Shown: piece by piece, positions 1 through 64,000 of the stretch
Numbering within the stretch: position 1 is the first letter of the stretch
Layout of the letters: the number at the start of each line of letters is the position of its first letter
Assembly: GCA_020630335.1 (NCBI GenBank)
Contig: JAHDBN010000004.1
Span: forward strand, 91,260-155,259
Reading direction: 5' to 3'
DNA length: 64,000 bases
Origin: Bacteriovoracaceae bacterium
GTDB lineage: Bacteria > Bdellovibrionota > Bacteriovoracia > Bacteriovoracales > Bacteriovoracaceae
The notes under the pieces: model-generated
What the model saw: only the letters and a program-made list of their open reading frames with translations
Databases searched by the model: none
What the model was told of the DNA's origin: nothing
Program-made: the position numbers and the translations under genes

Positions 1-275
1 GAAGAACCAGAAGAACTACTTCTTGATGGCCTTGAACTTGATCTACTAGAAGAACTAGAAGATGAACTTCTCGATGGCCTTGAAGTTGATCTGCTAGAAG
101 AACTTGAAGATCTAGAGCTTGATGAAGAACTGCTAGAACTTGAAGATCTAGAGCTTGATGAAGAACTACTAGATGAACTAGAAGATCTACGGTTTTTTCT
201 TTGAGCTAAAGTTTCAGTAGCAAAAATAAATAAAAATAAAAAAAACGTAAAACGCCGAAAAGCGAGCTGACTCAT
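1..275 (-). CDS. Ser/Arg-rich repeat secreted protein, N-terminal part (runs off the left edge)
   Basis: Reading the minus strand from an ATG at 275 gives an open frame to the window edge. AAGGAGA lies just upstream on that strand. The product starts with a signal peptide (MSQLAFRRF, then a hydrophobic FLFLFIF stretch and a likely cut after TLAQ). It then becomes almost pure serine and arginine with occasional Pro and Thr. The DNA is built of imperfect repeats of about 36 bases, and the opposite strand is also open over most of it. It resembles in style the Ser/Thr/Arg/Pro repeat protein at 60945-62084. I recognise no family. The C-terminus and total length are not visible. Confidence 0.75.
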   Translation of the reverse strand, partial: MSQLAFRRFTFFLFLFIFATETLAQRKNRRSSSSSSSSSSSSRSSSSSSSSSSSRSSSSSSRSTSRPSRSSSSSSSSRSSSRPSRSSSSGS

Positions 276-482
276 TTTCTTCTCCTTTGAAATGATATTA
301 AGTCGTTCAAAGGAAAAGTAACAATAATGAGAATTAATTAGAATAAAATAAAACTCACTGTGAGAAAAACTTAGAGTGTCACTTTGGCTACATTAAATGA
401 AATTAGAGTGAGGCTAAGGAATATCAAAAAAAAAGAAGAGTGAAAAACTTACAAAGATTTTTAAGCTGGTGTCAAAAAGAAC

Positions 483-776
483 TTAAGCAGACTTTTTTAT
501 TTTAATAATTTGAGTGATTTCTTTTTTTTCTTTTTTTATTTCTTTAGATTTAAAGTGAAAAAGAGTCTTTTTTATAATAACTCCGAAAATAATAAAAGCA
601 CTGAAAATCAAAAAAAACTGATTCATCATTAAAAACTGTTCACCAAGAAGATTATAAAATTCATCTCTATATTCAGAGGTAAGCTCTTCACCAAAAATAT
701 TAAACCTGAAAAATATAAAAGCGTTAAAGGCGTATGTTGAAAAAAGTATAAAAAATGAAATGATTAGTGTTCTCAT
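483..776 (-). CDS. Small two-helix membrane protein, unknown function
   Basis: The frame encodes 97 residues. Two hydrophobic segments (about residues 3-25 and 48-70) flank a short charged loop, and a very Lys-rich tail (KEIKKEKKEIT) follows. This suggests an inner-membrane protein with a basic cytoplasmic end. No Shine-Dalgarno is evident; instead TATACA ends 6 bases before the ATG on this strand, which suggests a leaderless mRNA. It stands alone between the Ser/Arg protein and ddl, both also on the minus strand. I do not recognise a family. The simple composition makes it slightly uncertain as a gene. Confidence 0.6.
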   Translation of the reverse strand: MRTLIISFFILFSTYAFNAFIFFRFNIFGEELTSEYRDEFYNLLGEQFLMMNQFFLIFSAFIIFGVIIKKTLFHFKSKEIKKEKKEITQIIKIKKSA

Positions 777-855
777 AAGTAGTGTATATTAATCGGTTAT
801 TCAGTTAAGAACTTTATAGGAGATATGAATTTAATTACTACTCTATAATCGAGAT

Positions 856-1797
856 TTAACTCTTTGAAATTATACCATCAAGAAATTCAGAAAACTTAAA
901 CCCAGAAGATTCTAACATCTTAGGGAATAAAGAAATCTCAGTCATACCAGGGAAAGTGTTAACTTCGTTAAAGTATAGTTGATCTTTTTCTAAGAAGAAG
1001 TCAATTCGAGATAAATCTTTTAGTCCAAGAGTTTTAAATATGGCATAAGAAAGAGATTTTACATGTTCTCTCATTTTGGGACTTAAATTAGGATTGAGAG
1101 TTGTGCTAGCAGAGGATTGAGAGCTATATTTTTCTTCAAAAGAATAAAAATTTTCACCTTTTAAAATTTCACCAGGGTTTGAGATGTGTAGTTCTCCATT
1201 CATTTCAAATGCAGCAACTTCTATCTCTCTACCTTTTACATACTTCTCTATCAGTACTTTTTCAGAAAAGTTAAAAGCTTTTTTCGTAAATGGAATTACC
1301 TCTGAGAGATCTTTAGGTTCGAAACAACCAACTGAAGAACCTTCACTATTTGCCTTTATAAATACTTTTTCATGTTTGCTGAGAAATAAAGAAATTGCAG
1401 ATTCGTCAAGTTCATTCAAAGTAAGATAGGGAACCACTGGAAAATTATTTTTTTCTAAGATATCTTTTGTTTTTGATTTATCAAAGGCAATAGAGCTAGC
1501 TGTTGGATTACAGCCCAAGTACGAGATTGCGTGGGATTCAAAAATTTTTTGAATCTCTCCATCTTCTCCTGGATGTCCATGAATACAAGGTATGATAAAA
1601 TCAATATCCCCAATTTCTGCGATTTTTTTATCATTGAGAAGAACTTTTTTGTTCTTATAAAGCCAAGACCCATCTTTTTTTACTTCAATGACGAATACAT
1701 TATGTTTTTTTATTTGTGAAACTAAGTATTCTTTCGACTTAGCAGAGATATCATGTTCATGGCCTCCACCACCAAAGAGAATAAGAACATTTTTCAT
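856..1797 (-). CDS. ddl: D-alanine--D-alanine ligase
   Basis: This 313-residue ATP-grasp enzyme joins two D-Ala in the cytoplasm to make the D-Ala-D-Ala end of the peptidoglycan precursor. Visible marks are the N-terminal GGGGHEHDIS loop, HGHPGEDG near residue 75, the ATP-grasp stretch KANSEGSSVG near 150, the metal-binding RIDFF, and NEVNTFPGMTEIS near 278-290, which is the Ddl signature. Length is normal. Its ATG shares one base with the thrS stop (TAATG), so the two are very likely translationally coupled in one minus-strand operon. The linkage with thrS rather than with mur/fts genes is unusual but gives no reason to doubt the call. Confidence 0.95.
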   Translation of the reverse strand: MKNVLILFGGGGHEHDISAKSKEYLVSQIKKHNVFVIEVKKDGSWLYKNKKVLLNDKKIAEIGDIDFIIPCIHGHPGEDGEIQKIFESHAISYLGCNPTASSIAFDKSKTKDILEKNNFPVVPYLTLNELDESAISLFLSKHEKVFIKANSEGSSVGCFEPKDLSEVIPFTKKAFNFSEKVLIEKYVKGREIEVAAFEMNGELHISNPGEILKGENFYSFEEKYSSQSSASTTLNPNLSPKMREHVKSLSYAIFKTLGLKDLSRIDFFLEKDQLYFNEVNTFPGMTEISLFPKMLESSGFKFSEFLDGIISKS

Positions 1798-3557
1798 TAA
1801 AATCGATCTCTTAATTCTTCAGGAGTGAATTCATCATTGTGTTTTATAATAATTTCTTTAAAGTTTTCTAGAGAAAATTTATTAGTCTCTTGCTCACCAT
1901 ATTTTCTAACACTAACCTCATCAGAGTTCATTTCTTGATCTCCGATTACGATCATAAAAGGAATCTTAGCTTTTTGAGTTTCTCTTGTCTTTTTAGAAAG
2001 AGACTCATTTCTCTTATCCACACTAACTCTTGCTCCAACTTTTTTAAGTTCCAAGCAAAGCTTATCACAGAAATCTCCGTGGATTTCATTGTTAACAGGT
2101 ACAATTTTGATTTGTTCAGGGGCAAGCCAAATAGGAAAAACTCCAGCACAATGTTCAGTGTAAACACCGATAAATCTTTCAAGAGATCCAAGTAATGCTC
2201 TGTGAATAACAACAGGTCTTTTATCTACTCCATCTGAATCGGTATATTTTAGATCAAATCTCTCTGGGAGCATAAAGTCTAGTTGTATCGTTCCAAGTTG
2301 ATGATACCTCTTTAGAGCATCAGCTATTTCAATATCAATCTTAGGTCCATAGAATGCACCATCGCCTTCTTTAATAGAGAACTCATGCCCTGATGCTTCA
2401 AGAGCTGAGCGCAATGCAGTTTCAGCATTATCCCAAATATCATCATCTCCAATTTTCTTTTCTGGCCTTGTAGAAAGATTTACCTTTATGTGTTCAAAAC
2501 CAAAATGTTTATAACAAATAAAAAACATCTCCATGAGCTTTAAAATTTCATCTTGAATCTTTTCAGGCTGAATAAATACATGAGCATCATCTTGGCAAAA
2601 TGTACGAACTCTTGTGAGTCCACTGACTGCACCCGATCTTTCATATCGATGTAATCTACCAAAGTCTGCGTAACGCATAGGTAGATCTCTATAACTATAT
2701 TTATAATGCTTGAACATGAGCATGTGACAAGGACAGTTCATAGGTTTTAAAGCGAATTCTCTTTCATCTATTGGTGTGAAATACATATTCTCTTTGTAAT
2801 TTTCATAATGACCACTTGTATGCCAAAGCTCTACATCTAAAACTTGAGGCGTAATAACTTCATCATAATCAAATTTTTGATAAATATTTCTCATGAAATC
2901 AACAAGTCGGTTATAGATAAATGCACCTTTTGGCATAAAGAAAGGGCTTGCTGGAGCTTCAGGCTCGAAGTGAAAAAGTGTTAAATCTTTTCCTAGTTTT
3001 CTATGATCTCTTTTTTTAGCTTCTTCAAGAAAGTGCAAGTGTTCTTTTAATTCTTCTTTAGTATTAAAACATGCTGCATAAACTCTTTGAAGCATTGGTC
3101 GATTCTCATCACCTCGCCAGTAAGCTCCTGCTGTGTGCAGGATTTTGAAACTAAATGGTATATGACCAGTGTTTTCAACATGAGGGCCACGACACAAGTC
3201 AAAGAAGTCTTCTCCTTGCGTATAGTAAGTAATAGTCTCGTTTTCAGGGAGATCCCTAATAAGTTCCAACTTTAAAATTTGTCCTTCTTTTGTAAAAAGT
3301 TCTATGGCATCTTCACGAGAAATTTCATGACGAGTAATAGGAAGTTTCTTTTTGATAATCTTTTGCATAGATTTCTGAATAGACTTTAGATCGGCATCCG
3401 TAATTCTGCTCTCCATTTCTATATCGTAATAAAATCCACTTTCAATAACTGGGCCAATACCAAGTTTCACTTTTTCATCAGGGAACAATTCGGTAATAGC
3501 TTGTGCCATGACGTGTGCAGCTGAATGACGTATAGTGTCTAAAGAATAATCTTGCAT
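1797..3557 (-). CDS. thrS: Threonyl-tRNA synthetase lacking the TGS domain
   Basis: This class II synthetase charges tRNA-Thr. It begins directly at the editing domain (HSAAHVMAQA, residues about 11-20; DLCRGPHVENTG near 120). It continues into the catalytic core with MNCPCHMLMF, the motif 2 region RYERSGAVSGLTRVR, and HRALLGSLERFIG, then the anticodon-binding domain (WLAPEQIKIVPV). The 586 residues fall about 55-60 short of the usual length, and the missing part is the N-terminal TGS domain. An AGGAG precedes the ATG, and an in-frame TGA lies just upstream of it, so no longer start is possible. ddl follows with a one-base overlap. Confidence 0.96.
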   Translation of the reverse strand: MQDYSLDTIRHSAAHVMAQAITELFPDEKVKLGIGPVIESGFYYDIEMESRITDADLKSIQKSMQKIIKKKLPITRHEISREDAIELFTKEGQILKLELIRDLPENETITYYTQGEDFFDLCRGPHVENTGHIPFSFKILHTAGAYWRGDENRPMLQRVYAACFNTKEELKEHLHFLEEAKKRDHRKLGKDLTLFHFEPEAPASPFFMPKGAFIYNRLVDFMRNIYQKFDYDEVITPQVLDVELWHTSGHYENYKENMYFTPIDEREFALKPMNCPCHMLMFKHYKYSYRDLPMRYADFGRLHRYERSGAVSGLTRVRTFCQDDAHVFIQPEKIQDEILKLMEMFFICYKHFGFEHIKVNLSTRPEKKIGDDDIWDNAETALRSALEASGHEFSIKEGDGAFYGPKIDIEIADALKRYHQLGTIQLDFMLPERFDLKYTDSDGVDKRPVVIHRALLGSLERFIGVYTEHCAGVFPIWLAPEQIKIVPVNNEIHGDFCDKLCLELKKVGARVSVDKRNESLSKKTRETQKAKIPFMIVIGDQEMNSDEVSVRKYGEQETNKFSLENFKEIIIKHNDEFTPEELRDRF

Positions 3558-3729
3558 CTTATCTCCTCAAATAAGCTCAATTCTATTTAAATCCTACCTA
3601 GAATATAGTATTTTGCCTGTTTAGGCTTAAATGTAAGTTTTTTCTCCACGAAAATGTAAGAAATTTCTACAAACCTCATGATAACAATTACTTAGCCTTA
3701 TTTTTTTTATTTACACAAATCTAACTCAG

Positions 3730-3761
3730 TTGTAAGGTTAGGAAAATTTCAAAGCTATACT
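3730..3761 (+). promoter_or_regulatory. Candidate promoter for the TPR/winged-helix regulator
   Basis: A TATACT hexamer at 3756-3761 lies about 40 bases before the ATG at 3801. A TTGTAA at 3730-3735 could be a -35 element, but its 20-base spacer is long. The position argues against the in-frame TTG at 3765 as the start, since transcription would begin at about 3768. Confidence 0.4.
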
Positions 3762-3800
3762 GCTTTGGAAAAGTTTTTAGATTCAGTAGGAGAAATTTTC

Positions 3801-5084
3801 ATGACTAATATGGAAGCATTTCAAGAAATCCAAAACAAATTAAACTCTGTTAGGAGTCAAAACTTTACTGTTAGTGGAATGGAAACGACTGTTGCTCAAA
3901 ATACCAATCAAGAGCCTCAAAGTCTCACTAATAGAGAAATAGGGCAAAACTACTATAAATTAGCCAAGATTCATTATGATAAAGCTGATTTAGAAAAAGC
4001 AGAAACTTTCTTTCTTAAAGCACTAGATGCTTGTGTTTTACCAGATGATGCTTTCGCAATGATGAAGATTTGTGGTTTTTTAATTCGAGTTTATTCTGAA
4101 TTTTTAAGACAAGACGAAGTTCAAAATTACGTAGAGCTCTCTCAAATGTTATTAAATGCAGCTTTTTCTAATCCTGAGTGGAACGGAAAGCCTGATTATT
4201 TCTTCTATATGGGAGCTACAAAAACTTATACAGGGGAATTTCAAGAAGCAATTAATAATTTCAGTATTGCCTATAAGAAAGCACAAGAAGCTAATGAGCC
4301 AGAGGTTGTAGCGAAGTCATTACTTTTTATGGCCCACAATAATTACTTAATGGAAAACTATGTTGAAACAGAACAAATGCTTATTCAACTAGAACAGCTT
4401 TTAACTATTCTTAATAAGGGATACCTTAAAGGTAGCATGAATCTTCTTTATGGAAATATTTGCAATCATAAAGGAGAGTATAAAAAAGCTCTTGAGTACT
4501 TTAAGAAATCTTCAGAAGAACTTAATAAAAAAGTGTGTTGGAACTTATTTGGTTATACTTGTCTTGGAATGGGAAAGAGTTATAAGAAAATGGGGAATTA
4601 TAAAAAAGCTCTTCTTTATTTTGAAATGGCCCAAAATCATACCAATAGAAATTTTAAAAAATTAAGACAAAAAATTGATAAAGAGATTGGTGAAGTAAAT
4701 GATTCAAATATCGATTTCGTTATTGATAAAACAGAAAGAATTATAAAAGAGAAAAACTTAGGAGTTATTGATTTTAAACATCGATTTGTACTTCTTGAAA
4801 TTTTATATTTGCTAGCTTCTAATCCTGGACGATTTTTTGATAAAGAAGATCTTTCTAGAGAGATTTGGCGAGAAGAGTACAATCCACTTATTCACGATAA
4901 ACTTATTTATACAAGTATTTCTCGATTGAGAAAGCTTATTGAACCAAGTGGTGAAAAAAATAAGTACATTGTTAGAGGAAAAGATGGATATACTTTTAGC
5001 CCTCACGTAAAAGTACGATTTTGTCATAATTCACCTCAATCTAGAAATGCTATGGGGAATATAGATATTGGATCACCTCTATAA
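3801..5084 (+). CDS. TPR protein with C-terminal OmpR-type winged-helix domain
   Basis: A TTG 36 bases upstream is in frame, but the ATG at 3801 has TAGGAGA at a good distance and fits the promoter, so I choose it (427 residues). The middle carries several TPR-like helical repeats (NYYKLAKIHYDKADLEKAETFF; YGNICNHKGEYKKALEYF; GMGKSYKKMGNYKKALLYF). The last 100 or so residues form a winged helix (LLYLLASNPGRFFDKEDLSREIW, SISRLRKLIEP, IVRGKDGYTF) like the DNA-binding domain of response regulators. No receiver domain is present. It is therefore probably a cytoplasmic transcription regulator that senses a protein partner or signal through its TPRs; targets are unknown. The next gene overlaps its end by 17 bases. 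Confidence 0.85.
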   Translation: MTNMEAFQEIQNKLNSVRSQNFTVSGMETTVAQNTNQEPQSLTNREIGQNYYKLAKIHYDKADLEKAETFFLKALDACVLPDDAFAMMKICGFLIRVYSEFLRQDEVQNYVELSQMLLNAAFSNPEWNGKPDYFFYMGATKTYTGEFQEAINNFSIAYKKAQEANEPEVVAKSLLFMAHNNYLMENYVETEQMLIQLEQLLTILNKGYLKGSMNLLYGNICNHKGEYKKALEYFKKSSEELNKKVCWNLFGYTCLGMGKSYKKMGNYKKALLYFEMAQNHTNRNFKKLRQKIDKEIGEVNDSNIDFVIDKTERIIKEKNLGVIDFKHRFVLLEILYLLASNPGRFFDKEDLSREIWREEYNPLIHDKLIYTSISRLRKLIEPSGEKNKYIVRGKDGYTFSPHVKVRFCHNSPQSRNAMGNIDIGSPL

Positions 5085-5592
5085 AAAACTAATATTTTTT
5101 ATTTTCATATCTTTTAATACTTTGTCTATTGATCAGAAGTTCACGGACAAAGTGCACTTTAGAATAGATCAGAGTTATTATTCTGGCTTGAAAATTAACT
5201 CCATGCTAAAAGAAGCTGAATATTTCAACTGTCTTTTCCCTGACACTATCATTTCAAAAACATTAAATTTAAAGCAATGGAGCAATAAAAAATTTGATGG
5301 AAGTTATTCGAGAAACTCTAAGATTTTTGATTGGCTTAATCTTTTGACCTTTGGAGCAAATCTAAAAGAAAAAACAGGTGTGAAAGTTTATGCTCTTGTA
5401 AATGAGAGGATAAAGTCTAAAGACTGCAAGTTAAATATACAGGATGATGCTAAAAAAATAGCTTTAAATTATATGAAAATAGAATACTTCTTGGCAGCTA
5501 GATTTGTTAACGCTGATAATAAAGATCAAGAGTCAATTCAAGAATTTTATACTTCTTTAAAAACACAATATGATTTTGAAGAATTTCTTTAA
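5068..5592 (+). CDS. Secreted protein of unknown function
   Basis: This 174-residue frame starts at a TTG inside the end of the regulator gene. An N-terminal signal peptide is visible (MDHLYKK followed by LIFFIFISFNTLS), and the rest is soluble with two cysteines in the mature part that could pair. No in-frame ATG lies nearby, so the TTG is the best available start, although its ribosome-binding site is weak. It overlaps or abuts both neighbours, which suggests co-transcription with the TPR regulator and rimI. I recognise no family. Confidence 0.65.
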   Translation: MDHLYKKLIFFIFISFNTLSIDQKFTDKVHFRIDQSYYSGLKINSMLKEAEYFNCLFPDTIISKTLNLKQWSNKKFDGSYSRNSKIFDWLNLLTFGANLKEKTGVKVYALVNERIKSKDCKLNIQDDAKKIALNYMKIEYFLAARFVNADNKDQESIQEFYTSLKTQYDFEEFL

Positions 5593-5593
5593 A

Positions 5594-6004
5594 ATGATTT
5601 CTTTATCAGAAGTTGATAACTTTCATCATCTTATTACTCTTGATCAAAATGAGATTGCTTATCCTTGGAATGATAAGCAATGGGAGTTAATAAAAAATCA
5701 TCCTAATTATTATTGTATTTTTTCAAATGAAGGGAGTGGTTTTGCTCTTATTCATGAGACTGATGTTTATCATTTGTTGAAAATTGTTACTCCTGAAAAA
5801 GAAAGAAGATCTGGGCATGCTAAGAAAATTATTAAGGCCTTAATAGATAACGCGAAGCGTAAAAACGTCTATCTTGAGGTTGCTACTCATAACCTCGCAG
5901 CTATTAAGCTTTATGAGTCTAACGGATTTCTAATAGTTGATAGGGTTTCGAATTATTACTCAGATAATAGCGATTGTTTGAAAATGCTTTATTCAGCTAA
6001 ATAA
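5594..6004 (+). CDS. rimI: GNAT acetyltransferase, RimI-like
   Basis: This 136-residue GNAT enzyme resembles RimI, which acetylates the N-terminal alanine of ribosomal protein S18. Visible features are the PWNDKQW segment near residue 27 (PWs in RimI), the acetyl-CoA loop RRSGHAKKI, LEVATHNLAAIKLYESNGF, and a closing YY motif (RVSNYYSD). An in-frame ATG at 5570 would add eight residues. I prefer 5594 because RimI proteins begin with a similar short MISxxxxD run. The RimI assignment is by motif pattern; a different protein substrate is possible. It lies just before the translation operon and is followed by a terminator. Confidence 0.8.
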   Translation: MISLSEVDNFHHLITLDQNEIAYPWNDKQWELIKNHPNYYCIFSNEGSGFALIHETDVYHLLKIVTPEKERRSGHAKKIIKALIDNAKRKNVYLEVATHNLAAIKLYESNGFLIVDRVSNYYSDNSDCLKMLYSAK

Positions 6005-6065
6005 TTGATTTTTAGCCATATTCTTGATAGAAATTAGACTCTCTTGTTAGAGTTTTTGTTGTTTT

Positions 6066-6092
6066 AAAGGGTGGTTTTGTCCACCCTTTTTT
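6066..6092 (+). terminator. Rho-independent terminator between rimI and rimP
   Basis: A perfect 9-bp stem (AAAGGGTGG, 6066-6074; CCACCCTTT, 6081-6089) with a 6-base loop is followed by a T run. It ends rimI transcription or attenuates read-through into rimP-nusA. The start of the rimP frame used here (6122) lies after it. Confidence 0.85.
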
Positions 6093-6121
6093 ATTGCCTA
6101 AAACTTAAGAGACAGGTTTTT

Positions 6122-6649
6122 ATGAGTAGAACAGGTTTAGAAGAAAAATTTTATAATGCATGCAAAGAGATCGTTTTAAACGAGGGCTTCATACTTTATG
6201 ATTTTGATTATCTTGCGTCTCAAAAAATCGTTCGTATTTTTATCATGAATGAAGAAACCAACTCTGCTGATTTAGAAGATTGTGTAAAAGTTGATAGAGC
6301 GCTAACACCTGTTTTTGAAGAAAATACTTGGATACCTGATGATATAGTTTTAGAGGTTTCTTCTCCAGGTGTTTATCGAAAACTTAAAACAAAAGAGCAC
6401 TTTAACTGGAGTCTAGGAAAGAGAATTCATGTGAAGTTTAGAGGCACACCTTTGGAGTTTGAAGGTGATAAGAAAGTTCAAAAATTTTTAAATGGGAAGG
6501 TTTTGACAGGAGTTTTAGAGTCAATTTCTGATGATGAAAATTTTAAATTAAAAATAGAAACAGAGTTTAAAGGAGATCATTTTCCTGTTGTTATAGAAAA
6601 TGAGCAAATAATTAGAGCACAATTAGAACCAGAATTAGCAAAGATATAA
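6122..6649 (+). CDS. rimP: Ribosome maturation factor RimP
   Basis: This 175-residue protein assists 30S subunit maturation. The typical N-terminal domain is visible (GFILYDFDYL, RIFIM, DLEDCVKVDRALTPVFEE), then LEVSSPGVYRKLKT, the hallmark of the family, and a C-terminal SH3-like part. A GTG at 6071 would extend the frame, but it lies within the terminator stem-loop. The ATG at 6122 gives the normal length and has AGG upstream. It is the first gene of rimP-nusA-infB-rbfA-truB, a conserved bacterial order. Confidence 0.93.
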   Translation: MSRTGLEEKFYNACKEIVLNEGFILYDFDYLASQKIVRIFIMNEETNSADLEDCVKVDRALTPVFEENTWIPDDIVLEVSSPGVYRKLKTKEHFNWSLGKRIHVKFRGTPLEFEGDKKVQKFLNGKVLTGVLESISDDENFKLKIETEFKGDHFPVVIENEQIIRAQLEPELAKI

Positions 6650-6667
6650 ATAATAAGGAGTAAGAAA

Positions 6668-8092
6668 GTGAATTTTTCTGAATTAGGTAAAGTTATTGAT
6701 TTGATAGGAAAAGACCGAGGGGTAAAAAAAGAAATAGTCATCGGTGCAATCGAGCAAGCATTTGTTGTTACAGCAAGAAAGAAATATGGAATTCAAGGTG
6801 ATTTTGAAGCTAAATACAATGAAGACGATAGTGATATTGAAATCTTTCAATATAAAGTTGTTGTAAATGAAGTTAAAGATCCTATTACAGAGATTGATAC
6901 AGATGAAGCTTTAAAGCTAGATGAAGAAGCAGAAATCGGAGATCATCTTGGTATAAAGATGGAGGATGTAACATTCTCAAGAGTAGATATTCAAACAGCT
7001 AAGCAAATTATTTTTCAAAAAGTAAGAGATGCCGAAAGAGATATTCTTTTCTCTGAATTTAAGCACAGAGAAGGAGATTTAATAACAGGAATTGCGAGAA
7101 GATTTGAGCGTGGAAATGTTATGGTTGATCTTGGTAAAGCTGAAGCAATTCTTCCTAGAAGAGAGATCATTTATGGGGAAAGTTTTAAGCCTGGAGATAG
7201 AATTCAAGCTTATCTTTCTGAAGTTGTGATGACGAATAGAGGCCCAGAAATAAGATTAACTAGAACAAGTCCTCTTTTCTTAATGAAGTTATTTGAAACA
7301 GAGGTTCCTGAAATAGCAGATGGAACTATTGAAATCATGGCAGCTGCTAGAGATCCTGGTCATAGAGCAAAAGTTGCAGTTTTTACAAGTGATAGAGAGA
7401 TTGATCCAGTAGGAGCTTGTGTTGGTTTAAAAGGATCTAGAGTTCAGACTATTGTAAATGAACTTCAAGGTGAGAAAATTGATATTGTTCGTTGGTCAGA
7501 AGATTTAGCTACATTTACAAGATCTGCTCTTGCCCCGGCTGATATAACTTCTATTAGCTTAAATAAAGATGAAAATATAATTGATGTTATTGTTGAAGAT
7601 GATCAATTATCTTTAGCAATTGGAAGAAGAGGACAAAACGTTAGACTTGCAGCGATGTTAACAGGCTGGAAAGTAAATATTGTCTCTAAGAATAAGTTAC
7701 AAGAAAAAATTAAAGTTTCTGTTGAACAATTAGCAACGCTTGAAGGTATCAATGATGCTGTGGCTCAAATGCTTGTTCAAAGTGGTGTTATGACGGCTAT
7801 TGATCTTAGTGCTAGTGATGCAGATGATGTTGCTAGGATTTTAGGAACTGATGCTGGAAGAGCACAGGAGTATATAGATCTTGCTGCTAAGGCCATTGCT
7901 GATGGGCATGTAGATGTAGTTGAGGAAGATGAAGCAGAAACAGAAATTGTTTCAGCTTCAGCTGTACCGGGAAGACACAGTTTTATTCGAGGTGAAGGTG
8001 ATACTACTAGCGAAGATGGTGAGAATAGCGAGAAATTCTCTGAAGCAGAGCGAAGATTAAGAGAAGAGTTAGCAGCTTTTAAATTAAAGTAA
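6668..8092 (+). CDS. nusA: Transcription termination/antitermination factor NusA
   Basis: NusA binds RNA polymerase and controls pausing, termination and antitermination. The 474 residues show the N-terminal polymerase-binding domain, an S1 domain (GDLITGIARRFERGNVMVDL near 137), two KH domains (RDPGHRAKVAV; VGACVGLKGSRVQTI; LAIGRRGQNVRLAAML) and a single helix-hairpin-helix-like acidic repeat near residue 360. The C-terminus is low complexity and charged. The start is GTG, with AAGGAG (6655-6660) seven bases upstream. It lies between rimP and infB. Confidence 0.96.
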   Translation: MNFSELGKVIDLIGKDRGVKKEIVIGAIEQAFVVTARKKYGIQGDFEAKYNEDDSDIEIFQYKVVVNEVKDPITEIDTDEALKLDEEAEIGDHLGIKMEDVTFSRVDIQTAKQIIFQKVRDAERDILFSEFKHREGDLITGIARRFERGNVMVDLGKAEAILPRREIIYGESFKPGDRIQAYLSEVVMTNRGPEIRLTRTSPLFLMKLFETEVPEIADGTIEIMAAARDPGHRAKVAVFTSDREIDPVGACVGLKGSRVQTIVNELQGEKIDIVRWSEDLATFTRSALAPADITSISLNKDENIIDVIVEDDQLSLAIGRRGQNVRLAAMLTGWKVNIVSKNKLQEKIKVSVEQLATLEGINDAVAQMLVQSGVMTAIDLSASDADDVARILGTDAGRAQEYIDLAAKAIADGHVDVVEEDEAETEIVSASAVPGRHSFIRGEGDTTSEDGENSEKFSEAERRLREELAAFKLK

Positions 8093-8119
8093 AAAAACAA
8101 AACCAATTAAGGTGAAAGA

Positions 8120-10732
8120 ATGAGTAAAAAAGTTTACGAACTTGCAAAAGAATTAGAATTAAGCTCCATCGAACTTGTAGAAAAGATTCGTGGGATGGGG
8201 ATTAATGTTAGAAATCATATGGTGAAATTAAGTGATGAAGACTTAAGCACTATTATGAATTCTTTGAATGCCGCTAAAGAAGAAGAAAAAGCTAAAACGG
8301 CAAAAAAGAAAAAAGTTGTAAAAAAACGAACCAAGAAAAAAACAACTAAAAAAGCTTCTTCCGATGGAGATGAAGAAGTTAAAAAAGTTGTGAAGAAACG
8401 AACTGTTAGAAAAAGAAAAGGTGGGGTTGTAGAAGAAGAAAAACCACCTGTCGCAGCAGCAGAATCAACTCAACCAGAAGTTACTTCTTTTGAAGATAAT
8501 ATGGAATCTCCTAAAACGGTTGAAAGAATTGATGATTCTCCTAGAGGTTTAAAAGTTGTTCAAGGTGCTCCTGTTCAAGAAAGTAAGACAGCAGCAGAAA
8601 CACCAGCGAGTGCAGAAGCGCCTAAAAAAGAAATATATAAAGAAAAATTACATAAATTTACTCCTGTTTATGTTCCTAAACCTGGAGAGGTAAAGAAAAA
8701 AGAAACAAAAGCACCTCGGACGTTTAATAATGCTCCGGCAACTCCTGGAACAAAAGGAAAAAGCAGTAAAAGAATTGGTGATTTAGCAGCAATAGTTTCT
8801 AAGAGAGGTGGAGAGAAATCAAAAGATATTCACCAAATTAGAGCAGAAGAAGGAGTTAAGCTTGCTTCTAATGTTGTTGGTAACACTGTTTATATTCCAG
8901 CAAGAAAGAAGAAAGTATTTATTGGTGAAACTAAAAATACTATTATTACTGAAGTAAAAGATTCTAAAAGAGTTGTAAGAATTCATGATGTTATTACTGC
9001 TGCAGATCTTGCTGCTAAGTTGAGTCAGAAGTTTAAAAACTTTTCAGGAAAATGTTTAGATATAAACCTTTTAGTAGAGCAAGAAGATTATATAGGTATT
9101 AAGCTTGCAACATCAATTGCTGCTCTTTATGACTATAGAGTTGAGAATGTAGCTTTTGATGAGGAAGCAGCTCTAGGTAAAACAAAAGAGAAATCAAACT
9201 CTGATCATCCATTAAGAAATCCAATCATTACTATCATGGGCCATGTTGATCATGGAAAAACAACTTTACTTGATACGATAAGAAAAGAAAAAGTTGCTGA
9301 TGGAGAAGCTGGTGGTATTACCCAGCACATTGGTGCTTATTCAGTTAAAGTAAAAGATTCAACTTTAACTTTCCTTGATACTCCAGGACACGCAGCCTTT
9401 GCTTCTATGAGACAAAGAGGTGCAGATGTTACTGATATTGTTGTTTTAGTTGTTGCTGCGGATGATGGAGTGATGCCTCAAACAAAAGAATCTATAAAGT
9501 TTATTCAAAAATCTAAGAAACCACTAATTGTAGCAGTGAATAAAATGGATAAAGAGGGAGCTAACCCTGATAAAATTAAGCAGGCCTTAATGGAATTTAG
9601 CATTACTCCAGAAGAGTGGGGTGGAGATACACAATTTGTAAATATCTCAGCACTTAAAGGAGATGGAATAGATTCTTTGTTAGAAGCAATCCAGCTTCAA
9701 GCGGAAGTGATGGAGTTAAGAGCAAATCCTAAAGGTAAAGCTGAAGGAATCATTATTGAGTCTAAAATTGAAACAGGAAGAGGGCCAGTTTGTACTGTTC
9801 TTGTTGAAAGTGGAACTCTTAAGAAAGGTGATGCTGTAGTTGTTGGAGAGTTTGCAGGTAGAGCAAGAAGTTTAATTGATCATACAGGAAAAATGATTCC
9901 TAGTGCGGGGCCATCTATGCCCGTTCAAATATTTGGATTAGATGGAACACCAAGTCCTGGTGATACCTTAAATGTAGTAAAAAATGAGCGTGAAGCTAAA
10001 AAAATTGTTGAGAATAGAGCAACAGAAAGAAAAGAAATAGACGCTGCTTCTAAGAAAAAGATGAGTCTAGAAGATTTCTTTGGTGCTGCTTCAGGAACAG
10101 ATGAAAAGAAAGTCATGAAGCTCATCGTTAGATCAGATGTTCTTGGATCATACGAAGCGATTAAAAACTCTCTTGAAGCTCTTGGAAATGATGAAGTAGG
10201 AGTAGAAGTTGTAGGCGGTGGAGCAGGTGCGATCACTGATAGTGATGTAAACTTTGCAGAGTCAATAGAAGGTTACATTATTGGTTTTAATATGAGGCCA
10301 GTAACTTCAGCGAGAAAACTTTCTGAGCAAAAAGGTATTGATGTTAAGACATATTCAATTATTTATGAACTGCTAGATGATGTTAAACTTGCTCTTGAAG
10401 GGATGCTTGATCCAGAAAGAATTGAAGTATATATCGGTAGAGCACAGGTTAAAGAGACTTTTAATATTCCTAAAATTGGAAAGATTGCAGGTTCTGAAGT
10501 TATTGATGGAAAAATTGCGAAAGGTTGTCATATAAGACTTCTAAGAGAAGAAAAAATTATCTTTGATGGTAAGTTATCAACTCTTAAACGATTCAAAGAT
10601 GAAGTTAAAGAAGTTAAAAATGGACTTGAATGTGGTATTGCACTAGAAGGTTGTGAAGATGTTTTAGTTGGCGATCTATTTGAAGCTTATATGTTAGAAG
10701 AAAAGAAAAGATCTTTAGAAACGAGAGTATAG
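8120..10732 (+). CDS. infB: Translation initiation factor IF-2
   Basis: IF-2 is the GTPase that brings initiator tRNA to the ribosome. The 870 residues include an N-terminal IF2_N subdomain ([20 protein letters not shown]), a long Lys/Ala-rich linker (about 60-230), the G domain with [20 protein letters not shown] and NKMD, and the C-terminal beta-barrel and tRNA-binding domains. AAGGTG precedes the ATG. rbfA begins five bases after the stop. The linker is poly-basic and species-specific, as is usual. Confidence 0.97.
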
Positions 10733-10737
10733 AAAGT

Positions 10738-11103
10738 ATGGGTAAGGTAAGTTTTTCAAAACAAAAATTTGAAGAGAAGATTTTAAATGAATTAAATTTC
10801 TTACTAAGAACTAGAATTACTGATCCTAGAGTTCAAAATGTATCGTTAACAAAAGTAATGTTAAACAAAGACTATTCTATAGCAACTGTTTCATGGGATA
10901 CATTTAATGTGTCGACAAGAGGCGATTCTAAATCAGCTATAACGAAAATGACGGGGAAGTTAAGAACTGAACTTTCTAAGACATTAAAGCTACGTCATAC
11001 TCCTGAACTTAAGTTTATCTATGATTCTCAATTTGAAGATGCTAATCATATTACAAATTTATTAAAATCTGATGCATCATTTACAAATGAATCTGACGAC
11101 TAA
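10738..11103 (+). CDS. rbfA: Ribosome-binding factor A
   Basis: This is a 121-residue KH-fold protein that acts in late 16S rRNA and 30S maturation. The sequence shows the family pattern: an N-terminal helix (KQKFEEKILNELNFLLR), then ITDPRVQNVSLTKVMLNKDYSIATVSW, and the late LKLRHTPELKFIYD. Spacing to infB is five bases, and truB starts inside its 3' end, so expression is coupled. Confidence 0.92.
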   Translation: MGKVSFSKQKFEEKILNELNFLLRTRITDPRVQNVSLTKVMLNKDYSIATVSWDTFNVSTRGDSKSAITKMTGKLRTELSKTLKLRHTPELKFIYDSQFEDANHITNLLKSDASFTNESDD

Positions 11104-11980
11104 GCCTGAAATTTATAAATTCTATAAGCCTAAAGATATTACTTCATATGATGTTATAAGAAAGCTTAAGCGTGGAGTTTTTAAAGGTGTAAAAAAAATA
11201 GGCCATTTTGGAACTCTAGATCCATTTGCAGAAGGACTTTTACTTATAGCAATCAATTCAGCAACTCGTTTAAATAATTATGTACATGATGAGCTTTCTA
11301 AAACTTATGTTTCTTATGGTATTTTAGGCATAGAGACTCCAACTGGAGATTTAACTAGTGAAGTTAGCAATACTGATGAAACTGATTATTTAAAAAATGA
11401 GATATCCTCTTTTTCAAAAGACTTCATCGAGGAAAAATTAAGGAAGAAATATTTGGGTGAGTACTGGCAAGCACCTCATGCTTTTAGTGCTTCAAAGTTT
11501 CAAGGACGAAAAATGTATGAATACGCAAGAGAAGGCGTTGAGATAAAAAAAGAAAAAAAGAAAAGATATATCCATGACATAAAAGTGATTGAATATACTT
11601 ACCCAAAACTTGTTATTGAATTTCAAGTTTCTTCAGGGACTTATATTAGAACTTTATTCTCAGATTGTGCTAGGTATTTGGGTACTCTTGGAACCTTAGA
11701 AGGACTTTTCAGAAGTACAATAGGTAGCGTTGATATATCAAATGAACAAGATTTAGATAATATTCATCTCCCCGCTCATAAAGTGAATTTAGAGAAACTA
11801 CTTCCTTATGATTCACATACTTTAGAGGGAGATGAATTAAAACGGCTTAAACACGGAAATCCTGTAGATATTCAGAGAGAAGATATTTCTAGGTTATGCT
11901 GGATAAAAAATGTGGATAAAGAGTATGAAGGCCTTGTTGAAGCTAATTCTGGAGTAATTAAGCCAATAATCAACTTTTAG
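11087..11980 (+). CDS. truB: tRNA pseudouridine-55 synthase TruB
   Basis: TruB makes pseudouridine 55 in the T-loop of tRNAs. The catalytic motif GHFGTLDPFAEGLL, with its essential Asp, lies near residue 37. YWQAPHAFSASKFQGRKMYEYAREG and SSGTYIRTLFSD match other conserved blocks, and a short C-terminal PUA-like part follows. Two in-frame ATGs (11072 and 11087) lie within the end of rbfA. I prefer the second, which leaves the usual short N-terminus before YKFYKPKDITSYDV. About 297 residues is normal. It is the last gene of the operon. Confidence 0.93.
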   Translation: MNLTTKPEIYKFYKPKDITSYDVIRKLKRGVFKGVKKIGHFGTLDPFAEGLLLIAINSATRLNNYVHDELSKTYVSYGILGIETPTGDLTSEVSNTDETDYLKNEISSFSKDFIEEKLRKKYLGEYWQAPHAFSASKFQGRKMYEYAREGVEIKKEKKKRYIHDIKVIEYTYPKLVIEFQVSSGTYIRTLFSDCARYLGTLGTLEGLFRSTIGSVDISNEQDLDNIHLPAHKVNLEKLLPYDSHTLEGDELKRLKHGNPVDIQREDISRLCWIKNVDKEYEGLVEANSGVIKPIINF

Positions 11981-12007
11981 TTTATACCCTTTTTATCGAA
12001 TTTCTTG

Positions 12008-12013
12008 TATAAT
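12008..12013 (+). promoter_or_regulatory. Candidate -10 box for the ferredoxin-fusion gene
   Basis: A perfect TATAAT lies 30 bases before the ATG at 12043, within the short gap after truB. No good -35 hexamer lies at the right distance. GGAGA at 12033-12037 serves as the ribosome-binding site. Confidence 0.5.
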
Positions 12014-12042
12014 CAGTTTAAGTAATTTTTTTGGAGAGAAAA

Positions 12043-12894
12043 ATGACAACAAGTTTTATTGCGCTTGGAATTGCTTTGGTTTTAGTAATTGGCTTAGTGG
12101 TAAGTTTAGGTTTTATGAGTCTGGGCCTTGGAGTTTTAGATAAGTTTTTTGGAAATGCTAAATTAAATATTTTAAAAAGTAATGAGTATGATCATGGTTT
12201 TGCTTTTTCTTTTCTTTGGAATTCAGCGAAATCACCAGCAAAAATAGATACATTAAAAGTAGAACTCTTTAATCCTTTTGGAACTCCAAAACAAATCGGA
12301 GTAACTAAAAGTTTTGATTCTGAATCGGAGTCTTTTGCTAGAGAGATTGATATGGGAGCAAAATTCCTTTCTCTACTAGGAGCTAAAGGAATGGATAAAG
12401 CGAGAGTTCAAGTAGAGTTAAGCTCTAGTAAAGATGGAAGGTTTTTTCAGTTTGAATATCCAGGATCTAAATTTTTAAATCTTTTAAAAAATGCAAAAAA
12501 AACAGTTAGCGATTTAAGTGATAAAGACACAAAATCAACAGCTGCTAGAATTCCAATTCCGGCTAGAAGCTTTATCGCTGAAACCGTTCCAGGGCAAGGT
12601 GTTCAATTAGCAATTCCAACAAACCCTACTTTTGAAGCATATTTTGCCAATCAAGGAGGAGGAGCAGCAGCAGTCGCAGATGCTCCCGCAAGAGAAAACT
12701 TTGCCATGAAAAAAGTTTGGATAGCTCCAGGGTGTATTGTTTGTAACGCTTGTGAAGATATTTATCCTGAAGTTTTTGATGTGCAGGCTGATAATTGTGT
12801 GATTAGACCAAACCCACCTTTGGATGATGGTTTAAGAATTGAAGAGGCTGCAGAAGCTTGTCCGGTTGAAGTTATTAAGTTTGAAGTTGCTTAA
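12043..12894 (+). CDS. Membrane-anchored protein with C-terminal [4Fe-4S] ferredoxin domain
   Basis: From the ATG with GGAGA upstream, the product is 283 residues. An N-terminal hydrophobic helix (about 3-30) is followed by a domain of about 170 residues that I do not recognise. An Ala/Gly linker (GGGAAAVADAPA) then leads to a ferredoxin of about 60 residues. The ferredoxin has CIVCNAC plus a distal EACPVE, giving the CxxCxxC...CP ligand set of a single [4Fe-4S] cluster. The protein could carry electrons at the membrane surface. Which side holds the cluster is unclear: one N-terminal helix alone would put it outside, where such clusters are rare. It stands alone between truB and a convergent gene. 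Confidence 0.82.
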   Translation: MTTSFIALGIALVLVIGLVVSLGFMSLGLGVLDKFFGNAKLNILKSNEYDHGFAFSFLWNSAKSPAKIDTLKVELFNPFGTPKQIGVTKSFDSESESFAREIDMGAKFLSLLGAKGMDKARVQVELSSSKDGRFFQFEYPGSKFLNLLKNAKKTVSDLSDKDTKSTAARIPIPARSFIAETVPGQGVQLAIPTNPTFEAYFANQGGGAAAVADAPARENFAMKKVWIAPGCIVCNACEDIYPEVFDVQADNCVIRPNPPLDDGLRIEEAAEACPVEVIKFEVA

Positions 12895-12905
12895 AATCGA
12901 ATTTA

Positions 12906-14021
12906 TTAATCTTCTATTTTTCTAGATAAACATAGTTTCTTATGAGTGTCTGATTTCGTGCACCACTCTAATTTATTGATAACTATTTGAGATACCTCAT
13001 AATCATCATGAGGGTAAAGATAAACCGCTCCTACGTTACTAAAATCGCCTTTTATTTTACCATTTGCCTGAATAATTATTTTTTTAGGGACTTCATCCAT
13101 AGAAACAGAATTAATATCCCAAGTATAAATTGCAAATGATCCTATATCATCAATTTTTTCTACTTTATAAACGTTTAGTACATGTATCCAAAGATTTTCT
13201 TTAACATCTTTAAAATTCTTTTTAAATTCTTCTCGTTTGTTTTTATCATAGATAATGCTCCATTTATCTTCAGGGAAAATCTTCTTTTTATTAAAAGCTG
13301 AAGCGTGAATGATAGGTTTGTATCCAAGGCTTAATCTGAAAGCAAGGTCATGGTAAAGATCTTCGACTTCATTAAAAGGCATCTTCTTTTGAAAAGTCCT
13401 ATCTAATTGAATGAGCCCTGCAATAGTCATATTCTTTTCAATCCATTGAGCGAGAGTTAACTCTTTTAAATATCTCCCAAGTTTTGGGTGAGCAGAAAGT
13501 TCGTTAAAATTTTTAAATCCAGGAAATATTGCGGGCTTTAATTTATAGACACGGTCAATTTTTTCCTTGTAAAAACTAAACCAAGCTTTTGGGTTTTTTC
13601 CTTCTAAGGGAATTGATAAGTCTAAAATGTTTTCAGGATCATAAAATGAGAGTTGATGAAACTTTCTCATCAGATAAGTTAATCCTGAACATACCCCAAA
13701 CTCTGTTTTTGATACATCATCAAAATAAAAATCATCATTAGCAAAAGAAGGATGGGATTCTTCATTAGGTGTCATATGAATATTATCACCTTGAAAAACT
13801 TTAAAAGGGTTACGACCATTATTTTCAAAGTATTCATTTAATAAAAAATCATAATCTCTTGCTCTAGTTGAGTAAGCTAAATTTCTTAAAAAATGTTTTG
13901 GGATATCTGGAAAAAATCTCCATATATTATCCTTCGCTAATTCTTGCTGGGAAGGTATGTCTTTATTTTGTGAAAATAAAGACAAAGAGATAAGCATTGA
14001 TATAGATAAAAGTATTTTCAT
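12906..14021 (-). CDS. Secreted protein with papain-like Cys/His/Asp pattern (paralogue 1)
   Basis: The 371 residues begin with a signal peptide (MKILLSISMLISLSLFSQ). It aligns along its length with the next gene. The best conserved blocks are FGVCSGLTYLMRKFHQL (Cys111), HVLNV (His280) and WDIN (Asp302/Asn304). That order and spacing resemble a papain-like or transglutaminase-like triad, with Cys at a helix start followed by His and Asp/Asn on strands. I infer a periplasmic or secreted cysteine hydrolase, but no named family is recognised and the activity is unproven. No strong Shine-Dalgarno is visible. Confidence 0.7.
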   Translation of the reverse strand: MKILLSISMLISLSLFSQNKDIPSQQELAKDNIWRFFPDIPKHFLRNLAYSTRARDYDFLLNEYFENNGRNPFKVFQGDNIHMTPNEESHPSFANDDFYFDDVSKTEFGVCSGLTYLMRKFHQLSFYDPENILDLSIPLEGKNPKAWFSFYKEKIDRVYKLKPAIFPGFKNFNELSAHPKLGRYLKELTLAQWIEKNMTIAGLIQLDRTFQKKMPFNEVEDLYHDLAFRLSLGYKPIIHASAFNKKKIFPEDKWSIIYDKNKREEFKKNFKDVKENLWIHVLNVYKVEKIDDIGSFAIYTWDINSVSMDEVPKKIIIQANGKIKGDFSNVGAVYLYPHDDYEVSQIVINKLEWCTKSDTHKKLCLSRKIED

Positions 14022-14103
14022 GTCTGGTTTCTAGCAAAAAATGGCTAAAATGTAGAAAAGAATTACCTAACGCAGGGCATTTTTTCAGGAGAATATTTCT
14101 TGA

Positions 14104-15129
14104 TTAATAGAGTGAGCCTTCACATACGCTATGTCGTATTGGATTAGATTTACACCACTTCATTTGGTTTTTGAGCATACGAGAGATTTCGAAATCGTCA
14201 TATGGGTAGAGTTGTATTCTTGATAGATTGGAGTAATCTCCCGATATTGTACCATCTGGATGTATGATAGCTTTTTTGGCTGCAGAATTGATGTTTGAGT
14301 AGTTAATATCCCAGAAATGTATTTCAATATCTTGATTTTCCGGATTCTGAATGATTTTAGTAACATTTAAGACATGTATCCTGTGTTTTGTGGTAAATAT
14401 TTTTTTACTTTTCTCTACTGTGAAAACGATTGGCTTGTAATCTAAATCTAATCTTAACTGTAAATTGGTATAGAGTTTTCTAATTTCTGTAGGTTTCATT
14501 TTTTCTTTTATTGTTTCTAGGACTTGAAGAGCTCCACCTATTGTTGCATTTTTTATGGCCCACTCTTGAAGACTAGTTTCTTTTAAGATTTTTTTTAAGA
14601 TTGGATCACTAGATAATTCATTTAACGATTTGAAGTGAGGAAAGATAGCAGGTTTTAAGTTTTGTATTCTTTTGATTTGTTTATAGTAAAATTTTTTCCA
14701 GGATTTTAGTTCCTTGTAACGAGATGGTACGTTTGCTTGGGTGATATTATTAGGATCAAAAAAAGCTAGCCTATGAAATTTTCGAAGTAATACAGACATA
14801 CCAGCACATACACCATAATCTAGTCTAACAATTTCAGAAAAATCACTATTGGTATTAGCAAAAGAAAAGTGATCTTCTTTATTTGGTTTTAATCTCTCAC
14901 GGTGAACATAAAAGAATCCAAAAGGGGAAGAAGTAAAATCGTTATGATGTATTCTGAGATATTTTTGAAAAGTTGTTAAGCCAGAATGATCAGCAAATTC
15001 TCTATAAGGATAAACTTGAACATCTGAAGCGAGTCTCCATAAGTTTTTTAAGAAGTAATCTTGCTGATTTGGAACTGCTTGAGAAAATGCTAAAGAAGTG
15101 AATAACAAAAAAATAGTATAAATTCTCAT
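14104..15129 (-). CDS. Secreted protein with papain-like Cys/His/Asp pattern (paralogue 2)
   Basis: I start at the ATG at 15129 because MRIYTIFLLFTSLAFSQ is a clean signal peptide; a TTG at 15165 would add 12 residues. The 341-residue product is a paralogue of the preceding entry: YGVCAGMSVLLRKFHRL (Cys108), HVLNV (His252), WDIN (Asp274/Asn276), and the same C-terminal YPYDDFEISRM...WC block. The two genes are tandem, 82 bases apart, and look like a local duplication that has since diverged. A secreted cysteine peptidase or amidase fold is inferred from the pattern only. Confidence 0.7.
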   Translation of the reverse strand: MRIYTIFLLFTSLAFSQAVPNQQDYFLKNLWRLASDVQVYPYREFADHSGLTTFQKYLRIHHNDFTSSPFGFFYVHRERLKPNKEDHFSFANTNSDFSEIVRLDYGVCAGMSVLLRKFHRLAFFDPNNITQANVPSRYKELKSWKKFYYKQIKRIQNLKPAIFPHFKSLNELSSDPILKKILKETSLQEWAIKNATIGGALQVLETIKEKMKPTEIRKLYTNLQLRLDLDYKPIVFTVEKSKKIFTTKHRIHVLNVTKIIQNPENQDIEIHFWDINYSNINSAAKKAIIHPDGTISGDYSNLSRIQLYPYDDFEISRMLKNQMKWCKSNPIRHSVCEGSLY

Positions 15130-15193
15130 AGAAGAAAAGATACATAGGAATAGCTTTGATATCAAGATGCATTGCTAGTCTCTTTAAAATTAC

Positions 15194-16066
15194 TTAGACA
15201 TTATGCTTCTCAAAAATATTTGAATGCGATGGGTATTTCTCAAGATATTCAAACTTATATTTATCGAGTTGTTTGATTCTAGCTCCCCAAAAGTCTTTAT
15301 CGTGATCAAAAATTACTATAAGCTGATTTTGGATAATCCATTCATACATGCTGGCTCTTTCTAAAGAACTATCACCAGGATGAAGATCATATCCCATAGT
15401 CCAAGCAACATTTAAATGGTGACTGGTGGGAAGAAGATCTCCCATATAGATCATTTTTTTATCGTATGGAAGGACTTGAAAAGGTGTATGGCCATGTGAG
15501 ATTTTAAACTTTAACTCATACTTGGAGTCCTTGAGAATTAAGTCATCTGTCTCGCTTAGCCAGTGAATTTGTTTTTTTTCTTCTAGTGTTTTTATCAGAG
15601 GATGGAAGTATTGAGCTTGAAAAGATCCTTGATCTCTAGGAGTTGGATTTAAGGAGTATTCAAAGTGTTTTTTATGTAGGTGCAGGGTAGCATTTGGAAA
15701 TAAGGGAGTAATACCGTCATTAGTACCTAAGCCACCAACGTGATCAAAGTGTAAGTGAGTGAGTACTATATCAGTAATTTCTTCTACTCCTATTCCAAGA
15801 TTTTCTTTCAGAGTCTTGTTAACTGGATTCCAGATCTCTTGTAAGCCAAAGCGTTTTTCAAATTTTTCACCATGATAATCACCGACACCTAAATCAATGA
15901 GTATATTTTTTTCTTGAGTTTGAATGACAAACATTCTGCAATTCATTTCTACGCGATTAAATTCATCAGAGGGGAGTTTTTTTTCCCACAAAGGCTTGGG
16001 AATAATACCAAACATTGCTCCTCCGTCTAGTTTGAAATGAGAAGGATATAAAGAATAATAGTTCAT
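15194..16066 (-). CDS. Metallo-beta-lactamase-fold hydrolase
   Basis: The 290 residues carry the MBL zinc motif THLHFDHVGG near residue 100, preceded by ILIDLGVGDYHG. Downstream ligands are HGHTPFQ (near 195) and MGDLLPTSHH. It looks like the lactonase-like or broad hydrolase branch of the superfamily. The substrate cannot be told from sequence. There is no signal peptide, so it is cytoplasmic. It is divergent from sucC, sharing a 127-base intergenic region. Confidence 0.85.
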   Translation of the reverse strand: MNYYSLYPSHFKLDGGAMFGIIPKPLWEKKLPSDEFNRVEMNCRMFVIQTQEKNILIDLGVGDYHGEKFEKRFGLQEIWNPVNKTLKENLGIGVEEITDIVLTHLHFDHVGGLGTNDGITPLFPNATLHLHKKHFEYSLNPTPRDQGSFQAQYFHPLIKTLEEKKQIHWLSETDDLILKDSKYELKFKISHGHTPFQVLPYDKKMIYMGDLLPTSHHLNVAWTMGYDLHPGDSSLERASMYEWIIQNQLIVIFDHDKDFWGARIKQLDKYKFEYLEKYPSHSNIFEKHNV

Positions 16067-16193
16067 AAAAGGCCCAACAAATAAAATTTAAGTCAATCTA
16101 AATAAAAAATAATCTATTAAATGTTTTATTGAAAATACTAGGCCTTTCACTTAATCTAGTCCACGTAAAACTATCTAGAATTGAGGAGATTTC

Positions 16194-17360
16194 ATGAATG
16201 TTCATGAATATCAGGCTAAGCGCTTGATGAAAGATTTTAATATTAGTGTTCTTGAAGGTGGAGTAGCTTCTACTCCAGCAGAAGCTGTTGATGTAGCTAA
16301 AAAGCTTGGCGGAAATATTTGGGTTGTTAAAGCTCAAATTCATGCTGGTGGAAGAGGAAAAGGTGGAGGAGTTAAATTAGCGAAATCTCTAGAGGAAGTT
16401 GAAAACTTTGCTAAAGAAATTATTGGTATGCAGCTAGTAACTCATCAAACAGGTCCAGAAGGTAAAAAAGTTAATAAAGTTTTAGTAGAAGCTGGTTGTG
16501 ATATAGAACATGAGTATTACGTAGGAATTGTTTTAGACAGAGATACAGGTCTTACTACTATGATGGCGTCTTCAGAAGGTGGAGTAAATATTGAAGAAGT
16601 CGCTCATGAAACTCCAGAAAAAATTATCAAAGCATCAATTGATCCAGCGACAGGTTTCACTCCTTACATAGGAAGAAAGCTTGCCTTTGCTATTGGTTTA
16701 GAAGGTGATGCGATGAAAAAATGTGTAAAGTTTTTAAATGGACTTTATCAACTTTATATTTCTAAAGATTGTTCGGTTGCTGAAATCAATCCACTTGTTG
16801 TGACTAAGCAAGGTGAGGTTATTGCTTTAGATGCAAAATTAAACTTTGATGAAAGTGCTCTTTTCAGGCATCCAGATATTGCGGAGTTAAGAGACCCAAC
16901 GGAAGAATCAGCTCAAGAGTTAGAAGCTGGTAAACACGGTCTTTCTTATATTTCATTAGATGGAAATATTGGTTGTCTTGTAAATGGTGCTGGCCTTGCA
17001 ATGGGGACAATGGACATTATTAAGATTTATGGTGGTGAACCCGCAAACTTTTTAGATGTTGGTGGTGGAGCGACAAAAGAAACTGTTGAAAAAGCATTCT
17101 CTATTATCTTAGAAGATAAAAATGTGAAAGCTATTTTAGTGAATATTTTTGGTGGAATTATGAAGTGTGATATTATTGCAGAAGGTATTATTGCTGCTGC
17201 AAAATCGTTAAAACTCTCAGTTCCATTAATTGTTAGATTAGAAGGAACCAATGTTTCTGTTGGGAAAAAATTATTAGCTGAATCTGGTCTTGCTATTACA
17301 GCAGCAGATGATCTTGCTGACGCTGCAAAAAAAGCAGTAGAAGCGGCGAAGGGAGCGTAA
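16194..17360 (+). CDS. sucC: Succinyl-CoA synthetase (ADP/GDP-forming) beta subunit
   Basis: This is the ATP-grasp subunit that, with SucD, converts succinyl-CoA to succinate with nucleoside triphosphate formation in the TCA cycle. The 388 residues start with [12 protein letters not shown] and include [17 protein letters not shown] (nucleotide site), EINPLVV, and the C-terminal LDVGGGAT and [10 protein letters not shown] motifs. GAGGAG precedes the ATG. sucD begins one base after the stop, so the pair is co-translated. Confidence 0.97.
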
Positions 17361-17361
17361 G

Positions 17362-18228
17362 ATGTCAATTTTAGTAAATAGAGATTCAAGACTTATCACT
17401 ATAGGACTTACTGGTAAGCAAGGGACATTTCATACTCTTCAATCAAGAGATTATGGTACAAATGTAGTTGGAGGCGTTACTCCAGGTAAAGGTGGAATGG
17501 TTCATGAAGGCATTCCTGTTTATAACTCTACTTATCAAGCGGTTAAGGAAACTGAAGCAAATGTCGCTATGATTTTTGTGCCACCAAAGTTTGCTGCTGA
17601 TGCAATTCTTGAATCAATTGATGCGGGTGTTGAATTAATTGTAGCAATTACTGAAGGTATTCCTATTAATGATATGATTAAAGTTAGATCTGTTTTAAAC
17701 AAATCAAACTCAAGACTTATAGGACCAAACTGTCCTGGAATAATTACCCCAGGGGAATGTAAAGTTGGAATTATGCCAGGCCATATTCATATGCCTGGTA
17801 ATGTGGGAGTTATTTCTAGATCAGGAACTCTTACTTATGAAGCTGTTTATCAATTGACTCAAAGAGATATAGGACAATCAACTTGTGTTGGAATTGGTGG
17901 TGATCCTGTGAATGGAACAAGCTTTATAGATTGTTTAGATTTATTTGAAAAAGACAAAGATACTGAAGCTGTTATCATGATTGGTGAAATTGGTGGTAAT
18001 GCTGAAACTGAAGCTGCAAAGTGGATAAGAGATAATATGAATAAGCCTGTAGTTAGCTTCATTGCAGGAGCAAGTGCTCCAGCAGGAAAGAGAATGGGAC
18101 ATGCAGGAGCGATCATTTCTGGTGGAGATGATACAGCTGAAGCTAAGTTTAAGGTATTAGAGCAATGTGGAGTTACTATTGTTAGGAGTCCTGCTGAGCT
18201 TGGCGAAAAATTAGCAAGTGTTTTATAA
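17362..18228 (+). CDS. sucD: Succinyl-CoA synthetase alpha subunit
   Basis: This 288-residue subunit binds CoA and carries the phosphohistidine. [10 protein letters not shown] (CoA-binding loop near residue 15), [21 protein letters not shown]-like [11 protein letters not shown], and RMGHAGAI with the active-site His near residue 247 are all present. The start is ATG directly after sucC, and ndk follows 24 bases later. Confidence 0.97.
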
Positions 18229-18252
18229 AGTAAATATTATAAGGAGAAAATA

Positions 18253-18672
18253 ATGGAAAGAACGTTAAGTATTATTAAACCAAATGCAATAGAAGATAAT
18301 AATATTGGAAATATAATTTCAAGATTTGAAAAAGAAGGATTAAGCATTGCAGCAGCAAAGCTAACTCATCTTTCTAAAGAGAAAGCGGAAGGATTTTATA
18401 TTGAGCACAAGGAAAGACCTTTTTTTGGATCTTTAGTTAGCTTTATGACTTCTGGGCCTGTAATGCTTATGGTTCTTGAAGGTGAAGGTGCGATCATGAA
18501 AAATAGAGAAATCATGGGAGCGACAAATCCTGAAGAAGCTGCAGATGGAACTTTAAGAAAGTTATACGCGAAATCTCTTGAAGCAAATGCTGTTCATGGT
18601 TCAGACTCACCTCAGTCTGCAGAAAGAGAAGTTTCTTATTTCTTTGATAATAACGAAGTTTTTAAAAGATAA
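18253..18672 (+). CDS. ndk: Nucleoside diphosphate kinase
   Basis: Ndk equalises NTP pools through a phosphohistidine. The 139 residues start [12 protein letters not shown] and contain KERPFF, the GATNPEEA loop and the catalytic [25 protein letters not shown] lies upstream. Placement after sucCD suits a partnership in which succinyl-CoA synthetase supplies the phosphoryl donor. Confidence 0.97.
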
Positions 18673-18675
18673 TTT

Positions 18676-19098
18676 ATGACACTCCAAGAATGGTTAAACG
18701 CTTATGGCGTATCACATAAAAATAAAACGAATATCTTAATTCATAAATTTTGTGTTCCAGCTATTCTTTGGAGTGTAATTGTTTTACTTAGTGTTATCCC
18801 TACACCTTTATTTTTTAAGGGTTTCAACTTTGCTCATCTCGTCGCAATTATAGCTTTGGTTTTCTACTTTTCATTAGGACTTAAACCTTTTTTGCTAATG
18901 TGTGTTCAGTTATCTATAGCATTTTTTAGCTTGCAATTTATTGATGAATCTTGGCAACTAGGCTTAGGTGTTTTTGTCATAGCATGGATCTTTCAATTCA
19001 TAGGGCACAAGATAGAAGGAGCAAAACCATCTTTTATTGATGATCTTAAATTTCTACTTATTGGGCCTTTGTGGATTATTAAAGGTTTATTGTCTTAG
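18676..19098 (+). CDS. Mpo1-like (DUF962) membrane protein
   Basis: The 140-residue protein has about four hydrophobic segments and matches the YGL010w/Mpo1 pattern: an N-terminal YGVSHKNKTNILIHKFCVP, then FQFIGHKIEGAKPSFIDD and LLIGPLWIIKGLL. The yeast member is an Fe(II)-dependent dioxygenase of 2-hydroxy fatty acids, and the conserved His residues here (HKN, HKF, GHK) could bind iron. Function in bacteria is mostly inferred. It begins three bases after ndk, so it is likely in the same transcript. Confidence 0.8.
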   Translation: MTLQEWLNAYGVSHKNKTNILIHKFCVPAILWSVIVLLSVIPTPLFFKGFNFAHLVAIIALVFYFSLGLKPFLLMCVQLSIAFFSLQFIDESWQLGLGVFVIAWIFQFIGHKIEGAKPSFIDDLKFLLIGPLWIIKGLLS

Positions 19099-19167
19099 CT
19101 TCTAGCTTTAAGATCCCTTCTCTCATAATAGAATTATATATGTTTGTTTATTTGCAATCTATTTAGC

Positions 19168-19173
19168 TATAAT
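19168..19173 (+). promoter_or_regulatory. -10 box placed for a near-leaderless ATPase mRNA
   Basis: A perfect TATAAT ends 8 bases before the GTG start at 19182, with no Shine-Dalgarno between. Transcription would begin within a base or two of the start codon. TTGTTT at 19144-19149 is a weak -35 candidate with an 18-base spacer. Confidence 0.55.
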
Positions 19174-19181
19174 CATTTATA

Positions 19182-21449
19182 GTGAGATATTTTTTATTTA
19201 TTCTTTTCTTATCTTTAGATTTAACTGCACAAACTAGTTCTAGTTATGATGAGGTTACTTCGGAATGGAGAAGCTTAGTAGACGAAGCAAGGTATAGTTT
19301 TGATGAAGTTCTTGAAAGTGATGCGGAATCAACTCTAGAGCAACTTGGCCATGATAATCACATGGACGAGCTGGATAGTATTAGCCTAAAAAGATCTCAA
19401 TATATATCTGATAGATACGATGAAGATAAATGGAAGGTCTTAAGTTTTGATAAAAATTTCTTTTCTGATCTAAAAAGAGAAATAAAAATTGTTCCTTTCA
19501 AGTGGTATTCAATTTTTGTATTAAAAGGAAAAACTCTAAGATCTTATTTAAATACAGGTTTTGATGGGTATGCAAAATTAATTATAGAAATCATTAAAAT
19601 TTTTAGCGTTTTCTTCTTTCCTTTTTTTGCTTGGTGGTTTTCAAAGAAAATATCAGAAATATTAAAAAGAAAAAGAACTGGTTATGTAAAACTAAGTTAT
19701 AGAGGTTATAAATCTTATTCTTTTGTTTCTGAAATTATGAGATTGGCCATTATTTATTTGCCTTGGCTCATTGCTCTTGTTTCTTTATATATTATGGTTT
19801 GGCTTTTATCTCAAAGTGAATCCTTACATGAATTTTCAGATTTTGTTTCTTTCTTTAAGTATTTTATTTATTACAAAATTTTAAAACGAGTCTTATACGA
19901 TATTCTTGTTCGCGTTGGAAAAACGAGAATGCGACATAAACAAGAACTTCTTCAGTTGCAAGATAAAGCGACCAAGCATGCCTCAAGATTTGGCGCTTTG
20001 CTGATGTGGACGTTTTTTTTATTAGATTTTGTAAAGAGTGTTGTAAGTAAAGGTCTTTCATATTACTTAATACAAAATATAGCGATTATACTTATTATAT
20101 TCATTGGTTTGTTTATTGCTGCTCAATGGCGAGAAGAGTTATCACAAAAATTAAAGGCATTCAGCTTACCTCACTTGTCAACTTGGTTTTCAGAGTTGGT
20201 TTCACAAAAAAAGTTTTTCTTTCTAAGCTTACCTGCCTTAATTATCGTTGTTGGTATTAACCTTCTTCAAACTCTGCTAAGTTGGAGTGAAAAATTTGAT
20301 TTTGTAAAAAAAATTACTGCACAAATTTTAAAAAAAAGACTTGAAAGCTCCGATTCGCTGGTAGAAGAAAAAGCAATCAAAGTACCAGATGAATACTTTG
20401 AACATTTCGAGCAAGAGATAGAAAGTGATCCTTCCTTGTATGTAAATCCTGAGAGTAATATTCTTGAAGAGATAATCAAGGTGATTAATCTTTGGAAAGA
20501 AGATGAAACAGAAGAGAATTCAATGGCCATTATCGGCGATAAAGGAGCAGGGAAAAGTACTTTGCTCTCTATGTTAGCTAAAAACTTTAAGGGATTAGAT
20601 GTAAAAAAAGTTGAAATGAAAAAAAGAATTTCAACCTCTAAGGAACTTTTTGATTTTATATATGATGCTCTTGGAATTGAAGGGGAAGGGATTATTTCTC
20701 TTATTAAGTATGATAAAGAATGCCAACAAACTTTAGTTCTGATTGATGAAGTTCAAAACTGCTTTATATCTAAACTTGGTGGCTTTAATGCTTATAAGGC
20801 CTTACTTGAAGTTTTAAATACGAAGCTTGAAAATATTTTCTTTTGTATTTCATTTAATAGATATTCTTGGAATTATTTAAATGCTTCTTTTGGTAAAAAT
20901 CAGAGCTTTAGAAATATCAAGAGCTTACAGCCATTAAGTGATGGTGATATTAGAAAAATTATTATGAAGAGACACAATAAGTGTGAATATGGATTATCAT
21001 GTTTGAATATTATGAAAGCTGTAGGTGGAAAATTTGCAAGTGAATCTCAAGAGATTATAGAGGAACAATTTTTTAGATTACTATGGGAGCAGTCCCTAGG
21101 AAATCCGAGAGTTTCTATTTCTAACTGGCTATCTTCTTTAAAATATGATGGTCGTAATAAGTTTTACTTAGGTCTTCCACAAGATGATGATCTATCAACA
21201 ATTTTAGATAAATTAAGTGAAGATGCTCTTTTTGCTTTAGCTGCGATTGTGAAGCATGAAAATTTATCTGTTAAAGAAGTTATGGAGATTACTCATCTAT
21301 CAGAGGGTGCAGTTAGGTATGCTATAAAATTTGGAATTGATAATAAGATTTTGGTAATGAAAGATAAGTTAACTTATACACTTAAGACAAGATTTCAAAA
21401 CTCTTTAATTAAGTACTTAGAAAAAAAGAATTTAGTTTATGGAGAATAG
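19182..21449 (+). CDS. Transmembrane P-loop ATPase with winged-helix tail, paired with an MscS channel
   Basis: The 755 residues start at a GTG. An N-terminal signal-like segment (MRYFLFILFLSLDLTAQ) is followed by a soluble part of about 100 residues. Several membrane helices follow (about 125-150, 180-210, 270-315, 345-365). The cytoplasmic half has Walker A GDKGAGKSTLL near residue 451, Walker B LVLIDEVQN near 518, and a GNPR motif (near 645) recalling an AAA/STAND sensor 2. A helix-turn-helix-like end (LSVKEVMEITHLSEGAVRYAI) completes it. The MscS gene overlaps its last 11 bases. I infer that ATP binding or hydrolysis is coupled to the channel. I know no named family for the whole protein. 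Confidence 0.8.
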   Translation: MRYFLFILFLSLDLTAQTSSSYDEVTSEWRSLVDEARYSFDEVLESDAESTLEQLGHDNHMDELDSISLKRSQYISDRYDEDKWKVLSFDKNFFSDLKREIKIVPFKWYSIFVLKGKTLRSYLNTGFDGYAKLIIEIIKIFSVFFFPFFAWWFSKKISEILKRKRTGYVKLSYRGYKSYSFVSEIMRLAIIYLPWLIALVSLYIMVWLLSQSESLHEFSDFVSFFKYFIYYKILKRVLYDILVRVGKTRMRHKQELLQLQDKATKHASRFGALLMWTFFLLDFVKSVVSKGLSYYLIQNIAIILIIFIGLFIAAQWREELSQKLKAFSLPHLSTWFSELVSQKKFFFLSLPALIIVVGINLLQTLLSWSEKFDFVKKITAQILKKRLESSDSLVEEKAIKVPDEYFEHFEQEIESDPSLYVNPESNILEEIIKVINLWKEDETEENSMAIIGDKGAGKSTLLSMLAKNFKGLDVKKVEMKKRISTSKELFDFIYDALGIEGEGIISLIKYDKECQQTLVLIDEVQNCFISKLGGFNAYKALLEVLNTKLENIFFCISFNRYSWNYLNASFGKNQSFRNIKSLQPLSDGDIRKIIMKRHNKCEYGLSCLNIMKAVGGKFASESQEIIEEQFFRLLWEQSLGNPRVSISNWLSSLKYDGRNKFYLGLPQDDDLSTILDKLSEDALFALAAIVKHENLSVKEVMEITHLSEGAVRYAIKFGIDNKILVMKDKLTYTLKTRFQNSLIKYLEKKNLVYGE

Positions 21450-22278
21450 TAAGAAACTCACAGAAGCTTTTGATTACTTAAGCTTATTCAGAATAGAATC
21501 AGTCTTTTTTTTAATTCTTGGATTTGTCTTATTAATTTATATTGCGAAGAAATTCAGAGAATTTATTACAAGTTTACAAAAAAAATATCCAGATCAAAGA
21601 TTATCTATACTTCAGATAGCAACAATAATTACCTTTGTTTGGTATATTTTTGGTTCAATCTTAATTGTCTATGGAGCAATTAGACCACCCAAAGAAGTTC
21701 TTCTAGGACTTGGGGGTTCGGCAGCTGTTGCTATTGGTTTAGCATTAAAAGATATCGTTGCTTCATTGATTTCAGGTATAGTCCTTTTATTTGATAGGCC
21801 TTTCCAGGTAGGTGATAGAGTAAAGTTTGGAGAAGTTTATGGTGAAATTTCTCATATAGGCCTTAGAGCTGTGAGGTTAGTAACCTTAGATGATAGCTTA
21901 ATTACAATTCCAAACTCACAATTTGCAAATAACTATGTATCATCTGGTAATTCTGGTGCCTTAGATATGATGATTGAAATCCCTTTTAGGCTATCTACAG
22001 ATATTGATATTGATAAAGTGAAAGATGCTCTTTACGAAATCGTTATTACTAGCAGATATGCTTATTTGAAAAAGCCTGTAAATGTTGTTATCAGTGAGAT
22101 TACAGTAGGCTATTCAGTGGCCTTGCTATTTGTTGTAAAGGCCTATGTCTGCGATGTGCATTATGAAAAGGCATTTCAGACAGATATTGTTAGTAGGGCG
22201 CACAAGTATTTTCAAAAAAATAGTGTAAAAAAACCAAATTCTGAGTTTTTTATTGTCAATCAAGCAGCTAGTTTGTAG
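21439..22278 (+). CDS. MscS-family mechanosensitive channel
   Basis: The 279 residues have a short N-terminal part with two membrane helices, then the pore-lining helix GLGGSAAVAIGLALKDIVASLISG and the MscS beta domain (LLFDRPFQVGDRVKFG...GEISHIGLRAVRLVTLDDSLITIPNSQFANN). The C-terminal cage part is short. The start lies inside the ATPase gene, giving translational coupling and probably a fixed stoichiometry. MscS channels release solutes on osmotic downshock; the ATPase partner suggests an additional gating input. Confidence 0.92.
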   Translation: MENSKKLTEAFDYLSLFRIESVFFLILGFVLLIYIAKKFREFITSLQKKYPDQRLSILQIATIITFVWYIFGSILIVYGAIRPPKEVLLGLGGSAAVAIGLALKDIVASLISGIVLLFDRPFQVGDRVKFGEVYGEISHIGLRAVRLVTLDDSLITIPNSQFANNYVSSGNSGALDMMIEIPFRLSTDIDIDKVKDALYEIVITSRYAYLKKPVNVVISEITVGYSVALLFVVKAYVCDVHYEKAFQTDIVSRAHKYFQKNSVKKPNSEFFIVNQAASL

Positions 22279-22288
22279 TTAATATTTC

Positions 22289-22666
22289 ATGAAAGATAAG
22301 TTATTTGATGTTCTTGGAATGGGCCTATCGGGGCTCTGCATTATTCATTGTATTGTTTTACCTTTAGTGGTTTTACTTTATCCTGCTGCGAATTTTACAG
22401 AGAATCATTTAATTCATGATTTAATCTTTGTTCTTATTGTTCTAGCTGCTTTACTTGCTTTTCTACCTCATGCAATAAAAGAAAAATCATATAAGCTTTT
22501 AGTTTTACCTGTTATTGGTGTTGTTTTGATGATTGTTTCAAATTCTATCTTTCATCATGAGAAAAGCTCTATTAATTTAATCTTGAGCCTCGTGGGAAGT
22601 TTGTGTTTGATTGTTGCTCACTATAAACACTTTCAAGCAAAAAATTGTTGTGAGAAAAATCATTAA
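22289..22666 (+). CDS. MerC-domain membrane protein
   Basis: The 125 residues contain four hydrophobic helices. The first holds the GLSGLCIIHCIVLPL motif that marks MerC-type proteins, and a Cys/His-rich tail ends in NCCEKNH. Named MerC proteins move mercuric ions, but chromosomal relatives without a mer operon are common and have no known substrate. It sits ten bases after the MscS gene and eight before the AlkC-like gene, so the four genes form one operon. Confidence 0.82.
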   Translation: MKDKLFDVLGMGLSGLCIIHCIVLPLVVLLYPAANFTENHLIHDLIFVLIVLAALLAFLPHAIKEKSYKLLVLPVIGVVLMIVSNSIFHHEKSSINLILSLVGSLCLIVAHYKHFQAKNCCEKNH

Positions 22667-22674
22667 AGTTATAA

Positions 22675-23511
22675 GTGGAAATTATCACTCCATTTACAGA
22701 TCTCGAAAATAAAACAGGTAAACATAAAGATTGGTATTCTGTAGATTTTGTTAATATTTTTTGTAAAGAACTTAATCCTGAAAATGAATATTTTAATAAT
22801 AAGAAATTCGTTATTGAATATAAAAATCAATTTAAAAACCTTGAATTAAAAGAAAGATTAAACCTTATCGCTTCTCTTTTAGAAAAGTATTTGGATATAA
22901 ATTATAAAAAGAAACTAAAAGTCTTTAGAAGACTCTTGGGAAATAAATTAGAACTTGAGACGGGTATGTTTACTTATGGATTTCATCTTTATCCAATCTC
23001 TCAATTTATAGAAAAATTTGGAACGACTAATGTTCAGGCAAGTTTAATATTTATCGAAGATCTAACAATGCGTTTTACTGGAGAGTGGGCCATTCGACCT
23101 TTGGCAAATGAAAGTCCTAAAGAAGTATTAAAGAAAATGAAGGAATGGAGTCGACATGAAAACTTCCATGTCAGACGTCTAGCTTCTGAAGGCTTAAGAG
23201 CAAGGCTACCTTGGGGAATGAAAATTAGTTGGATTGAATCGAATCCTGAAAAAAACTTACCTATTTATAATAAACTTAGAAATGATAAAGTGCTGTACGT
23301 CAGAAGATCTGTTGCTAACTCGATGGGTGATTTAATTAAAATCAATGAAAAATTAGCATTTAAAACCTTTGAAAAGTGGTTAAGTAAGAAAAAAACAAAA
23401 GAAAATCTTTGGGTGATTAAACATGCGATTAGGACACCTGTAAAAAAGAAGAATTCGAAATATTTACGACTTCATAAAGAAATTAAAGAATTAATGTTAG
23501 AGTTAGCTTAG
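22675..23511 (+). CDS. AlkC/AlkD-like HEAT-repeat DNA alkylation repair protein
   Basis: The start is a GTG eight bases after the MerC gene, giving 278 residues. The central block FTGEWAIRPLA...WSRHENFHVRRLASEGLRARLPW is the typical core of the AlkC-like branch of HEAT-repeat DNA glycosylases, which remove 3-methyladenine-type lesions. Helical repeats continue to the end. The gene converges on mutS2 and overlaps its end by nine bases. Confidence 0.85.
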   Translation: MEIITPFTDLENKTGKHKDWYSVDFVNIFCKELNPENEYFNNKKFVIEYKNQFKNLELKERLNLIASLLEKYLDINYKKKLKVFRRLLGNKLELETGMFTYGFHLYPISQFIEKFGTTNVQASLIFIEDLTMRFTGEWAIRPLANESPKEVLKKMKEWSRHENFHVRRLASEGLRARLPWGMKISWIESNPEKNLPIYNKLRNDKVLYVRRSVANSMGDLIKINEKLAFKTFEKWLSKKKTKENLWVIKHAIRTPVKKKNSKYLRLHKEIKELMLELA

Positions 23512-25851
23512 CTTTATACGACTAATTCCATCACCAGAATCGTTTGGAATTTCTAACTCTAGGTCAGTATTTTTTTGGACGAAGTTTCGTAGCCAATTTT
23601 TGAGAATTCCATTTCCATGTCCATGGATGATCTCAATATAAGGTAAGCTATTAGCAAATAAATCTGAAATCATAAGTTCGACTTGGTTTCTAAACTCATC
23701 AAGTCGCATTCCTCTAGCATCTAAAATAAATTTTTCTTCTCTTTGCTTAGAATAGGAAAATGAAAATTTTTGCTCTTTAGGCTGAGATGTTCCAGGTCCG
23801 AAAGCTAGATCAGAAAAATTTGCTTCTATCTTAAAGTTATTTGAAAAGCTTAATAATACTTTTTGAACATCTTGATCAACTTTTAAGGCCTTTCCGATTT
23901 TCCTCATTGGTTTATAAATGTAGTTTTGGCCTGAAATAGGAATAACTTTCTGAGTATCGTACATCGATTCCTCCTTTTCCTTAAAGATTGCTTTATTTGA
24001 GATCTCTGCAATCTTTTTATCAACAGTCTTTGGGCTTGTAATCACTCCCTTTTTTATATTATCAACTAATTCATAAATTTTCTTACGTATGGTTTGTATT
24101 TCCTCTTTTAGTTTTCTGATTTCATCTTCTCGCTTAATTCTGAGTATGCCTTCTTGCGCTTTCACTTGATTCTTTAACTGATCATTTAGCTCTTTTTCTT
24201 TTTTTAACTCATTGTCTAAAAGCGCTTTCTTTTTAGAAACCTCAGCTAATAAGTTTTCATAATCAAGTTGTTTTTTATCCAGAATAGTTTTTGCTTTGTT
24301 AATAATTTTAGATCCAAATTCAAAGTTTTTAGAAAGGGTCTGAAATATTTCAATTGCTCGAGAACTTCCCGGTGAGTCATAAAAAAGTTTATATGTTGGT
24401 AGACCCGATTCAGGATTAAAACCTACATGTGCAGAAATAAAATTTTTATGTTCATGAGTTTTTACTTTTAGCATTTGATGATGTGTCGAAACAAAGATAA
24501 GAGGATTGGTCTTTTCTTTGAAATAATCAAAAAAACCTAGAGCAAGAGAAGAAGCCTCTTCTGAGCTTGTCGAATTAAAAATTTCATCTATAAAAATAAT
24601 AGCATTCTTATCTAAGTTTTGAGCAAGGTTTAAATAGTTTTTACTTTCAGCTGCAAAGGAACTTAAACCTTCAGATAAACTTTGATGATCTTGAGAAAGA
24701 AAATATATTTCATCTAAGAGAGGAATGGTTGCATTTCTAGCGGGTATAAAAAGACCGATATGAGGAAAGAGTGTACACAAGCAAATTGACTTCAAACTTA
24801 AAGTTTTCCCTCCAGTATTTGGGCCAGAAATCATAACACCTTGAAGGTCTTTTTGAATTTCAATACTATTTTTTATTGGGTTTTCAATAAAAGGGTGAAA
24901 AAAATCTTCTATCCAAAAATTTTCTTTTTCATCAATAATAGGTCGTTGTAATTGATGATCTTTAGAAAATTTGGCAAGAGAAAAAATATGATCGCAAGAG
25001 AAGATCATTTTAGAAATTTTTAAGTTTTCTTTTTGATAATTATAGAGAAGCTGAGTGAAATCTCTACAAATTGCATAGATAGTTGCTTCTATCTCAATAG
25101 ATAAATCTTTTCTTTTCTCTGATATTTTTGCTAATGAGTTTGGTTCTATATACAGAGTCTGTCCTGTATCAGATCTAGCATGGATAAAACCTAGGTTTTT
25201 TGAATAATGATCAGTTTTAATAAGCAAGACATAATGATCATTGAAAATATCATAAGTATTAATTTGAAGAATTTCTTTTTTTGAATATTCTTGGATTAAC
25301 TCTTTTAAAATATTTTTAGCTTTTAGATCTAGTGCATTTCTTTTTAAAAAAAGTGATTTAAGCCTTGGATGGCTTTCGTAATCAATACTTCCATCATAAT
25401 CTACAAAGGCCCTGAAAGGTCTTGTGATTTTAGAGTTGATTTGATTAATATTTATATTTTCTAAATGTTTTTGTTCAAAAAGATCATTAAAAAGCATAGT
25501 GCTTTTATGAAAAGTCTCAAAAAGAATCACAATTTGATGAATCTCATCAATAGTTAATATATTTTCTTTTTCAATTTTTTTATGAAAGTGATTAGGATTT
25601 ATTTTGGAACTCAAATTATTAATTAATTGATAGAAGTTATGAAAATGTTCAGAGTCTATATATTTTATTGATTTCTCTAAGAGCTCATATGATTCTAAAA
25701 CATCATTCTTGCTCTTCTTCCTTGGAACTGCTTGGATCTTTTCTTTGTTCATTTTGAAGTAAGAATTTTGTGCTATCCTAGAAGAAATCAAATCCCAATC
25801 TATAAGATTGAGTAATTGATAATTCGTTTGAGCAAGCAGGTTTAATTCCAT
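23503..25851 (-). CDS. mutS2: MutS2 ATPase with C-terminal Smr domain
   Basis: The 782 residues show the MutS2 order: an N-terminal clamp/lever, an ABC-type ATPase with Walker A SGPNTGGKTLS near residue 340 and Walker B IIFIDEI, a coiled coil (about 510-600), and a C-terminal Smr nuclease domain (LDARGMRLDEF, HGHGNGILKNWLR). MutS2 has been linked to anti-recombination and, in Bacillus subtilis, to splitting collided ribosomes. The ATG overlaps the rqcH ATG on the other strand in the tetramer CATG. No Shine-Dalgarno is visible on this side. Confidence 0.94.
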   Translation of the reverse strand: MELNLLAQTNYQLLNLIDWDLISSRIAQNSYFKMNKEKIQAVPRKKSKNDVLESYELLEKSIKYIDSEHFHNFYQLINNLSSKINPNHFHKKIEKENILTIDEIHQIVILFETFHKSTMLFNDLFEQKHLENININQINSKITRPFRAFVDYDGSIDYESHPRLKSLFLKRNALDLKAKNILKELIQEYSKKEILQINTYDIFNDHYVLLIKTDHYSKNLGFIHARSDTGQTLYIEPNSLAKISEKRKDLSIEIEATIYAICRDFTQLLYNYQKENLKISKMIFSCDHIFSLAKFSKDHQLQRPIIDEKENFWIEDFFHPFIENPIKNSIEIQKDLQGVMISGPNTGGKTLSLKSICLCTLFPHIGLFIPARNATIPLLDEIYFLSQDHQSLSEGLSSFAAESKNYLNLAQNLDKNAIIFIDEIFNSTSSEEASSLALGFFDYFKEKTNPLIFVSTHHQMLKVKTHEHKNFISAHVGFNPESGLPTYKLFYDSPGSSRAIEIFQTLSKNFEFGSKIINKAKTILDKKQLDYENLLAEVSKKKALLDNELKKEKELNDQLKNQVKAQEGILRIKREDEIRKLKEEIQTIRKKIYELVDNIKKGVITSPKTVDKKIAEISNKAIFKEKEESMYDTQKVIPISGQNYIYKPMRKIGKALKVDQDVQKVLLSFSNNFKIEANFSDLAFGPGTSQPKEQKFSFSYSKQREEKFILDARGMRLDEFRNQVELMISDLFANSLPYIEIIHGHGNGILKNWLRNFVQKNTDLELEIPNDSGDGISRIKLS

Positions 25852-27139
25852 GATTCAAGACTACCAAATTTTGAGTGAACAAATAAAGAGTTTTCCTGCG
25901 AATACTGCTTCACCTATACAAAAAATTTTCTCAACCACGCGTTATTTGGCGATTAGCATGCGATCACCTGGTAAAACTTACTGGCTTTATATAGGACGAG
26001 GTGGAGGCCATGAAGGGATTTGGTATTCAGAACAAGCACCTGAGAGTTATTTAAGAGTTCATAAAGATCAATTATTAGAATTTGTACGAAAATATATTAG
26101 TGGTGGAATTTTTCATTCTCTAGAATTAGATCAAAAAGATAGAATTTTAAAATTTAATTATAATAAATGGGGAAGAACGAACTCGTTTTACTATTTTTAT
26201 AGGGGACGAGAATCAATATTTGGGAATAATTATTTTGATGGAAAGCAAGAAATTTTCTTTTGTTCTTATTATGGGAAGCTGGAAGAAAAAATACTTTTTA
26301 ATCATTATGATAAACTTGGTAGAACAGAGCTAGGAGTCGGAAAACCTAGGAAGTTGAAACTTTTGGAAGATCTATTAAACTTAGAGAAAAACCAAAGACT
26401 TCTAAACAATAAAAAAAGAACAAAGTTTCTAGAAAAAAAATCAAAGAACATAGAAGGTGACTTGAGCAAGATGCTATCTATACCATTAATCGAAAAAAAA
26501 TTAGAAAAATGGTCTTTTGAACTCAATAGTGGAAATGATGTAGCTGAACTGAATTCGGAAAAAATACTTATTAATGGTTTTAGATTTAAGTTTTCTAAAG
26601 AGATGAGTCTTTATAAGAGAATTGACTTGATTTATAAAAAGATAAAAAAATTAAAAGACGTGAAAGTCATCTTAACGAATAGATTAAAAGAAGCAAATTT
26701 ATTATTAAATGAAGTTAAAAATAGTCATCTAGAACTTTCTCAAAAAATAATAAAGCCTATATGGAATAGAAAAAAAATAAGGAATACTCAAAAAACTAAT
26801 ATAGATTTTGAAGAATTTCTATTTGAGGGGTTTAAAATTGCAATTGGAAAAAATGCAAAATCTAATGATGGTATAAGAAAAGGATGGGCAAAAAAAGAAG
26901 ATTGGTGGTTTCATATAGAGAATAGGCCAAGTGCTCATGCTTATGTTAAATCGATTTCAGGTTCAATAATATCGATGGATCTTATTCAAGAAGTTTCAAG
27001 GCTTTTAAAGGAATTTACAAAGTTAGAAACCAGTGAGATTCCGTTAATTTATACACAAGTAAAAAACCTCAAAGGTGTAAAGGGAATAGCTGGTTCAGTT
27101 TTTTTTAAAAAAGAGAAAAGAATTACTTGTTACTTATAA
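25850..27139 (+). CDS. rqcH: RqcH / NFACT-family ribosome quality control protein
   Basis: RqcH binds split 50S subunits that carry a stalled nascent chain and recruits tRNA-Ala to add C-terminal alanine tails. The 429 residues have an NFACT-N domain with a DR pair (QKDRILKF) falling exactly at residues 97-98, the positions reported as essential in B. subtilis RqcH. A coiled coil lies at about 280-320, and an NFACT-R domain at the end (GKNAKSND, WWFHIENRPSAHAYVKS). It is shorter than typical RqcH (about 570), mainly in the middle. It is divergent from mutS2 with overlapping start codons; only a weak AGG lies upstream. Confidence 0.88.
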   Translation: MIQDYQILSEQIKSFPANTASPIQKIFSTTRYLAISMRSPGKTYWLYIGRGGGHEGIWYSEQAPESYLRVHKDQLLEFVRKYISGGIFHSLELDQKDRILKFNYNKWGRTNSFYYFYRGRESIFGNNYFDGKQEIFFCSYYGKLEEKILFNHYDKLGRTELGVGKPRKLKLLEDLLNLEKNQRLLNNKKRTKFLEKKSKNIEGDLSKMLSIPLIEKKLEKWSFELNSGNDVAELNSEKILINGFRFKFSKEMSLYKRIDLIYKKIKKLKDVKVILTNRLKEANLLLNEVKNSHLELSQKIIKPIWNRKKIRNTQKTNIDFEEFLFEGFKIAIGKNAKSNDGIRKGWAKKEDWWFHIENRPSAHAYVKSISGSIISMDLIQEVSRLLKEFTKLETSEIPLIYTQVKNLKGVKGIAGSVFFKKEKRITCYL

Positions 27140-28123
27140 ATTTTCAGTTTGAAACATTCTAGCATCTCTATGAGCATTTCTTAATTCTCTTTTTGCACCC
27201 ATTAAGTCGCTTTCTAAATTATGAATGGATCTATCAATTGAAGCTAAGTCATCCTCATACTCTCTTATGCAGTCATGATAATAAGCTTTCTTTTTTCTTA
27301 ATTCTGATCTAGCTGCTGTTAATCTCCGATCAACTGAGATTTTATCTTGAAGTAATGAATCATCACTTTTTTTACCAATAGGTTTAATTCCAGAATCATG
27401 ATTTCTATGATGCCTATAGTTAATTTGTCTTGCTAAATACTCTTGTTCTCCCTCTAATTTATCAATTTTTCTGTTTTGCGATCTAAGATAATGAGTTAGG
27501 TCTTGATGAGCTTGATCTATTTCTCTTTGCTTTTGAGAAAATTGATTAGAAAGAGAATCTAGTTTGTTCTCAATAGTAGCAACTTCTTGCTCCATTGCTT
27601 TAGCTTCGAACACTTTCATTCCAGCAGTATGGTGACGAAGAAAGTTAGATTCTAAATGTTTAGGGCATTGATACGAGTATTCTCTACCAGAGAGCCCAAA
27701 TTCATAAGCTGAATCTGAAGAGCAAAAAACTTCAATTCCTTTTGAATAACCAATTTCGTATAAACTATTAATAGGTATGACACCATATTGTAAGCAAGCA
27801 TTATGATAATCATTTTTAGAGTCTCCATTAATGGCATCTCTCTGGCCTACTCCTTGCCATCCTTCTAAATGAAAATTTGAAAAATCAGAGCATATTCTTG
27901 CACCTTCATGTTTAATTCCAGAAACATACGCATCTCGATTGATAGAAATACCATGCTCTTTGCACTGATTCTGATAATCACCTAATCTTTCATTCCAATT
28001 TTTATTATTTCTAGCATCCGTTATCCCTTTGAGTTTCCAATTCATTGAAGAACAGTCTTTTTTAGATAAAGAACTACAAGATAAAAATAGAGCTGAAAGT
28101 AGTGATAAAATGAATGTTTTCAT
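27134..28123 (-). CDS. DUF2799-type secreted protein or lipoprotein with coiled coil
   Basis: The 329 residues start with MKTFILSLLSALFLSCSS, a signal peptide with a marginal lipobox at Cys16. The next 150 residues are Cys-containing repeats of the DUF2799 type (W...KGITDARN...C...GI...YVSGIKHEGARIC, repeated about four times). The rest is a long charged coiled coil (about 180-325). It probably sits in the periplasm or at the outer membrane. Its 3' end overlaps the rqcH 3' end by six bases. AAAGG precedes the ATG, and a well-spaced promoter lies upstream. Confidence 0.75.
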   Translation of the reverse strand: MKTFILSLLSALFLSCSSLSKKDCSSMNWKLKGITDARNNKNWNERLGDYQNQCKEHGISINRDAYVSGIKHEGARICSDFSNFHLEGWQGVGQRDAINGDSKNDYHNACLQYGVIPINSLYEIGYSKGIEVFCSSDSAYEFGLSGREYSYQCPKHLESNFLRHHTAGMKVFEAKAMEQEVATIENKLDSLSNQFSQKQREIDQAHQDLTHYLRSQNRKIDKLEGEQEYLARQINYRHHRNHDSGIKPIGKKSDDSLLQDKISVDRRLTAARSELRKKKAYYHDCIREYEDDLASIDRSIHNLESDLMGAKRELRNAHRDARMFQTENL

Positions 28124-28130
28124 AAAAGAC

Positions 28131-28178
28131 CTTTGTAAAAAGTAATAATTATAATACTACGAATGATCTTTTACAAAG
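28131..28178 (-). promoter_or_regulatory. Promoter of the DUF2799 gene flanked by a 10-bp inverted repeat
   Basis: On the minus strand TTGTAA (28171-28176) and TATAAT (28148-28153) are separated by 17 bases, an ideal sigma70-type arrangement. Perfect 10-bp inverted arms, CTTTGTAAAA at 28131-28140 and TTTTACAAAG at 28169-28178, bracket the -10 box. One arm covers the -35 and the other the likely start point, a layout that suits a repressor. The regulator is unknown. Confidence 0.6.
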
Positions 28179-28189
28179 TTTCTCTAAAT

Positions 28190-28735
28190 CTAGCCGAAAA
28201 GAGGAATCATTTCTTCTTTTGGAGGAGCTTGTTTCTTCAATTTATCTTTTTTCTTCTTTCTCGGAATTGGAAAAGGAATAGGCTTCTTAGGAAGAAGATC
28301 TTTGATATCTCCTTTCTGAGAATAAGGATTAATATCAGGGTATTGAATTTTAGAAATAATTTTTTTCTTTAAATTAAATGTGAGATAAATTGGATTTTCT
28401 TCATCAACTGCGTGAAAGACTTTTAGAAGGTAAGTTACAAAACTTCTACATTTTTTATCATTTAAATGAAATTTTGTTGGATAATAGTTATAAAAATTAT
28501 TATATGTCACATAGGATTCATTTTTAAAATGATCAGATAAATGTTTATAAGTGGATGCACAGACGATTTCAATCTCTCTAGAACTAGGAAGTACGAGATT
28601 AAAATGTTCATCACTTATATCTCCTGGAAATGCTCTAATAAATTTTAGAGTGATATCTTTACTCTCATAATCTTTTTTGATTATTTCTTGTGCCCAGACC
28701 AGAGGAATGAATAGAGTTAGTAGTAATAATTTCAT
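28190..28735 (-). CDS. Secreted protein of unknown function with Pro/Lys-rich tail
   Basis: I start at the ATG at 28735, which has AAGGAGA upstream and opens a clear signal peptide (MKLLLLTLFIPLVWAQ); an in-frame start eight codons earlier is less likely. The 181-residue product has two Cys in the mature part and ends in a basic, Pro-rich tail (PKKPIPFPIPRKKKKDKLKK). I recognise no family. It is the next gene upstream of DUF2799 on the same strand, but that gene has its own promoter. Confidence 0.7.
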   Translation of the reverse strand: MKLLLLTLFIPLVWAQEIIKKDYESKDITLKFIRAFPGDISDEHFNLVLPSSREIEIVCASTYKHLSDHFKNESYVTYNNFYNYYPTKFHLNDKKCRSFVTYLLKVFHAVDEENPIYLTFNLKKKIISKIQYPDINPYSQKGDIKDLLPKKPIPFPIPRKKKKDKLKKQAPPKEEMIPLFG

Positions 28736-28804
28736 TTGAAAATCTCCTTCATAATTCAACGAGTCAAAATATACATAGTTCCGATTGGACTAAAATTTTT
28801 ATTC

Positions 28805-28813
28805 TGATAAAAT
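28805..28813 (+). promoter_or_regulatory. Candidate extended -10 of the Nramp-like gene
   Basis: TGATAAAAT (TGn plus TAAAAT) ends 9 bases before the ATG at 28823, and no Shine-Dalgarno intervenes. This points to a leader of only a few bases. Confidence 0.4.
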
Positions 28814-28822
28814 CTATCAGCT

Positions 28823-30025
28823 ATGTTGAATTTTATTAAAAAACTTGGGCCAGGACTTTTATTTGCAGGAGCTGCGATAGGAGTTTCTCATATTGTTCAA
28901 TCGACTAGGGCAGGAGCTTTGTATAGCTTTGAGCTACTTTGGATTATTTTATTCGCCAACATATTAAAGCTTCCCATTTTAGAGCTTGGGGTGAGATATC
29001 CCATGAAAAAAAAGAAAAGTTTATTGTATGGCTATAAAGATTTGAGTAATTATCATCTTTATTTTTTTATCATTTTAACTATTTTGACGATGTTTATTAT
29101 TCAAGCAGCGATATCAGTTGTAACAGCCGGTATAGTCTTAATATTTTTCCCAAAAAGTATCTCAATCCTAGTTATGTCATTTATAGTTCTATCACTTGCA
29201 GGATTGTTGTTATACGTTGGAAAATATTCTTTCTTAGATAATTTTGTAAAATGGATTGTTATAACCCTTACTCTTACTTGCGTGATTGTTTTCTTCTTGT
29301 CTTTCCAATCTTTTGAAATAGAAAAATCAAGTTTCTTTTTTTCTGAATTTAATTTTGAATCGCATGTAGATATTTTATTCATGATGGCCTTGATTGGTTG
29401 GATGCCTGCTCCTGTTGAAACATCAGTTTGGCAGTCTTTATGGTATGAAGAGAAAAAAGATTTCCAAAACTCATTTTTTGATTTTCATATTGGTTATTGG
29501 ACAACCACAATCTTGGCTATTTTATTCTTGTCATTAGGAGCGATGATTATGTTTTCTAGTGGTAAGATTTTTTCTGCTAAATCTGTTAGCTTTGCCTCAG
29601 AATTAGTTCAATTATTCACTTTTAGTATTGGAGATTGGGCAAAACCAATTATTGCTTTTGCTTGCCTTGCAACAATGGTTAGCACAACTATTACTTGTCT
29701 TGATGCTTATCCTCGTGTTCTGGCAAATAGCTTTAAGATATTAAAGAAAGATTCAAAAGATTATTACAAAGAAATATTATTACTAACAGTGATAGGTACT
29801 TCATTGGTTTTATTTCTTTTCCTAAGAAATATGAAGCAGATGGTAGATTTTGCTACCATTATCTCTTTTTTAGTCACACCTATTATTGGCTATTTTAACT
29901 TCAAGATTTTTAAGACTCTAAGAAATAAATCTTTGTATGATAGGATTCTTTATGGCCTTTATATTATCAGCTTAGGATTCTTTTCTTGCTTTACGTTATA
30001 CTTTCTTTACTTGAAAACTATTTAA
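28823..30025 (+). CDS. Nramp-superfamily divalent metal transporter, atypical
   Basis: The 400 residues form about 11 membrane helices. The N-terminal GPGLLFAGAAIGVSHIVQST matches the start of Nramp-type transporters, but the metal-binding DPGN of helix 1 is replaced by GVSH. The helix 6 region reads MALIGWMPAPVETSVWQS instead of the usual MPH. This fits a side branch of the superfamily rather than a canonical Mn/Fe importer, so the metal is uncertain. It likely imports a divalent cation across the inner membrane. It converges on queF, overlapping by four bases. Confidence 0.85.
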   Translation: MLNFIKKLGPGLLFAGAAIGVSHIVQSTRAGALYSFELLWIILFANILKLPILELGVRYPMKKKKSLLYGYKDLSNYHLYFFIILTILTMFIIQAAISVVTAGIVLIFFPKSISILVMSFIVLSLAGLLLYVGKYSFLDNFVKWIVITLTLTCVIVFFLSFQSFEIEKSSFFFSEFNFESHVDILFMMALIGWMPAPVETSVWQSLWYEEKKDFQNSFFDFHIGYWTTTILAILFLSLGAMIMFSSGKIFSAKSVSFASELVQLFTFSIGDWAKPIIAFACLATMVSTTITCLDAYPRVLANSFKILKKDSKDYYKEILLLTVIGTSLVLFLFLRNMKQMVDFATIISFLVTPIIGYFNFKIFKTLRNKSLYDRILYGLYIISLGFFSCFTLYFLYLKTI

Positions 30026-30513
30026 TAAGGCCTGCCTAGCGAGAAGCTATAAGCTCCTGGTTTGTAATTAATAGTTCTTTGTTCATGAATTTTTTTATAC
30101 TTCGCTTTACCATTGTGTGCACTTGAGTATGGATAAATTGCAATACCACCTCTTGGGGTAAATTCGCCGATAACTTCTATGAATTTAGGCTTCATTAGTT
30201 TTACTAAGTCATTGCAAATTTTCTGAACACAGTCTTCATGAAAGTCACCATGATTTCTAAAACTAAAAAGATAGAGTTTTAGTGCTTTAGATTCAACCAT
30301 ATGCTTATCTGCGATATAATTAATAAAAATTCTGGCAAAATCTGGTTGAGAAGTTAAAGGACATAGAGATGTGAATTCAGTACAAACAAAGCTAACCCAC
30401 TGATCATTCTTAGGATTTTTATTTTCAAATTTTTCTAGGATTTTGGGATTGTACTTGGTTTCGTATTTAGTCGAACTTCCTAGATGGCTTAATCCTTTAA
30501 TTTTCTTTGTCAT
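30022..30513 (-). CDS. queF: NADPH-dependent preQ0 reductase
   Basis: QueF reduces 7-cyano-7-deazaguanine to preQ1 in queuosine biosynthesis. The 163-residue length fits the short (unimodular) type. The active-site Cys51 and Asp58 lie in FTSLCPLTSQPDF, and FRNHGDFHEDCVQKI and FTPRGGIAI are the other family blocks. AAGG lies before the ATG. No other queuosine gene is in the window. Confidence 0.95.
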   Translation of the reverse strand: MTKKIKGLSHLGSSTKYETKYNPKILEKFENKNPKNDQWVSFVCTEFTSLCPLTSQPDFARIFINYIADKHMVESKALKLYLFSFRNHGDFHEDCVQKICNDLVKLMKPKFIEVIGEFTPRGGIAIYPYSSAHNGKAKYKKIHEQRTINYKPGAYSFSLGRPY

Positions 30514-30562
30514 GATGAACCTTTTTTATCAAAATATGAGAAAACTTAGCAAGGAAGATTAC

Positions 30563-30871
30563 ATGTATCAAATATATTTTTATGTCCCTGTAAAAGATAA
30601 AGAGAAAGTGAAGAAGGCCATGTTTGAAGCTGGAGCAGGTAGGATAGGAAATTATGAAAATTGTAGCTTTGAGAGTACTGGAATTGGTCAATTCAAGCCT
30701 TTAGCTGGCAGCAAACCTTCTTTAGGAGCTATTAATGAGTTAAGCACAGTTGAGGAAGTGAAAGTTGAAATGATATGTGAGCCTCAAGTCATCGAGAAAG
30801 TTATTCAAGCTTTTAAAAAAGAGCATCCTTATGAAGAACCCGCTTATGGATATTTAGAACTCTTTTCTTGA
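30563..30871 (+). CDS. Stand-alone YqfO/NIF3 insert-domain protein (CutA1-like fold)
   Basis: An upstream in-frame start exists within queF, but AAGGAAG (30551-30557) supports the ATG at 30563, giving 102 residues. The sequence MYQIYFYVPVKDKEKVKKAMFEAGAG, then GQFKPLAGSKPSLG and EEPAYGYLEL matches the small domain inserted in YqfO/NIF3 proteins. It also exists alone in many bacteria, and its function is unknown. It is divergent from queF and overlaps the tail of the next minus-strand gene by 18 bases. Confidence 0.82.
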   Translation: MYQIYFYVPVKDKEKVKKAMFEAGAGRIGNYENCSFESTGIGQFKPLAGSKPSLGAINELSTVEEVKVEMICEPQVIEKVIQAFKKEHPYEEPAYGYLELFS

Positions 30872-31270
30872 TAATGAGTTTCTTTCTTTTAATGCTTTCC
30901 TTCTCTCATAAAAGCTTTTTTTAGATATTTTACCTGATTTTAATTCTGCTCTGTTATCTCGAATATCTTTTCTATAAGCACTTAGATCTTCTTTTCTTTT
31001 CACTTTTAAGCTCGGGTGCTTTTTATCTACTTTTTTATTTTTATGTATTCGATTTTCTTTGATTTTTTTCAAAGAAGCAGTTCTTTTCCGATAGAGGTCT
31101 CTAACTTTATCTTTATATTCGTCTCTTTGAATTTCCTCATTTAAGAGCTTATCTCTATTCATTTTTCTTGCTTCTTTATATTCTTCAAGAGCTTCTCGTT
31201 TTTCTTGTAAGTAATCCTTTGAGAACAAATTGAATGAAAAAATCATTACTATAGTGATGCATACTTTCAT
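30854..31270 (-). CDS. Small secreted, highly basic helical protein
   Basis: From the ATG at 31270, with AAGGAG at good spacing, the product is 138 residues; the ORF could begin nine codons earlier, but then the signal peptide (MKVCITIVMIFSFNLFS) would be internal. The mature part is almost all Lys, Arg, Glu and Asp in a predicted long helix (LQEKREALEEYKEARKMNRDKLL). Unknown function. It lies 13 bases after the His-rich gene, probably in the same transcript. Confidence 0.68.
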   Translation of the reverse strand: MKVCITIVMIFSFNLFSKDYLQEKREALEEYKEARKMNRDKLLNEEIQRDEYKDKVRDLYRKRTASLKKIKENRIHKNKKVDKKHPSLKVKRKEDLSAYRKDIRDNRAELKSGKISKKSFYERRKALKERNSLSRKEF

Positions 31271-31283
31271 ATAAACTCCTTTA

Positions 31284-31529
31284 TTATAATTTATCATATA
31301 ATCTTAAAAATGGTTGCTGTGTCTCTAGCAATTTGTAATCTGAAATTGTTTTATTACTAATACTTGATATACCTCGAGTATTTTCTACTTCATGAGTATG
31401 AGGTTTTATTGGAGAAGTATTAACTGGATTGGAACTACCATGTGGATGCCTATGCGGTGGTTGATTATGGTAATGAGCCAGACTGGTCATGGATGTAATA
31501 AGTAGTGCTATTCCTATAAGAAATTTCAT
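31284..31529 (-). CDS. Small secreted His/Pro-rich protein
   Basis: The 81 residues have a clean signal peptide (MKFLIGIALLITSMTSLA). The mature protein opens with AHYHNQPPHRHPHG, seven more residues bring further Pro/His (KPHTHE), and the rest is polar. The N-terminal His cluster could bind Cu, Ni or Zn in the periplasm; that is inference from composition only. It is the first gene of a two-gene minus-strand unit with the basic helical protein. Confidence 0.65.
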   Translation of the reverse strand: MKFLIGIALLITSMTSLAHYHNQPPHRHPHGSSNPVNTSPIKPHTHEVENTRGISSISNKTISDYKLLETQQPFLRLYDKL

Positions 31530-31690
31530 ATATTTTTCCTCATATTATTTTAATATCTTGATTTTACTACAGGGTGCAAAATGAGTTCTTTTTGATGATT
31601 AAAGATGATGAGGTTTTAATTTATGTGAAAATGCCAATATTTATCAGCAAAGAACTCTATCTCTATAAAAATAGAGGGCTATTAGTACAT

Positions 31691-31724
31691 TTGTTTGACA
31701 TGCCAAACAAGGTGTGATTATTAT
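31691..31724 (+). promoter_or_regulatory. Promoter with 20-bp palindromic operator over the -35 (porin/FMN operon)
   Basis: TTGACA at 31695-31700 and TATTAT at 31719-31724 are 18 bases apart, a strong sigma70-like promoter. The -35 lies inside TTGTTTGACATGCCAAACAA (31691-31710), which is symmetric at 18 of 20 positions with 7-bp perfect outer arms and a CATG centre. A dimeric repressor bound there would block RNA polymerase. The sequence is not a Fur box that I recognise. AAGGAG precedes the ATG at 31743. Confidence 0.75.
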
Positions 31725-31742
31725 CTTTTTTAAGGAGAAAAA

Positions 31743-32954
31743 ATGAGAAAAATTATTATGTGCTTGATTCTTGCTCTTCAAGGATTATCTAGTGAAATAA
31801 GTAATAGCGAATTGGAAAGAAGAATTGATCTTTTGGCAGAAGAAATTGAAAGTTTAAAACTTGAAAAAACTTCTAATATTCCATCATATTTGGGGCTTGG
31901 AGAAAGTGCTTCAAAGGTTTACTCACTTAATCAAGGAACTAGCATAGGTGGATACGGAGAAATAACCTTAAGTGTTTTTGATGATGAAAATGAACAAGGA
32001 ACTCCTTCCAATGCTTCATCAAAAGGTGAGGTACTTAGAAACATTATCTATATAGGACATAAATTTTCAAAAGACTGGATTTTTAATAGTGAAATAGAAA
32101 TAGAACATGTGAATGAAATATTTGTTGAGTTTGCTTACCTTGATTATTTATATTCTGATTTATTAAATTTTCGATCAGGCCTTTTACTTCTACCTCTTGG
32201 CTTAGTTAATGAACTTCATGAACCAACATTATTTAATTCAGTGAAAAGACCAGAGGTTGAAAAGTATATAATTCCTTCTACTTGGAGAGAATTAGGATTG
32301 GGCTTTTTTGGAAAGTGGAAAAATCTTAGATATAAAACTTATCTTGTAAATGGAGCAGATGCTGATGGTTTTAGTTCTTCTGGTTTAAGAGGAGGAAGAA
32401 AGAAAGGAGGAGTTGTAAGTAAGTCTAAAGATGGAAGAGTTGCTTCGACTATTGCTCTTGCAACTAGGTTAGACTATTTTTTTGATAATTCGTTTTCTGT
32501 AGGTATTGGCCATTACCTTGGTTCTTCTTCTAGTCAAAGTGCAAACAGTATTGGGACTTCAATTTATCAGGCCCATGGTAGCTGGGAGAAGAAAAATCTT
32601 TATTTTAAGGGATTATTTACGATGGCAAAGCTAAGTGGTGTTAAGGAATACAATCAAAAGCTTTCGAAAAATATAGGAAATGGCCTTCAAGGATATTATT
32701 TAGAAGGTGGTTATAATTTCTTTTTAAAGAAAATGACACTGACTCCTTTTTTAAGGTTTGAAAAATATAATACACATCATAAAGTTCCTTCTGGCGTTAC
32801 AAAAGATTTGGGAGTAGATAAGGAAAACATTACTTTTGGTTTAGCTTTTAAACCATTTGAAAAAGTAGTTTTTAAAGTAGATCATAATTTGAAGAGTACT
32901 AAAGATAATAAGGGAGTAGATGAAACTAATTTTTCTATCGGCTATATTTTTTAA
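31743..32954 (+). CDS. Outer-membrane porin-like beta-barrel
   Basis: The 403 residues start with a signal peptide (MRKIIMCLILALQGLSS). A short coiled-coil stretch (about 23-42, LERRIDLLAEEIESLKLE) follows, as in trimeric porins. The rest is alternating amphipathic strands ending in phenylalanine (FSIGYIF), the outer-membrane sorting signal. It resembles phosphate-selective-type porins in layout, but the substrate is not evident. The FMN-binding gene overlaps its 3' end by 35 bases, and the pair sits behind the palindromic operator. Confidence 0.85.
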   Translation: MRKIIMCLILALQGLSSEISNSELERRIDLLAEEIESLKLEKTSNIPSYLGLGESASKVYSLNQGTSIGGYGEITLSVFDDENEQGTPSNASSKGEVLRNIIYIGHKFSKDWIFNSEIEIEHVNEIFVEFAYLDYLYSDLLNFRSGLLLLPLGLVNELHEPTLFNSVKRPEVEKYIIPSTWRELGLGFFGKWKNLRYKTYLVNGADADGFSSSGLRGGRKKGGVVSKSKDGRVASTIALATRLDYFFDNSFSVGIGHYLGSSSSQSANSIGTSIYQAHGSWEKKNLYFKGLFTMAKLSGVKEYNQKLSKNIGNGLQGYYLEGGYNFFLKKMTLTPFLRFEKYNTHHKVPSGVTKDLGVDKENITFGLAFKPFEKVVFKVDHNLKSTKDNKGVDETNFSIGYIF

Positions 32955-33390
32955 TGTATTAACTAAAGCAGGAATCACTGAGACATTAAAAGGCTTAAAT
33001 CCTAAGAATTGTGAGATTTCTAAAGAAATTAAATATTTAAAAAAGAAAATTGAAGGAAAGAAAATTATCATTAGGCATATAAAAAAATGTAAAGATAAAG
33101 AAAGTCATCTTTATGTAGAGAATCATTTGGTTCGGACAATGAATCAGGTTTTAATGATTGAAGTTTTTGAGGAAAAATTAAAAAATTTAAAAGTATTGAG
33201 ATTCTTGGAGCCTAAGGAGTATCAAGCTCCTTTGTCTTGGATAAAAAAATTATTTGGAAAGAGTCTTCAGGAAATGAGAATGGGAAAGAATATAGATGCT
33301 TTAACAGGTGCGACGCTTACTTCTCATTCAACGGTTGATAATGTAGCGAAAGTTTTAAAAATTCATAAAGAGTTAGAAAAGATTGAATAA
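32920..33390 (+). CDS. Exported FMN-binding (flavinylated) protein
   Basis: The 156 residues have an N-terminal signal peptide (MKLIFLSAIFFNVLTKAG). The C-terminal FMN-binding motif DALTGATLTSHSTVDNVA (about 126-143) is of the kind where ApbE attaches FMN covalently to the last Thr (Thr134). In NqrC, RnfG and their relatives this flavin carries electrons outside the cytoplasm. The middle part (35-110) is basic and unrecognised. It overlaps the genes on both sides, so the three are strictly co-translated. No apbE is in the window. Confidence 0.85.
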   Translation: MKLIFLSAIFFNVLTKAGITETLKGLNPKNCEISKEIKYLKKKIEGKKIIIRHIKKCKDKESHLYVENHLVRTMNQVLMIEVFEEKLKNLKVLRFLEPKEYQAPLSWIKKLFGKSLQEMRMGKNIDALTGATLTSHSTVDNVAKVLKIHKELEKIE

Positions 33391-33787
33391 AACAAAAAGA
33401 TATTTCCATCTAATTCTTATCATAAATTTTATCGTTGGATTTATCTATATCGCATTTAGATATTTTGTTAAGAGGAATACTGACTTTGGCCTCGAATCTT
33501 ATGAGGTTCAAAGATACCTTCAGTATATTCATATAGTTTTAGTTCCTTTTTTGGTTTTTTCTTTTGGTTGTTTATTTAGTGAACATGTTGTTCCAAAGCT
33601 TAGAAAAAATGAAAGAAAGAAAAAGAAGTCAGGATTGAGTCTTGTTATTTTGAGTGTTTTTATGATTGCAAGTGGATATTGTATTCAAATCGTTCTTAGA
33701 GGCTATGAAGTAGTGGGTATCTTCCATTCCATCATTTCTGTTATTTTTATTTTGTTTTATGTTTATCATTTAAGTAAAAAAATTTAA
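33383..33787 (+). CDS. Four-helix membrane protein with bis-His pairs, cytochrome-b-like
   Basis: The TTG start overlaps the FMN gene's stop. The 134 residues form four helices (about 8-27, 44-66, 86-104, 111-130). His50 and His68 lie at the two ends of helix 2, and His115 and His129 at the two ends of helix 4. Helices 2 and 4 should run in the same direction, so 50/115 and 68/129 could ligate two hemes on opposite membrane faces. This is the layout of small cytochrome b electron carriers. It would pass electrons to the flavinylated partner. Heme binding is inferred, not shown. Confidence 0.72.
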   Translation: MNKTKRYFHLILIINFIVGFIYIAFRYFVKRNTDFGLESYEVQRYLQYIHIVLVPFLVFSFGCLFSEHVVPKLRKNERKKKKSGLSLVILSVFMIASGYCIQIVLRGYEVVGIFHSIISVIFILFYVYHLSKKI

Positions 33788-33865
33788 TTATAAGTAATAA
33801 AAGAAGAGATCTTTCCTATCTGATAATTTATTAAGTAAATTCTCTAATCTGTCGATAAATAAACG

Positions 33866-34993
33866 ATGAGTGTTTTTAACGATGCTATTCAAAACTTTCT
33901 CGCGCCAATTCAAGATCTTCTTGAAGACGAGAACATATCAGAAGTCATGATTAATGGTCCCTATGAAATTTTCATTGAATCTAAAGGGAAAATTATCAGA
34001 ACGGATAATAGGTTTAAAAATAATGATAATCTTATGGCAGCCATGAGAGCGATAGCTCAGGCAGTAGGGAAAAAGTTTGATGAAGATGAACCACGGTTAG
34101 ATGCTCATTTACCAGATGGGTCAAGAATAGCAGCAGTCCTAAGTCCAATAAGCTCTAATGGAACAGTTGTTTCTATTAGAAAATTTTTCAAAGAAAAGAT
34201 CTTACTAAAAGATCTTATTGAATGGGGAGCATTAAGTAGTGATGCTGCAAGGTTTTTGGATATATGTATTTATCTTGGGAAAAACTTGTTAGTTTCTGGT
34301 GGTACAGGTTCAGGTAAAACGACTCTTTTAAATATTCTCTCCTCTAGGATTAGTGATAACCAAAGAATAATTATTATTGAAGATACTAAAGAGATGAATT
34401 TAGATGATCAACATGTTGTTCACATGGTTACTAGGAAAGAAGATCCTGCTCAAAATATTAAAGCAGTAACGACAAAAGATCTTTTACATTCAGCAATGCG
34501 TTTGAGGCCAGATCGAATTATTGTTGGAGAGGTAAGGGGTGCTGAAGCTCTTGATTTAGTTAATGCAATGAACACTGGCCATGATGGAAGTATGGGCACC
34601 GTTCATGCTAATAATCCAAGTGAAGCATGTTTAAGATTAGAAACACTATGTCTTCAAGCGAAAACATCTATTCCAGCTAACTCATTAAAGCTTATGATTT
34701 CAAATGCTCTGAATATTATTGTACAAACAAAACGTTTCTCTGATGGTAAAAGAAGAGTCTCTCATATCTCTGAACTTTTAGGTATTAACGATAATGGATC
34801 TTATAAATTAAGAGATATCTACAAATGGGTTCAAAGAAGTAAAGATCAAGAGACTGGTGAGCTTATAGGTGAGCTTGTCGCGTGTCAGTATTTACCAACT
34901 TTCTTTGATGATATTAAGGTAAATCGATTACCTTTTCCTAGTTCTAAGTTTGAATCTCCTGATTGGGTGAAAAAACTAAAGAAAGTTGCTTAA
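33866..34993 (+). CDS. cpaF: CpaF/TadA-type secretion ATPase, isolated
   Basis: This is a VirB11-like secretion ATPase of 375 residues. The N-terminal domain has ISEVMINGPYEIFIE and RLDAHLPDGSRIAAV; the catalytic domain has Walker A SGGTGSGKTTLLN, the Asp box IIIIEDTKEMN, RLRPDRIIVGEVRG and the His box GHDGSMGTVHAN. In Tad systems it powers type IVb pilus assembly. No tadB, tadC, cpaC or pilin gene lies next to it here, so its partners are elsewhere. No clear Shine-Dalgarno is visible. Confidence 0.9.
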   Translation: MSVFNDAIQNFLAPIQDLLEDENISEVMINGPYEIFIESKGKIIRTDNRFKNNDNLMAAMRAIAQAVGKKFDEDEPRLDAHLPDGSRIAAVLSPISSNGTVVSIRKFFKEKILLKDLIEWGALSSDAARFLDICIYLGKNLLVSGGTGSGKTTLLNILSSRISDNQRIIIIEDTKEMNLDDQHVVHMVTRKEDPAQNIKAVTTKDLLHSAMRLRPDRIIVGEVRGAEALDLVNAMNTGHDGSMGTVHANNPSEACLRLETLCLQAKTSIPANSLKLMISNALNIIVQTKRFSDGKRRVSHISELLGINDNGSYKLRDIYKWVQRSKDQETGELIGELVACQYLPTFFDDIKVNRLPFPSSKFESPDWVKKLKKVA

Positions 34994-35030
34994 ACTCCTT
35001 TGATTTAATGGCATTTCATCTAAACTTCTT

Positions 35031-35036
35031 TATAAT
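35031..35036 (+). promoter_or_regulatory. -10 box set for a leaderless enolase mRNA
   Basis: TATAAT ends exactly 6 bases before the ATG at 35043, and there is no Shine-Dalgarno, so transcription should start at or next to the A of the ATG. No good -35 is visible. Confidence 0.6.
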
Positions 35037-35042
35037 GTATTT

Positions 35043-36323
35043 ATGAGTTCTATATCCAATATAAAAGCAAGACAAATTTTAGATTCAAGAGGAAATCCTA
35101 CCCTTGAAGCAGAGGTTCATACAAGTTGTGGGAAGATCGGAATTGCAGCCGTTCCTTCAGGTGCTTCAACTGGTTCCAGGGAAGCTTTAGAATTAAGAGA
35201 TCATGATAAATCTATGTTTCTTGGAAAATCAGTTTTAAAGGCCATAAAAAATGTAAATGATGTCATTGCTCCTAAAGTAATGGGGATGAGTGTTTTTGCT
35301 CAAAGAGAAGTTGATCAAGCGATGCTTGATTTAGATGGAACAGAAAATAAAGAAAACTTAGGGGCCAATGCAATTCTGGCAGTAAGCCTTGCTCTTGCTA
35401 AAGCTGGAGCTGAAGCAAAATCAAAAGAGCTTTATAAATACTTAAGAGAAGATTTGAATTGTCCTTTTTATGTAGATAATTATGTTTTACCTGTTCCTTT
35501 GATGAACATTATTAATGGAGGGGAGCATGCTTCAAATTCTTTAGATATTCAAGAGTTTATGATTGTTCCTAAACTTTCAGAGAGCTTTTCTAAAAATCTT
35601 CAAGCGGGAGTCGAAATCTTTCATCATTTGAAAAAAGTCTTGCAAGCACAAGGGCATTCTACAAACGTAGGTGATGAAGGTGGATTTGCACCAAACTTAA
35701 AAAATCATGATGAAGCGATGAAATGTATATTATCGGCAATTGAAAGTGCTGGATATAAAGCTGGTGAGGAAATTTTATTAAGCTTAGATGTAGCAGCTAG
35801 TGAATTTTATAAAAATGGAAAATATCACTTTTCTACTGGAGATGAACTTAATACTTCAGAGATGATTAGTTATTTAAAGAAAATGGGAGAGACGTATCCT
35901 ATGTATTCTATTGAGGATGGATTAGCTGAAGATGATCAAGAGGGTTGGGTAGATTTAAATAAAGCCATTGGAGAAAATCTTTTATCTATTGGAGATGACT
36001 TATTTGTTACGAATAAAAAAATCTTAGAAAAAGGAATCGAAAAAAAACAAGCAAACTCTATATTAGTGAAAGTTAATCAAATCGGTAGCCTTTCTGAAAC
36101 ATTTGATACTTTAGAGTTAGCCTTTAAAAATAATATTAAAGCAGTTATTAGTCATCGATCAGGAGAAACTGCTGATACGTTTATAGCTGACTTAGCTGTA
36201 GCAACTAGTGCTGGACATATAAAAACAGGTTCAGCTAGCAGAAGTGATAGAGTTGAAAAGTACAACAGATTAATGAGAATAGAAGAAGATCTGGGAAAGG
36301 ATGCAAAATATTTCCAAATCTAA
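35043..36323 (+). CDS. eno: Enolase
   Basis: Enolase interconverts 2-phosphoglycerate and phosphoenolpyruvate. The 426 residues show AVPSGASTGSREALELRD, LNIINGG-type LMNIINGGEHASN, VGDEGGFAPN, SIEDGLAEDD, VKVNQIGSLSET and SHRSGETADTFIADLAVA; the catalytic Glu and Lys lie within these blocks. Length is normal. The start lies right after a TATAAT with no ribosome-binding site. The next gene follows after 12 bases with AGGAGG. Confidence 0.98.
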   Translation: MSSISNIKARQILDSRGNPTLEAEVHTSCGKIGIAAVPSGASTGSREALELRDHDKSMFLGKSVLKAIKNVNDVIAPKVMGMSVFAQREVDQAMLDLDGTENKENLGANAILAVSLALAKAGAEAKSKELYKYLREDLNCPFYVDNYVLPVPLMNIINGGEHASNSLDIQEFMIVPKLSESFSKNLQAGVEIFHHLKKVLQAQGHSTNVGDEGGFAPNLKNHDEAMKCILSAIESAGYKAGEEILLSLDVAASEFYKNGKYHFSTGDELNTSEMISYLKKMGETYPMYSIEDGLAEDDQEGWVDLNKAIGENLLSIGDDLFVTNKKILEKGIEKKQANSILVKVNQIGSLSETFDTLELAFKNNIKAVISHRSGETADTFIADLAVATSAGHIKTGSASRSDRVEKYNRLMRIEEDLGKDAKYFQI

Positions 36324-36335
36324 CAGGAGGTTAGT

Positions 36336-36947
36336 ATGGAGAAAAAATATATTCTAACTTTGACTTTTGAAGAACAAAATCATTTCTTTCAAAAGTTAAA
36401 AAACTTTAAAAAAAGAAACTCTTTTAGCCAAGAAGTTAGTTCAACTATCAACCTTCCATTAATAGCTCCATTTTCATTCAGAAATGAAACCGAAAGATTG
36501 AGAACTATTGACATGTTCGAAGAAGAGATTTCATCATTTTTTATAGATAGTTCTGAGATCCATTCAGTTACATTTACAGGCTTAGATGTTTACGAGCATT
36601 ACAAAAAGTTTCTTCTCTATCTAAATCCAAGATTTTCAATAGATTTTTATCACTGTATAGAATCATTAAAAGAGATAAAGAAGAAAAATACTGTCTCTCT
36701 AAAAAAGAAAGAAGCAAAAAATCCTTACCTTCTAATGGGAAAGTTTAATCAAGAGAATAATTTCAAAGATGCTTATAAAGAAGCAAATAATGAATTTTGG
36801 TTTCCAGTAGATTTAAATGTAAAAAGTATAGTTTTACTGGAGAAGAATACTCACCAATGGAATGAGGTAAAAACGTTTATTGAATTCGATTCACTTCAAG
36901 ACTTTAGTTCTTCTGAAAAATCTCTTAAGATAAAAATTATAAACTAG
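36336..36947 (+). CDS. Protein of unknown function downstream of enolase
   Basis: The 203 residues contain no signal peptide or membrane helix. AGGAGG precedes the ATG. The pattern of alternating strands and helices (YILTLTFEEQNHFFQKL; INLPLIAPFSF; LMGKF; a final FIEFDSL) loosely recalls 2H phosphoesterase (2'-5' RNA ligase-like) proteins. The two HxT motifs that define active members are absent, so I do not assign that function. It is probably co-transcribed with eno and with the next gene, which starts three bases later. Confidence 0.75.
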   Translation: MEKKYILTLTFEEQNHFFQKLKNFKKRNSFSQEVSSTINLPLIAPFSFRNETERLRTIDMFEEEISSFFIDSSEIHSVTFTGLDVYEHYKKFLLYLNPRFSIDFYHCIESLKEIKKKNTVSLKKKEAKNPYLLMGKFNQENNFKDAYKEANNEFWFPVDLNVKSIVLLEKNTHQWNEVKTFIEFDSLQDFSSSEKSLKIKIIN

Positions 36948-36949
36948 TT

Positions 36950-37669
36950 ATGAAAAAAATTATTAATATATTATTTGGATTTTTAATTGTTTCTCAACTT
37001 GGCCTTGCTAAGAAATTTGAAAACAATTATATTTCTTTTGATTTACCTGTTGGTTGGGAATGTTCTTTAGAAGGAACAGAGTATATTTGCCAAAGTACGA
37101 TAGAAGAAAGAAAGAAAGAAGCTATTGTGATCTTTGCTGCCAAAATGAGAGGAAAAACTGATACCTTGAGGCACTATCAAGCTTATTTAAAGAAAAGAAA
37201 AAAAATGAAACTTGAAAGTGGAGAAATTCTAGTAAGTGAGCCAAAAGCAATTAAAGTTTCTAAAATTAATAATCATAGCTGGATAAATGCTTTGCACCTA
37301 TCAAGTGAAATACCAGATTATTACACTCGATATCTTGCGACAGTAAAAGATGATCTTGGTATAGCTTTTACTATGTCTATTGCTAGGCCTTTTTACTCAA
37401 CTTATAGAGGGCATTTTTCAAAAATGATTAACTCTATTCGAGTTTTTAGAAAAAGAGGTGGCAAGGTAGGGAAGAGTTCTAAATTTAAAGATTCTAAAAA
37501 GAGAACCTTATTAGATGAGATAGAAATGGTTTCTCAAGAAGATTTCTCTCCAATTAACCTTGATAAAAAAGCTAAAGAAGTTAAAAAGAAAGATGGAAGC
37601 AGTGATCTTATGTTTTACATCTTGATCTTAGTAGGACTTTTAGCTTTTATTTTTCTTAGAAAACGCTAA
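36950..37669 (+). CDS. Exported protein with C-terminal membrane anchor, unknown
   Basis: The 239 residues have a signal peptide (MKKIINILFGFLIVSQLGLA), a folded domain of about 140 residues with two Cys (Cys39, Cys47), a charged Lys-rich linker, and a C-terminal helix followed by RKR (LMFYILILVGLLAFIFLRKR). The arrangement, with a periplasmic domain anchored at the C-terminus and a basic stop-transfer end, resembles sorting-signal layouts. I recognise no family. It lies between enolase and the gliding operon and may be an accessory of either. Confidence 0.72.
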   Translation: MKKIINILFGFLIVSQLGLAKKFENNYISFDLPVGWECSLEGTEYICQSTIEERKKEAIVIFAAKMRGKTDTLRHYQAYLKKRKKMKLESGEILVSEPKAIKVSKINNHSWINALHLSSEIPDYYTRYLATVKDDLGIAFTMSIARPFYSTYRGHFSKMINSIRVFRKRGGKVGKSSKFKDSKKRTLLDEIEMVSQEDFSPINLDKKAKEVKKKDGSSDLMFYILILVGLLAFIFLRKR

Positions 37670-37788
37670 TTCTTTTCAAATATTTGAAAAAAAGGAATAC
37701 CTTTTGGGTCATTCAATCCATCTTTCATAATAAAGATAGCAACCAAAAGACCGAGCAAAACGATCAGGCGCAAAGTTTTTTTATTCAT
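37666..37788 (-). CDS. Small single-helix membrane protein (40 residues)
   Basis: A short frame on the minus strand starts at an ATG at 37788: MNKKTLRLIVLLGLLVAIF then a polar, Pro-containing tail. It has one N-terminal membrane helix with a basic start and overlaps the end of the convergent gene by four bases. TATAGA ends 8 bases before the ATG, so a leaderless mRNA is likely. It is too short to be certain from coding signals alone. Confidence 0.45.
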   Translation of the reverse strand: MNKKTLRLIVLLGLLVAIFIMKDGLNDPKGIPFFQIFEKN

Positions 37789-37803
37789 AATTTTAGTCTA
37801 TAC

Positions 37804-37820
37804 ACTGCAAAGATTGCAGT
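37804..37820. repeat. 17-bp palindrome between divergent promoters
   Basis: ACTGCAA-aga-TTGCAGT has perfect 7-bp arms and a 3-base centre. It lies upstream of the small minus-strand gene's -10 box and about 25 bases upstream of the extended -10 of the gliding operon. It could be an operator serving one or both; the regulator is unknown. Confidence 0.5.
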
Positions 37821-37843
37821 AAAGTCTTCTTGATTTCAGAGAA

Positions 37844-37852
37844 TGATATAAT
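37844..37852 (+). promoter_or_regulatory. Extended -10 promoter of the gliding-motility operon
   Basis: TGATATAAT is a perfect TGn-TATAAT extended -10. A matching -35 is not evident, as is usual for this type. The start point would be near 37859. AAGGA then precedes the ATG at 37891. The palindrome at 37804-37820 lies upstream. Confidence 0.6.
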
Positions 37853-37890
37853 AAGTCTGTTAAACCTAATTTATTTTAGGATAAGGATTT

Positions 37891-38562
37891 ATGAAATACT
37901 TGTTACAATTTTTGATGCTAGGTTGTCTGTTGTCTTCTTCTTTTAGTTTTGCTGATACAAAATATGAGGATTTAGACGGAGTTTTTATTAAAGCAGTTGA
38001 TAATTATCCCGCTTTGAAAAAAAATGAATTTGCTATTGGTGCGGCCTTCTTACCTTTTGATCCTTACTTTTATGGTATAGGAATTACTCTCGCTTACACT
38101 CGTTATTTTAATAAAAGATGGGGTTGGGAAGTTTTAAGTGGAGATTTTCTTTTTGGAATTCAAACACCGCTTGCTGATGAAGTCTTAAGAGTGACAGCAA
38201 ATGCTGGAGCTCCTGTTGAACCAGATGATTTCGAACAAACTCAATTTTTAGTTAATAGTAATTTAAAATATGTTTTAAGTTACGGGAAAAATATCTTTTT
38301 AGATAAATTTATTCGGCTTAATAGAACTGAATTAGTGTTTGGATTAGGGACAATTGGAACCACGGGTCAAATTAGTTCTAAAGGTGGAAGTGGGGAAACC
38401 TATATAGCTGTAAATTTAGGTTTTCAATTAGATTTTTCAATATCAAAAACAATGTCTTGGAAACTTGAATATATGAATCATATTAATCTTCAAAGAAATA
38501 ATGTTGGGAATAATTTTTTAGAGTTTGGGGAATTTAAAGGCATGCTTGCTTGGAGATTTTAA
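37891..38562 (+). CDS. Gliding-motility outer-membrane beta-barrel (GltA/GltB-like)
   Basis: The 223 residues have a signal peptide (MKYLLQFLMLGCLLSSSFSFA), then amphipathic strands and a terminal aromatic residue (FKGMLAWRF). It shares a YPxLKK opening and barrel layout with the gene at 43030, so they are paralogues. In Myxococcus the Glt complex includes paired outer-membrane barrels encoded with TPR proteins and the Agl motor; the context here is the same. I assign the role mainly from that gene order. First gene of a nine-gene plus-strand operon. Confidence 0.78.
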   Translation: MKYLLQFLMLGCLLSSSFSFADTKYEDLDGVFIKAVDNYPALKKNEFAIGAAFLPFDPYFYGIGITLAYTRYFNKRWGWEVLSGDFLFGIQTPLADEVLRVTANAGAPVEPDDFEQTQFLVNSNLKYVLSYGKNIFLDKFIRLNRTELVFGLGTIGTTGQISSKGGSGETYIAVNLGFQLDFSISKTMSWKLEYMNHINLQRNNVGNNFLEFGEFKGMLAWRF

Positions 38563-38568
38563 GAAGAA

Positions 38569-39900
38569 ATGAAAATATTATTAATATTTTTTACATTTTT
38601 AAGTTTTAATACCTTTTCTCAAGCTAAAGTTAAATGGGAAGGAAAAATTCCAAGCATTGCTAGTAAGCCTGAGCGCTGGCATAAAATGATTGATGAGATG
38701 TACAAAAATGAAATGTACTTCGGTGTTCTTGCCTCATCATTTCGCATGATTCATTTCTTTGATGATCTCAAGAGTAAAGAGAAAGCTTTTCAGTATTTGG
38801 TTGCACTTATTGATATTGGATACCCTCATAGTTTAATGGATATTTTCTTTGTTGGAGATTTAGACAGAGGAGAAAAAGATCAATTTACACAAAGTTATAA
38901 CTTTTATAAAGGTGTGGGAAACAAACTTAAAAATATGCAGAAGTGGTCAGATGATTTCTTCAAAAGATTAGATAAAGAAAACTTTAAGAAATTTAAATTT
39001 TACCAAGCAATTGAACTTTATAATAAAGGACAATTGTTTGAAAGCTCAATCATCTTAGATCAAATTTTGAGATCTCCTCTTAAAGAATCAGATTTCACTT
39101 TTGCCAAAAAAGTTATGAGAACAAAGGCCCGTATTCATTTCGAGAGAAAAGAATATGAGAAATCTCTTAGCTATTATGATGAATTTTTATTAAAAGTTAA
39201 TCCATTAACCCCAAGTGATTGGATGGAAAAAGCATGGAATCTTTATTATTTGAAAAAATATGATGAGTTAATGGGAACACTTTATAACTTAGAAGCAAAA
39301 TCCTCTAAAGGGTATCCATCATTTGAAAAGTATATCCTAAGAGCTCAAGTTTATTTAGAGAATTGCAGAGTTAAAAATATAACAAATTTAATGAGAAGTT
39401 TTAATAAAGAGTTTAAAAGCTCTGTTGATGGTATAGTTAGAGGGAAAAGATTATCTAAGCTAAAACAATTACATCGAGTAGCTAGAACCACTCATCCTCA
39501 ATATAAAAAAGTATTAGATTCAATAGTAAAACTTTCTAAAGAGAGAAAAGCAATAGGTGAACTCTCTGGGCGAAATAGATCTCTTGCAAAGTATTTATAT
39601 AATTCAGAATTAGTTATTTTGAAAAAATATGCAGGCTTTTATAAAGAAAAGGCCTTAGATCAAGCAGCAGAAGAATTAACAATGCTTTCAGAGTCTTTAA
39701 AGTTTCTTGGCTATTCTACAGCAAGAGAGAAGTATAATCCTTTGACTGTTTTTATACCAAGAGAAAAAGAAACAGAAAGTTTAGTTGATGTTATTGATTA
39801 TGAAAATAAAGGGTTCGTCTTTAAGTGGAAACAACTTGGTGACTACTGGAGAGATGAAAGACAAAAATATTACGGATCAATGGATAGCAAATGCGATTAA
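38569..39900 (+). CDS. TPR periplasmic gliding protein (AglT/GltE-like)
   Basis: The 443 residues begin with a signal peptide (MKILLIFFTFLSFNTFSQA). Helical TPR-like repeats dominate the middle (FYQAIELYNKGQLFESSIILDQIL; RIHFERKEYEKSLSYYDEFLL; AWNLYYLKKYDELMGTL). AglT/GltE in Myxococcus is a periplasmic TPR protein of the gliding machine; order and size fit. It starts seven bases after the barrel gene. The next gene overlaps its end by ten bases. Confidence 0.75.
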   Translation: MKILLIFFTFLSFNTFSQAKVKWEGKIPSIASKPERWHKMIDEMYKNEMYFGVLASSFRMIHFFDDLKSKEKAFQYLVALIDIGYPHSLMDIFFVGDLDRGEKDQFTQSYNFYKGVGNKLKNMQKWSDDFFKRLDKENFKKFKFYQAIELYNKGQLFESSIILDQILRSPLKESDFTFAKKVMRTKARIHFERKEYEKSLSYYDEFLLKVNPLTPSDWMEKAWNLYYLKKYDELMGTLYNLEAKSSKGYPSFEKYILRAQVYLENCRVKNITNLMRSFNKEFKSSVDGIVRGKRLSKLKQLHRVARTTHPQYKKVLDSIVKLSKERKAIGELSGRNRSLAKYLYNSELVILKKYAGFYKEKALDQAAEELTMLSESLKFLGYSTAREKYNPLTVFIPREKETESLVDVIDYENKGFVFKWKQLGDYWRDERQKYYGSMDSKCD

Positions 39901-42900
39901 TTATTTTAAGTTTATTATTTAGTTTTACTTTTACCTTTGCAGCTAGCGGAGAAAAAGATTTTAATCGAAAGTTAAAAAAGATGTACGATCGTATTAATAA
40001 GTCTATAGAAATATTAAGATCGCAAATTACATCTAATCAAGCAGCACCATACCTGCCTAATTTATTTATGGAACAAGCGGGACTTTTAAGTCAGAAAGCA
40101 AATGTGATGTATTATCTCAAAATGGAGAAACTAAAAGGCGAGAAAGCAGAAGGTGATGCTGGAGCAAAGCAATTTGAAGACGTAGTAGCGATTACAAAAG
40201 AATCCATAGAAGTTTATAATAAGGTCATCAAAGAATTTCCAAAGTTTAAAGGATTACCAAGAGCTTACTATTCGATGGCATTAGGACAAAGATCAATTGA
40301 TGATCGAGTACCATTTATGCAAACTGCGAATAAGATTATAAAAAAATATCCGGGAACAAAAGAAGCAATTCAATCTCGATTGTTGTTAGGCCAGTTTCAG
40401 TTTGACGGCGGAGTCTATGATGAAGCTTTAAAAAACTTCATGCCAGTGTCTAAGTCAAGCTTCTCTTATGAAAGAAATGCTGCCAAATACAAAATGGGCC
40501 TTATTAGACTTGCTCAAGGTAAGCATAAGCAATCACTAAATTACTTTAAAGAAGTTGTTACAGATAAAGATCTTAAAGCAGACGATAATGAAAAACAGCT
40601 CTCTCTTGATTCAAAAGATGTAAAATCTAGTTTAAAAAGAGAAGCTTTAATTGATTCTGTTAGAGCATTTACAGAAGTATTTAAGAAAAATGCTAAGCCT
40701 ATTAAGTATTACTCAGAGATAGCTCCTTCAGAAAACCTTTTCCAAGAAGTTATTGAAAAGCTTTCTTACAGGTACATTCATCAGAAAAAATATAATGAAG
40801 CAGTGAAGCTCTTAAGAACACTTAGTGAAAGAAATTCAAACCCTGAGAAGGTTCTAAATATATACAAAGAAGTTCTACTCATGATTCCATTGGATAAAAG
40901 AGTTGATATTCCAATTAGTGAAATTGAATTTGTCATATCTAGATATCTACAATTTAATAATTTCTTTAGTCTTAAAAGAACTGTAAAGAAAAGTACTTAT
41001 GATTTTTTTGAAAAGCAGTTAAGAGATCTAGCAACAAGATCACATGAAAAAGGAAAAAAGACTAAAGGAGAATTACAGAAAGGATATTTAACTAAAGCAG
41101 ATGCATTTTATAATTTATATTTTGCAACTTTTCCTAGAACTAAACATTCAGTAAAGCTTGCGATGAATATGGGTGATACTCATTTTCGACTTAATAATTA
41201 TCTTAAAAGTGGAGATTACTATTTAAGAGTTTTTAAAGGAGAGTTTGGTAGAACTAAGCAAAGATCTGATGCTATAAAAAATGCAATCTATGCTCTTCAA
41301 AAGAATAAAGAGTATAGTTTTTATGAAACAAGAAGAGTTAATGGATTATTAATTGAGTCGATTAAAAATTATATGAGATTTGATACATCTAAAAGAAAAG
41401 ATCCAAAAACAAATTATTCACTTGCAAAGGCCTATTACGATCAAGGTTTTTATAAAATGGCATTGCCAAAACTGTATACTTATATGAAAAGATTTCCAAA
41501 TCATAAGCATGCTCAAGATGCTAGTGATTTAGTTTTAGATTATTATAATGTAAAAGCTGATTTTAAAGGAATTATATCTGCAAGTAATAAGATTTTAAGC
41601 ATGAAACTTCCGAATAAATCTTTAAATTCTAAAGTTGCACAGATTAGAGATCAAGCGAAGCTTAAAAAACTTCAAAAAATTGTTCATAATAGTGCAGGAA
41701 CAAGTAGTAGTACAGGGGAGAGTTACTTAAAGCATGCAGCGAACTTAAGCTCAGATCTTAGAAATTTAGCACTGAAAAAAGCATTAGATGCTTCTAAAGC
41801 TGAAAAAGATTTCCAAACTTTTCTAAAAACCGCTACTGTTATGGCAAGAGCTGAGAAAGATCCTGCAAAGAGAAGTGAAATAGAGTCATCTATTGCTCAA
41901 GAGCAATTAAAAATGACAAACTTTGATCAAGCATTTTCAAAATATATGAAATTAAGTTCAAGCGGAACTTCAGAAAGTAAAGTTGCAGCTTTCCAGCAAG
42001 CAGTAAGTCTGGCCGTTGCGCTGAAAGATGTAAATAAATTGTCTCAGCTTGGTAGCAAAGCTTCTATGATTAGATCATTAGGCAGTGATTACAAAGCTCA
42101 ACTTGAGCAGCAATTAACAAGTATTCTAGAGTCTCCTGTCCGTGTACCAAGCAGTTTAGGTGTGACGATTAAGGCCTTAGGTAAGAGCCCTGCTCTTGCT
42201 CAAGCTCTTTATAAAGCTCAACCTCGATTAAGTTCTTCTATGAAGAGTTATGCAAGAAGTGTCGGTTCTCAGATTTGCTCTTCTGGAGGAGGATCAGTTT
42301 GTAATTGGATGGGACTTGAGAAAATTGATAATCAGGCAAAATCATTTAATTCAAGTTTAAAGAGTGCAAGTTTAGCAGCTGAGGGAATTGAACAATATGC
42401 TGGTAAATTCTCAGAATTAGCCGGTGCTTATTCTCAAGTAGAAGGGGGAGATGATCCTCAGTTGGCAATGGTGAGTTCACTAAGACAATTTAAACTTTAT
42501 AGTTCTTTTGCTGATTATTTAAAACGAGTTGGAGATAAGAATCCAAGTATCAAAGAAGTTCTTCTAGGAAAGGTTCAAGAAAGTGAGTCTAATGCTCAAA
42601 ACTTTCTACAAAGATGCCAAGAGATTGTTCAATCATCTGGTTTAATAACTCCAACAAATGCTTTTTGTAAAAGTGGAAAGCAAAAAAGTTTTGCAACTAT
42701 TGCATTTTGGGTAAAAGCTAAACCAAGTCGATCTGTAGCATCTAGTCCTGAATCTAGTTTCTCTAGTATAAAGAAAAATTTATTTTCTAGTTTTAAAGCG
42801 GATGACTTATTTGAGATTTCTCAAAAGTATTATAAAAAAGGATCTTATAATTATGCAGCAGCAGCAGCAACATATGCGTTATCTTTAGATGGGGCAGATG

Positions 42901-43028
42901 AAAAAAGTTTAAATACTATAATTGGTTGTAGCTCTAAGAAACTTAATCTTTTAAGTGAAGCAAAATATTTTTTAAAAAATGGATCAGATCTTGGAGGTCT
43001 GAAGTCAAGTTGTTCTAGAGGACTTTAA
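39891..43028 (+). CDS. Large TPR periplasmic gliding protein (AgmU/GltD-like)
   Basis: The 1045 residues have a signal peptide (MRLIILSLLFSFTFTFA) and many tetratricopeptide-like repeats (GQFQFDGGVYDEALKNF; RYIHQKKYNEAVKLL; GDTHFRLNNYLKSGDYYLRVF; KAYYDQGFYKMALPKLYTYM). A Ser/Ala-rich helical C-terminal half follows, with a few Cys. AgmU/GltD in Myxococcus is a large TPR protein of the periplasm. I give the match by layout and context. The ATG overlaps the previous stop region. Confidence 0.75.
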   Translation: MRLIILSLLFSFTFTFAASGEKDFNRKLKKMYDRINKSIEILRSQITSNQAAPYLPNLFMEQAGLLSQKANVMYYLKMEKLKGEKAEGDAGAKQFEDVVAITKESIEVYNKVIKEFPKFKGLPRAYYSMALGQRSIDDRVPFMQTANKIIKKYPGTKEAIQSRLLLGQFQFDGGVYDEALKNFMPVSKSSFSYERNAAKYKMGLIRLAQGKHKQSLNYFKEVVTDKDLKADDNEKQLSLDSKDVKSSLKREALIDSVRAFTEVFKKNAKPIKYYSEIAPSENLFQEVIEKLSYRYIHQKKYNEAVKLLRTLSERNSNPEKVLNIYKEVLLMIPLDKRVDIPISEIEFVISRYLQFNNFFSLKRTVKKSTYDFFEKQLRDLATRSHEKGKKTKGELQKGYLTKADAFYNLYFATFPRTKHSVKLAMNMGDTHFRLNNYLKSGDYYLRVFKGEFGRTKQRSDAIKNAIYALQKNKEYSFYETRRVNGLLIESIKNYMRFDTSKRKDPKTNYSLAKAYYDQGFYKMALPKLYTYMKRFPNHKHAQDASDLVLDYYNVKADFKGIISASNKILSMKLPNKSLNSKVAQIRDQAKLKKLQKIVHNSAGTSSSTGESYLKHAANLSSDLRNLALKKALDASKAEKDFQTFLKTATVMARAEKDPAKRSEIESSIAQEQLKMTNFDQAFSKYMKLSSSGTSESKVAAFQQAVSLAVALKDVNKLSQLGSKASMIRSLGSDYKAQLEQQLTSILESPVRVPSSLGVTIKALGKSPALAQALYKAQPRLSSSMKSYARSVGSQICSSGGGSVCNWMGLEKIDNQAKSFNSSLKSASLAAEGIEQYAGKFSELAGAYSQVEGGDDPQLAMVSSLRQFKLYSSFADYLKRVGDKNPSIKEVLLGKVQESESNAQNFLQRCQEIVQSSGLITPTNAFCKSGKQKSFATIAFWVKAKPSRSVASSPESSFSSIKKNLFSSFKADDLFEISQKYYKKGSYNYAAAAATYALSLDGADEKSLNTIIGCSSKKLNLLSEAKYFLKNGSDLGGLKSSCSRGL

Positions 43029-43029
43029 T

Positions 43030-43782
43030 TTGAAAATTATTTTAATATTTCTATTCTCTTTTCTATCACTCGCAGAAACAAACGTAGCGAATAAACATCA
43101 ATTTGATCAAAACAATGATGAAATTCAAGATACAAAAGTCATTCAAGAGTATCCTGAGTTAAAAAAGTTTTTATTTAAAGCTCCCAAGAACACTTTTTAC
43201 TTAGGATTAGGTTTATCTCCTTTGGGTTTAATGGGATCAAAGTATTTTATGACTTTAAGTCCTTTGCAAGTTCATTGGAAAACGAAATGGCTTGACTGGG
43301 AAATTTTATCAGTCAGCTTAGGCAGAACTTTTACTTCAACTGAGTTTGCAAAGTCATGGAACTTTTCAATTAGGACTGCTCCTAAATTACAACTTTTTAC
43401 TTTGTTTGATAATGTTCAGATTAGTGTTGGAGGTATTTTTGGTGTTGAAGGAATTCAGTATCCAGATGTTGAAGTAAAGTTTCAGTCTCCTAATACTATT
43501 CCGGGTGGATCGGGAGTCTACACAACACAAAGACCAGTAAAACTTTCTGCAACTGGTACGATAATAGGTGGTGTTCTCAGCCAATCAATTAATTTAGACA
43601 ATGGAAATATTTTTCAAATTAATCAAATTTTTTATAAGCAAAAATTTAACTTAAGAGAAAATGATGAAGATTGGATTAGAGTACCTAAGACTGAACATCT
43701 TGCAGCTTTTAATGATCCTGCAATATTTAAAGAACTTGAAGCAAATACAGTCATGATGATTGAATTTGCGTACTTATATTAA
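43030..43782 (+). CDS. Gliding-motility outer-membrane beta-barrel (second paralogue)
   Basis: A TTG start two bases after the preceding stop gives 250 residues: a signal peptide (MKIILIFLFSFLSLA), a polar linker (NKHQFDQNNDEIQDTK), then EYPELKK and a barrel with final aromatic residues (IEFAYLY). It resembles the barrel at 37891. The two may form the outer-membrane part of the Glt complex, as GltA and GltB do. Confidence 0.75.
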   Translation: MKIILIFLFSFLSLAETNVANKHQFDQNNDEIQDTKVIQEYPELKKFLFKAPKNTFYLGLGLSPLGLMGSKYFMTLSPLQVHWKTKWLDWEILSVSLGRTFTSTEFAKSWNFSIRTAPKLQLFTLFDNVQISVGGIFGVEGIQYPDVEVKFQSPNTIPGGSGVYTTQRPVKLSATGTIIGGVLSQSINLDNGNIFQINQIFYKQKFNLRENDEDWIRVPKTEHLAAFNDPAIFKELEANTVMMIEFAYLY

Positions 43783-43896
43783 AAACTTGAGTTGATAAGA
43801 CCGGAAAAAAAGTTCACTTATTGAGTAAGTTTTAAGTGATAGAAGAAAAAGACGATAAATATCATAGAAAAAATCTATGACCTTAAGGAGAGAACA

Positions 43897-44580
43897 ATGG
43901 GTATTGGAAAAATTTGGGCAATGATTACATCAGATGCTTATATGATTGCTATTGCAGGATTATTAGTAGCAGCTGTAGCATTTGGTATTGAGCGATTTAT
44001 CGCTTTGTTTATGAACTATCATGTAAAGAATCAATTCTTTGCAAAAGTTAAGGCCATGGTAAAAGATGGAAGAATTAGAGAAGCTTATAATGCTTGTTTA
44101 ACAACTTCTCATCCTCTTGCAAAAGTTATTGCAGCGGTTTTATATAATGCAAATAAGTCTCAAGATGCTATTGAGTCAGCGAGTGATATTGAAATTCAAA
44201 AAGTACTTCCAGGGATCCAAGCTAGAACGAGTTATATTAATATGATTGGTAACGTTTCTACTCTAATTGGTCTACTAGGAACGATTGCAGGGTTAGTGCA
44301 ATCATTTTCTTCTCTTGGTGCTGCAAGTGGTGCAGATAAAGCAGCTTTACTTGCTGCTGGTATTTCGACGGCCATGAATACAACGGCTTTCGGTCTTATC
44401 GTAGCAATTCCTTGTATTATTATGTACACAATTTTGAGTTCTAAAGAAGATAGAATTCTAAAAAAATATGATGAGGTTGTTTCAGAACTTACACATTTAG
44501 TTGTTCATAAGCCTCATGCTGAAACAGTAAATAGTGAAACTCAGTTTCAAGAATACAAAGATTTTAAGAGACACGGTTAG
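43897..44580 (+). CDS. Gliding motor ExbB/TolQ-family protein (AglR-like)
   Basis: The 227 residues form three membrane helices of the MotA/TolQ/ExbB family. The signature GNVSTLIGLLGTIAGLVQSF is followed by GISTAMNTTAFGLIVAIPCI, the proton-channel-lining helices. AAGGAG lies before the ATG. With the two ExbD/TolR proteins downstream it forms a proton-motive-force-driven stator, as AglR with AglQ and AglS does in Myxococcus. A gap of 114 bases before it may hold an internal promoter. Confidence 0.88.
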   Translation: MGIGKIWAMITSDAYMIAIAGLLVAAVAFGIERFIALFMNYHVKNQFFAKVKAMVKDGRIREAYNACLTTSHPLAKVIAAVLYNANKSQDAIESASDIEIQKVLPGIQARTSYINMIGNVSTLIGLLGTIAGLVQSFSSLGAASGADKAALLAAGISTAMNTTAFGLIVAIPCIIMYTILSSKEDRILKKYDEVVSELTHLVVHKPHAETVNSETQFQEYKDFKRHG

Positions 44581-44610
44581 GAAAAGAGAAAAGGCAGATA
44601 AGGAAATAAA

Positions 44611-45153
44611 ATGAAAAGAAAGCAAAAATTTTTCAAAAAAGAAATAGAAGAAGTTGATGCAATCTTACCTTTTATGAGTTTACTCATTATTATTATTCCT
44701 TTGCTTCTTTCTAATCTTGCTTTTTATCACTTTAGAGTAGTAGAAACGTCTGTGCCAGGAGCCAGTTCTCCTCCTAGTGAAGATCAACCTATTCCAGAAA
44801 AAGTAAATAAAGAGAAAATGGTAACGGCTCAAATTTATATTGATCATGACAAAACCAAATTAAACATTTTGGATGAAGCAAATGGAGCAGTAGTGTTAAA
44901 AAGAGATGCAGAATCTACTTTAGAGGGAGCAGAAAAGATATTAGGACTTCTAAAGAAAATTAAAGATAAGTACTCTAAGTTAACGACAGTGCTAGTGACA
45001 ACGAAAGATGATGTTGTCTATGGAAAGTTAGTTAGAATTTTAGAGGGATTAAAAAAACCTCTGAGGGGATTAGCAAGTGAAGATGATCCTGAAAAAGAGT
45101 TTAGTTTTAAGGTAGTTATGCTGCCAGCACTTACTGAAATGAATATTGATTAA
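44611..45153 (+). CDS. ExbD/TolR-like protein without the channel Asp
   Basis: The 180 residues have a basic N-terminus, one membrane helix (about 17-38, AILPFMSLLIIIIPLLL) and a periplasmic domain ending near MLPALTEM. It has the ExbD/TolR layout, but the membrane Asp needed for proton transfer is Ser23 here, at the same residue number as Asp23 of the next gene's product. It may act as a structural partner in a mixed dimer. A Pro-rich linker (ASSPPSEDQPIPEK) follows the helix. Its place matches AglQ/AglS in Myxococcus. Confidence 0.75.
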   Translation: MKRKQKFFKKEIEEVDAILPFMSLLIIIIPLLLSNLAFYHFRVVETSVPGASSPPSEDQPIPEKVNKEKMVTAQIYIDHDKTKLNILDEANGAVVLKRDAESTLEGAEKILGLLKKIKDKYSKLTTVLVTTKDDVVYGKLVRILEGLKKPLRGLASEDDPEKEFSFKVVMLPALTEMNID

Positions 45154-45168
45154 AGAGGAATTATAAAA

Positions 45169-45660
45169 ATGGCAAGGAAGCAAAAAAATAGAGAGAGAAA
45201 GAAACCGGAGAAGTTAAACATTACTTCTTTGATGGATGCTCTTACAATTATCCTTATCTTTTTACTCGTGAATTACTCAGAAGTTAATGAAGAAAAAGAA
45301 ATACCAGACTTTATTGAATTGCCTAAAATTGAAGGTAAGGCAAAAGAAGCAAGTTTCGGGATAACTCTCGTTATTGGGCAAGATAAAATCAAGATTGGGA
45401 AAGAGCAAGTAGTTAATTTTTCTAACTTTGAAGCTGAAAAAGAGCAGATTCTCGTTCAAATTAAAGATGAATTAGCCATATTACAAAAGGATCATCTTGA
45501 CCGTAATATCGCTGCAAATAAAAAAGATGATAAAATAAAGTTAACAGTTCAAGCGGATAAGGACGTACCTTACCTTTATATTGATGAAATCATTAGAGGC
45601 GCTTCAGAACTAAGTTTAAATTACGTAGACTTTGTTTCTATGAATAAGGAAGAAAAGTAA
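45169..45660 (+). CDS. ExbD/TolR-family motor protein (AglQ/AglS-like)
   Basis: The 163 residues show a canonical ExbD start: a basic stretch, then LNITSLMDALTIILIFLLV with Asp23 in the membrane helix, the predicted proton-carrying residue, and a periplasmic domain with KIKLTVQADKDVPYLYIDEI as in TolR. It lies 15 bases after its Asp-less partner, and the next gene starts with no gap (TAA ATG). Confidence 0.87.
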   Translation: MARKQKNRERKKPEKLNITSLMDALTIILIFLLVNYSEVNEEKEIPDFIELPKIEGKAKEASFGITLVIGQDKIKIGKEQVVNFSNFEAEKEQILVQIKDELAILQKDHLDRNIAANKKDDKIKLTVQADKDVPYLYIDEIIRGASELSLNYVDFVSMNKEEK

Positions 45661-45882
45661 ATGTTAAAAGTATTACTTATTTTTATTTCTTTCTCTGTTT
45701 GGGCCCAAGATGGCTCAGGTCTTAGTGCAGTTGGAGCTCCTAGTAGTGATAAACCAATTGAAGTCAGAGGACAAACAAGAAATTTAAATATGCTTTTGAA
45801 ATTACAAAATGAAAGAGAAGCAATTGATTTTATTAAATTAAGAAAAAATTATAAAAAAGAAATTAAATCACAAAGTTTTTAA
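45661..45882 (+). CDS. Small secreted protein in the gliding operon
   Basis: The 73 residues have a signal peptide (MLKVLLIFISFSVWAQ), then a Gly/Ser/Pro-rich stretch and a charged helical end (KLQNEREAIDFIKLRKNYKK). The ATG directly follows the preceding stop, and the next gene starts two bases after its own stop. Tight packing inside the motor genes suggests a role in the machine, perhaps as a periplasmic connector; I recognise no family. Confidence 0.7.
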   Translation: MLKVLLIFISFSVWAQDGSGLSAVGAPSSDKPIEVRGQTRNLNMLLKLQNEREAIDFIKLRKNYKKEIKSQSF

Positions 45883-45884
45883 TT

Positions 45885-47351
45885 ATGTTAAAGAAAAAGA
45901 AATTATTAAATGTTAAGTACAAGAGAAGAAAAGATAGCTTGAGGTTATTGGATAAACAATTCTCTGTTACTGATAGTAAGCAATTCAAAATTAACATAAA
46001 AGGGACAAATTACTTTTTTAAGAAAATTGGAAAAAAAGGTAATTATGATGTTTATGGAGATGATAAAAAAATAAGAAGTATTAATGTAGGAAGTTCGTTG
46101 AGAATGAAACACACTGATGGTTCAGACATTTATTTTGATCTTTATGAAGATTTTCTTTATGCACTTGATTATGGAATGTATGCTTACGTTGCATGTTCAT
46201 TAATATTAAATTTAGCTCTAGCTTTTATGATGCCTGCAGGGGATTCAACTCCAAAAGTTTCGCAAGTGAAAGTAGAAGAGGATGAAAATAAGAAAAGAGT
46301 AAATGATTTATTAAAAAAATTGGTTGATAAAGATAAAATTGTCATGAAGACGACTACGACGACGATGAAGCCAGTGACGACAACACTTCCTCCTAAAAAG
46401 GTTGCAGAAGTTAAACCAAAGCCAAAACCTAAAAAGAAGCCTCAACCTAGGAAAAAACCTAAGAAGTCTAATCTTTTGAGTAAGAAGAAAAGTGTTAGGC
46501 CTAGTCAGAATAAAACAAAGGGCAGCGTAAAAGTTGTTAACGATAAAAGAAAAATGAAAAGACTTGTTGTTCAAAAAGGCCCACCTAAAAGAGGTGGTAC
46601 TGGACCTAGAAATCCTAATGCAAAAGGTAATACAGCAGCAAGAGCACAAGCAGTAAAATTAGCTCAAACAAAAGCAAAAGTAGCTTCTTCACTAAACTTT
46701 CTGACTAAAGGGAAGGGAGATTTTAATATTCCTCCTGGAGGGAAAGGTGGAAGAGGTTTTGCTGTCGGTGGTGGTAAGGGACTTGCTGGAGCTAAGAATG
46801 TTAAAGGAACTAATTTTTTAGCGAAGGTAACAGGGAAGAATGTCCTTGGATCATCTAGCGGAGCTATTAATACAAGAGGATCTAGAACTGTCGCATCAGG
46901 AAGAGTTTTATCCAACGGAGAAATCAATGGTATTGAAGGTGGAAGATCTTATAATTACGTACAAGGTAAAGTAAGTGTAAAAGGATTACATGCAGCTGGT
47001 GGTTCTGGCGGGATGAGAAGTTTTGGGCCTCAGTCAATGACTGTTAAAGGTGGTAAAATGGATCAAGGGCTTATTCGAAAGATCATTGCTAAGCATATGG
47101 GAAAATTTACTTATTGTTATGAGAAATCTCTTCTTTCTAATCCTAACCTTGCTGGTATTGTAAATATTAGCTGGAAGATCGCTCCAGGTGGACGAGTTAG
47201 TAGTACAAGAATAGTAAAGTCTCAGCTTAATAATCAAAAGCTTCATGGATGTTTAACTGGTGTGTTGAATAAGATTAGCTTTGCTCCAGGTCCGAAAGGT
47301 GGCCCTGCTACAGTTGTCTATCCATTTAATTTTACAGCTTCTATGCTTTAA
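45885..47351 (+). CDS. TonB-like gliding protein with AgmX/PglI C-terminal domain (GltG/GltJ-like)
   Basis: The 488 residues have a cytoplasmic N-terminal domain of about 105 residues, one membrane helix (about 105-125), and a Thr/Pro/Lys-rich periplasmic linker (TTTLPPKK, then KPKPKPKKKPQPRKK). A long Gly-rich stretch leads to a C-terminal domain with LIRKIIAKHMGKFTYCYEKSL, NPNLAGIVNISWKI and GGPATVVYPFNF. This end is the AgmX/PglI domain found in gliding proteins GltG and GltJ and resembles TonB. It probably transmits motor motion across the periplasm to the barrels. Last gene of the operon. Confidence 0.85.
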   Translation: MLKKKKLLNVKYKRRKDSLRLLDKQFSVTDSKQFKINIKGTNYFFKKIGKKGNYDVYGDDKKIRSINVGSSLRMKHTDGSDIYFDLYEDFLYALDYGMYAYVACSLILNLALAFMMPAGDSTPKVSQVKVEEDENKKRVNDLLKKLVDKDKIVMKTTTTTMKPVTTTLPPKKVAEVKPKPKPKKKPQPRKKPKKSNLLSKKKSVRPSQNKTKGSVKVVNDKRKMKRLVVQKGPPKRGGTGPRNPNAKGNTAARAQAVKLAQTKAKVASSLNFLTKGKGDFNIPPGGKGGRGFAVGGGKGLAGAKNVKGTNFLAKVTGKNVLGSSSGAINTRGSRTVASGRVLSNGEINGIEGGRSYNYVQGKVSVKGLHAAGGSGGMRSFGPQSMTVKGGKMDQGLIRKIIAKHMGKFTYCYEKSLLSNPNLAGIVNISWKIAPGGRVSSTRIVKSQLNNQKLHGCLTGVLNKISFAPGPKGGPATVVYPFNFTASML

Positions 47352-47473
47352 TATGTCTTAAAAAAGAGATTGCCTATATTCCAAGGCAGCTGAAATTCTT
47401 ATTTGTTCTTTATTTCTTGAATAGCTTGAAATGGTCTTGAAAAAAGCATTTGTCCGATACAATGAAATGACTG

Positions 47474-48811
47474 ATGAAAAAACTTATTTTGCTATTCATT
47501 TTCTTAACTTCTTGTACCTTGAAATCACCTTTAGATAATAACCAAGGTGATCCACTGTCAGGAACTTTACAATCAAAAGTTAGTAGTCAGCAAGACACGA
47601 AAACCACATTTTTAGTAAATCAAGCATTTAGCAATTTACCATTTCTACAATCTCACGAAATTGTAGATATGAAAGGAAAACATTCAACTCTTGAGCTTAA
47701 AGAAAATAGCTCGAGTTTTGAGTATGTTTCTCATGCAAAGTTCTCTGGTACAGACACAGTAAAAGTTTTTTGGAAAAATAAAGAAACAGAAGTAATTGGA
47801 ATATCAGAGTTAATTGTAGATGTTTCTAATATCAATGATGCTCCTGATGCTTTTGATGATTTTATTCAAATTAATGATAGAGAAAATAAAACAATAAATC
47901 TTTTAGCTAATGATATTGATGTTGATGGAGATATTATTAGTGTCAAAATGATTGAAGAAGTTGATGGCTTAAGTTTTATTATTAATGAAAAGTCTGTAGA
48001 GATTGAGGTTTCAGATTCTTTTAATTTGGCAGAAAGCTTAAGTGTTGAATATGAAGTTAGTGATAGTAATAAGACTTCAAAAGCCAAGCTTCATATAAAT
48101 AAATCTCAAGTTGATGAATCTAATGAAAGGATATTACCAATCAGGATAATTTTTGTAAGCAGCACAGTAAGTGACTTATCAGAAGATATTAACCTTGATG
48201 CAGCAACAGCAATTTCAATCTTAAATCAAAAAACTAAGCTTGAAGATGGAACTCAGTTTTTTAAATTTAAATTGGAAGAAGCTATTAACGTTAAAGACGA
48301 TGCTTTACATATTCACTGTGATCCTAGACTAGGAGCATGTAATGATTTCGAGCGGGCCATAGAGAAGTATGGCAAGGTGGGATCTGTGACTTTGGTATTT
48401 GTTAAGGAAATTCAAGGATTGGTTGCTGGTATAGCAAAACTTAATCGAGTTCCAGATAGCAAAGAATCAACTGTTATCTCTGAGTACTCTAGCCTTACGA
48501 GTTTAAGAGGAACTGTTTATACTCATGAAATAGGCCATATGTTTGGATTAGATCATACTCAGCAAAGAAATCAGGATGATCATCAATGGATCTCTTATTC
48601 ATCTTGTTCTCAAGATTTAACATATTTCCAGCGAGGAGGGATGGGAGCAGATCCTTTTCTCGATCAAACGGGTAAATCTTGGGATGATTTTCATAATACA
48701 ATGAATTCGGTTGTTGGTTCTGTTAGTGATGATCAGGGTTTCTTTACATCAGGATATTCTAGTATTTTTCCTCGAATCTTATCTTGCTACAGAGCTATGA
48801 GTGGGCACTAA
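47474..48811 (+). CDS. Metzincin-type zinc metalloprotease lipoprotein
   Basis: The 445 residues start with a lipoprotein signal (MKKLILLFIFLTSC). A cadherin-like or Ig-like domain (about 130-215) has the INDAPDAFDDFIQIND and LLANDIDVDGD pattern of tandem-repeat surface proteins. The catalytic part contains THEIGHMFGLDHT (HExxHxxGxxH) near residue 350, and a Met in NTMNSV may be the Met-turn. So it is a reprolysin/metzincin-like secreted protease on a lipid anchor. TACAAT ends 10 bases before the ATG with no Shine-Dalgarno. It may degrade prey or matrix protein. Confidence 0.85.
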   Translation: MKKLILLFIFLTSCTLKSPLDNNQGDPLSGTLQSKVSSQQDTKTTFLVNQAFSNLPFLQSHEIVDMKGKHSTLELKENSSSFEYVSHAKFSGTDTVKVFWKNKETEVIGISELIVDVSNINDAPDAFDDFIQINDRENKTINLLANDIDVDGDIISVKMIEEVDGLSFIINEKSVEIEVSDSFNLAESLSVEYEVSDSNKTSKAKLHINKSQVDESNERILPIRIIFVSSTVSDLSEDINLDAATAISILNQKTKLEDGTQFFKFKLEEAINVKDDALHIHCDPRLGACNDFERAIEKYGKVGSVTLVFVKEIQGLVAGIAKLNRVPDSKESTVISEYSSLTSLRGTVYTHEIGHMFGLDHTQQRNQDDHQWISYSSCSQDLTYFQRGGMGADPFLDQTGKSWDDFHNTMNSVVGSVSDDQGFFTSGYSSIFPRILSCYRAMSGH

Positions 48812-48919
48812 AGTTAGAAATTATTTCGAAATTGAAAAAAATTCATAATCCGTCTTTGCACTATTGTCATTATGACACCACTTTGCTACTTTGAAGTAAG
48901 ATTGTGCATGGAGTAATAA

Positions 48920-49123
48920 ATGAAAGAAACAATAAATAATATTGAAGTAAATTCGACTGTTTTTAATTCTCAGTTTTTTGAAAAACACCAGGTTTCTCAG
49001 GTTGAATTAGAAAATCAAAACAAATTTTTGTCTCAAGAAGAAATTTCTTTGAAAAATAACATGAATCTCAAAGACACTTTTTTGCGATCATCTTCTTTTG
49101 ATACAAGCTTCTTAAAAATGTAA
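48920..49123 (+). CDS. Small hydrophilic protein of unknown function
   Basis: The 67 residues are polar (Asn, Gln, Ser, Glu rich) with no signal peptide. GGAG sits at good distance before the ATG, and the frame stops two bases before the end of the convergent HhH gene. No family is recognised. The good ribosome-binding site is the main support. Confidence 0.5.
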   Translation: MKETINNIEVNSTVFNSQFFEKHQVSQVELENQNKFLSQEEISLKNNMNLKDTFLRSSSFDTSFLKM

Positions 49124-49124
49124 T

Positions 49125-50420
49125 TTATGTGGAAAGCTTTTTAGCTTGTCCAACCCAATCATCTCTAATAATTCTTCCTGGAAAAAACTTAATTGCATCT
49201 GTGATAAGTTGAACATCGTCTTTATTGAGCTTAGAGATTTGTAAAAAAGTATAAATACCAAGAGCATTAACTTTTTTCTCAATAAAAGGACCAATCCCTT
49301 TTATTTCTTGTAAGTCATCTCTTTTTCTTTTGTCATAGTCTACATCTTTAATAGAAAGCATGTGAAGAATTGTCGATTTAGGAATTCCTCTTTTATCTAA
49401 TTCAACAACTTTCTTTTTTGGTTTAGGAATTTCATCTAATATTGATTTTAATTCTTTGATATCATCATCTTGCTTTATATTGGCAGTATCAACTGTTTCA
49501 ATTTTATTCTCTAGTTCACTAACATCTTCTTTCTTAGCAAAGTTAGAAAAATCAGGAACGATTGGAAGTTCTGATTTTTTTAAGTAGGGAGCAAGCTCTT
49601 CTTTTTTTACAAATTCATCTACTTCAGTTTTAGGTAAATCTGACTTTCTAAGGTAGTGACTTAGATCTTGTTTTTTTGCAAAATTCGATAAATCAGGAAT
49701 TTGAGGCATTTCTGATTTCTTTAAAAAAGCACTAAGATCTTCTTTTTTTACATAGCTATTACTTTCAGATTCCTGAGAAACTTTTTTAAGTTGAGTTTTC
49801 AAATCCGTAAACTTAACAAAAGAAGTTAGGTGATCTTTTTGAACAAATTTTTGTAATTGATTAGACAAAGCATATTTATCCAAATCACTTTTTTTAACTA
49901 ATTGATTTGCATCAATTTTAGTTTGCTTTTGTTCAGGGATCTCTGATTTTTTTGCATATTCTGATAAATCAATTTTTGGAAGTTGATCTTTTTTTACATA
50001 ATGGCTTAAATCTATTTTAGGTAATTGATCTTTCTTAATGTAATGAGTGAGATCTATTTTGGGTAGTTGATCTCTCTTAACATAGTGACTTAAATCAAGT
50101 GCCTTGGGAATCATATCAATAGTTGCAAAATTAGAAAGATCTAGTTGATCTATAGTAGGAGCTTTAAGCTTTGATAGTTTCTTTTCAAGGCTTGCAACTT
50201 TAGTATTTAAAGTTGTTAGTAAATCATCATAATTAACAGAGTTTTTTAATTGAGCAATATCATGCTTGTTTAAGTTTATTCTGGCCCAATAATCATTAAT
50301 TTTTCGAGCACTTCGAACCCAACAAAGTAGATAGCCTAAAATCCCAGCTCCAACTAGCATTGTTAGTATTTCTAATAGACGATAATTATTTTCAAATAAA
50401 AAACTAAAATCTGCGTACAT
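49125..50420 (-). CDS. Membrane-anchored repeat protein with C-terminal helix-hairpin-helix domain (paralogue 2)
   Basis: The 431 residues begin with MYADFSFLFENNYRLLEILTM and a membrane helix (about 13-35). Then come degenerate repeats of the type DLSHYVKKDQLPKI, about 13-15 residues each, resembling the segments of phage tail fibres. The last 85 residues form a helix-hairpin-helix domain (DDLQEIKGIGPFIEKKVNALGIYTFLQISKL; FFPGRIIRDDWVGQAKKL). The same three-part plan is in the neighbour at 50554, so they are paralogues. A terminator separates the two genes. Function unknown. Confidence 0.8.
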   Translation of the reverse strand: MYADFSFLFENNYRLLEILTMLVGAGILGYLLCWVRSARKINDYWARINLNKHDIAQLKNSVNYDDLLTTLNTKVASLEKKLSKLKAPTIDQLDLSNFATIDMIPKALDLSHYVKRDQLPKIDLTHYIKKDQLPKIDLSHYVKKDQLPKIDLSEYAKKSEIPEQKQTKIDANQLVKKSDLDKYALSNQLQKFVQKDHLTSFVKFTDLKTQLKKVSQESESNSYVKKEDLSAFLKKSEMPQIPDLSNFAKKQDLSHYLRKSDLPKTEVDEFVKKEELAPYLKKSELPIVPDFSNFAKKEDVSELENKIETVDTANIKQDDDIKELKSILDEIPKPKKKVVELDKRGIPKSTILHMLSIKDVDYDKRKRDDLQEIKGIGPFIEKKVNALGIYTFLQISKLNKDDVQLITDAIKFFPGRIIRDDWVGQAKKLST

Positions 50421-50501
50421 GATAATTCCTTTTTCTAACTGTTCTATTATAACAAGGTTTTCATGAGTTTAAAGAAGCTGAGTCCTGAACTCTATTATCA
50501 T

Positions 50502-50526
50502 AAAAAAGGCCTTCGTAAAGAAGGCC
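50502..50526 (-). terminator. Rho-independent terminator after the HhH repeat gene
   Basis: GGCCTTC (50508-50514) and GAAGGCC (50520-50526) form a perfect 7-bp stem with a 5-base loop. On the minus strand the stem is followed by a T run (50502-50507 as A on the plus strand), so it ends the transcript of the 50554-52194 gene. Confidence 0.85.
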
Positions 50527-50553
50527 GATTTTCAAATAAATTTTAGGAAATAA

Positions 50554-52194
50554 TTATTTATCTAATTTTCTTGCTTGAGTAACCCACTTATCTCTTTTAA
50601 TTCTTCCCGGGAAAAACTTAATGGCATCGGTGATAATTTGGATGTCTTCTTTGTTTAAATTCTTAATTTGATTAAACGTATATATTCCAAGGCCATTAAC
50701 TTTTTTCTCAATAAATGGGCCAACACCTTTTATTCTTTGAAGATCATCTTTTTTCTTAGCACTTGCCTTGATATTTTTAATAGAAAGATATTTAGTAATT
50801 TTTGTTTTAGGTACACCACTTTTATCAAACTTCATCTTTGGAGGCTTGACTGCTTTTTTCTTTACCACTTTCTTTTTTACAACCTTCTTAGCTACGGGCT
50901 TAGCTTTAAGTTTGGCTATAAGTGCTTCCAAGCGATCTATTTTAGTGTTCAGTCTTTTTATTTCCTTGTCATGTCCCGCATGCAACTCAGATTTGAGAGC
51001 ATATTTTCTCAAGTCAGGCATTTTAGGAACGCTAGGTATTTCAGATTTTCTAGCATAACGAGATAGATCAGGACTTGCTGGGACTTTTGGAATATCAGAT
51101 TTTTTTGCATATCCATTAAGATCAACTTTCGGGATCTCAGATCTTTTAGCATAAGGTGCTAGATCTATTTTAGGTAACTCTGATTTCTTTGCATATAAAC
51201 TCATATCTTGAGCTTTTGGCATCTCAGACTTTCTTGCATATTGACTTAAATCTATTTTTGGAATCTCTGACTTTAAAGCATAGTTTGCAAGGTTATACGT
51301 TGGAATTTCTGACTTTCTAGCATAAGAGCTTAGATCAGGCATACTTGGTATGGCCGGAATATCAGATTTTTTAGCATACATACTCAAATCAATTCTAGGA
51401 ACTTCAGACTTTAGAGCATACTGACTTAGATTTGGCATCTCTGGCATTCTAATATCAGATTTCTTAGCAAACAAACTTAAGTCAGGCATGACTGGCATAG
51501 CTGGAATATCAGATTTTTTAGCAAACGAGCTTAAGTCAGGACTAGCTGGAATATCAGATTTTTTAGCAAACGAACTTAAGTCAGGACTAGCAGGAATATC
51601 AGACTTCTTAGCAAAAGAACTTAAGTCAGGACTAGCTGGAATATCAGATTTTTTAGCAAACGAGCTTAAGTCAGGACTAGCAGGAATATCAGACTTCTTA
51701 GCAAAAGAGCTCAAGTCAGGACTAGCAGGAATATCAGATTTTTTAGCGAATGAACTTAAGTCAGGACTAGCTGGAATATCAGATTTCTTAGCATAAATAC
51801 TCAAGTCAGGCATTACTGGCATTTTTATATCTGATTTCTTTGCAAATAAAGAGAGATCAGGAGCGGCAGGAACTTTAGGAATATCTTGTTTTAAGGCAAA
51901 CCCAGATAAATCAGGAAAAGGCATCTGAGGTTTAATATCTCCTTTGAGTGCAAAGCGAGCAAAATCTGGAAGAGAAGGAATCATATCTCTTGTCGCAAAC
52001 CTATCTAAACCACTTTCAATTTTTTTCATCTTACCTAATAAGTGTTCGTCATTATAAGTCGTTGTCGTTGTATATGATTTTCCTCTTTGCATCCACCAAT
52101 GAAGTAAGTAACCAAGAATACCAGCACCGCCTAACATAGTTAGGAGTTCAAGTAGTCTCCAAAAATTATTAAAAATACTAAAATCCTGATACAT
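50554..52194 (-). CDS. Membrane-anchored fibre-repeat protein with C-terminal HhH domain (paralogue 1)
   Basis: The 546 residues start with MYQDFSIFNNFWRLLELLTM and a membrane helix, then a Lys/Thr linker. Some 20 or more repeats of a 15-residue or shorter unit follow (DLSSFAKKSDIPASP in the most regular part). Unlike most of the protein, a block of seven of them is nearly identical. A Lys-rich stretch (KPVAKKVVKKKVVKKKAVK) leads to the HhH domain (DDLQRIKGVGPFIEKKVNGLG, PGRIKRDKWVTQARKLDK). AAGGAG precedes the ATG. It is downstream of the OmpA-like gene by 18 bases, forming an operon. Confidence 0.85.
   Translation of the reverse strand: MYQDFSIFNNFWRLLELLTMLGGAGILGYLLHWWMQRGKSYTTTTTYNDEHLLGKMKKIESGLDRFATRDMIPSLPDFARFALKGDIKPQMPFPDLSGFALKQDIPKVPAAPDLSLFAKKSDIKMPVMPDLSIYAKKSDIPASPDLSSFAKKSDIPASPDLSSFAKKSDIPASPDLSSFAKKSDIPASPDLSSFAKKSDIPASPDLSSFAKKSDIPASPDLSSFAKKSDIPAMPVMPDLSLFAKKSDIRMPEMPNLSQYALKSEVPRIDLSMYAKKSDIPAIPSMPDLSSYARKSEIPTYNLANYALKSEIPKIDLSQYARKSEMPKAQDMSLYAKKSELPKIDLAPYAKRSEIPKVDLNGYAKKSDIPKVPASPDLSRYARKSEIPSVPKMPDLRKYALKSELHAGHDKEIKRLNTKIDRLEALIAKLKAKPVAKKVVKKKVVKKKAVKPPKMKFDKSGVPKTKITKYLSIKNIKASAKKKDDLQRIKGVGPFIEKKVNGLGIYTFNQIKNLNKEDIQIITDAIKFFPGRIKRDKWVTQARKLDK
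51500..51814 (-). repeat. 45-bp tandem repeat (seven units) in the fibre-repeat gene
   Basis: Seven 45-base units start at 51500, 51545, 51590, 51635, 51680, 51725 and 51770. Units 2 and 4 share one variant (ttttttagcaaacga) and units 3 and 5 another (cttcttagcaaaaga), so a 90-base pair of units seems to have been duplicated. Each unit encodes 15 residues (SDIPASPDLSSFAKK). The plus strand is also open over the block as a result of the repeat's composition. Confidence 0.92.
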
Positions 52195-52212
52195 ATTATT
52201 TCTCCTTAAGAT

Positions 52213-53121
52213 TTATTTTGTAATAAGTTTAACTCTTCTATTTAATGCTCTACCTTGTTTTGTTTTGTTTGTAGCATCAGGTTGAGCTTCACCTTTAGAT
52301 TCAAAGCTGACAGATTTTTTAGGTACTCCAGCATTCAAGAGCATTTTTCTAATCATTTTTGCTCTTCTTAAGCCTAATCTATAATTTCTTGCAGCATCAC
52401 CTTCATTGTCAGTATGACCGATTATATGAATCGATTTGATCTTTCCGTTCTTATAAGATTGAGCCAAAGACTTTAAGAATAATAAAATATTATTACTCTC
52501 ATGAGGATCAGTCGCGTTCTTAGCAAAATAGATAGTTTGATTTTTAACTCTAAATGTATCTTGCAGATCAACGATATTAAACTCTGAAGCTAGAGCGTAT
52601 TTATCATATTTTGAGATATTGAATTCACTTTCAATTTTTCTAGCTTTGGTTTTTATTTGATTAAACCAAGGGTAAGCCGAAAATCTCTCTTTAATTTTTT
52701 CAGCTCTCTCTAGTCCTAAGCTTTTACTTTCATTATTATAATAATAACCAGTAATATGAAATTCTTTATTCTTACCTTCTTGATTCATAATCTTAACAAT
52801 AGGATAAGCATCCTCTAAAGATTCACTTAGATATAATTCAGAGCTTTCAGGAAGAAAGTATATCTTTTCGAAATTCTCAACCACTTTAACAGGAGCTAGA
52901 GTCGTTGGAGGTGCTAGAGTTGTAGGAGGTAAAGTCGTGGTAACAACTACAGGCTTTAGTTTAGGCTTACATTCTTTATAAATGGCACAAACATACCAAT
53001 CGCCAGCAACAAATGTCCAAAGAGCAGCCAGTAATAACCACAGTGGAATCCACCATGGACTAGCTTTTTTCTCAGTTCTAGTCACAGTAATCGTTGTTTT
53101 CCTGCTTGAATTCGAAGGCAT
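52213..53121 (-). CDS. Inner-membrane-anchored OmpA-domain protein
   Basis: I start at the ATG at 53121, with AGGAG upstream; a longer frame is possible but adds 30 unlikely residues. The 302-residue protein has an N-terminal membrane helix (about 22-45, WWIPLWLLLAALWTFVAGDW), a Thr/Pro linker (TTTLPPTTLAPPTT), and a first, degenerate OmpA-like segment. The C-terminal OmpA domain is canonical (GHTDNEGDAARNYRLGLRRAK and ALNRRVKL), which binds peptidoglycan. It probably fixes a machine to the cell wall from the inner membrane. It heads the operon with the two HhH repeat genes. Confidence 0.88.
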   Translation of the reverse strand: MPSNSSRKTTITVTRTEKKASPWWIPLWLLLAALWTFVAGDWYVCAIYKECKPKLKPVVVTTTLPPTTLAPPTTLAPVKVVENFEKIYFLPESSELYLSESLEDAYPIVKIMNQEGKNKEFHITGYYYNNESKSLGLERAEKIKERFSAYPWFNQIKTKARKIESEFNISKYDKYALASEFNIVDLQDTFRVKNQTIYFAKNATDPHESNNILLFLKSLAQSYKNGKIKSIHIIGHTDNEGDAARNYRLGLRRAKMIRKMLLNAGVPKKSVSFESKGEAQPDATNKTKQGRALNRRVKLITK

Positions 53122-53394
53122 TTTATTACTCCTATGAATTAATTTAAGTGTCATTATTATGAAGTAAAAAGAGGTTTTCTTCAAAGAATACGTAGTTAAA
53201 GGACTTTTCATAATACTTTTGCGACAAAATGGATCAGATAAATTACCTAAGCAGGTGCCAAATCGACTCTAATGAAAATAAAAACCCATTGAAAAACAGA
53301 CAAAAACTGTAAAGAATAGTAAGACTATTGAGTTTGCTTTAGCCAAGTGCTTTCGTTAAATTCTTTATATTTATCATTTGAATGAGGAGAAAAA

Positions 53395-54972
53395 ATGAGT
53401 TCAAAAACTAATATTAATTCTGCTGCCGTGGATCTAGATAGATATCCACCACAGGTGAAATACATTGTCGGTAATGAAGCGTGTGAGCGTTATAGTTTCT
53501 ATGGAATGAGGTCGATTCTTACGATTTTTCTTGTTCAGTATTTAGCTATGAGTAATGAAGCATCTACAGTTGTTTTTCATGACTTTGTATCTATGTGTTA
53601 CTTATTTCCAATTCTTGGAGCATTAATTTCAGATAAGTTTTGGGGAAAATATAAAACAATTCTTTATTTATCTATTGTTTATTGTGTAGGTCATTTTTAT
53701 TTAGCAGTTTTTGAGCACAGCCAAATAGGTTTTTCGACAGGACTTGCTTTGATCGCTCTTGGATCAGGTGGGATTAAACCTTGTGTTTCTGCCCACGTTG
53801 GTGATCAGTTCAAAAAAGGACAAGAAAATTTACTAAACAAAGTTTTTGGTCTGTTTTATTTCATGATTAACTTTGGAGCAATGTTTTCTACACTAATAAC
53901 TCCTTGGACTCTAGACAAATATGGACCGGGGTGGGCCTTTGGTATTCCGGGAATCCTAATGGCTGTTGCTACCGTTATTTTTTGGATGGGAAGAAAACAC
54001 TTTGTTCACGTACCACCAGTAGAAGAATCTCCAAAAGGGTTTAATTTAATGTTTTGGGGATGTGTTGCTTTAACTTGTGCTCTTCCATTTTTCAGTTTTG
54101 AAACGATTAGCCAATATACAAGTCCATTATTCTTACCAGCATTCTTACTTGCTCCTGTTTTTATTTATGGATTAGTAATGAGCAAAGATAAAAACTCTTT
54201 TTCTAAAACATTATGGACAAGAGTCACTGCTGGAGCAGAAGCTGTTACAAAGAAACATGGAAAAGATAGTCTTGAGGGTATTAATGCTATCTTTGGAATC
54301 TCAACTGTCTTTATCATGGTTTCAGTTTTTTGGGCTTTATTTGATCAACAAGGATCAACTTGGGTCCTACAAGCAAAATCAATGGATTTAAATTTAGGTA
54401 ATGCATTTTCTTTCTTGGGAGAAAGAAATGTTCTACCGTCTCAAATATCAGCGATTAATCCGGTAATGGTTTTGATTCTAATTCCTTTTACGAGCTATTT
54501 TCTTTATCCTGCAATGAATAAAATCTTTAAATTAACACCTCTTAGAAAAATGACTATTGGAATGATGATGGCCGGACTGTCTTTTGTTGTGATGGCAATG
54601 CTTCAAGCGCAACTAGATTCAGGAAATCAAATAAACGTTGCCTGGCAAGGATTACCGTATTTAATCATAACTCTTTCAGAGGTAATGGTTTCTATTACAG
54701 GACTAGAGTTTGCTTATACTCAAGCACCTAAGAGTATGAAATCTATTGTTATGAGTATGTGGCTTTTGACTGTTTCTCTTGGAAATCAGATTGTAAGTTA
54801 TATTGTAAAAGCTGGAGAATTTATGACTAGCTTTGCTAAAGATTCTATGGGAATCAGTGCATCTTCTGAATATATTGTTTTTATGGTCTTTGCTATCTTA
54901 ATGTTTGTTGCAGCTATAGCCTTTGCACTTGTCGCATCAAGATACAAAATGCGTAACTATATGGAAGAGTAA
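53395..54972 (+). CDS. POT-family proton-coupled peptide transporter
   Basis: The 525 residues form about 14 membrane helices. The N-terminal signature PQVKYIVGNEACERYSFYGMRSILTIFL matches the POT/PTR2 motif (ExxERxxYYG-like), followed by FFYFMINFGAMFS-type and GGIKPCVSAHVGDQF. It imports di- and tripeptides with protons, useful to a proteolytic lifestyle. GAGGAG precedes the ATG. A strong terminator follows. Confidence 0.94.
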   Translation: MSSKTNINSAAVDLDRYPPQVKYIVGNEACERYSFYGMRSILTIFLVQYLAMSNEASTVVFHDFVSMCYLFPILGALISDKFWGKYKTILYLSIVYCVGHFYLAVFEHSQIGFSTGLALIALGSGGIKPCVSAHVGDQFKKGQENLLNKVFGLFYFMINFGAMFSTLITPWTLDKYGPGWAFGIPGILMAVATVIFWMGRKHFVHVPPVEESPKGFNLMFWGCVALTCALPFFSFETISQYTSPLFLPAFLLAPVFIYGLVMSKDKNSFSKTLWTRVTAGAEAVTKKHGKDSLEGINAIFGISTVFIMVSVFWALFDQQGSTWVLQAKSMDLNLGNAFSFLGERNVLPSQISAINPVMVLILIPFTSYFLYPAMNKIFKLTPLRKMTIGMMMAGLSFVVMAMLQAQLDSGNQINVAWQGLPYLIITLSEVMVSITGLEFAYTQAPKSMKSIVMSMWLLTVSLGNQIVSYIVKAGEFMTSFAKDSMGISASSEYIVFMVFAILMFVAAIAFALVASRYKMRNYMEE

Positions 54973-54990
54973 AATCTTCTTTTAATATTT

Positions 54991-55038
54991 AAGACCGTAA
55001 AGACTTATAGTTCACAGAACGTCTTTACGGTCTTTTTT
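54991..55038 (+). terminator. Terminator of the POT gene whose arm encodes the end of the next gene
   Basis: A perfect 14-bp stem (AAGACCGTAAAGAC, 54991-55004; GTCTTTACGGTCTT, 55021-55034) with a 16-base loop is followed by TTTT on the plus strand. The convergent gene at 55005 stops inside the loop, so the second arm (55021-55034) and the T run encode its last residues. Confidence 0.88.
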
Positions 55039-55766
55039 AATCTCTTTTGTTCTTTCTTTTCTTCTAAATAAACTAAAAAATCACCATACTTTCTAAAGTT
55101 TTTTAGTTCTGTATCTCCAAACTTATAAGTATATTCCTTCGGACGAGTACTTGCATTACTATCAACAAGTTTTAGAACATAGCCTTCGGAGTTTTTTTTC
55201 ATATCATAGACTAACCATGAATGAGAGCTAATGCCCTTGATTTGTAGCTTTAAATAAGCGAAGTTTTTTTTCTCAACGGTATAAGAATATAGGGACTTCA
55301 TGGATTTTTTTAATTTCTCTGCACTTGTATTTGTTTTACCTCTCAAACCTCTAATCCAAGAAAAACCAATCACTCCGTCTTTTACTTGCCACAAGGTAAG
55401 TCTTTTTAAAATGTAATCTTTATAATCTTTTGAAAAATCATAAAAATTTTTATAACCAGGAATAGTGATAATTTTTTTTCCTTTTATTAACTTTCTAATA
55501 ATTTTTCCATATTCTTCTGGAGTTAATTTATTAAGCTCAGGTTTGAAAAGGGCCAGGTAATGAGCCTTTCTTTGAAGCTTTGAATGCCACCAACAAACAC
55601 CACCATTAAATAAGCCTGCTGAGTTTCTAAAACTGATGAGATTTTCTTTCTTTTGAAAATCAGAAATTAGATTCTGGTGATTCATCTTTCTAGAACAAAA
55701 ATTTTGTTTATTAATAGAGGCAAGTGAAAGTAGGCTAGTAAATAGCATGAGACATTTTAAGATCAT
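55005..55766 (-). CDS. Secreted papain-like-pattern protein (third Cys/His/Asp candidate)
   Basis: The 253 residues start with a signal peptide (MILKCLMLFTSLLSLAS). Three blocks stand out: NGGVCWWHS (Cys58), SSHSWLVYDM (His182) and LKLVDSNAS (Asp202/Asn204). Order and spacing resemble the two paralogues at 12906-15129, though overall similarity is low. I infer a papain-like fold with a possible peptidase or amidase role outside the cytoplasm; unproven. The C-terminal codons lie in the convergent terminator. Confidence 0.68.
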   Translation of the reverse strand: MILKCLMLFTSLLSLASINKQNFCSRKMNHQNLISDFQKKENLISFRNSAGLFNGGVCWWHSKLQRKAHYLALFKPELNKLTPEEYGKIIRKLIKGKKIITIPGYKNFYDFSKDYKDYILKRLTLWQVKDGVIGFSWIRGLRGKTNTSAEKLKKSMKSLYSYTVEKKNFAYLKLQIKGISSHSWLVYDMKKNSEGYVLKLVDSNASTRPKEYTYKFGDTELKNFRKYGDFLVYLEEKKEQKRLKKTVKTFCEL

Positions 55767-55869
55767 AGTAATTCTTCCTTGAATATTTTCTTCTCTTATT
55801 CGCTTTTACAGTTTATCATTTTTTAAGTAGTAAGAAAAAAACGTTGTACTAATTGGATCGGAAATTTTT

Positions 55870-56796
55870 ATGAAAAATATATTTGTAGCCTCTGACTTTA
55901 CTGAACATAGTGATTTAGCCATGTCTGCTGCTAATGTATTAAAAAACGAAAATATTCAGGTACAAGGGTTTCATTGGGACTCAGTGATTAACAAGATGAA
56001 AAAAATGAATATCTTGCAATCTGATGAAGAACTTTATACTCAAATCAATGAGTGGAAAAAGAAAATCCCTCTTCATTTAAAAGACGATATCCTAGCACAA
56101 TTCAAAAGATTAGGATTAGAACTCACTGATTTTTCTTTTGATATTACTGAAGGTGATAAATTTTCATCTTTACAAGATTACTTTGAGAAAAAATCTGATA
56201 ATGATTTAATCATGCTTACAACGAGTGATGATTCTTTTTTAGAAAGAGTTTTCTTTGGAAATTTTGTTGAGAAATTAATTTTTGGAACAAAACAACCTGT
56301 TTATCTTGTAAAGAAAGAAGTAAAAGAAGCTCCTAAAAAGATTGGAATTTGCTTTGATCCAGATCAAGACAATGAAGGTTTTTTTAATCATGCTTTATCT
56401 TTAGCAAAGCTATTTAAGAGTAGTGTAGATATTATTTACGTAGAAGCATTTGACTCCAGAGATTTACATCAAAATGTTTTTGCGACGAATCAAGATTCTG
56501 AAAAAAATAAAAATAATTACCTCGCATATAAAAGAAAATTAGCTGAAGAGAAATTTGAAGAATATGCAGAAAAATTCAAGAAAGAAGGCATTGATACGGA
56601 TATTAATTTAATTATAACAGTTGATAAAACACCAGCTGAAAATTTAAAAAAACATCTAAAGGATAATCCTGTTGATTTGTTATTTGTTGAGCCTCATCCT
56701 GGCTTTAAAAATGGATTTAAGTTTAACAGTACAAGTTATGACTTAATAAAAAATGTTCCTGTAAATTTTTTAATAATCAAAGAACGTCATAGCTAG
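55870..56796 (+). CDS. Tandem universal stress protein (two Usp domains)
   Basis: The 308 residues hold two Usp folds. The first begins MKNIFVASDFTEHSDLAM and continues to near 150. The second begins KKIGICFDPDQDNEGF and ends with VDLLFVEPHPGF and VNFLIIKE. Usp domains bind ATP or AMP in some members; the usual GxxGxn9GS/T loop is not clear in either half, so nucleotide binding is uncertain. Cytoplasmic stress role inferred. GGA precedes the ATG. Confidence 0.85.
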   Translation: MKNIFVASDFTEHSDLAMSAANVLKNENIQVQGFHWDSVINKMKKMNILQSDEELYTQINEWKKKIPLHLKDDILAQFKRLGLELTDFSFDITEGDKFSSLQDYFEKKSDNDLIMLTTSDDSFLERVFFGNFVEKLIFGTKQPVYLVKKEVKEAPKKIGICFDPDQDNEGFFNHALSLAKLFKSSVDIIYVEAFDSRDLHQNVFATNQDSEKNKNNYLAYKRKLAEEKFEEYAEKFKKEGIDTDINLIITVDKTPAENLKKHLKDNPVDLLFVEPHPGFKNGFKFNSTSYDLIKNVPVNFLIIKERHS

Positions 56797-56930
56797 AAGT
56801 TAATGAAAATCGCCAATAAGAGACCTTCGTACTCAGGTACTGTCGAGTTTTTTTCCTCTTATAGTTGACCTAACCCTTCTGGAATGAAAACATGAATATA
56901 TAGTTTAGTTTTCTACTCAATGGAGGAGTT

Positions 56931-58160
56931 ATGATACTTAAAATAATTTTACCTGTTCTTCTTTCAGGTATTTTCAACTTAGCATTCTCTGGAAGTATGC
57001 ATTTAGTAAAAGTAAAAGCTACAAATAAACAACAAAGATCAAAAATAGCAAATGTTGCACATTTAGAAACAATTAATTCTAAATTTGTGACGGCAATAGT
57101 TAATGATCATGATTTAAAAGTTTTAAAGAAAAAATTTGGATCTAAACTAAAAATCGAAGATAGTTTTGCTGTTCATCAACATAAAGGTAAAAAGAGACCT
57201 GGTGGAGGAGGCGATGAGTATGAATTTCCAAAAGGAGATGAGAAGTTTCATACCTACGATGAGGTTATTGCGGATCTTAAAAACTTAGCTGAGAAAAATA
57301 AAAAAAATGTTAAATCTTTTATTATTGGTAAGAGTATTGAAGGTAGAGATTTAATGGGTGTAAAAATCACTGCAGGTGGTTTTTCTAAAGAATCTAAGAA
57401 GCCAGCGATGATGCTTATTGGAACTCATCATGCAAGAGAGCATTTAAGTACTGAGATTCCGTTAATGCTTGCAGAGTATTTTGTAAAAAAAATCAAAACA
57501 GATAGTGCTTTTAAATCAATGATGGAAAACCGAGTAGTTTATATCGTTCCACTTTTAAATCCAGACGGTGCTTTGCATGATATTCAAGGAAAAAAGTATA
57601 AAATGTGGAGAAAGAACAGAAGAAAAAATAAAGGGACTGATAGAATCGGTGTTGATTTAAATAGAAACTACTCTTATAGATGGGGACAGGGTGGATCTTC
57701 TAAGTCACCAGGATCTGATGTTTATATGGGGACTAAGCCTTTCTCTGAGCCTGAAACTAAAGCTGTTAAAAAATTCATTGAAGAACATTCAAATATTAAA
57801 ACAATGATTAGCTTTCATACTTTCTCTGAGTTAATTCTTTACCCTTGGGGGGGGACTTACGATCCAGTGGGAGGACAAGAAGAAAAAGTTTTCAAAAAAA
57901 TGGCCACAACAATGGCAAAGTGGAATGGTTACAAGCCACAGCAATCATCTGATCTTTATGTAGCAACTGGAGACACTTGTGATTGGGCATTTGCAGAACA
58001 TAATATCTTTTGTTTTACGTTTGAGTTAACTCCATCATCTATGTGGAGTGGAGGATTTTATCCTGGTGCAAAAGTCATTGATTCAACATTTAAAGATAAT
58101 ATTAAGCCTGTAAGTTATTTATTAAAATATACAGATGACGTTTATAAAGTCTTAAAATAG
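56931..58160 (+). CDS. Secreted M14 zinc carboxypeptidase
   Basis: The 409 residues have a signal peptide (MILKIILPVLLSGIFNLAFS), a propeptide-like region to about 100, then an M14 carboxypeptidase A-type domain. Zinc ligands are in THHAREHLSTE (His167, Glu170) and SFHTFSE; VDLNRNYSYRWG binds the substrate carboxylate, and the catalytic Glu is in FTFELTP. It trims C-terminal residues from peptides and fits with the peptide transporter nearby. GGAGGAG precedes the ATG, and a terminator follows. Confidence 0.93.
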   Translation: MILKIILPVLLSGIFNLAFSGSMHLVKVKATNKQQRSKIANVAHLETINSKFVTAIVNDHDLKVLKKKFGSKLKIEDSFAVHQHKGKKRPGGGGDEYEFPKGDEKFHTYDEVIADLKNLAEKNKKNVKSFIIGKSIEGRDLMGVKITAGGFSKESKKPAMMLIGTHHAREHLSTEIPLMLAEYFVKKIKTDSAFKSMMENRVVYIVPLLNPDGALHDIQGKKYKMWRKNRRKNKGTDRIGVDLNRNYSYRWGQGGSSKSPGSDVYMGTKPFSEPETKAVKKFIEEHSNIKTMISFHTFSELILYPWGGTYDPVGGQEEKVFKKMATTMAKWNGYKPQQSSDLYVATGDTCDWAFAEHNIFCFTFELTPSSMWSGGFYPGAKVIDSTFKDNIKPVSYLLKYTDDVYKVLK

Positions 58161-58191
58161 TAGAAGGATTCTTTATTTTAATGATCTTTTA

Positions 58192-58217
58192 GGGAGAGTT
58201 TAGGCTCTCCCTTTTTT
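58192..58217 (+). terminator. Rho-independent terminator after the carboxypeptidase gene
   Basis: A perfect 7-bp stem (GGGAGAG, 58192-58198; CTCTCCC, 58205-58211) with a 6-base loop is followed by a T run. It lies in the short gap before the convergent acidic gene. Confidence 0.88.
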
Positions 58218-58560
58218 ATTTTTGAATAATATTATTATAATACTTTAGTTTTCTAGCGAGATATTCTGTTTTCTTTAATAAATATTGAAGCTCTTCAAGG
58301 TCATCATTGAATTCTTCTTTGCAGAAGTGGGCCTTATAAAAATAATCATTGCACTCTTCACTTGTTTCTATTTCTTCTTGAGAGGATGTTTCAGGAGATC
58401 GCTCTAGTTCTTGATGAGCAGGAGTTTCTTCTTCTAAATCTTCTGTTCCAAACTCATTTAGAAGATCAGCTAGAGGATCATCTGATAAAGCTTCATTATC
58501 TTGTGGGTTACCCCATAGATAAGTAATTTCTAAATCAGTTTCTGTTTCTTTGTTTTTCAT
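58216..58560 (-). CDS. Small acidic cytoplasmic protein of unknown function
   Basis: The 114 residues are very rich in Glu and Asp in the first two thirds (DDPLADLLNEFGTEDLEEETP) and end in a basic, coiled-coil-like helix (LEELQYLLKKTEYLARKLKYY). Two Cys lie near 69-80. No signal or membrane segment is visible. A -10-like TATATT inside a palindrome lies before the ATG. I recognise no family. Confidence 0.65.
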   Translation of the reverse strand: MKNKETETDLEITYLWGNPQDNEALSDDPLADLLNEFGTEDLEEETPAHQELERSPETSSQEEIETSEECNDYFYKAHFCKEEFNDDLEELQYLLKKTEYLARKLKYYNNIIQK

Positions 58561-58564
58561 CTCA

Positions 58565-58580
58565 GGTGCAATATAGCACC
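58565..58580 (-). promoter_or_regulatory. Palindrome over the -10 of the acidic-protein gene
   Basis: GGTGC (58565-58569) and GCACC (58576-58580) flank AATATA, which on the minus strand reads TATATT, a -10-like hexamer ending 9 bases before the ATG. A factor binding the inverted repeat would cover the promoter. No ribosome-binding site is present. Confidence 0.4.
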
Positions 58581-58777
58581 ACTTTGTTTTTTATTTCCAG
58601 CAGTATGCAAAACTTTCATTTTCAAGAAAAGATTACTGTCTATTTTTTTGACTTTAGATAGGAAGTGTCTACTTTTTGGTGCACTTTTAAGTCGTTTTGA
58701 AAGAGTTATATACTTCTAAGTACTTGGAAACACTCAATCTTTGTTATCTTGAAAACTTGTAAAGGTGAGAAGAGATT

Positions 58778-58783
58778 TATAAT
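58778..58783 (+). promoter_or_regulatory. -10 box set for a leaderless mRNA of the secreted coiled-coil protein
   Basis: TATAAT ends 6 bases before the ATG at 58790, exactly as at enolase. An ATG at 58781 gives an immediate stop, so 58790 is the start. No Shine-Dalgarno is placed to serve it. Confidence 0.6.
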
Positions 58784-58789
58784 GATTAT

Positions 58790-60421
58790 ATGAAATTATT
58801 AGGGGCTTTATTTATCGTATTTTCTTTTTCTATTTTTTCGAGGGCGAGTGAAGGCTGTTCCGAAGAAGGTTTGATGGACTCTTTTAATAGAGGGAAAAAT
58901 GATTTCAAACAATACTATAAGACTTTTGGATGTAATAAACTTGAAGGAATAGAAGGTTCTAGTTGGAGAAAGGTATATAGCAAACTAGAAAAGAAGAGAA
59001 AAGAAAATGATGATAAAGGTAATAACAATGAAAGAAAAAGGTGTGAATTACCTCAAGGAGAAGAACTTAAGTCTTTAGTAGATGAAAGGATTCCTTCTTT
59101 AAAACAAGCTTTAGAGGATGCGAAAGAGGATTTACTGGACGCAGAGGCTGAACTGCGGAGAGCTCAGAGTAACACTGCTAAAAATACAAATCTCCAACCT
59201 ATAATTAATCATCACGCAGAAGCCAAAGTCAGATTTCAAGAAAAACAAGAAATTTATACTAGAAATTATAATATTCAAAATAATAGACTTGTTATGGAAT
59301 CAGATAGATGTTCTGGAGCAATGTTAACAATTAAGCAAGCCGATGCTCTTATTATAGGATCAGAGATTACAGCAAAGCTAAATGTATATAATGAAGGAGA
59401 AACTCTAAAGGATACAATAAAGACGCATGAAGAAGCTAAGTCTAGTTCTATTGATATTCAAGAAGAAGCTTTAAAAAGTAGCAAGAAACTTGCTGGGCAT
59501 AAACAAGTTTTTAGTTCTACTAATGCCTTGATCTTTGCATCAGCAGTGAATTCATTAAGTAAAGACTTAGAAGTTTGGGATAGTCGTTCGAATTTTTCAA
59601 GACACGAAAGAAATATAGCAGAGCAAAAATTAGCCGAATATAAACAAAAAGCCCTAGAGGCAGGATTAGATATTATTACTCAGGAAGGAATTAAATCTAA
59701 TATAGATAGTGACATAAAAAATTTAGAATTAATTTCTGATAATGGACCCGATTGGAACACTTGCCAACAAAACCCTAACGCTCCCGGATGCAATACAAAT
59801 CCAGATAATAACAACCCAGACGGCCCCCCAGTGGTCGCTGATAGAGATACTAAATTTCCAACAGGATCTAGTCCTCTTGGAAGAACAAGTGGTGGAAACA
59901 CTGATGGTGGTGATTTCGGCGATGATGATGCTGTAGATACAGTAGATGATTCATCAGAAGAAGACGAGGGATCTCCTGAAGATCCTAATGCTCTGGCAGT
60001 TGGTAAATCTACTCCTTCGCAAGGAGGAGTAGTAATTGCTGGAGGAGCTGGTGGCGGAGGTATCGGCGGAAGTGGTGCCGGTGGTGGTGCAGGAAAAGCC
60101 AAGAAGCAAGCTGGAGCTCCAAAGAGATCAGGAATGCGTTCTTCTAAAGTTGGAAACACTTATAGAAGATCTAAAGGGCGAGCAAGACGTTTAGCTTCTT
60201 TAAAGAGAAATAAAAAACGAGGAAAGTTTAATCCTTTAGCTGGTTTAGGTAAAAAGCAGGGTGGACTAAGTATTAAAAATTCAAAGGCCTTAAGAAGAGC
60301 ATTAGCTCAAGAAGGTGTGAAGAAATCTAAAAGCTTTAGTTTATTTAGAAGAATTACAAGAGCTCATAGAGTGAGTTATAAGAAAAAGAAGATTCTGGTT
60401 TATAATCACTCAAAGCTTTAA
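58790..60421 (+). CDS. Secreted coiled-coil, Gly-rich protein with basic C-terminus
   Basis: The 543 residues have a signal peptide (MKLLGALFIVFSFSIFSRA), a helical coiled-coil part (about 80-310), a Cys/Asn/Pro stretch (NTCQQNPNAPGCNTNPDNNN), an acidic linker (DDDAVDTVDDSSEEDEG), a Gly-rich segment (GGAGGGGIGGSGAGGGAG), and a strongly basic C-terminus (RRSKGRARRLASLKRNKKRG). The acid-then-glycine-then-base layout is striking. No family is recognised; a surface or matrix role is possible. A 4HBT gene follows after 12 bases. Confidence 0.75.
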   Translation: MKLLGALFIVFSFSIFSRASEGCSEEGLMDSFNRGKNDFKQYYKTFGCNKLEGIEGSSWRKVYSKLEKKRKENDDKGNNNERKRCELPQGEELKSLVDERIPSLKQALEDAKEDLLDAEAELRRAQSNTAKNTNLQPIINHHAEAKVRFQEKQEIYTRNYNIQNNRLVMESDRCSGAMLTIKQADALIIGSEITAKLNVYNEGETLKDTIKTHEEAKSSSIDIQEEALKSSKKLAGHKQVFSSTNALIFASAVNSLSKDLEVWDSRSNFSRHERNIAEQKLAEYKQKALEAGLDIITQEGIKSNIDSDIKNLELISDNGPDWNTCQQNPNAPGCNTNPDNNNPDGPPVVADRDTKFPTGSSPLGRTSGGNTDGGDFGDDDAVDTVDDSSEEDEGSPEDPNALAVGKSTPSQGGVVIAGGAGGGGIGGSGAGGGAGKAKKQAGAPKRSGMRSSKVGNTYRRSKGRARRLASLKRNKKRGKFNPLAGLGKKQGGLSIKNSKALRRALAQEGVKKSKSFSLFRRITRAHRVSYKKKKILVYNHSKL

Positions 60422-60433
60422 TAGACTAAAACT

Positions 60434-60853
60434 ATGAAAATAGTAAGTGCTGAAGAATTTCAATATCATTATCAAGTACTAGGAACAGATTTAGATGTTT
60501 TTGGTCACGTCAACAATGCTAGATATTTAAATATCTATGAAATGGCGAGATGGGACTTTATTGAAAGTAGAGGCTTCGGATTGAAAAAAATTCAAAAAGA
60601 AAAAAAAGGCCCAGTACTTTTAAATGTAAATCTTCAATTTAGAAGAGAGCTAAAAAACCTTGATAAAATAATTGTGAATTCAAAAGCTATCAAAATTGAA
60701 GGGAAATATATGACTCTTTATCAAGAAATGATGAGAGGAGAAGATCTTTGTTCAAAAGCAGAATTCTTAGTAGGTTTTTTTGATATGCAGATGAGAAAAC
60801 TATTAACTCCTAGTCAGGAATGGCTTGATACCTGTGGAGTAATTTTAGAATAA
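60434..60853 (+). CDS. 4HBT-type acyl-CoA thioesterase
   Basis: The 139 residues show the HotDog-fold 4HBT motif DVFGHVNNARYLNIYEMARWDF, with the catalytic Asp near residue 20 (TDLDVFGHVNN). It hydrolyses acyl-CoA or acyl-ACP thioesters in the cytoplasm, as YbgC relatives do. It follows the secreted coiled-coil gene by 12 bases, with no evident functional link. Confidence 0.9.
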   Translation: MKIVSAEEFQYHYQVLGTDLDVFGHVNNARYLNIYEMARWDFIESRGFGLKKIQKEKKGPVLLNVNLQFRRELKNLDKIIVNSKAIKIEGKYMTLYQEMMRGEDLCSKAEFLVGFFDMQMRKLLTPSQEWLDTCGVILE

Positions 60854-60879
60854 AAAAAAGGCCTTCACGAATGAAGACC
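60852..60879 (-). terminator. Terminator of the repeat-rich secreted protein
   Basis: On the minus strand GGTCTTCA and TGAAGGCC pair (one G-T wobble) around a TTCG loop, followed by eight T. It lies 65 bases downstream of the minus-strand gene ending at 60945. Confidence 0.75.
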
Positions 60880-60944
60880 TCTTGGTGTGCTTGGATTGGG
60901 AGATAAATAAATCATCTCCCAAACTTTAATTCCAAACTTATTTT

Positions 60945-62084
60945 CTAAAATGGTTCGTAATAATCATCATCATCATCATCACCATAACTTTGTGATGTTT
61001 CATAAACATCATCATAGTAGCTATCATGATCATATTCATCATCATAGTAGTGATTATCAAAACTTGCTGACCCATCACATCTTAAACGAGTTGTGTCTCT
61101 ATTATTAAAGTATGAGTAAGTATTCGCTCTATGTGTTTCAGCACATGAGAATCTATAATCACCTTCATACCTGTTTAAGAGATCTCTTTGTTCAGCACAT
61201 CTATCATAACCAGTATTACAGAATTGGTTCCAATATGTTTTTACAGTTGTTCCGTAACACTTATCAATTAGCTGATAGTTACAAGTATCAATTCTAGAGT
61301 ACCTGTGTCTGTAGTTGTTATAAACAAAGTATGGGTATCCTGAATGAACGTAGTATCCATTGTGTCCGTAGTGATAAAAGAAAATCCAATGTCTATAGAA
61401 ATGTCTTCTATGTGAACTTAAAACATAGCTTGAATAAGAATACGGAGTCCAAAAGAATGTGTGTGCCCAGATGTTGTGATACACAACGTGTCTTCTGTAA
61501 ATATAAGCATTTTGCCTATGAGCTCTGTATGGCCTGAAATATCTTCTTGTTCCATAACTAGCATGAACTCTAGATCTAACATGTCCACGTCTAACTCTAT
61601 GTCTTGTTGGGTTTGGTCTTCTATGTCCAGTTCTTGGTCCTTGTCTTCTACCAGTAGTCGATCCTCTTCTAGGCTCAGTTCTTCTTCCAGTAGTTGATCC
61701 TCTTCTAGGCTCAGTTCTTCTTCCAGTAGTTGATCCTCTTCTAGGCTCAGTTCTTCTTCCAGTAGTTGACCCTCTTCTAGGCTCAGTTCTTCTTCCAGTA
61801 GTTGATCCTCTTCTAGGTTCAGTTCTTCTTGGTTGAGACCTTCTACCTGTACTAGATCCACTTCTTGGCTGAGTTCTTGGTTGAGATCTTCGACCAGTAC
61901 TAGATCCTCTTCGTGGTTGAGTTCGTCTAGGCTGAGATCTACGACCTGTTGTTGAACCTGAGCTTCGTCGATTTGAAACTCCTCTTCGTCCACCACCTCT
62001 TTCATCATTAGCATAAGTTTCTGAACCAAATGCTAAGCAGAAAAAGAGAGTCATGAACACATGATAAAATGATAATTTATTCAT
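60945..62084 (-). CDS. Secreted Ser/Thr/Arg/Pro repeat protein with Tyr/His and acidic tail
   Basis: I start at the ATG at 62084, with GGAGGAG before it and a signal peptide (MNKLSFYHVFMTLFFCLAFG); the open frame extends 39 codons further upstream but without support. The 379 residues include about 120 of Arg-rich repeats (GSTTGRRTEPRR), then an HRRxxYRP/YH-rich stretch full of Tyr and His, six or so Cys, and a final acidic run (YYDDEYDHDSYYDD, DDDDDDYYEPF). The charge switches from very basic to very acidic. It may be a surface or matrix protein; no family is recognised. Confidence 0.78.
   Translation of the reverse strand: MNKLSFYHVFMTLFFCLAFGSETYANDERGGGRRGVSNRRSSGSTTGRRSQPRRTQPRRGSSTGRRSQPRTQPRSGSSTGRRSQPRRTEPRRGSTTGRRTEPRRGSTTGRRTEPRRGSTTGRRTEPRRGSTTGRRTEPRRGSTTGRRQGPRTGHRRPNPTRHRVRRGHVRSRVHASYGTRRYFRPYRAHRQNAYIYRRHVVYHNIWAHTFFWTPYSYSSYVLSSHRRHFYRHWIFFYHYGHNGYYVHSGYPYFVYNNYRHRYSRIDTCNYQLIDKCYGTTVKTYWNQFCNTGYDRCAEQRDLLNRYEGDYRFSCAETHRANTYSYFNNRDTTRLRCDGSASFDNHYYDDEYDHDSYYDDVYETSQSYGDDDDDDYYEPF
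61664..61843 (-). repeat. 36-bp tandem repeat in the Arg-rich secreted protein gene
   Basis: About five 36-base units start at 61664, 61700, 61736, 61772 and 61808; the first four are almost identical and the last has diverged. Each encodes 12 residues (about TTGRRTEPRRGS). Other frames are also open here because of the repeat composition. Confidence 0.92.
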
Positions 62085-62299
62085 AAACCTGCTCCTCCAA
62101 AGTTTATTATTTAGATACCTTTGAGATTCTTTCTCGCTGATCTTATATAATGAAACTATCAGAACAAAAGCTTTTCTCAAAAGAAATAAGTCTGACCACA
62201 AGGTAAGAGAAATAAGCCGTTTTTGATGAATTCTTTGTCATAAATGACATTGTGTCGAAATACTAGATATTTAGCATTAAAAAGAGGCTTGAAAAAGTA

Positions 62300-62965
62300 T
62301 CAATGTGCACCATTTAGCTGAATATAGCGTTGATAAAGATATGATAAATTTTTCAAAATATGTTCTTTTAGTAACAATTCTGAGTCCATTTCTATGGATT
62401 TTTTAAACATTTCATAAGTATACAAGGATTGAAGCTTCTCTCCTTGCTTTTTGTGGCTCAAGTGCCAAAGTTCCATTTGATAACTTTTTCCATCTAAGTA
62501 TGGCCTATAAAAAAGATCATTATGTTCAAATAAAGCATCACTTATTTTAGAGTTAGGACCAGAACCCTGGTACTCTTCGTTTGCTAACTTTAAAACTTTT
62601 CCATCTTTGTATTGAGAATGATCATAGATATCTATATCTGTTCCCCAATGATGCCTGCTTGATCCTGGAATAGAACTCCAATTTAAAATTGCCCAGAAGA
62701 TTTCTTCGCAATTTAATTCATCATACTTTAAAGTGATGCCTGTTTTACTTCTAAGGGCCCTCTTTCCATCGGCTTTATCATTCCATATTTTTCTTTGATG
62801 CTCATAAGATCTAAATGAACTAGCCGTTCTGAGCTCTAATTTTTTTCCAGCAAGGGTTCCTTTTAATCTGAAATAATCATCATAACAATCTTTATGAATA
62901 AAAAGTCCATGCTCTAATGGCACTAAATGCGATTTGGTACGTCCTGTGAGTATTTCAAAGCTCAT
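62300..62965 (-). CDS. M15-family D,D-carboxypeptidase-like protein, no visible signal peptide
   Basis: The 221 residues show the VanY/M15B zinc motifs: TASSFRSYEHQRKIW near 48-62, SRHHWGTDIDIYD (SxHxxGxxxD) near 104-116, and MELWHLSH (ExxH-type) near 168-175. Such enzymes remove the terminal D-Ala of peptidoglycan stems. The N-terminus (MSFEILTGRTKSHLVPLEHG) shows no signal peptide, so export is unclear, unlike most family members. It lies downstream of the region around 63 kb on the minus strand, alone. Confidence 0.87.
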   Translation of the reverse strand: MSFEILTGRTKSHLVPLEHGLFIHKDCYDDYFRLKGTLAGKKLELRTASSFRSYEHQRKIWNDKADGKRALRSKTGITLKYDELNCEEIFWAILNWSSIPGSSRHHWGTDIDIYDHSQYKDGKVLKLANEEYQGSGPNSKISDALFEHNDLFYRPYLDGKSYQMELWHLSHKKQGEKLQSLYTYEMFKKSIEMDSELLLKEHILKNLSYLYQRYIQLNGAH

Positions 62966-63092
62966 ATCAAATTTTAGCTCACTCTATGACATTGTTCAAA
63001 AAATAGACATATTTTGTAAAAGCTACATTCTAAGGCCTTAGATAATTCAAGTTGCCTTATCATTTTATTAAGAAACTTAAAAAAGGAAAAAA

Positions 63093-64000
63093 ATGAAAAC
63101 TTTATTATTGGCATTAACTTTAGTTTTAGCTTCTTGTAGCTCAAAAGAAGAAATTACAAGAATTGATAATAAGAAGAAAGTTCAGGAACTTGAGAAAAAG
63201 GTAAGTGTTACACCTGAAGAGAATGATGACTCTACTGAAACGCAAACTTTTGAGCCAACTGATGAGGTTAGTGAAGAGCAGACAGAACAAGTAGTGCAAA
63301 CTGAAATTCCTGATTCTATCTCTGCAGTTGAATACAGTACTGATGTTTTTAGTATTAATGAAAGTGAAGCTGACTATATTTATAGAAAATGTATTAAAGG
63401 GTTGCATGATGGTTTAGGTAATCAATCAGTTCATGCAAGAGTAGTTGAAATGAATACTGATAGAATCGAAACAAATTCTAACTTAGTTTGTTTAGTAAGA
63501 ACTCATTTAACTCCAGGAAAAGTAAAAATTAAAATGAGAGCAAATATGTATGAATATACTGATATCAATAGTACTAAAGAAATGTTTGAGTACTTTCTTT
63601 CTGGAAGAGACTTATGTGATAAAAATGGAAAAACAACACTAGATGACGTTATTAAAAAAATGGGATCTATGGGGTGTTCTGTTGAGCAAGTTAAAAGAAA
63701 TGGGAAAGCTTATATGAGATATGAGTGTGCTGATCATTATGGATATAATCAGTGTAATTCTTTTAGAAAAACGATTAAATCATGCAAAGACGTGAAGAAC
63801 ACGGATACTCTAACATTGAAATTTAAAAAAATGGATAGAGTTCCAGATGATAAATACGAAATTTACAGAGCTTATACTAGACAGGGTAGAGGTTTTTTTG
63901 GATCAGATAAAAGAATTGATTTTAACTTAAAAGCAATTCAAACAAGATTTCCTGTAAAGTATGATGCTGAAAAATCTGGTAACTTCTTAAATATTGGAGA
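63093..64000 (+). CDS. Lipoprotein of unknown function (runs off the right edge)
   Basis: From the ATG at 63093, with AAAGGA upstream, the frame stays open to the window end, at least 302 codons. It begins with a lipoprotein signal (MKTLLLALTLVLASC, Cys15), then a Glu/Thr-rich linker (about 40-75), then a Cys-containing domain (about 95-300; for example YIYRKCIKGLHDG and VCLVRTHL). Several Cys pairs suggest an oxidised periplasmic protein. No family is recognised, and the C-terminus is not in the window. Confidence 0.78.
   Translation, partial: MKTLLLALTLVLASCSSKEEITRIDNKKKVQELEKKVSVTPEENDDSTETQTFEPTDEVSEEQTEQVVQTEIPDSISAVEYSTDVFSINESEADYIYRKCIKGLHDGLGNQSVHARVVEMNTDRIETNSNLVCLVRTHLTPGKVKIKMRANMYEYTDINSTKEMFEYFLSGRDLCDKNGKTTLDDVIKKMGSMGCSVEQVKRNGKAYMRYECADHYGYNQCNSFRKTIKSCKDVKNTDTLTLKFKKMDRVPDDKYEIYRAYTRQGRGFFGSDKRIDFNLKAIQTRFPVKYDAEKSGNFLNIG

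Follow-up and report, generated by a model that had tools for sequence, protein, structure and literature searches.

A putative iron-repressed operon encoding a porin, an FMN-binding protein and a small predicted diheme cytochrome in a Bacteriovoracaceae bacterium

What could an outer-membrane porin, a flavin-carrying protein and a small histidine-bearing membrane protein accomplish together when they are encoded in a single run behind one palindrome? The question is raised by a locus in the window, the whole 64-kb stretch of DNA that was analyzed. A preliminary description of this DNA had reported three overlapping genes behind a palindrome, and all of these elements were located. The porin ORF (31743–32954, + strand) encodes 403 aa, the ORF of an exported FMN_bind protein of 156 aa (32920–33390, + strand) shares 35 bases with it, and a third ORF with a TTG start (33383–33787, + strand), encoding a four-helix membrane protein that is a predicted diheme b cytochrome (referred to below as the cytochrome), shares 8 bases with the FMN ORF. 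By position, the overlaps of 35 and 8 bases indicate a single transcription unit. Directly 3′ of the trio is a gene for a CpaF-like secretion ATPase (33866–34993, + strand), which shows no sign of operon membership. We propose that the operon is an iron-repressed assimilatory reductive iron-uptake module with its own porin that feeds Fe(II) to FeoB, and we estimate the probability of this reading at roughly 0.7. Ferric reduction is proposed on the basis of the regulation and the neighboring genes only.

The palindrome, TTGTTTGACATGCCAAACAA at positions 31691–31710 (consensus GTTTGRYATRYCAAAC), has matching bases in 9 of its 10 pairs. It contains a perfect TTGACA, which is followed 18 bases on by TATTAT (31695–31724, + strand); judged by consensus match only (11 of 12 positions), this is the best promoter-like site of the region. 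A protein on the palindrome would block this promoter, so that repression would occur by occlusion. With 3 mismatches allowed, the operator pattern matched once in the window, compared with 0.07 expected matches. The earlier claim that the palindrome is an operator held up in relatives: in each of the eight family operons whose upstream DNA could be read, a site lies a short distance ahead of the porin start or, in locus L025, of apbE. The exact pattern GTTTGRNATNYCAAAC yielded 21 sites in 14 genomes, compared with 2 for the reversed control. These sites stand before feoAB in three genomes (G021, G007 and G035), in one before a TonB receptor gene accompanied by a HugZ-like gene, in one before a PepSY reductase gene, in two before the gene of a beta-propeller protein, and also before a diheme peroxidase-like gene; the remaining ones have no evident link. 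In the genome of the window itself, the sites that rank next are before hemA (1 mismatch) and rrf2–sufB (3 mismatches), and a site with 3 mismatches that overlaps the ribosome-binding site is located directly before feoA. A fifth site, inside a cytochrome gene, is probably due to chance.

Two groups of exported proteins are also encoded behind the operator. One is a beta-propeller/kelch-like protein of roughly 600 residues, present in three genera (L052, L065 and L020:1748–3655) and likely iron-regulated. The other is a protein of 164–172 residues in two genera (L050, about 2065–2559, and L059, 2060–2578), which in L059 has no Pfam match and is followed by a PepSY reductase gene.

The motif also occurs at clusters of other phyla. 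Of the 12 matches scoring at least 15 bits, 10 are confined to the short intervals, 7% of the sequence in all, that immediately precede porin or apbE genes, and an eleventh precedes dtxR in L153. Some loci of this set belong to the family used for training the motif, so it is the new phyla (L141, L149, L153 and L191) that carry weight. The palindromes that precede dtxR in L170 and fur in L120 and L167 do not clearly match the motif, and the version in L172 is degenerate (5.4 bits).

Judged from sequence comparisons, the repressor is most likely the single DtxR-family protein of the window's genome, acting as an iron sensor. This only DtxR shares 43% identity with its L153 counterpart over 114 aa. 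A related palindrome, GTTAGGTATGCCTAAC, is located in L106 just before the start of a second DtxR-type regulator (G013), and an operator site was not found before the family's main dtxR. The second DtxR-type regulator of L105 has a weaker site, and in both L105 and L106 an FTR1-like gene with a cytochrome-type N-terminus is next. Fur was rejected as the regulator in the window's genome, in which no Fur match was found at 98% completeness; there was likewise no match in the relatives G012 and G035, each of these genomes has a DtxR-family regulator, and some other relatives do have Fur. In the window's lineage, DtxR may have taken over iron control from Fur. An Rrf2 protein, whose own operon is preceded by the operator in two genomes, could be the repressor instead.

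The conservation of the trio was examined at several distances. Of the 59 genomes searched, 13 encode the FMN protein, and in all nine same-family genomes in which it is short rather than multidomain, the genes for the porin and the cytochrome adjoin the FMN gene, so the three-gene order is kept among these relatives. Within the window's genus the distribution is patchy: the operon is absent from three sister genomes, and two of these have FeoB, so Feo uptake does not depend on the operon. Across 192 genomes of the phylum, each of the 25 cytochrome matches adjoins an FMN_bind gene, 17 of them together with the porin and eight with apbE instead. A second form of the cluster, FMN_bind–ApbE–cytochrome without the window-type porin, is observed in other families of the phylum (L029, L216 and L219–L224); in L029 it stands behind a gene for a DUF6662 outer-membrane protein (order OMP DUF6662–FMN–ApbE–cytochrome).

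In a first contig scan with the FMN protein as query no match was obtained. The wider search used the porin alignment against a collection with one genome per species, in which at least 571 stretches encode porin relatives. Among the best 80 of these loci, the fetched DNA contains the FMN gene in 78, the cytochrome gene in 69 and apbE in 48, and the full trio is present in 69, from about a dozen phyla; some of the loci without the cytochrome are cut off by a contig edge. The taxa in the locus titles include Bdellovibrionota groups, Acidobacteria, Planctomycetota, Gemmatimonadota, Verrucomicrobia/Kiritimatiellia, Myxococcota, Zixibacteria, KSB1, Elusimicrobia, Nitrospiria, Schekmanbacteria, Desulfuromonadales and one gammaproteobacterium. 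In three loci (L167:5672–6307, L183:5794–6276 and L187:5818–6369), the gene that follows FMN encodes a membrane protein that is also small but of another kind, with conserved histidines of its own (ExxHxH...H, e.g. LEVTHFHLF...SHLLLF), as if the slot of the membrane carrier were filled differently there.

Several of these clusters are contiguous with iron genes. The order dtxR–porin–apbE–FMN–cytochrome–feoA was found in L153 and L172 (Gemmatimonadota) and in L170 (Zixibacteria), in the last of which feoB comes next; L130 and L141 have feoB–porin–FMN–cytochrome, and L120, L140 and L167 have fur–apbE–porin–FMN. A scan of the flanking genes of 61 loci identified FeoB five times, a DtxR-type repressor four times, Fur three times, PepSY twice and VIT1 once. 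A direct search placed FeoA, FeoB, DtxR or Fur beside 15 of the 80 clusters, compared with 1.4–2.4 expected under a rough assumption, a comparison that is only indicative because the loci are not independent. Large ORFs upstream of some clusters were considered as FeoB and rejected, being polymerase, AAA/TPR, peptidase and EF-G genes instead.

Outside the family, four in five loci lack an iron gene in the surrounding 4 kb or so, and some homologues may therefore pass electrons to other acceptors. This scarcity of adjacent iron genes at most clusters in other phyla is what would be expected of a respiratory or redox-balancing system, a flavin counterpart of the porin–cytochrome conduits, in which hemes and FMN relay membrane electrons to an acceptor from outside that the porin admits, and which is under iron control only because it contains heme. 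Flavinylated proteins do serve respiration (PMC8238504). However, the operator is common to feoAB, TonB, PepSY and Fe–S/heme genes, several phyla have feoA or feoB inside the same gene run, and the operon encodes neither a terminal reductase domain nor a multiheme protein, all of which makes a respiratory role unlikely for the window operon.

The regulator could also be read differently, since Mn sensors exist in the DtxR family and the window's DtxR relative could sense manganese. The trio would then supply periplasmic reductant for another metal or for heme/copper homeostasis (e.g. Mn or Cu) under an Mn-sensing DtxR/MntR protein, and an Nramp-like gene 1.7 kb upstream in the window would fit such a role. 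We consider this highly unlikely: no operator precedes the Nramp gene, which most genomes with the trio lack, the feo, suf and hem targets indicate iron, and manganese uptake requires no reduction. The Nramp-like gene itself (28823–30025, + strand) encodes a divergent transporter (50 bits), with similar ones in two same-genus genomes and in G012, and it was discarded as an operon partner because it lacks the operator and is not conserved with the trio. The preliminary description had left the substrate as a metal or something else taken in by the porin; within that range, the operator regulon and the neighboring genes point to iron.

The identification of the first gene product as a porin was borne out by its structural model (pLDDT 79, with lower values in the loops), which shows an N-terminal helix followed by a 16-strand-type barrel and which in Foldseek searches matched OmpU (E 2.8e-14), OprP (1.2e-12) and OmpC (3.7e-12). 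The modeled barrel has the general-porin fold of the 16-strand trimeric type, and the porin may likewise be a trimer. PDB sequence searches gave no significant relative for the porin, the FMN protein or the membrane protein. The porin is the best conserved member of the trio, with 41–50% identity within the family, and E117, E119, E121, H122, E129, E157, H159, E160 and H278 are unchanged over 80 porin sequences. E117, E119 and E121 occupy alternating positions of one strand and should therefore all point into the pore, as an acidic ladder opposite in charge to the arginine ladder known from OprP. Such a ladder would select metal cations, and the cassette as a whole suggests that some porins are specialized for iron.

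The FMN protein narrowly passes the Pfam FMN_bind model (PF04205; 23.1 bits, with a cutoff of 22). The TGATLT motif that had been noticed in it spans residues 129–134 (33304–33321, + strand), and its GAT core is invariant or nearly so, being kept in 73–75 of 78 homologues. The protein is predicted from its hydrophobic N-terminus only to be exported, and its sequence predicts an ApbE substrate with the flavin on Thr132. When apbE was looked for elsewhere in the genome, a single copy was found on a different contig (C3:81218), where an NqrC-like FMN_bind gene lies about 4 kb away, so this ApbE would serve both the NqrC-like protein and the FMN protein of the operon. Its presence alone is no specific evidence. 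Relatives, however, carry apbE in the operon itself, as in L029 and in family relative G007 (L025), with the order operator–apbE–porin–FMN–cytochrome in the latter.

The third protein comprises 134 residues with histidines at positions 9, 50, 68, 115 and 129. The last four, which had been singled out beforehand, are present, occur without exception in homologues from nine family relatives and one other family, and do not vary in an alignment of 52 sequences from many phyla, in which the only other invariant positions are two glycines. The structural model is confident (mean pLDDT 90), with helices at residues 3–28, 41–74, 78–103 and 108–133, and it places the histidine pairs on helices 41–74 and 108–133. 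Positive charge is carried by the N-terminus (+3), the helix 2–3 loop (+7) and the C-terminus (+2), and the remaining two loops are neutral, which indicates that helices 2 and 4 both run from the periplasm to the cytoplasm. In the modeled topology these two helices are parallel, with His50 and His115 level at the periplasmic end and His68 and His129 level at the cytoplasmic end, in line with the expectation that the four histidines face each other. The predicted geometry is the arrangement of two stacked bis-His b hemes, and the protein is predicted to be a diheme b cytochrome with a four-helix bis-His core, which would place it among the smallest predicted transmembrane diheme wires.

The top structural matches of the model are designed 4D2 proteins (Z 12.2–13.3) and hydrogenase-1 cytochrome b (12.0), followed by cytochrome b6 (11.0) and formate dehydrogenase-N (10.3), and the first unrelated matches (voltage sensors and TRP channels) appear at Z of about 9; Foldseek alone gave weak matches. 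Because helical bundles easily reach middling Z scores, the fold matches are partly generic and the invariance of the four histidines is the stronger argument. The Ni_hydr_CYTB model (PF01292) scored 28.9 bits, below its curated cutoff of 30.1, and matches 6 of the 52 homologues at E 0.01, and DUF4405 (PF14358) gave no match for the window protein and weak matches for 4 of the 52 (best E 0.0017). By these tests the protein falls outside both families, and it appears to be covered by no Pfam family. A rhodopsin-like or transport protein in place of a cytochrome is hardly credible: the best Pfam match is Bac_rhodopsin (30.3 bits, above its cutoff), but this assignment was rejected as only one of the 52 homologues fits that model, and there are four helices instead of seven, the conserved residues are four histidines at heme-like positions and the structural matches are diheme bundles.

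The gene content, its conservation, the operator with its shared regulon and the adjacent iron genes are direct observations. The pathway that we infer from them, including its heme and flavin occupancy, electron direction, substrate, porin cargo and repressor identity, would operate as follows. When iron is scarce, the iron-sensing repressor would leave the operator that covers the −35 box and the operon would be transcribed. Iron, free or weakly chelated, would cross the outer membrane via the porin. The four-helix protein would take electrons from the membrane pool, probably from quinol, and pass them via two bis-His b hemes, from His68/His129 near the cytoplasm to His50/His115 near the periplasm, and on to the FMN that ApbE would attach to Thr132 of the exported protein. 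The flavoprotein would reduce Fe(III) to Fe(II), and FeoB, encoded elsewhere in the genome, would import the product.

Uptake through FeoB requires that Fe(III) be reduced outside the cytoplasm beforehand, and in many cases the enzyme that reduces inorganic iron has not been identified; for Bradyrhizobium this has been stated explicitly (PMC10760861). One concrete and testable candidate for such a reductase is this compact cassette, which combines a pore with a flavoprotein, the transferase for its flavin and a small predicted diheme protein, and which in many phyla is associated with feo genes and iron regulators. To a broader reading we give somewhat less than even odds: that this is an unnamed, widespread and complete reductive iron-uptake pathway, composed of an iron-selective porin bearing an acidic/His ladder, a ferric reductase in the periplasm that is flavinylated, and a minimal diheme cytochrome of 134 residues, which works with FeoAB under a DtxR-type operator kept across phyla and supplies the inorganic ferric reductase missing from the described Feo pathways.

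No named system with exactly this trio had been known to the preliminary description, and the open-access literature likewise gave no description of the combination and no paper that joins a porin, ApbE and FMN-binding in one iron system; porins are not mentioned in the two main flavinylation papers (PMC8238504, PMC11334425). The closest parallels each share a part of the operon. DUF4405 proteins and FezC, for which b heme has been shown and which are linked to iron through ferrosomes, are also small membrane proteins with four central histidines encoded beside apbE and a flavinylated protein (PMC11334425). The window cytochrome would function in the manner of these proteins. Unlike it, DUF4405 has six helices and FezC is modeled as a dimer, and their clusters have no porin, the word being absent from that paper (PMC11334425). 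The PepSY- and MsrQ-like flavinylation clusters similarly combine a heme-type transmembrane carrier, an extracytosolic FMN_bind or DUF2271 protein, apbE and an iron transporter or iron regulation (PMC8238504). In contrast to these clusters, the carrier here is a separate family of 130–150 aa without a Pfam model and the partner transporter is Feo instead of VIT1 (PMC8238504); the operon also has a dedicated porin, its best conserved part.

The ferric-siderophore reductases FsrB/FoxB likewise reduce Fe(III) in the periplasm to supply FeoAB (PMC10760861), and a PepSY protein is under the same operator in one relative of the window's bacterium. However, FsrB is a single COG3182 protein, described without a flavoprotein or porin partner (PMC10760861). 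The trimeric porin OmpC of Escherichia coli is an outer-membrane iron path for FeoB (PMC7315122), as is proposed for the window porin, but OmpC is a general porin encoded apart from any reductase (PMC7315122). The four-helix core with two bis-His b hemes that is predicted here is also found in cytochrome b6 and in the cytochrome b subunits of hydrogenase-1 and formate dehydrogenase-N; compared with these proteins, the window protein is only about 10–14% identical, is much shorter and has no catalytic partner complex. In summary, by analogy with these systems the mechanism would be akin to that of the PepSY/MsrQ and FsrB iron reductases, with the minimal cytochrome and the dedicated porin as its new elements.
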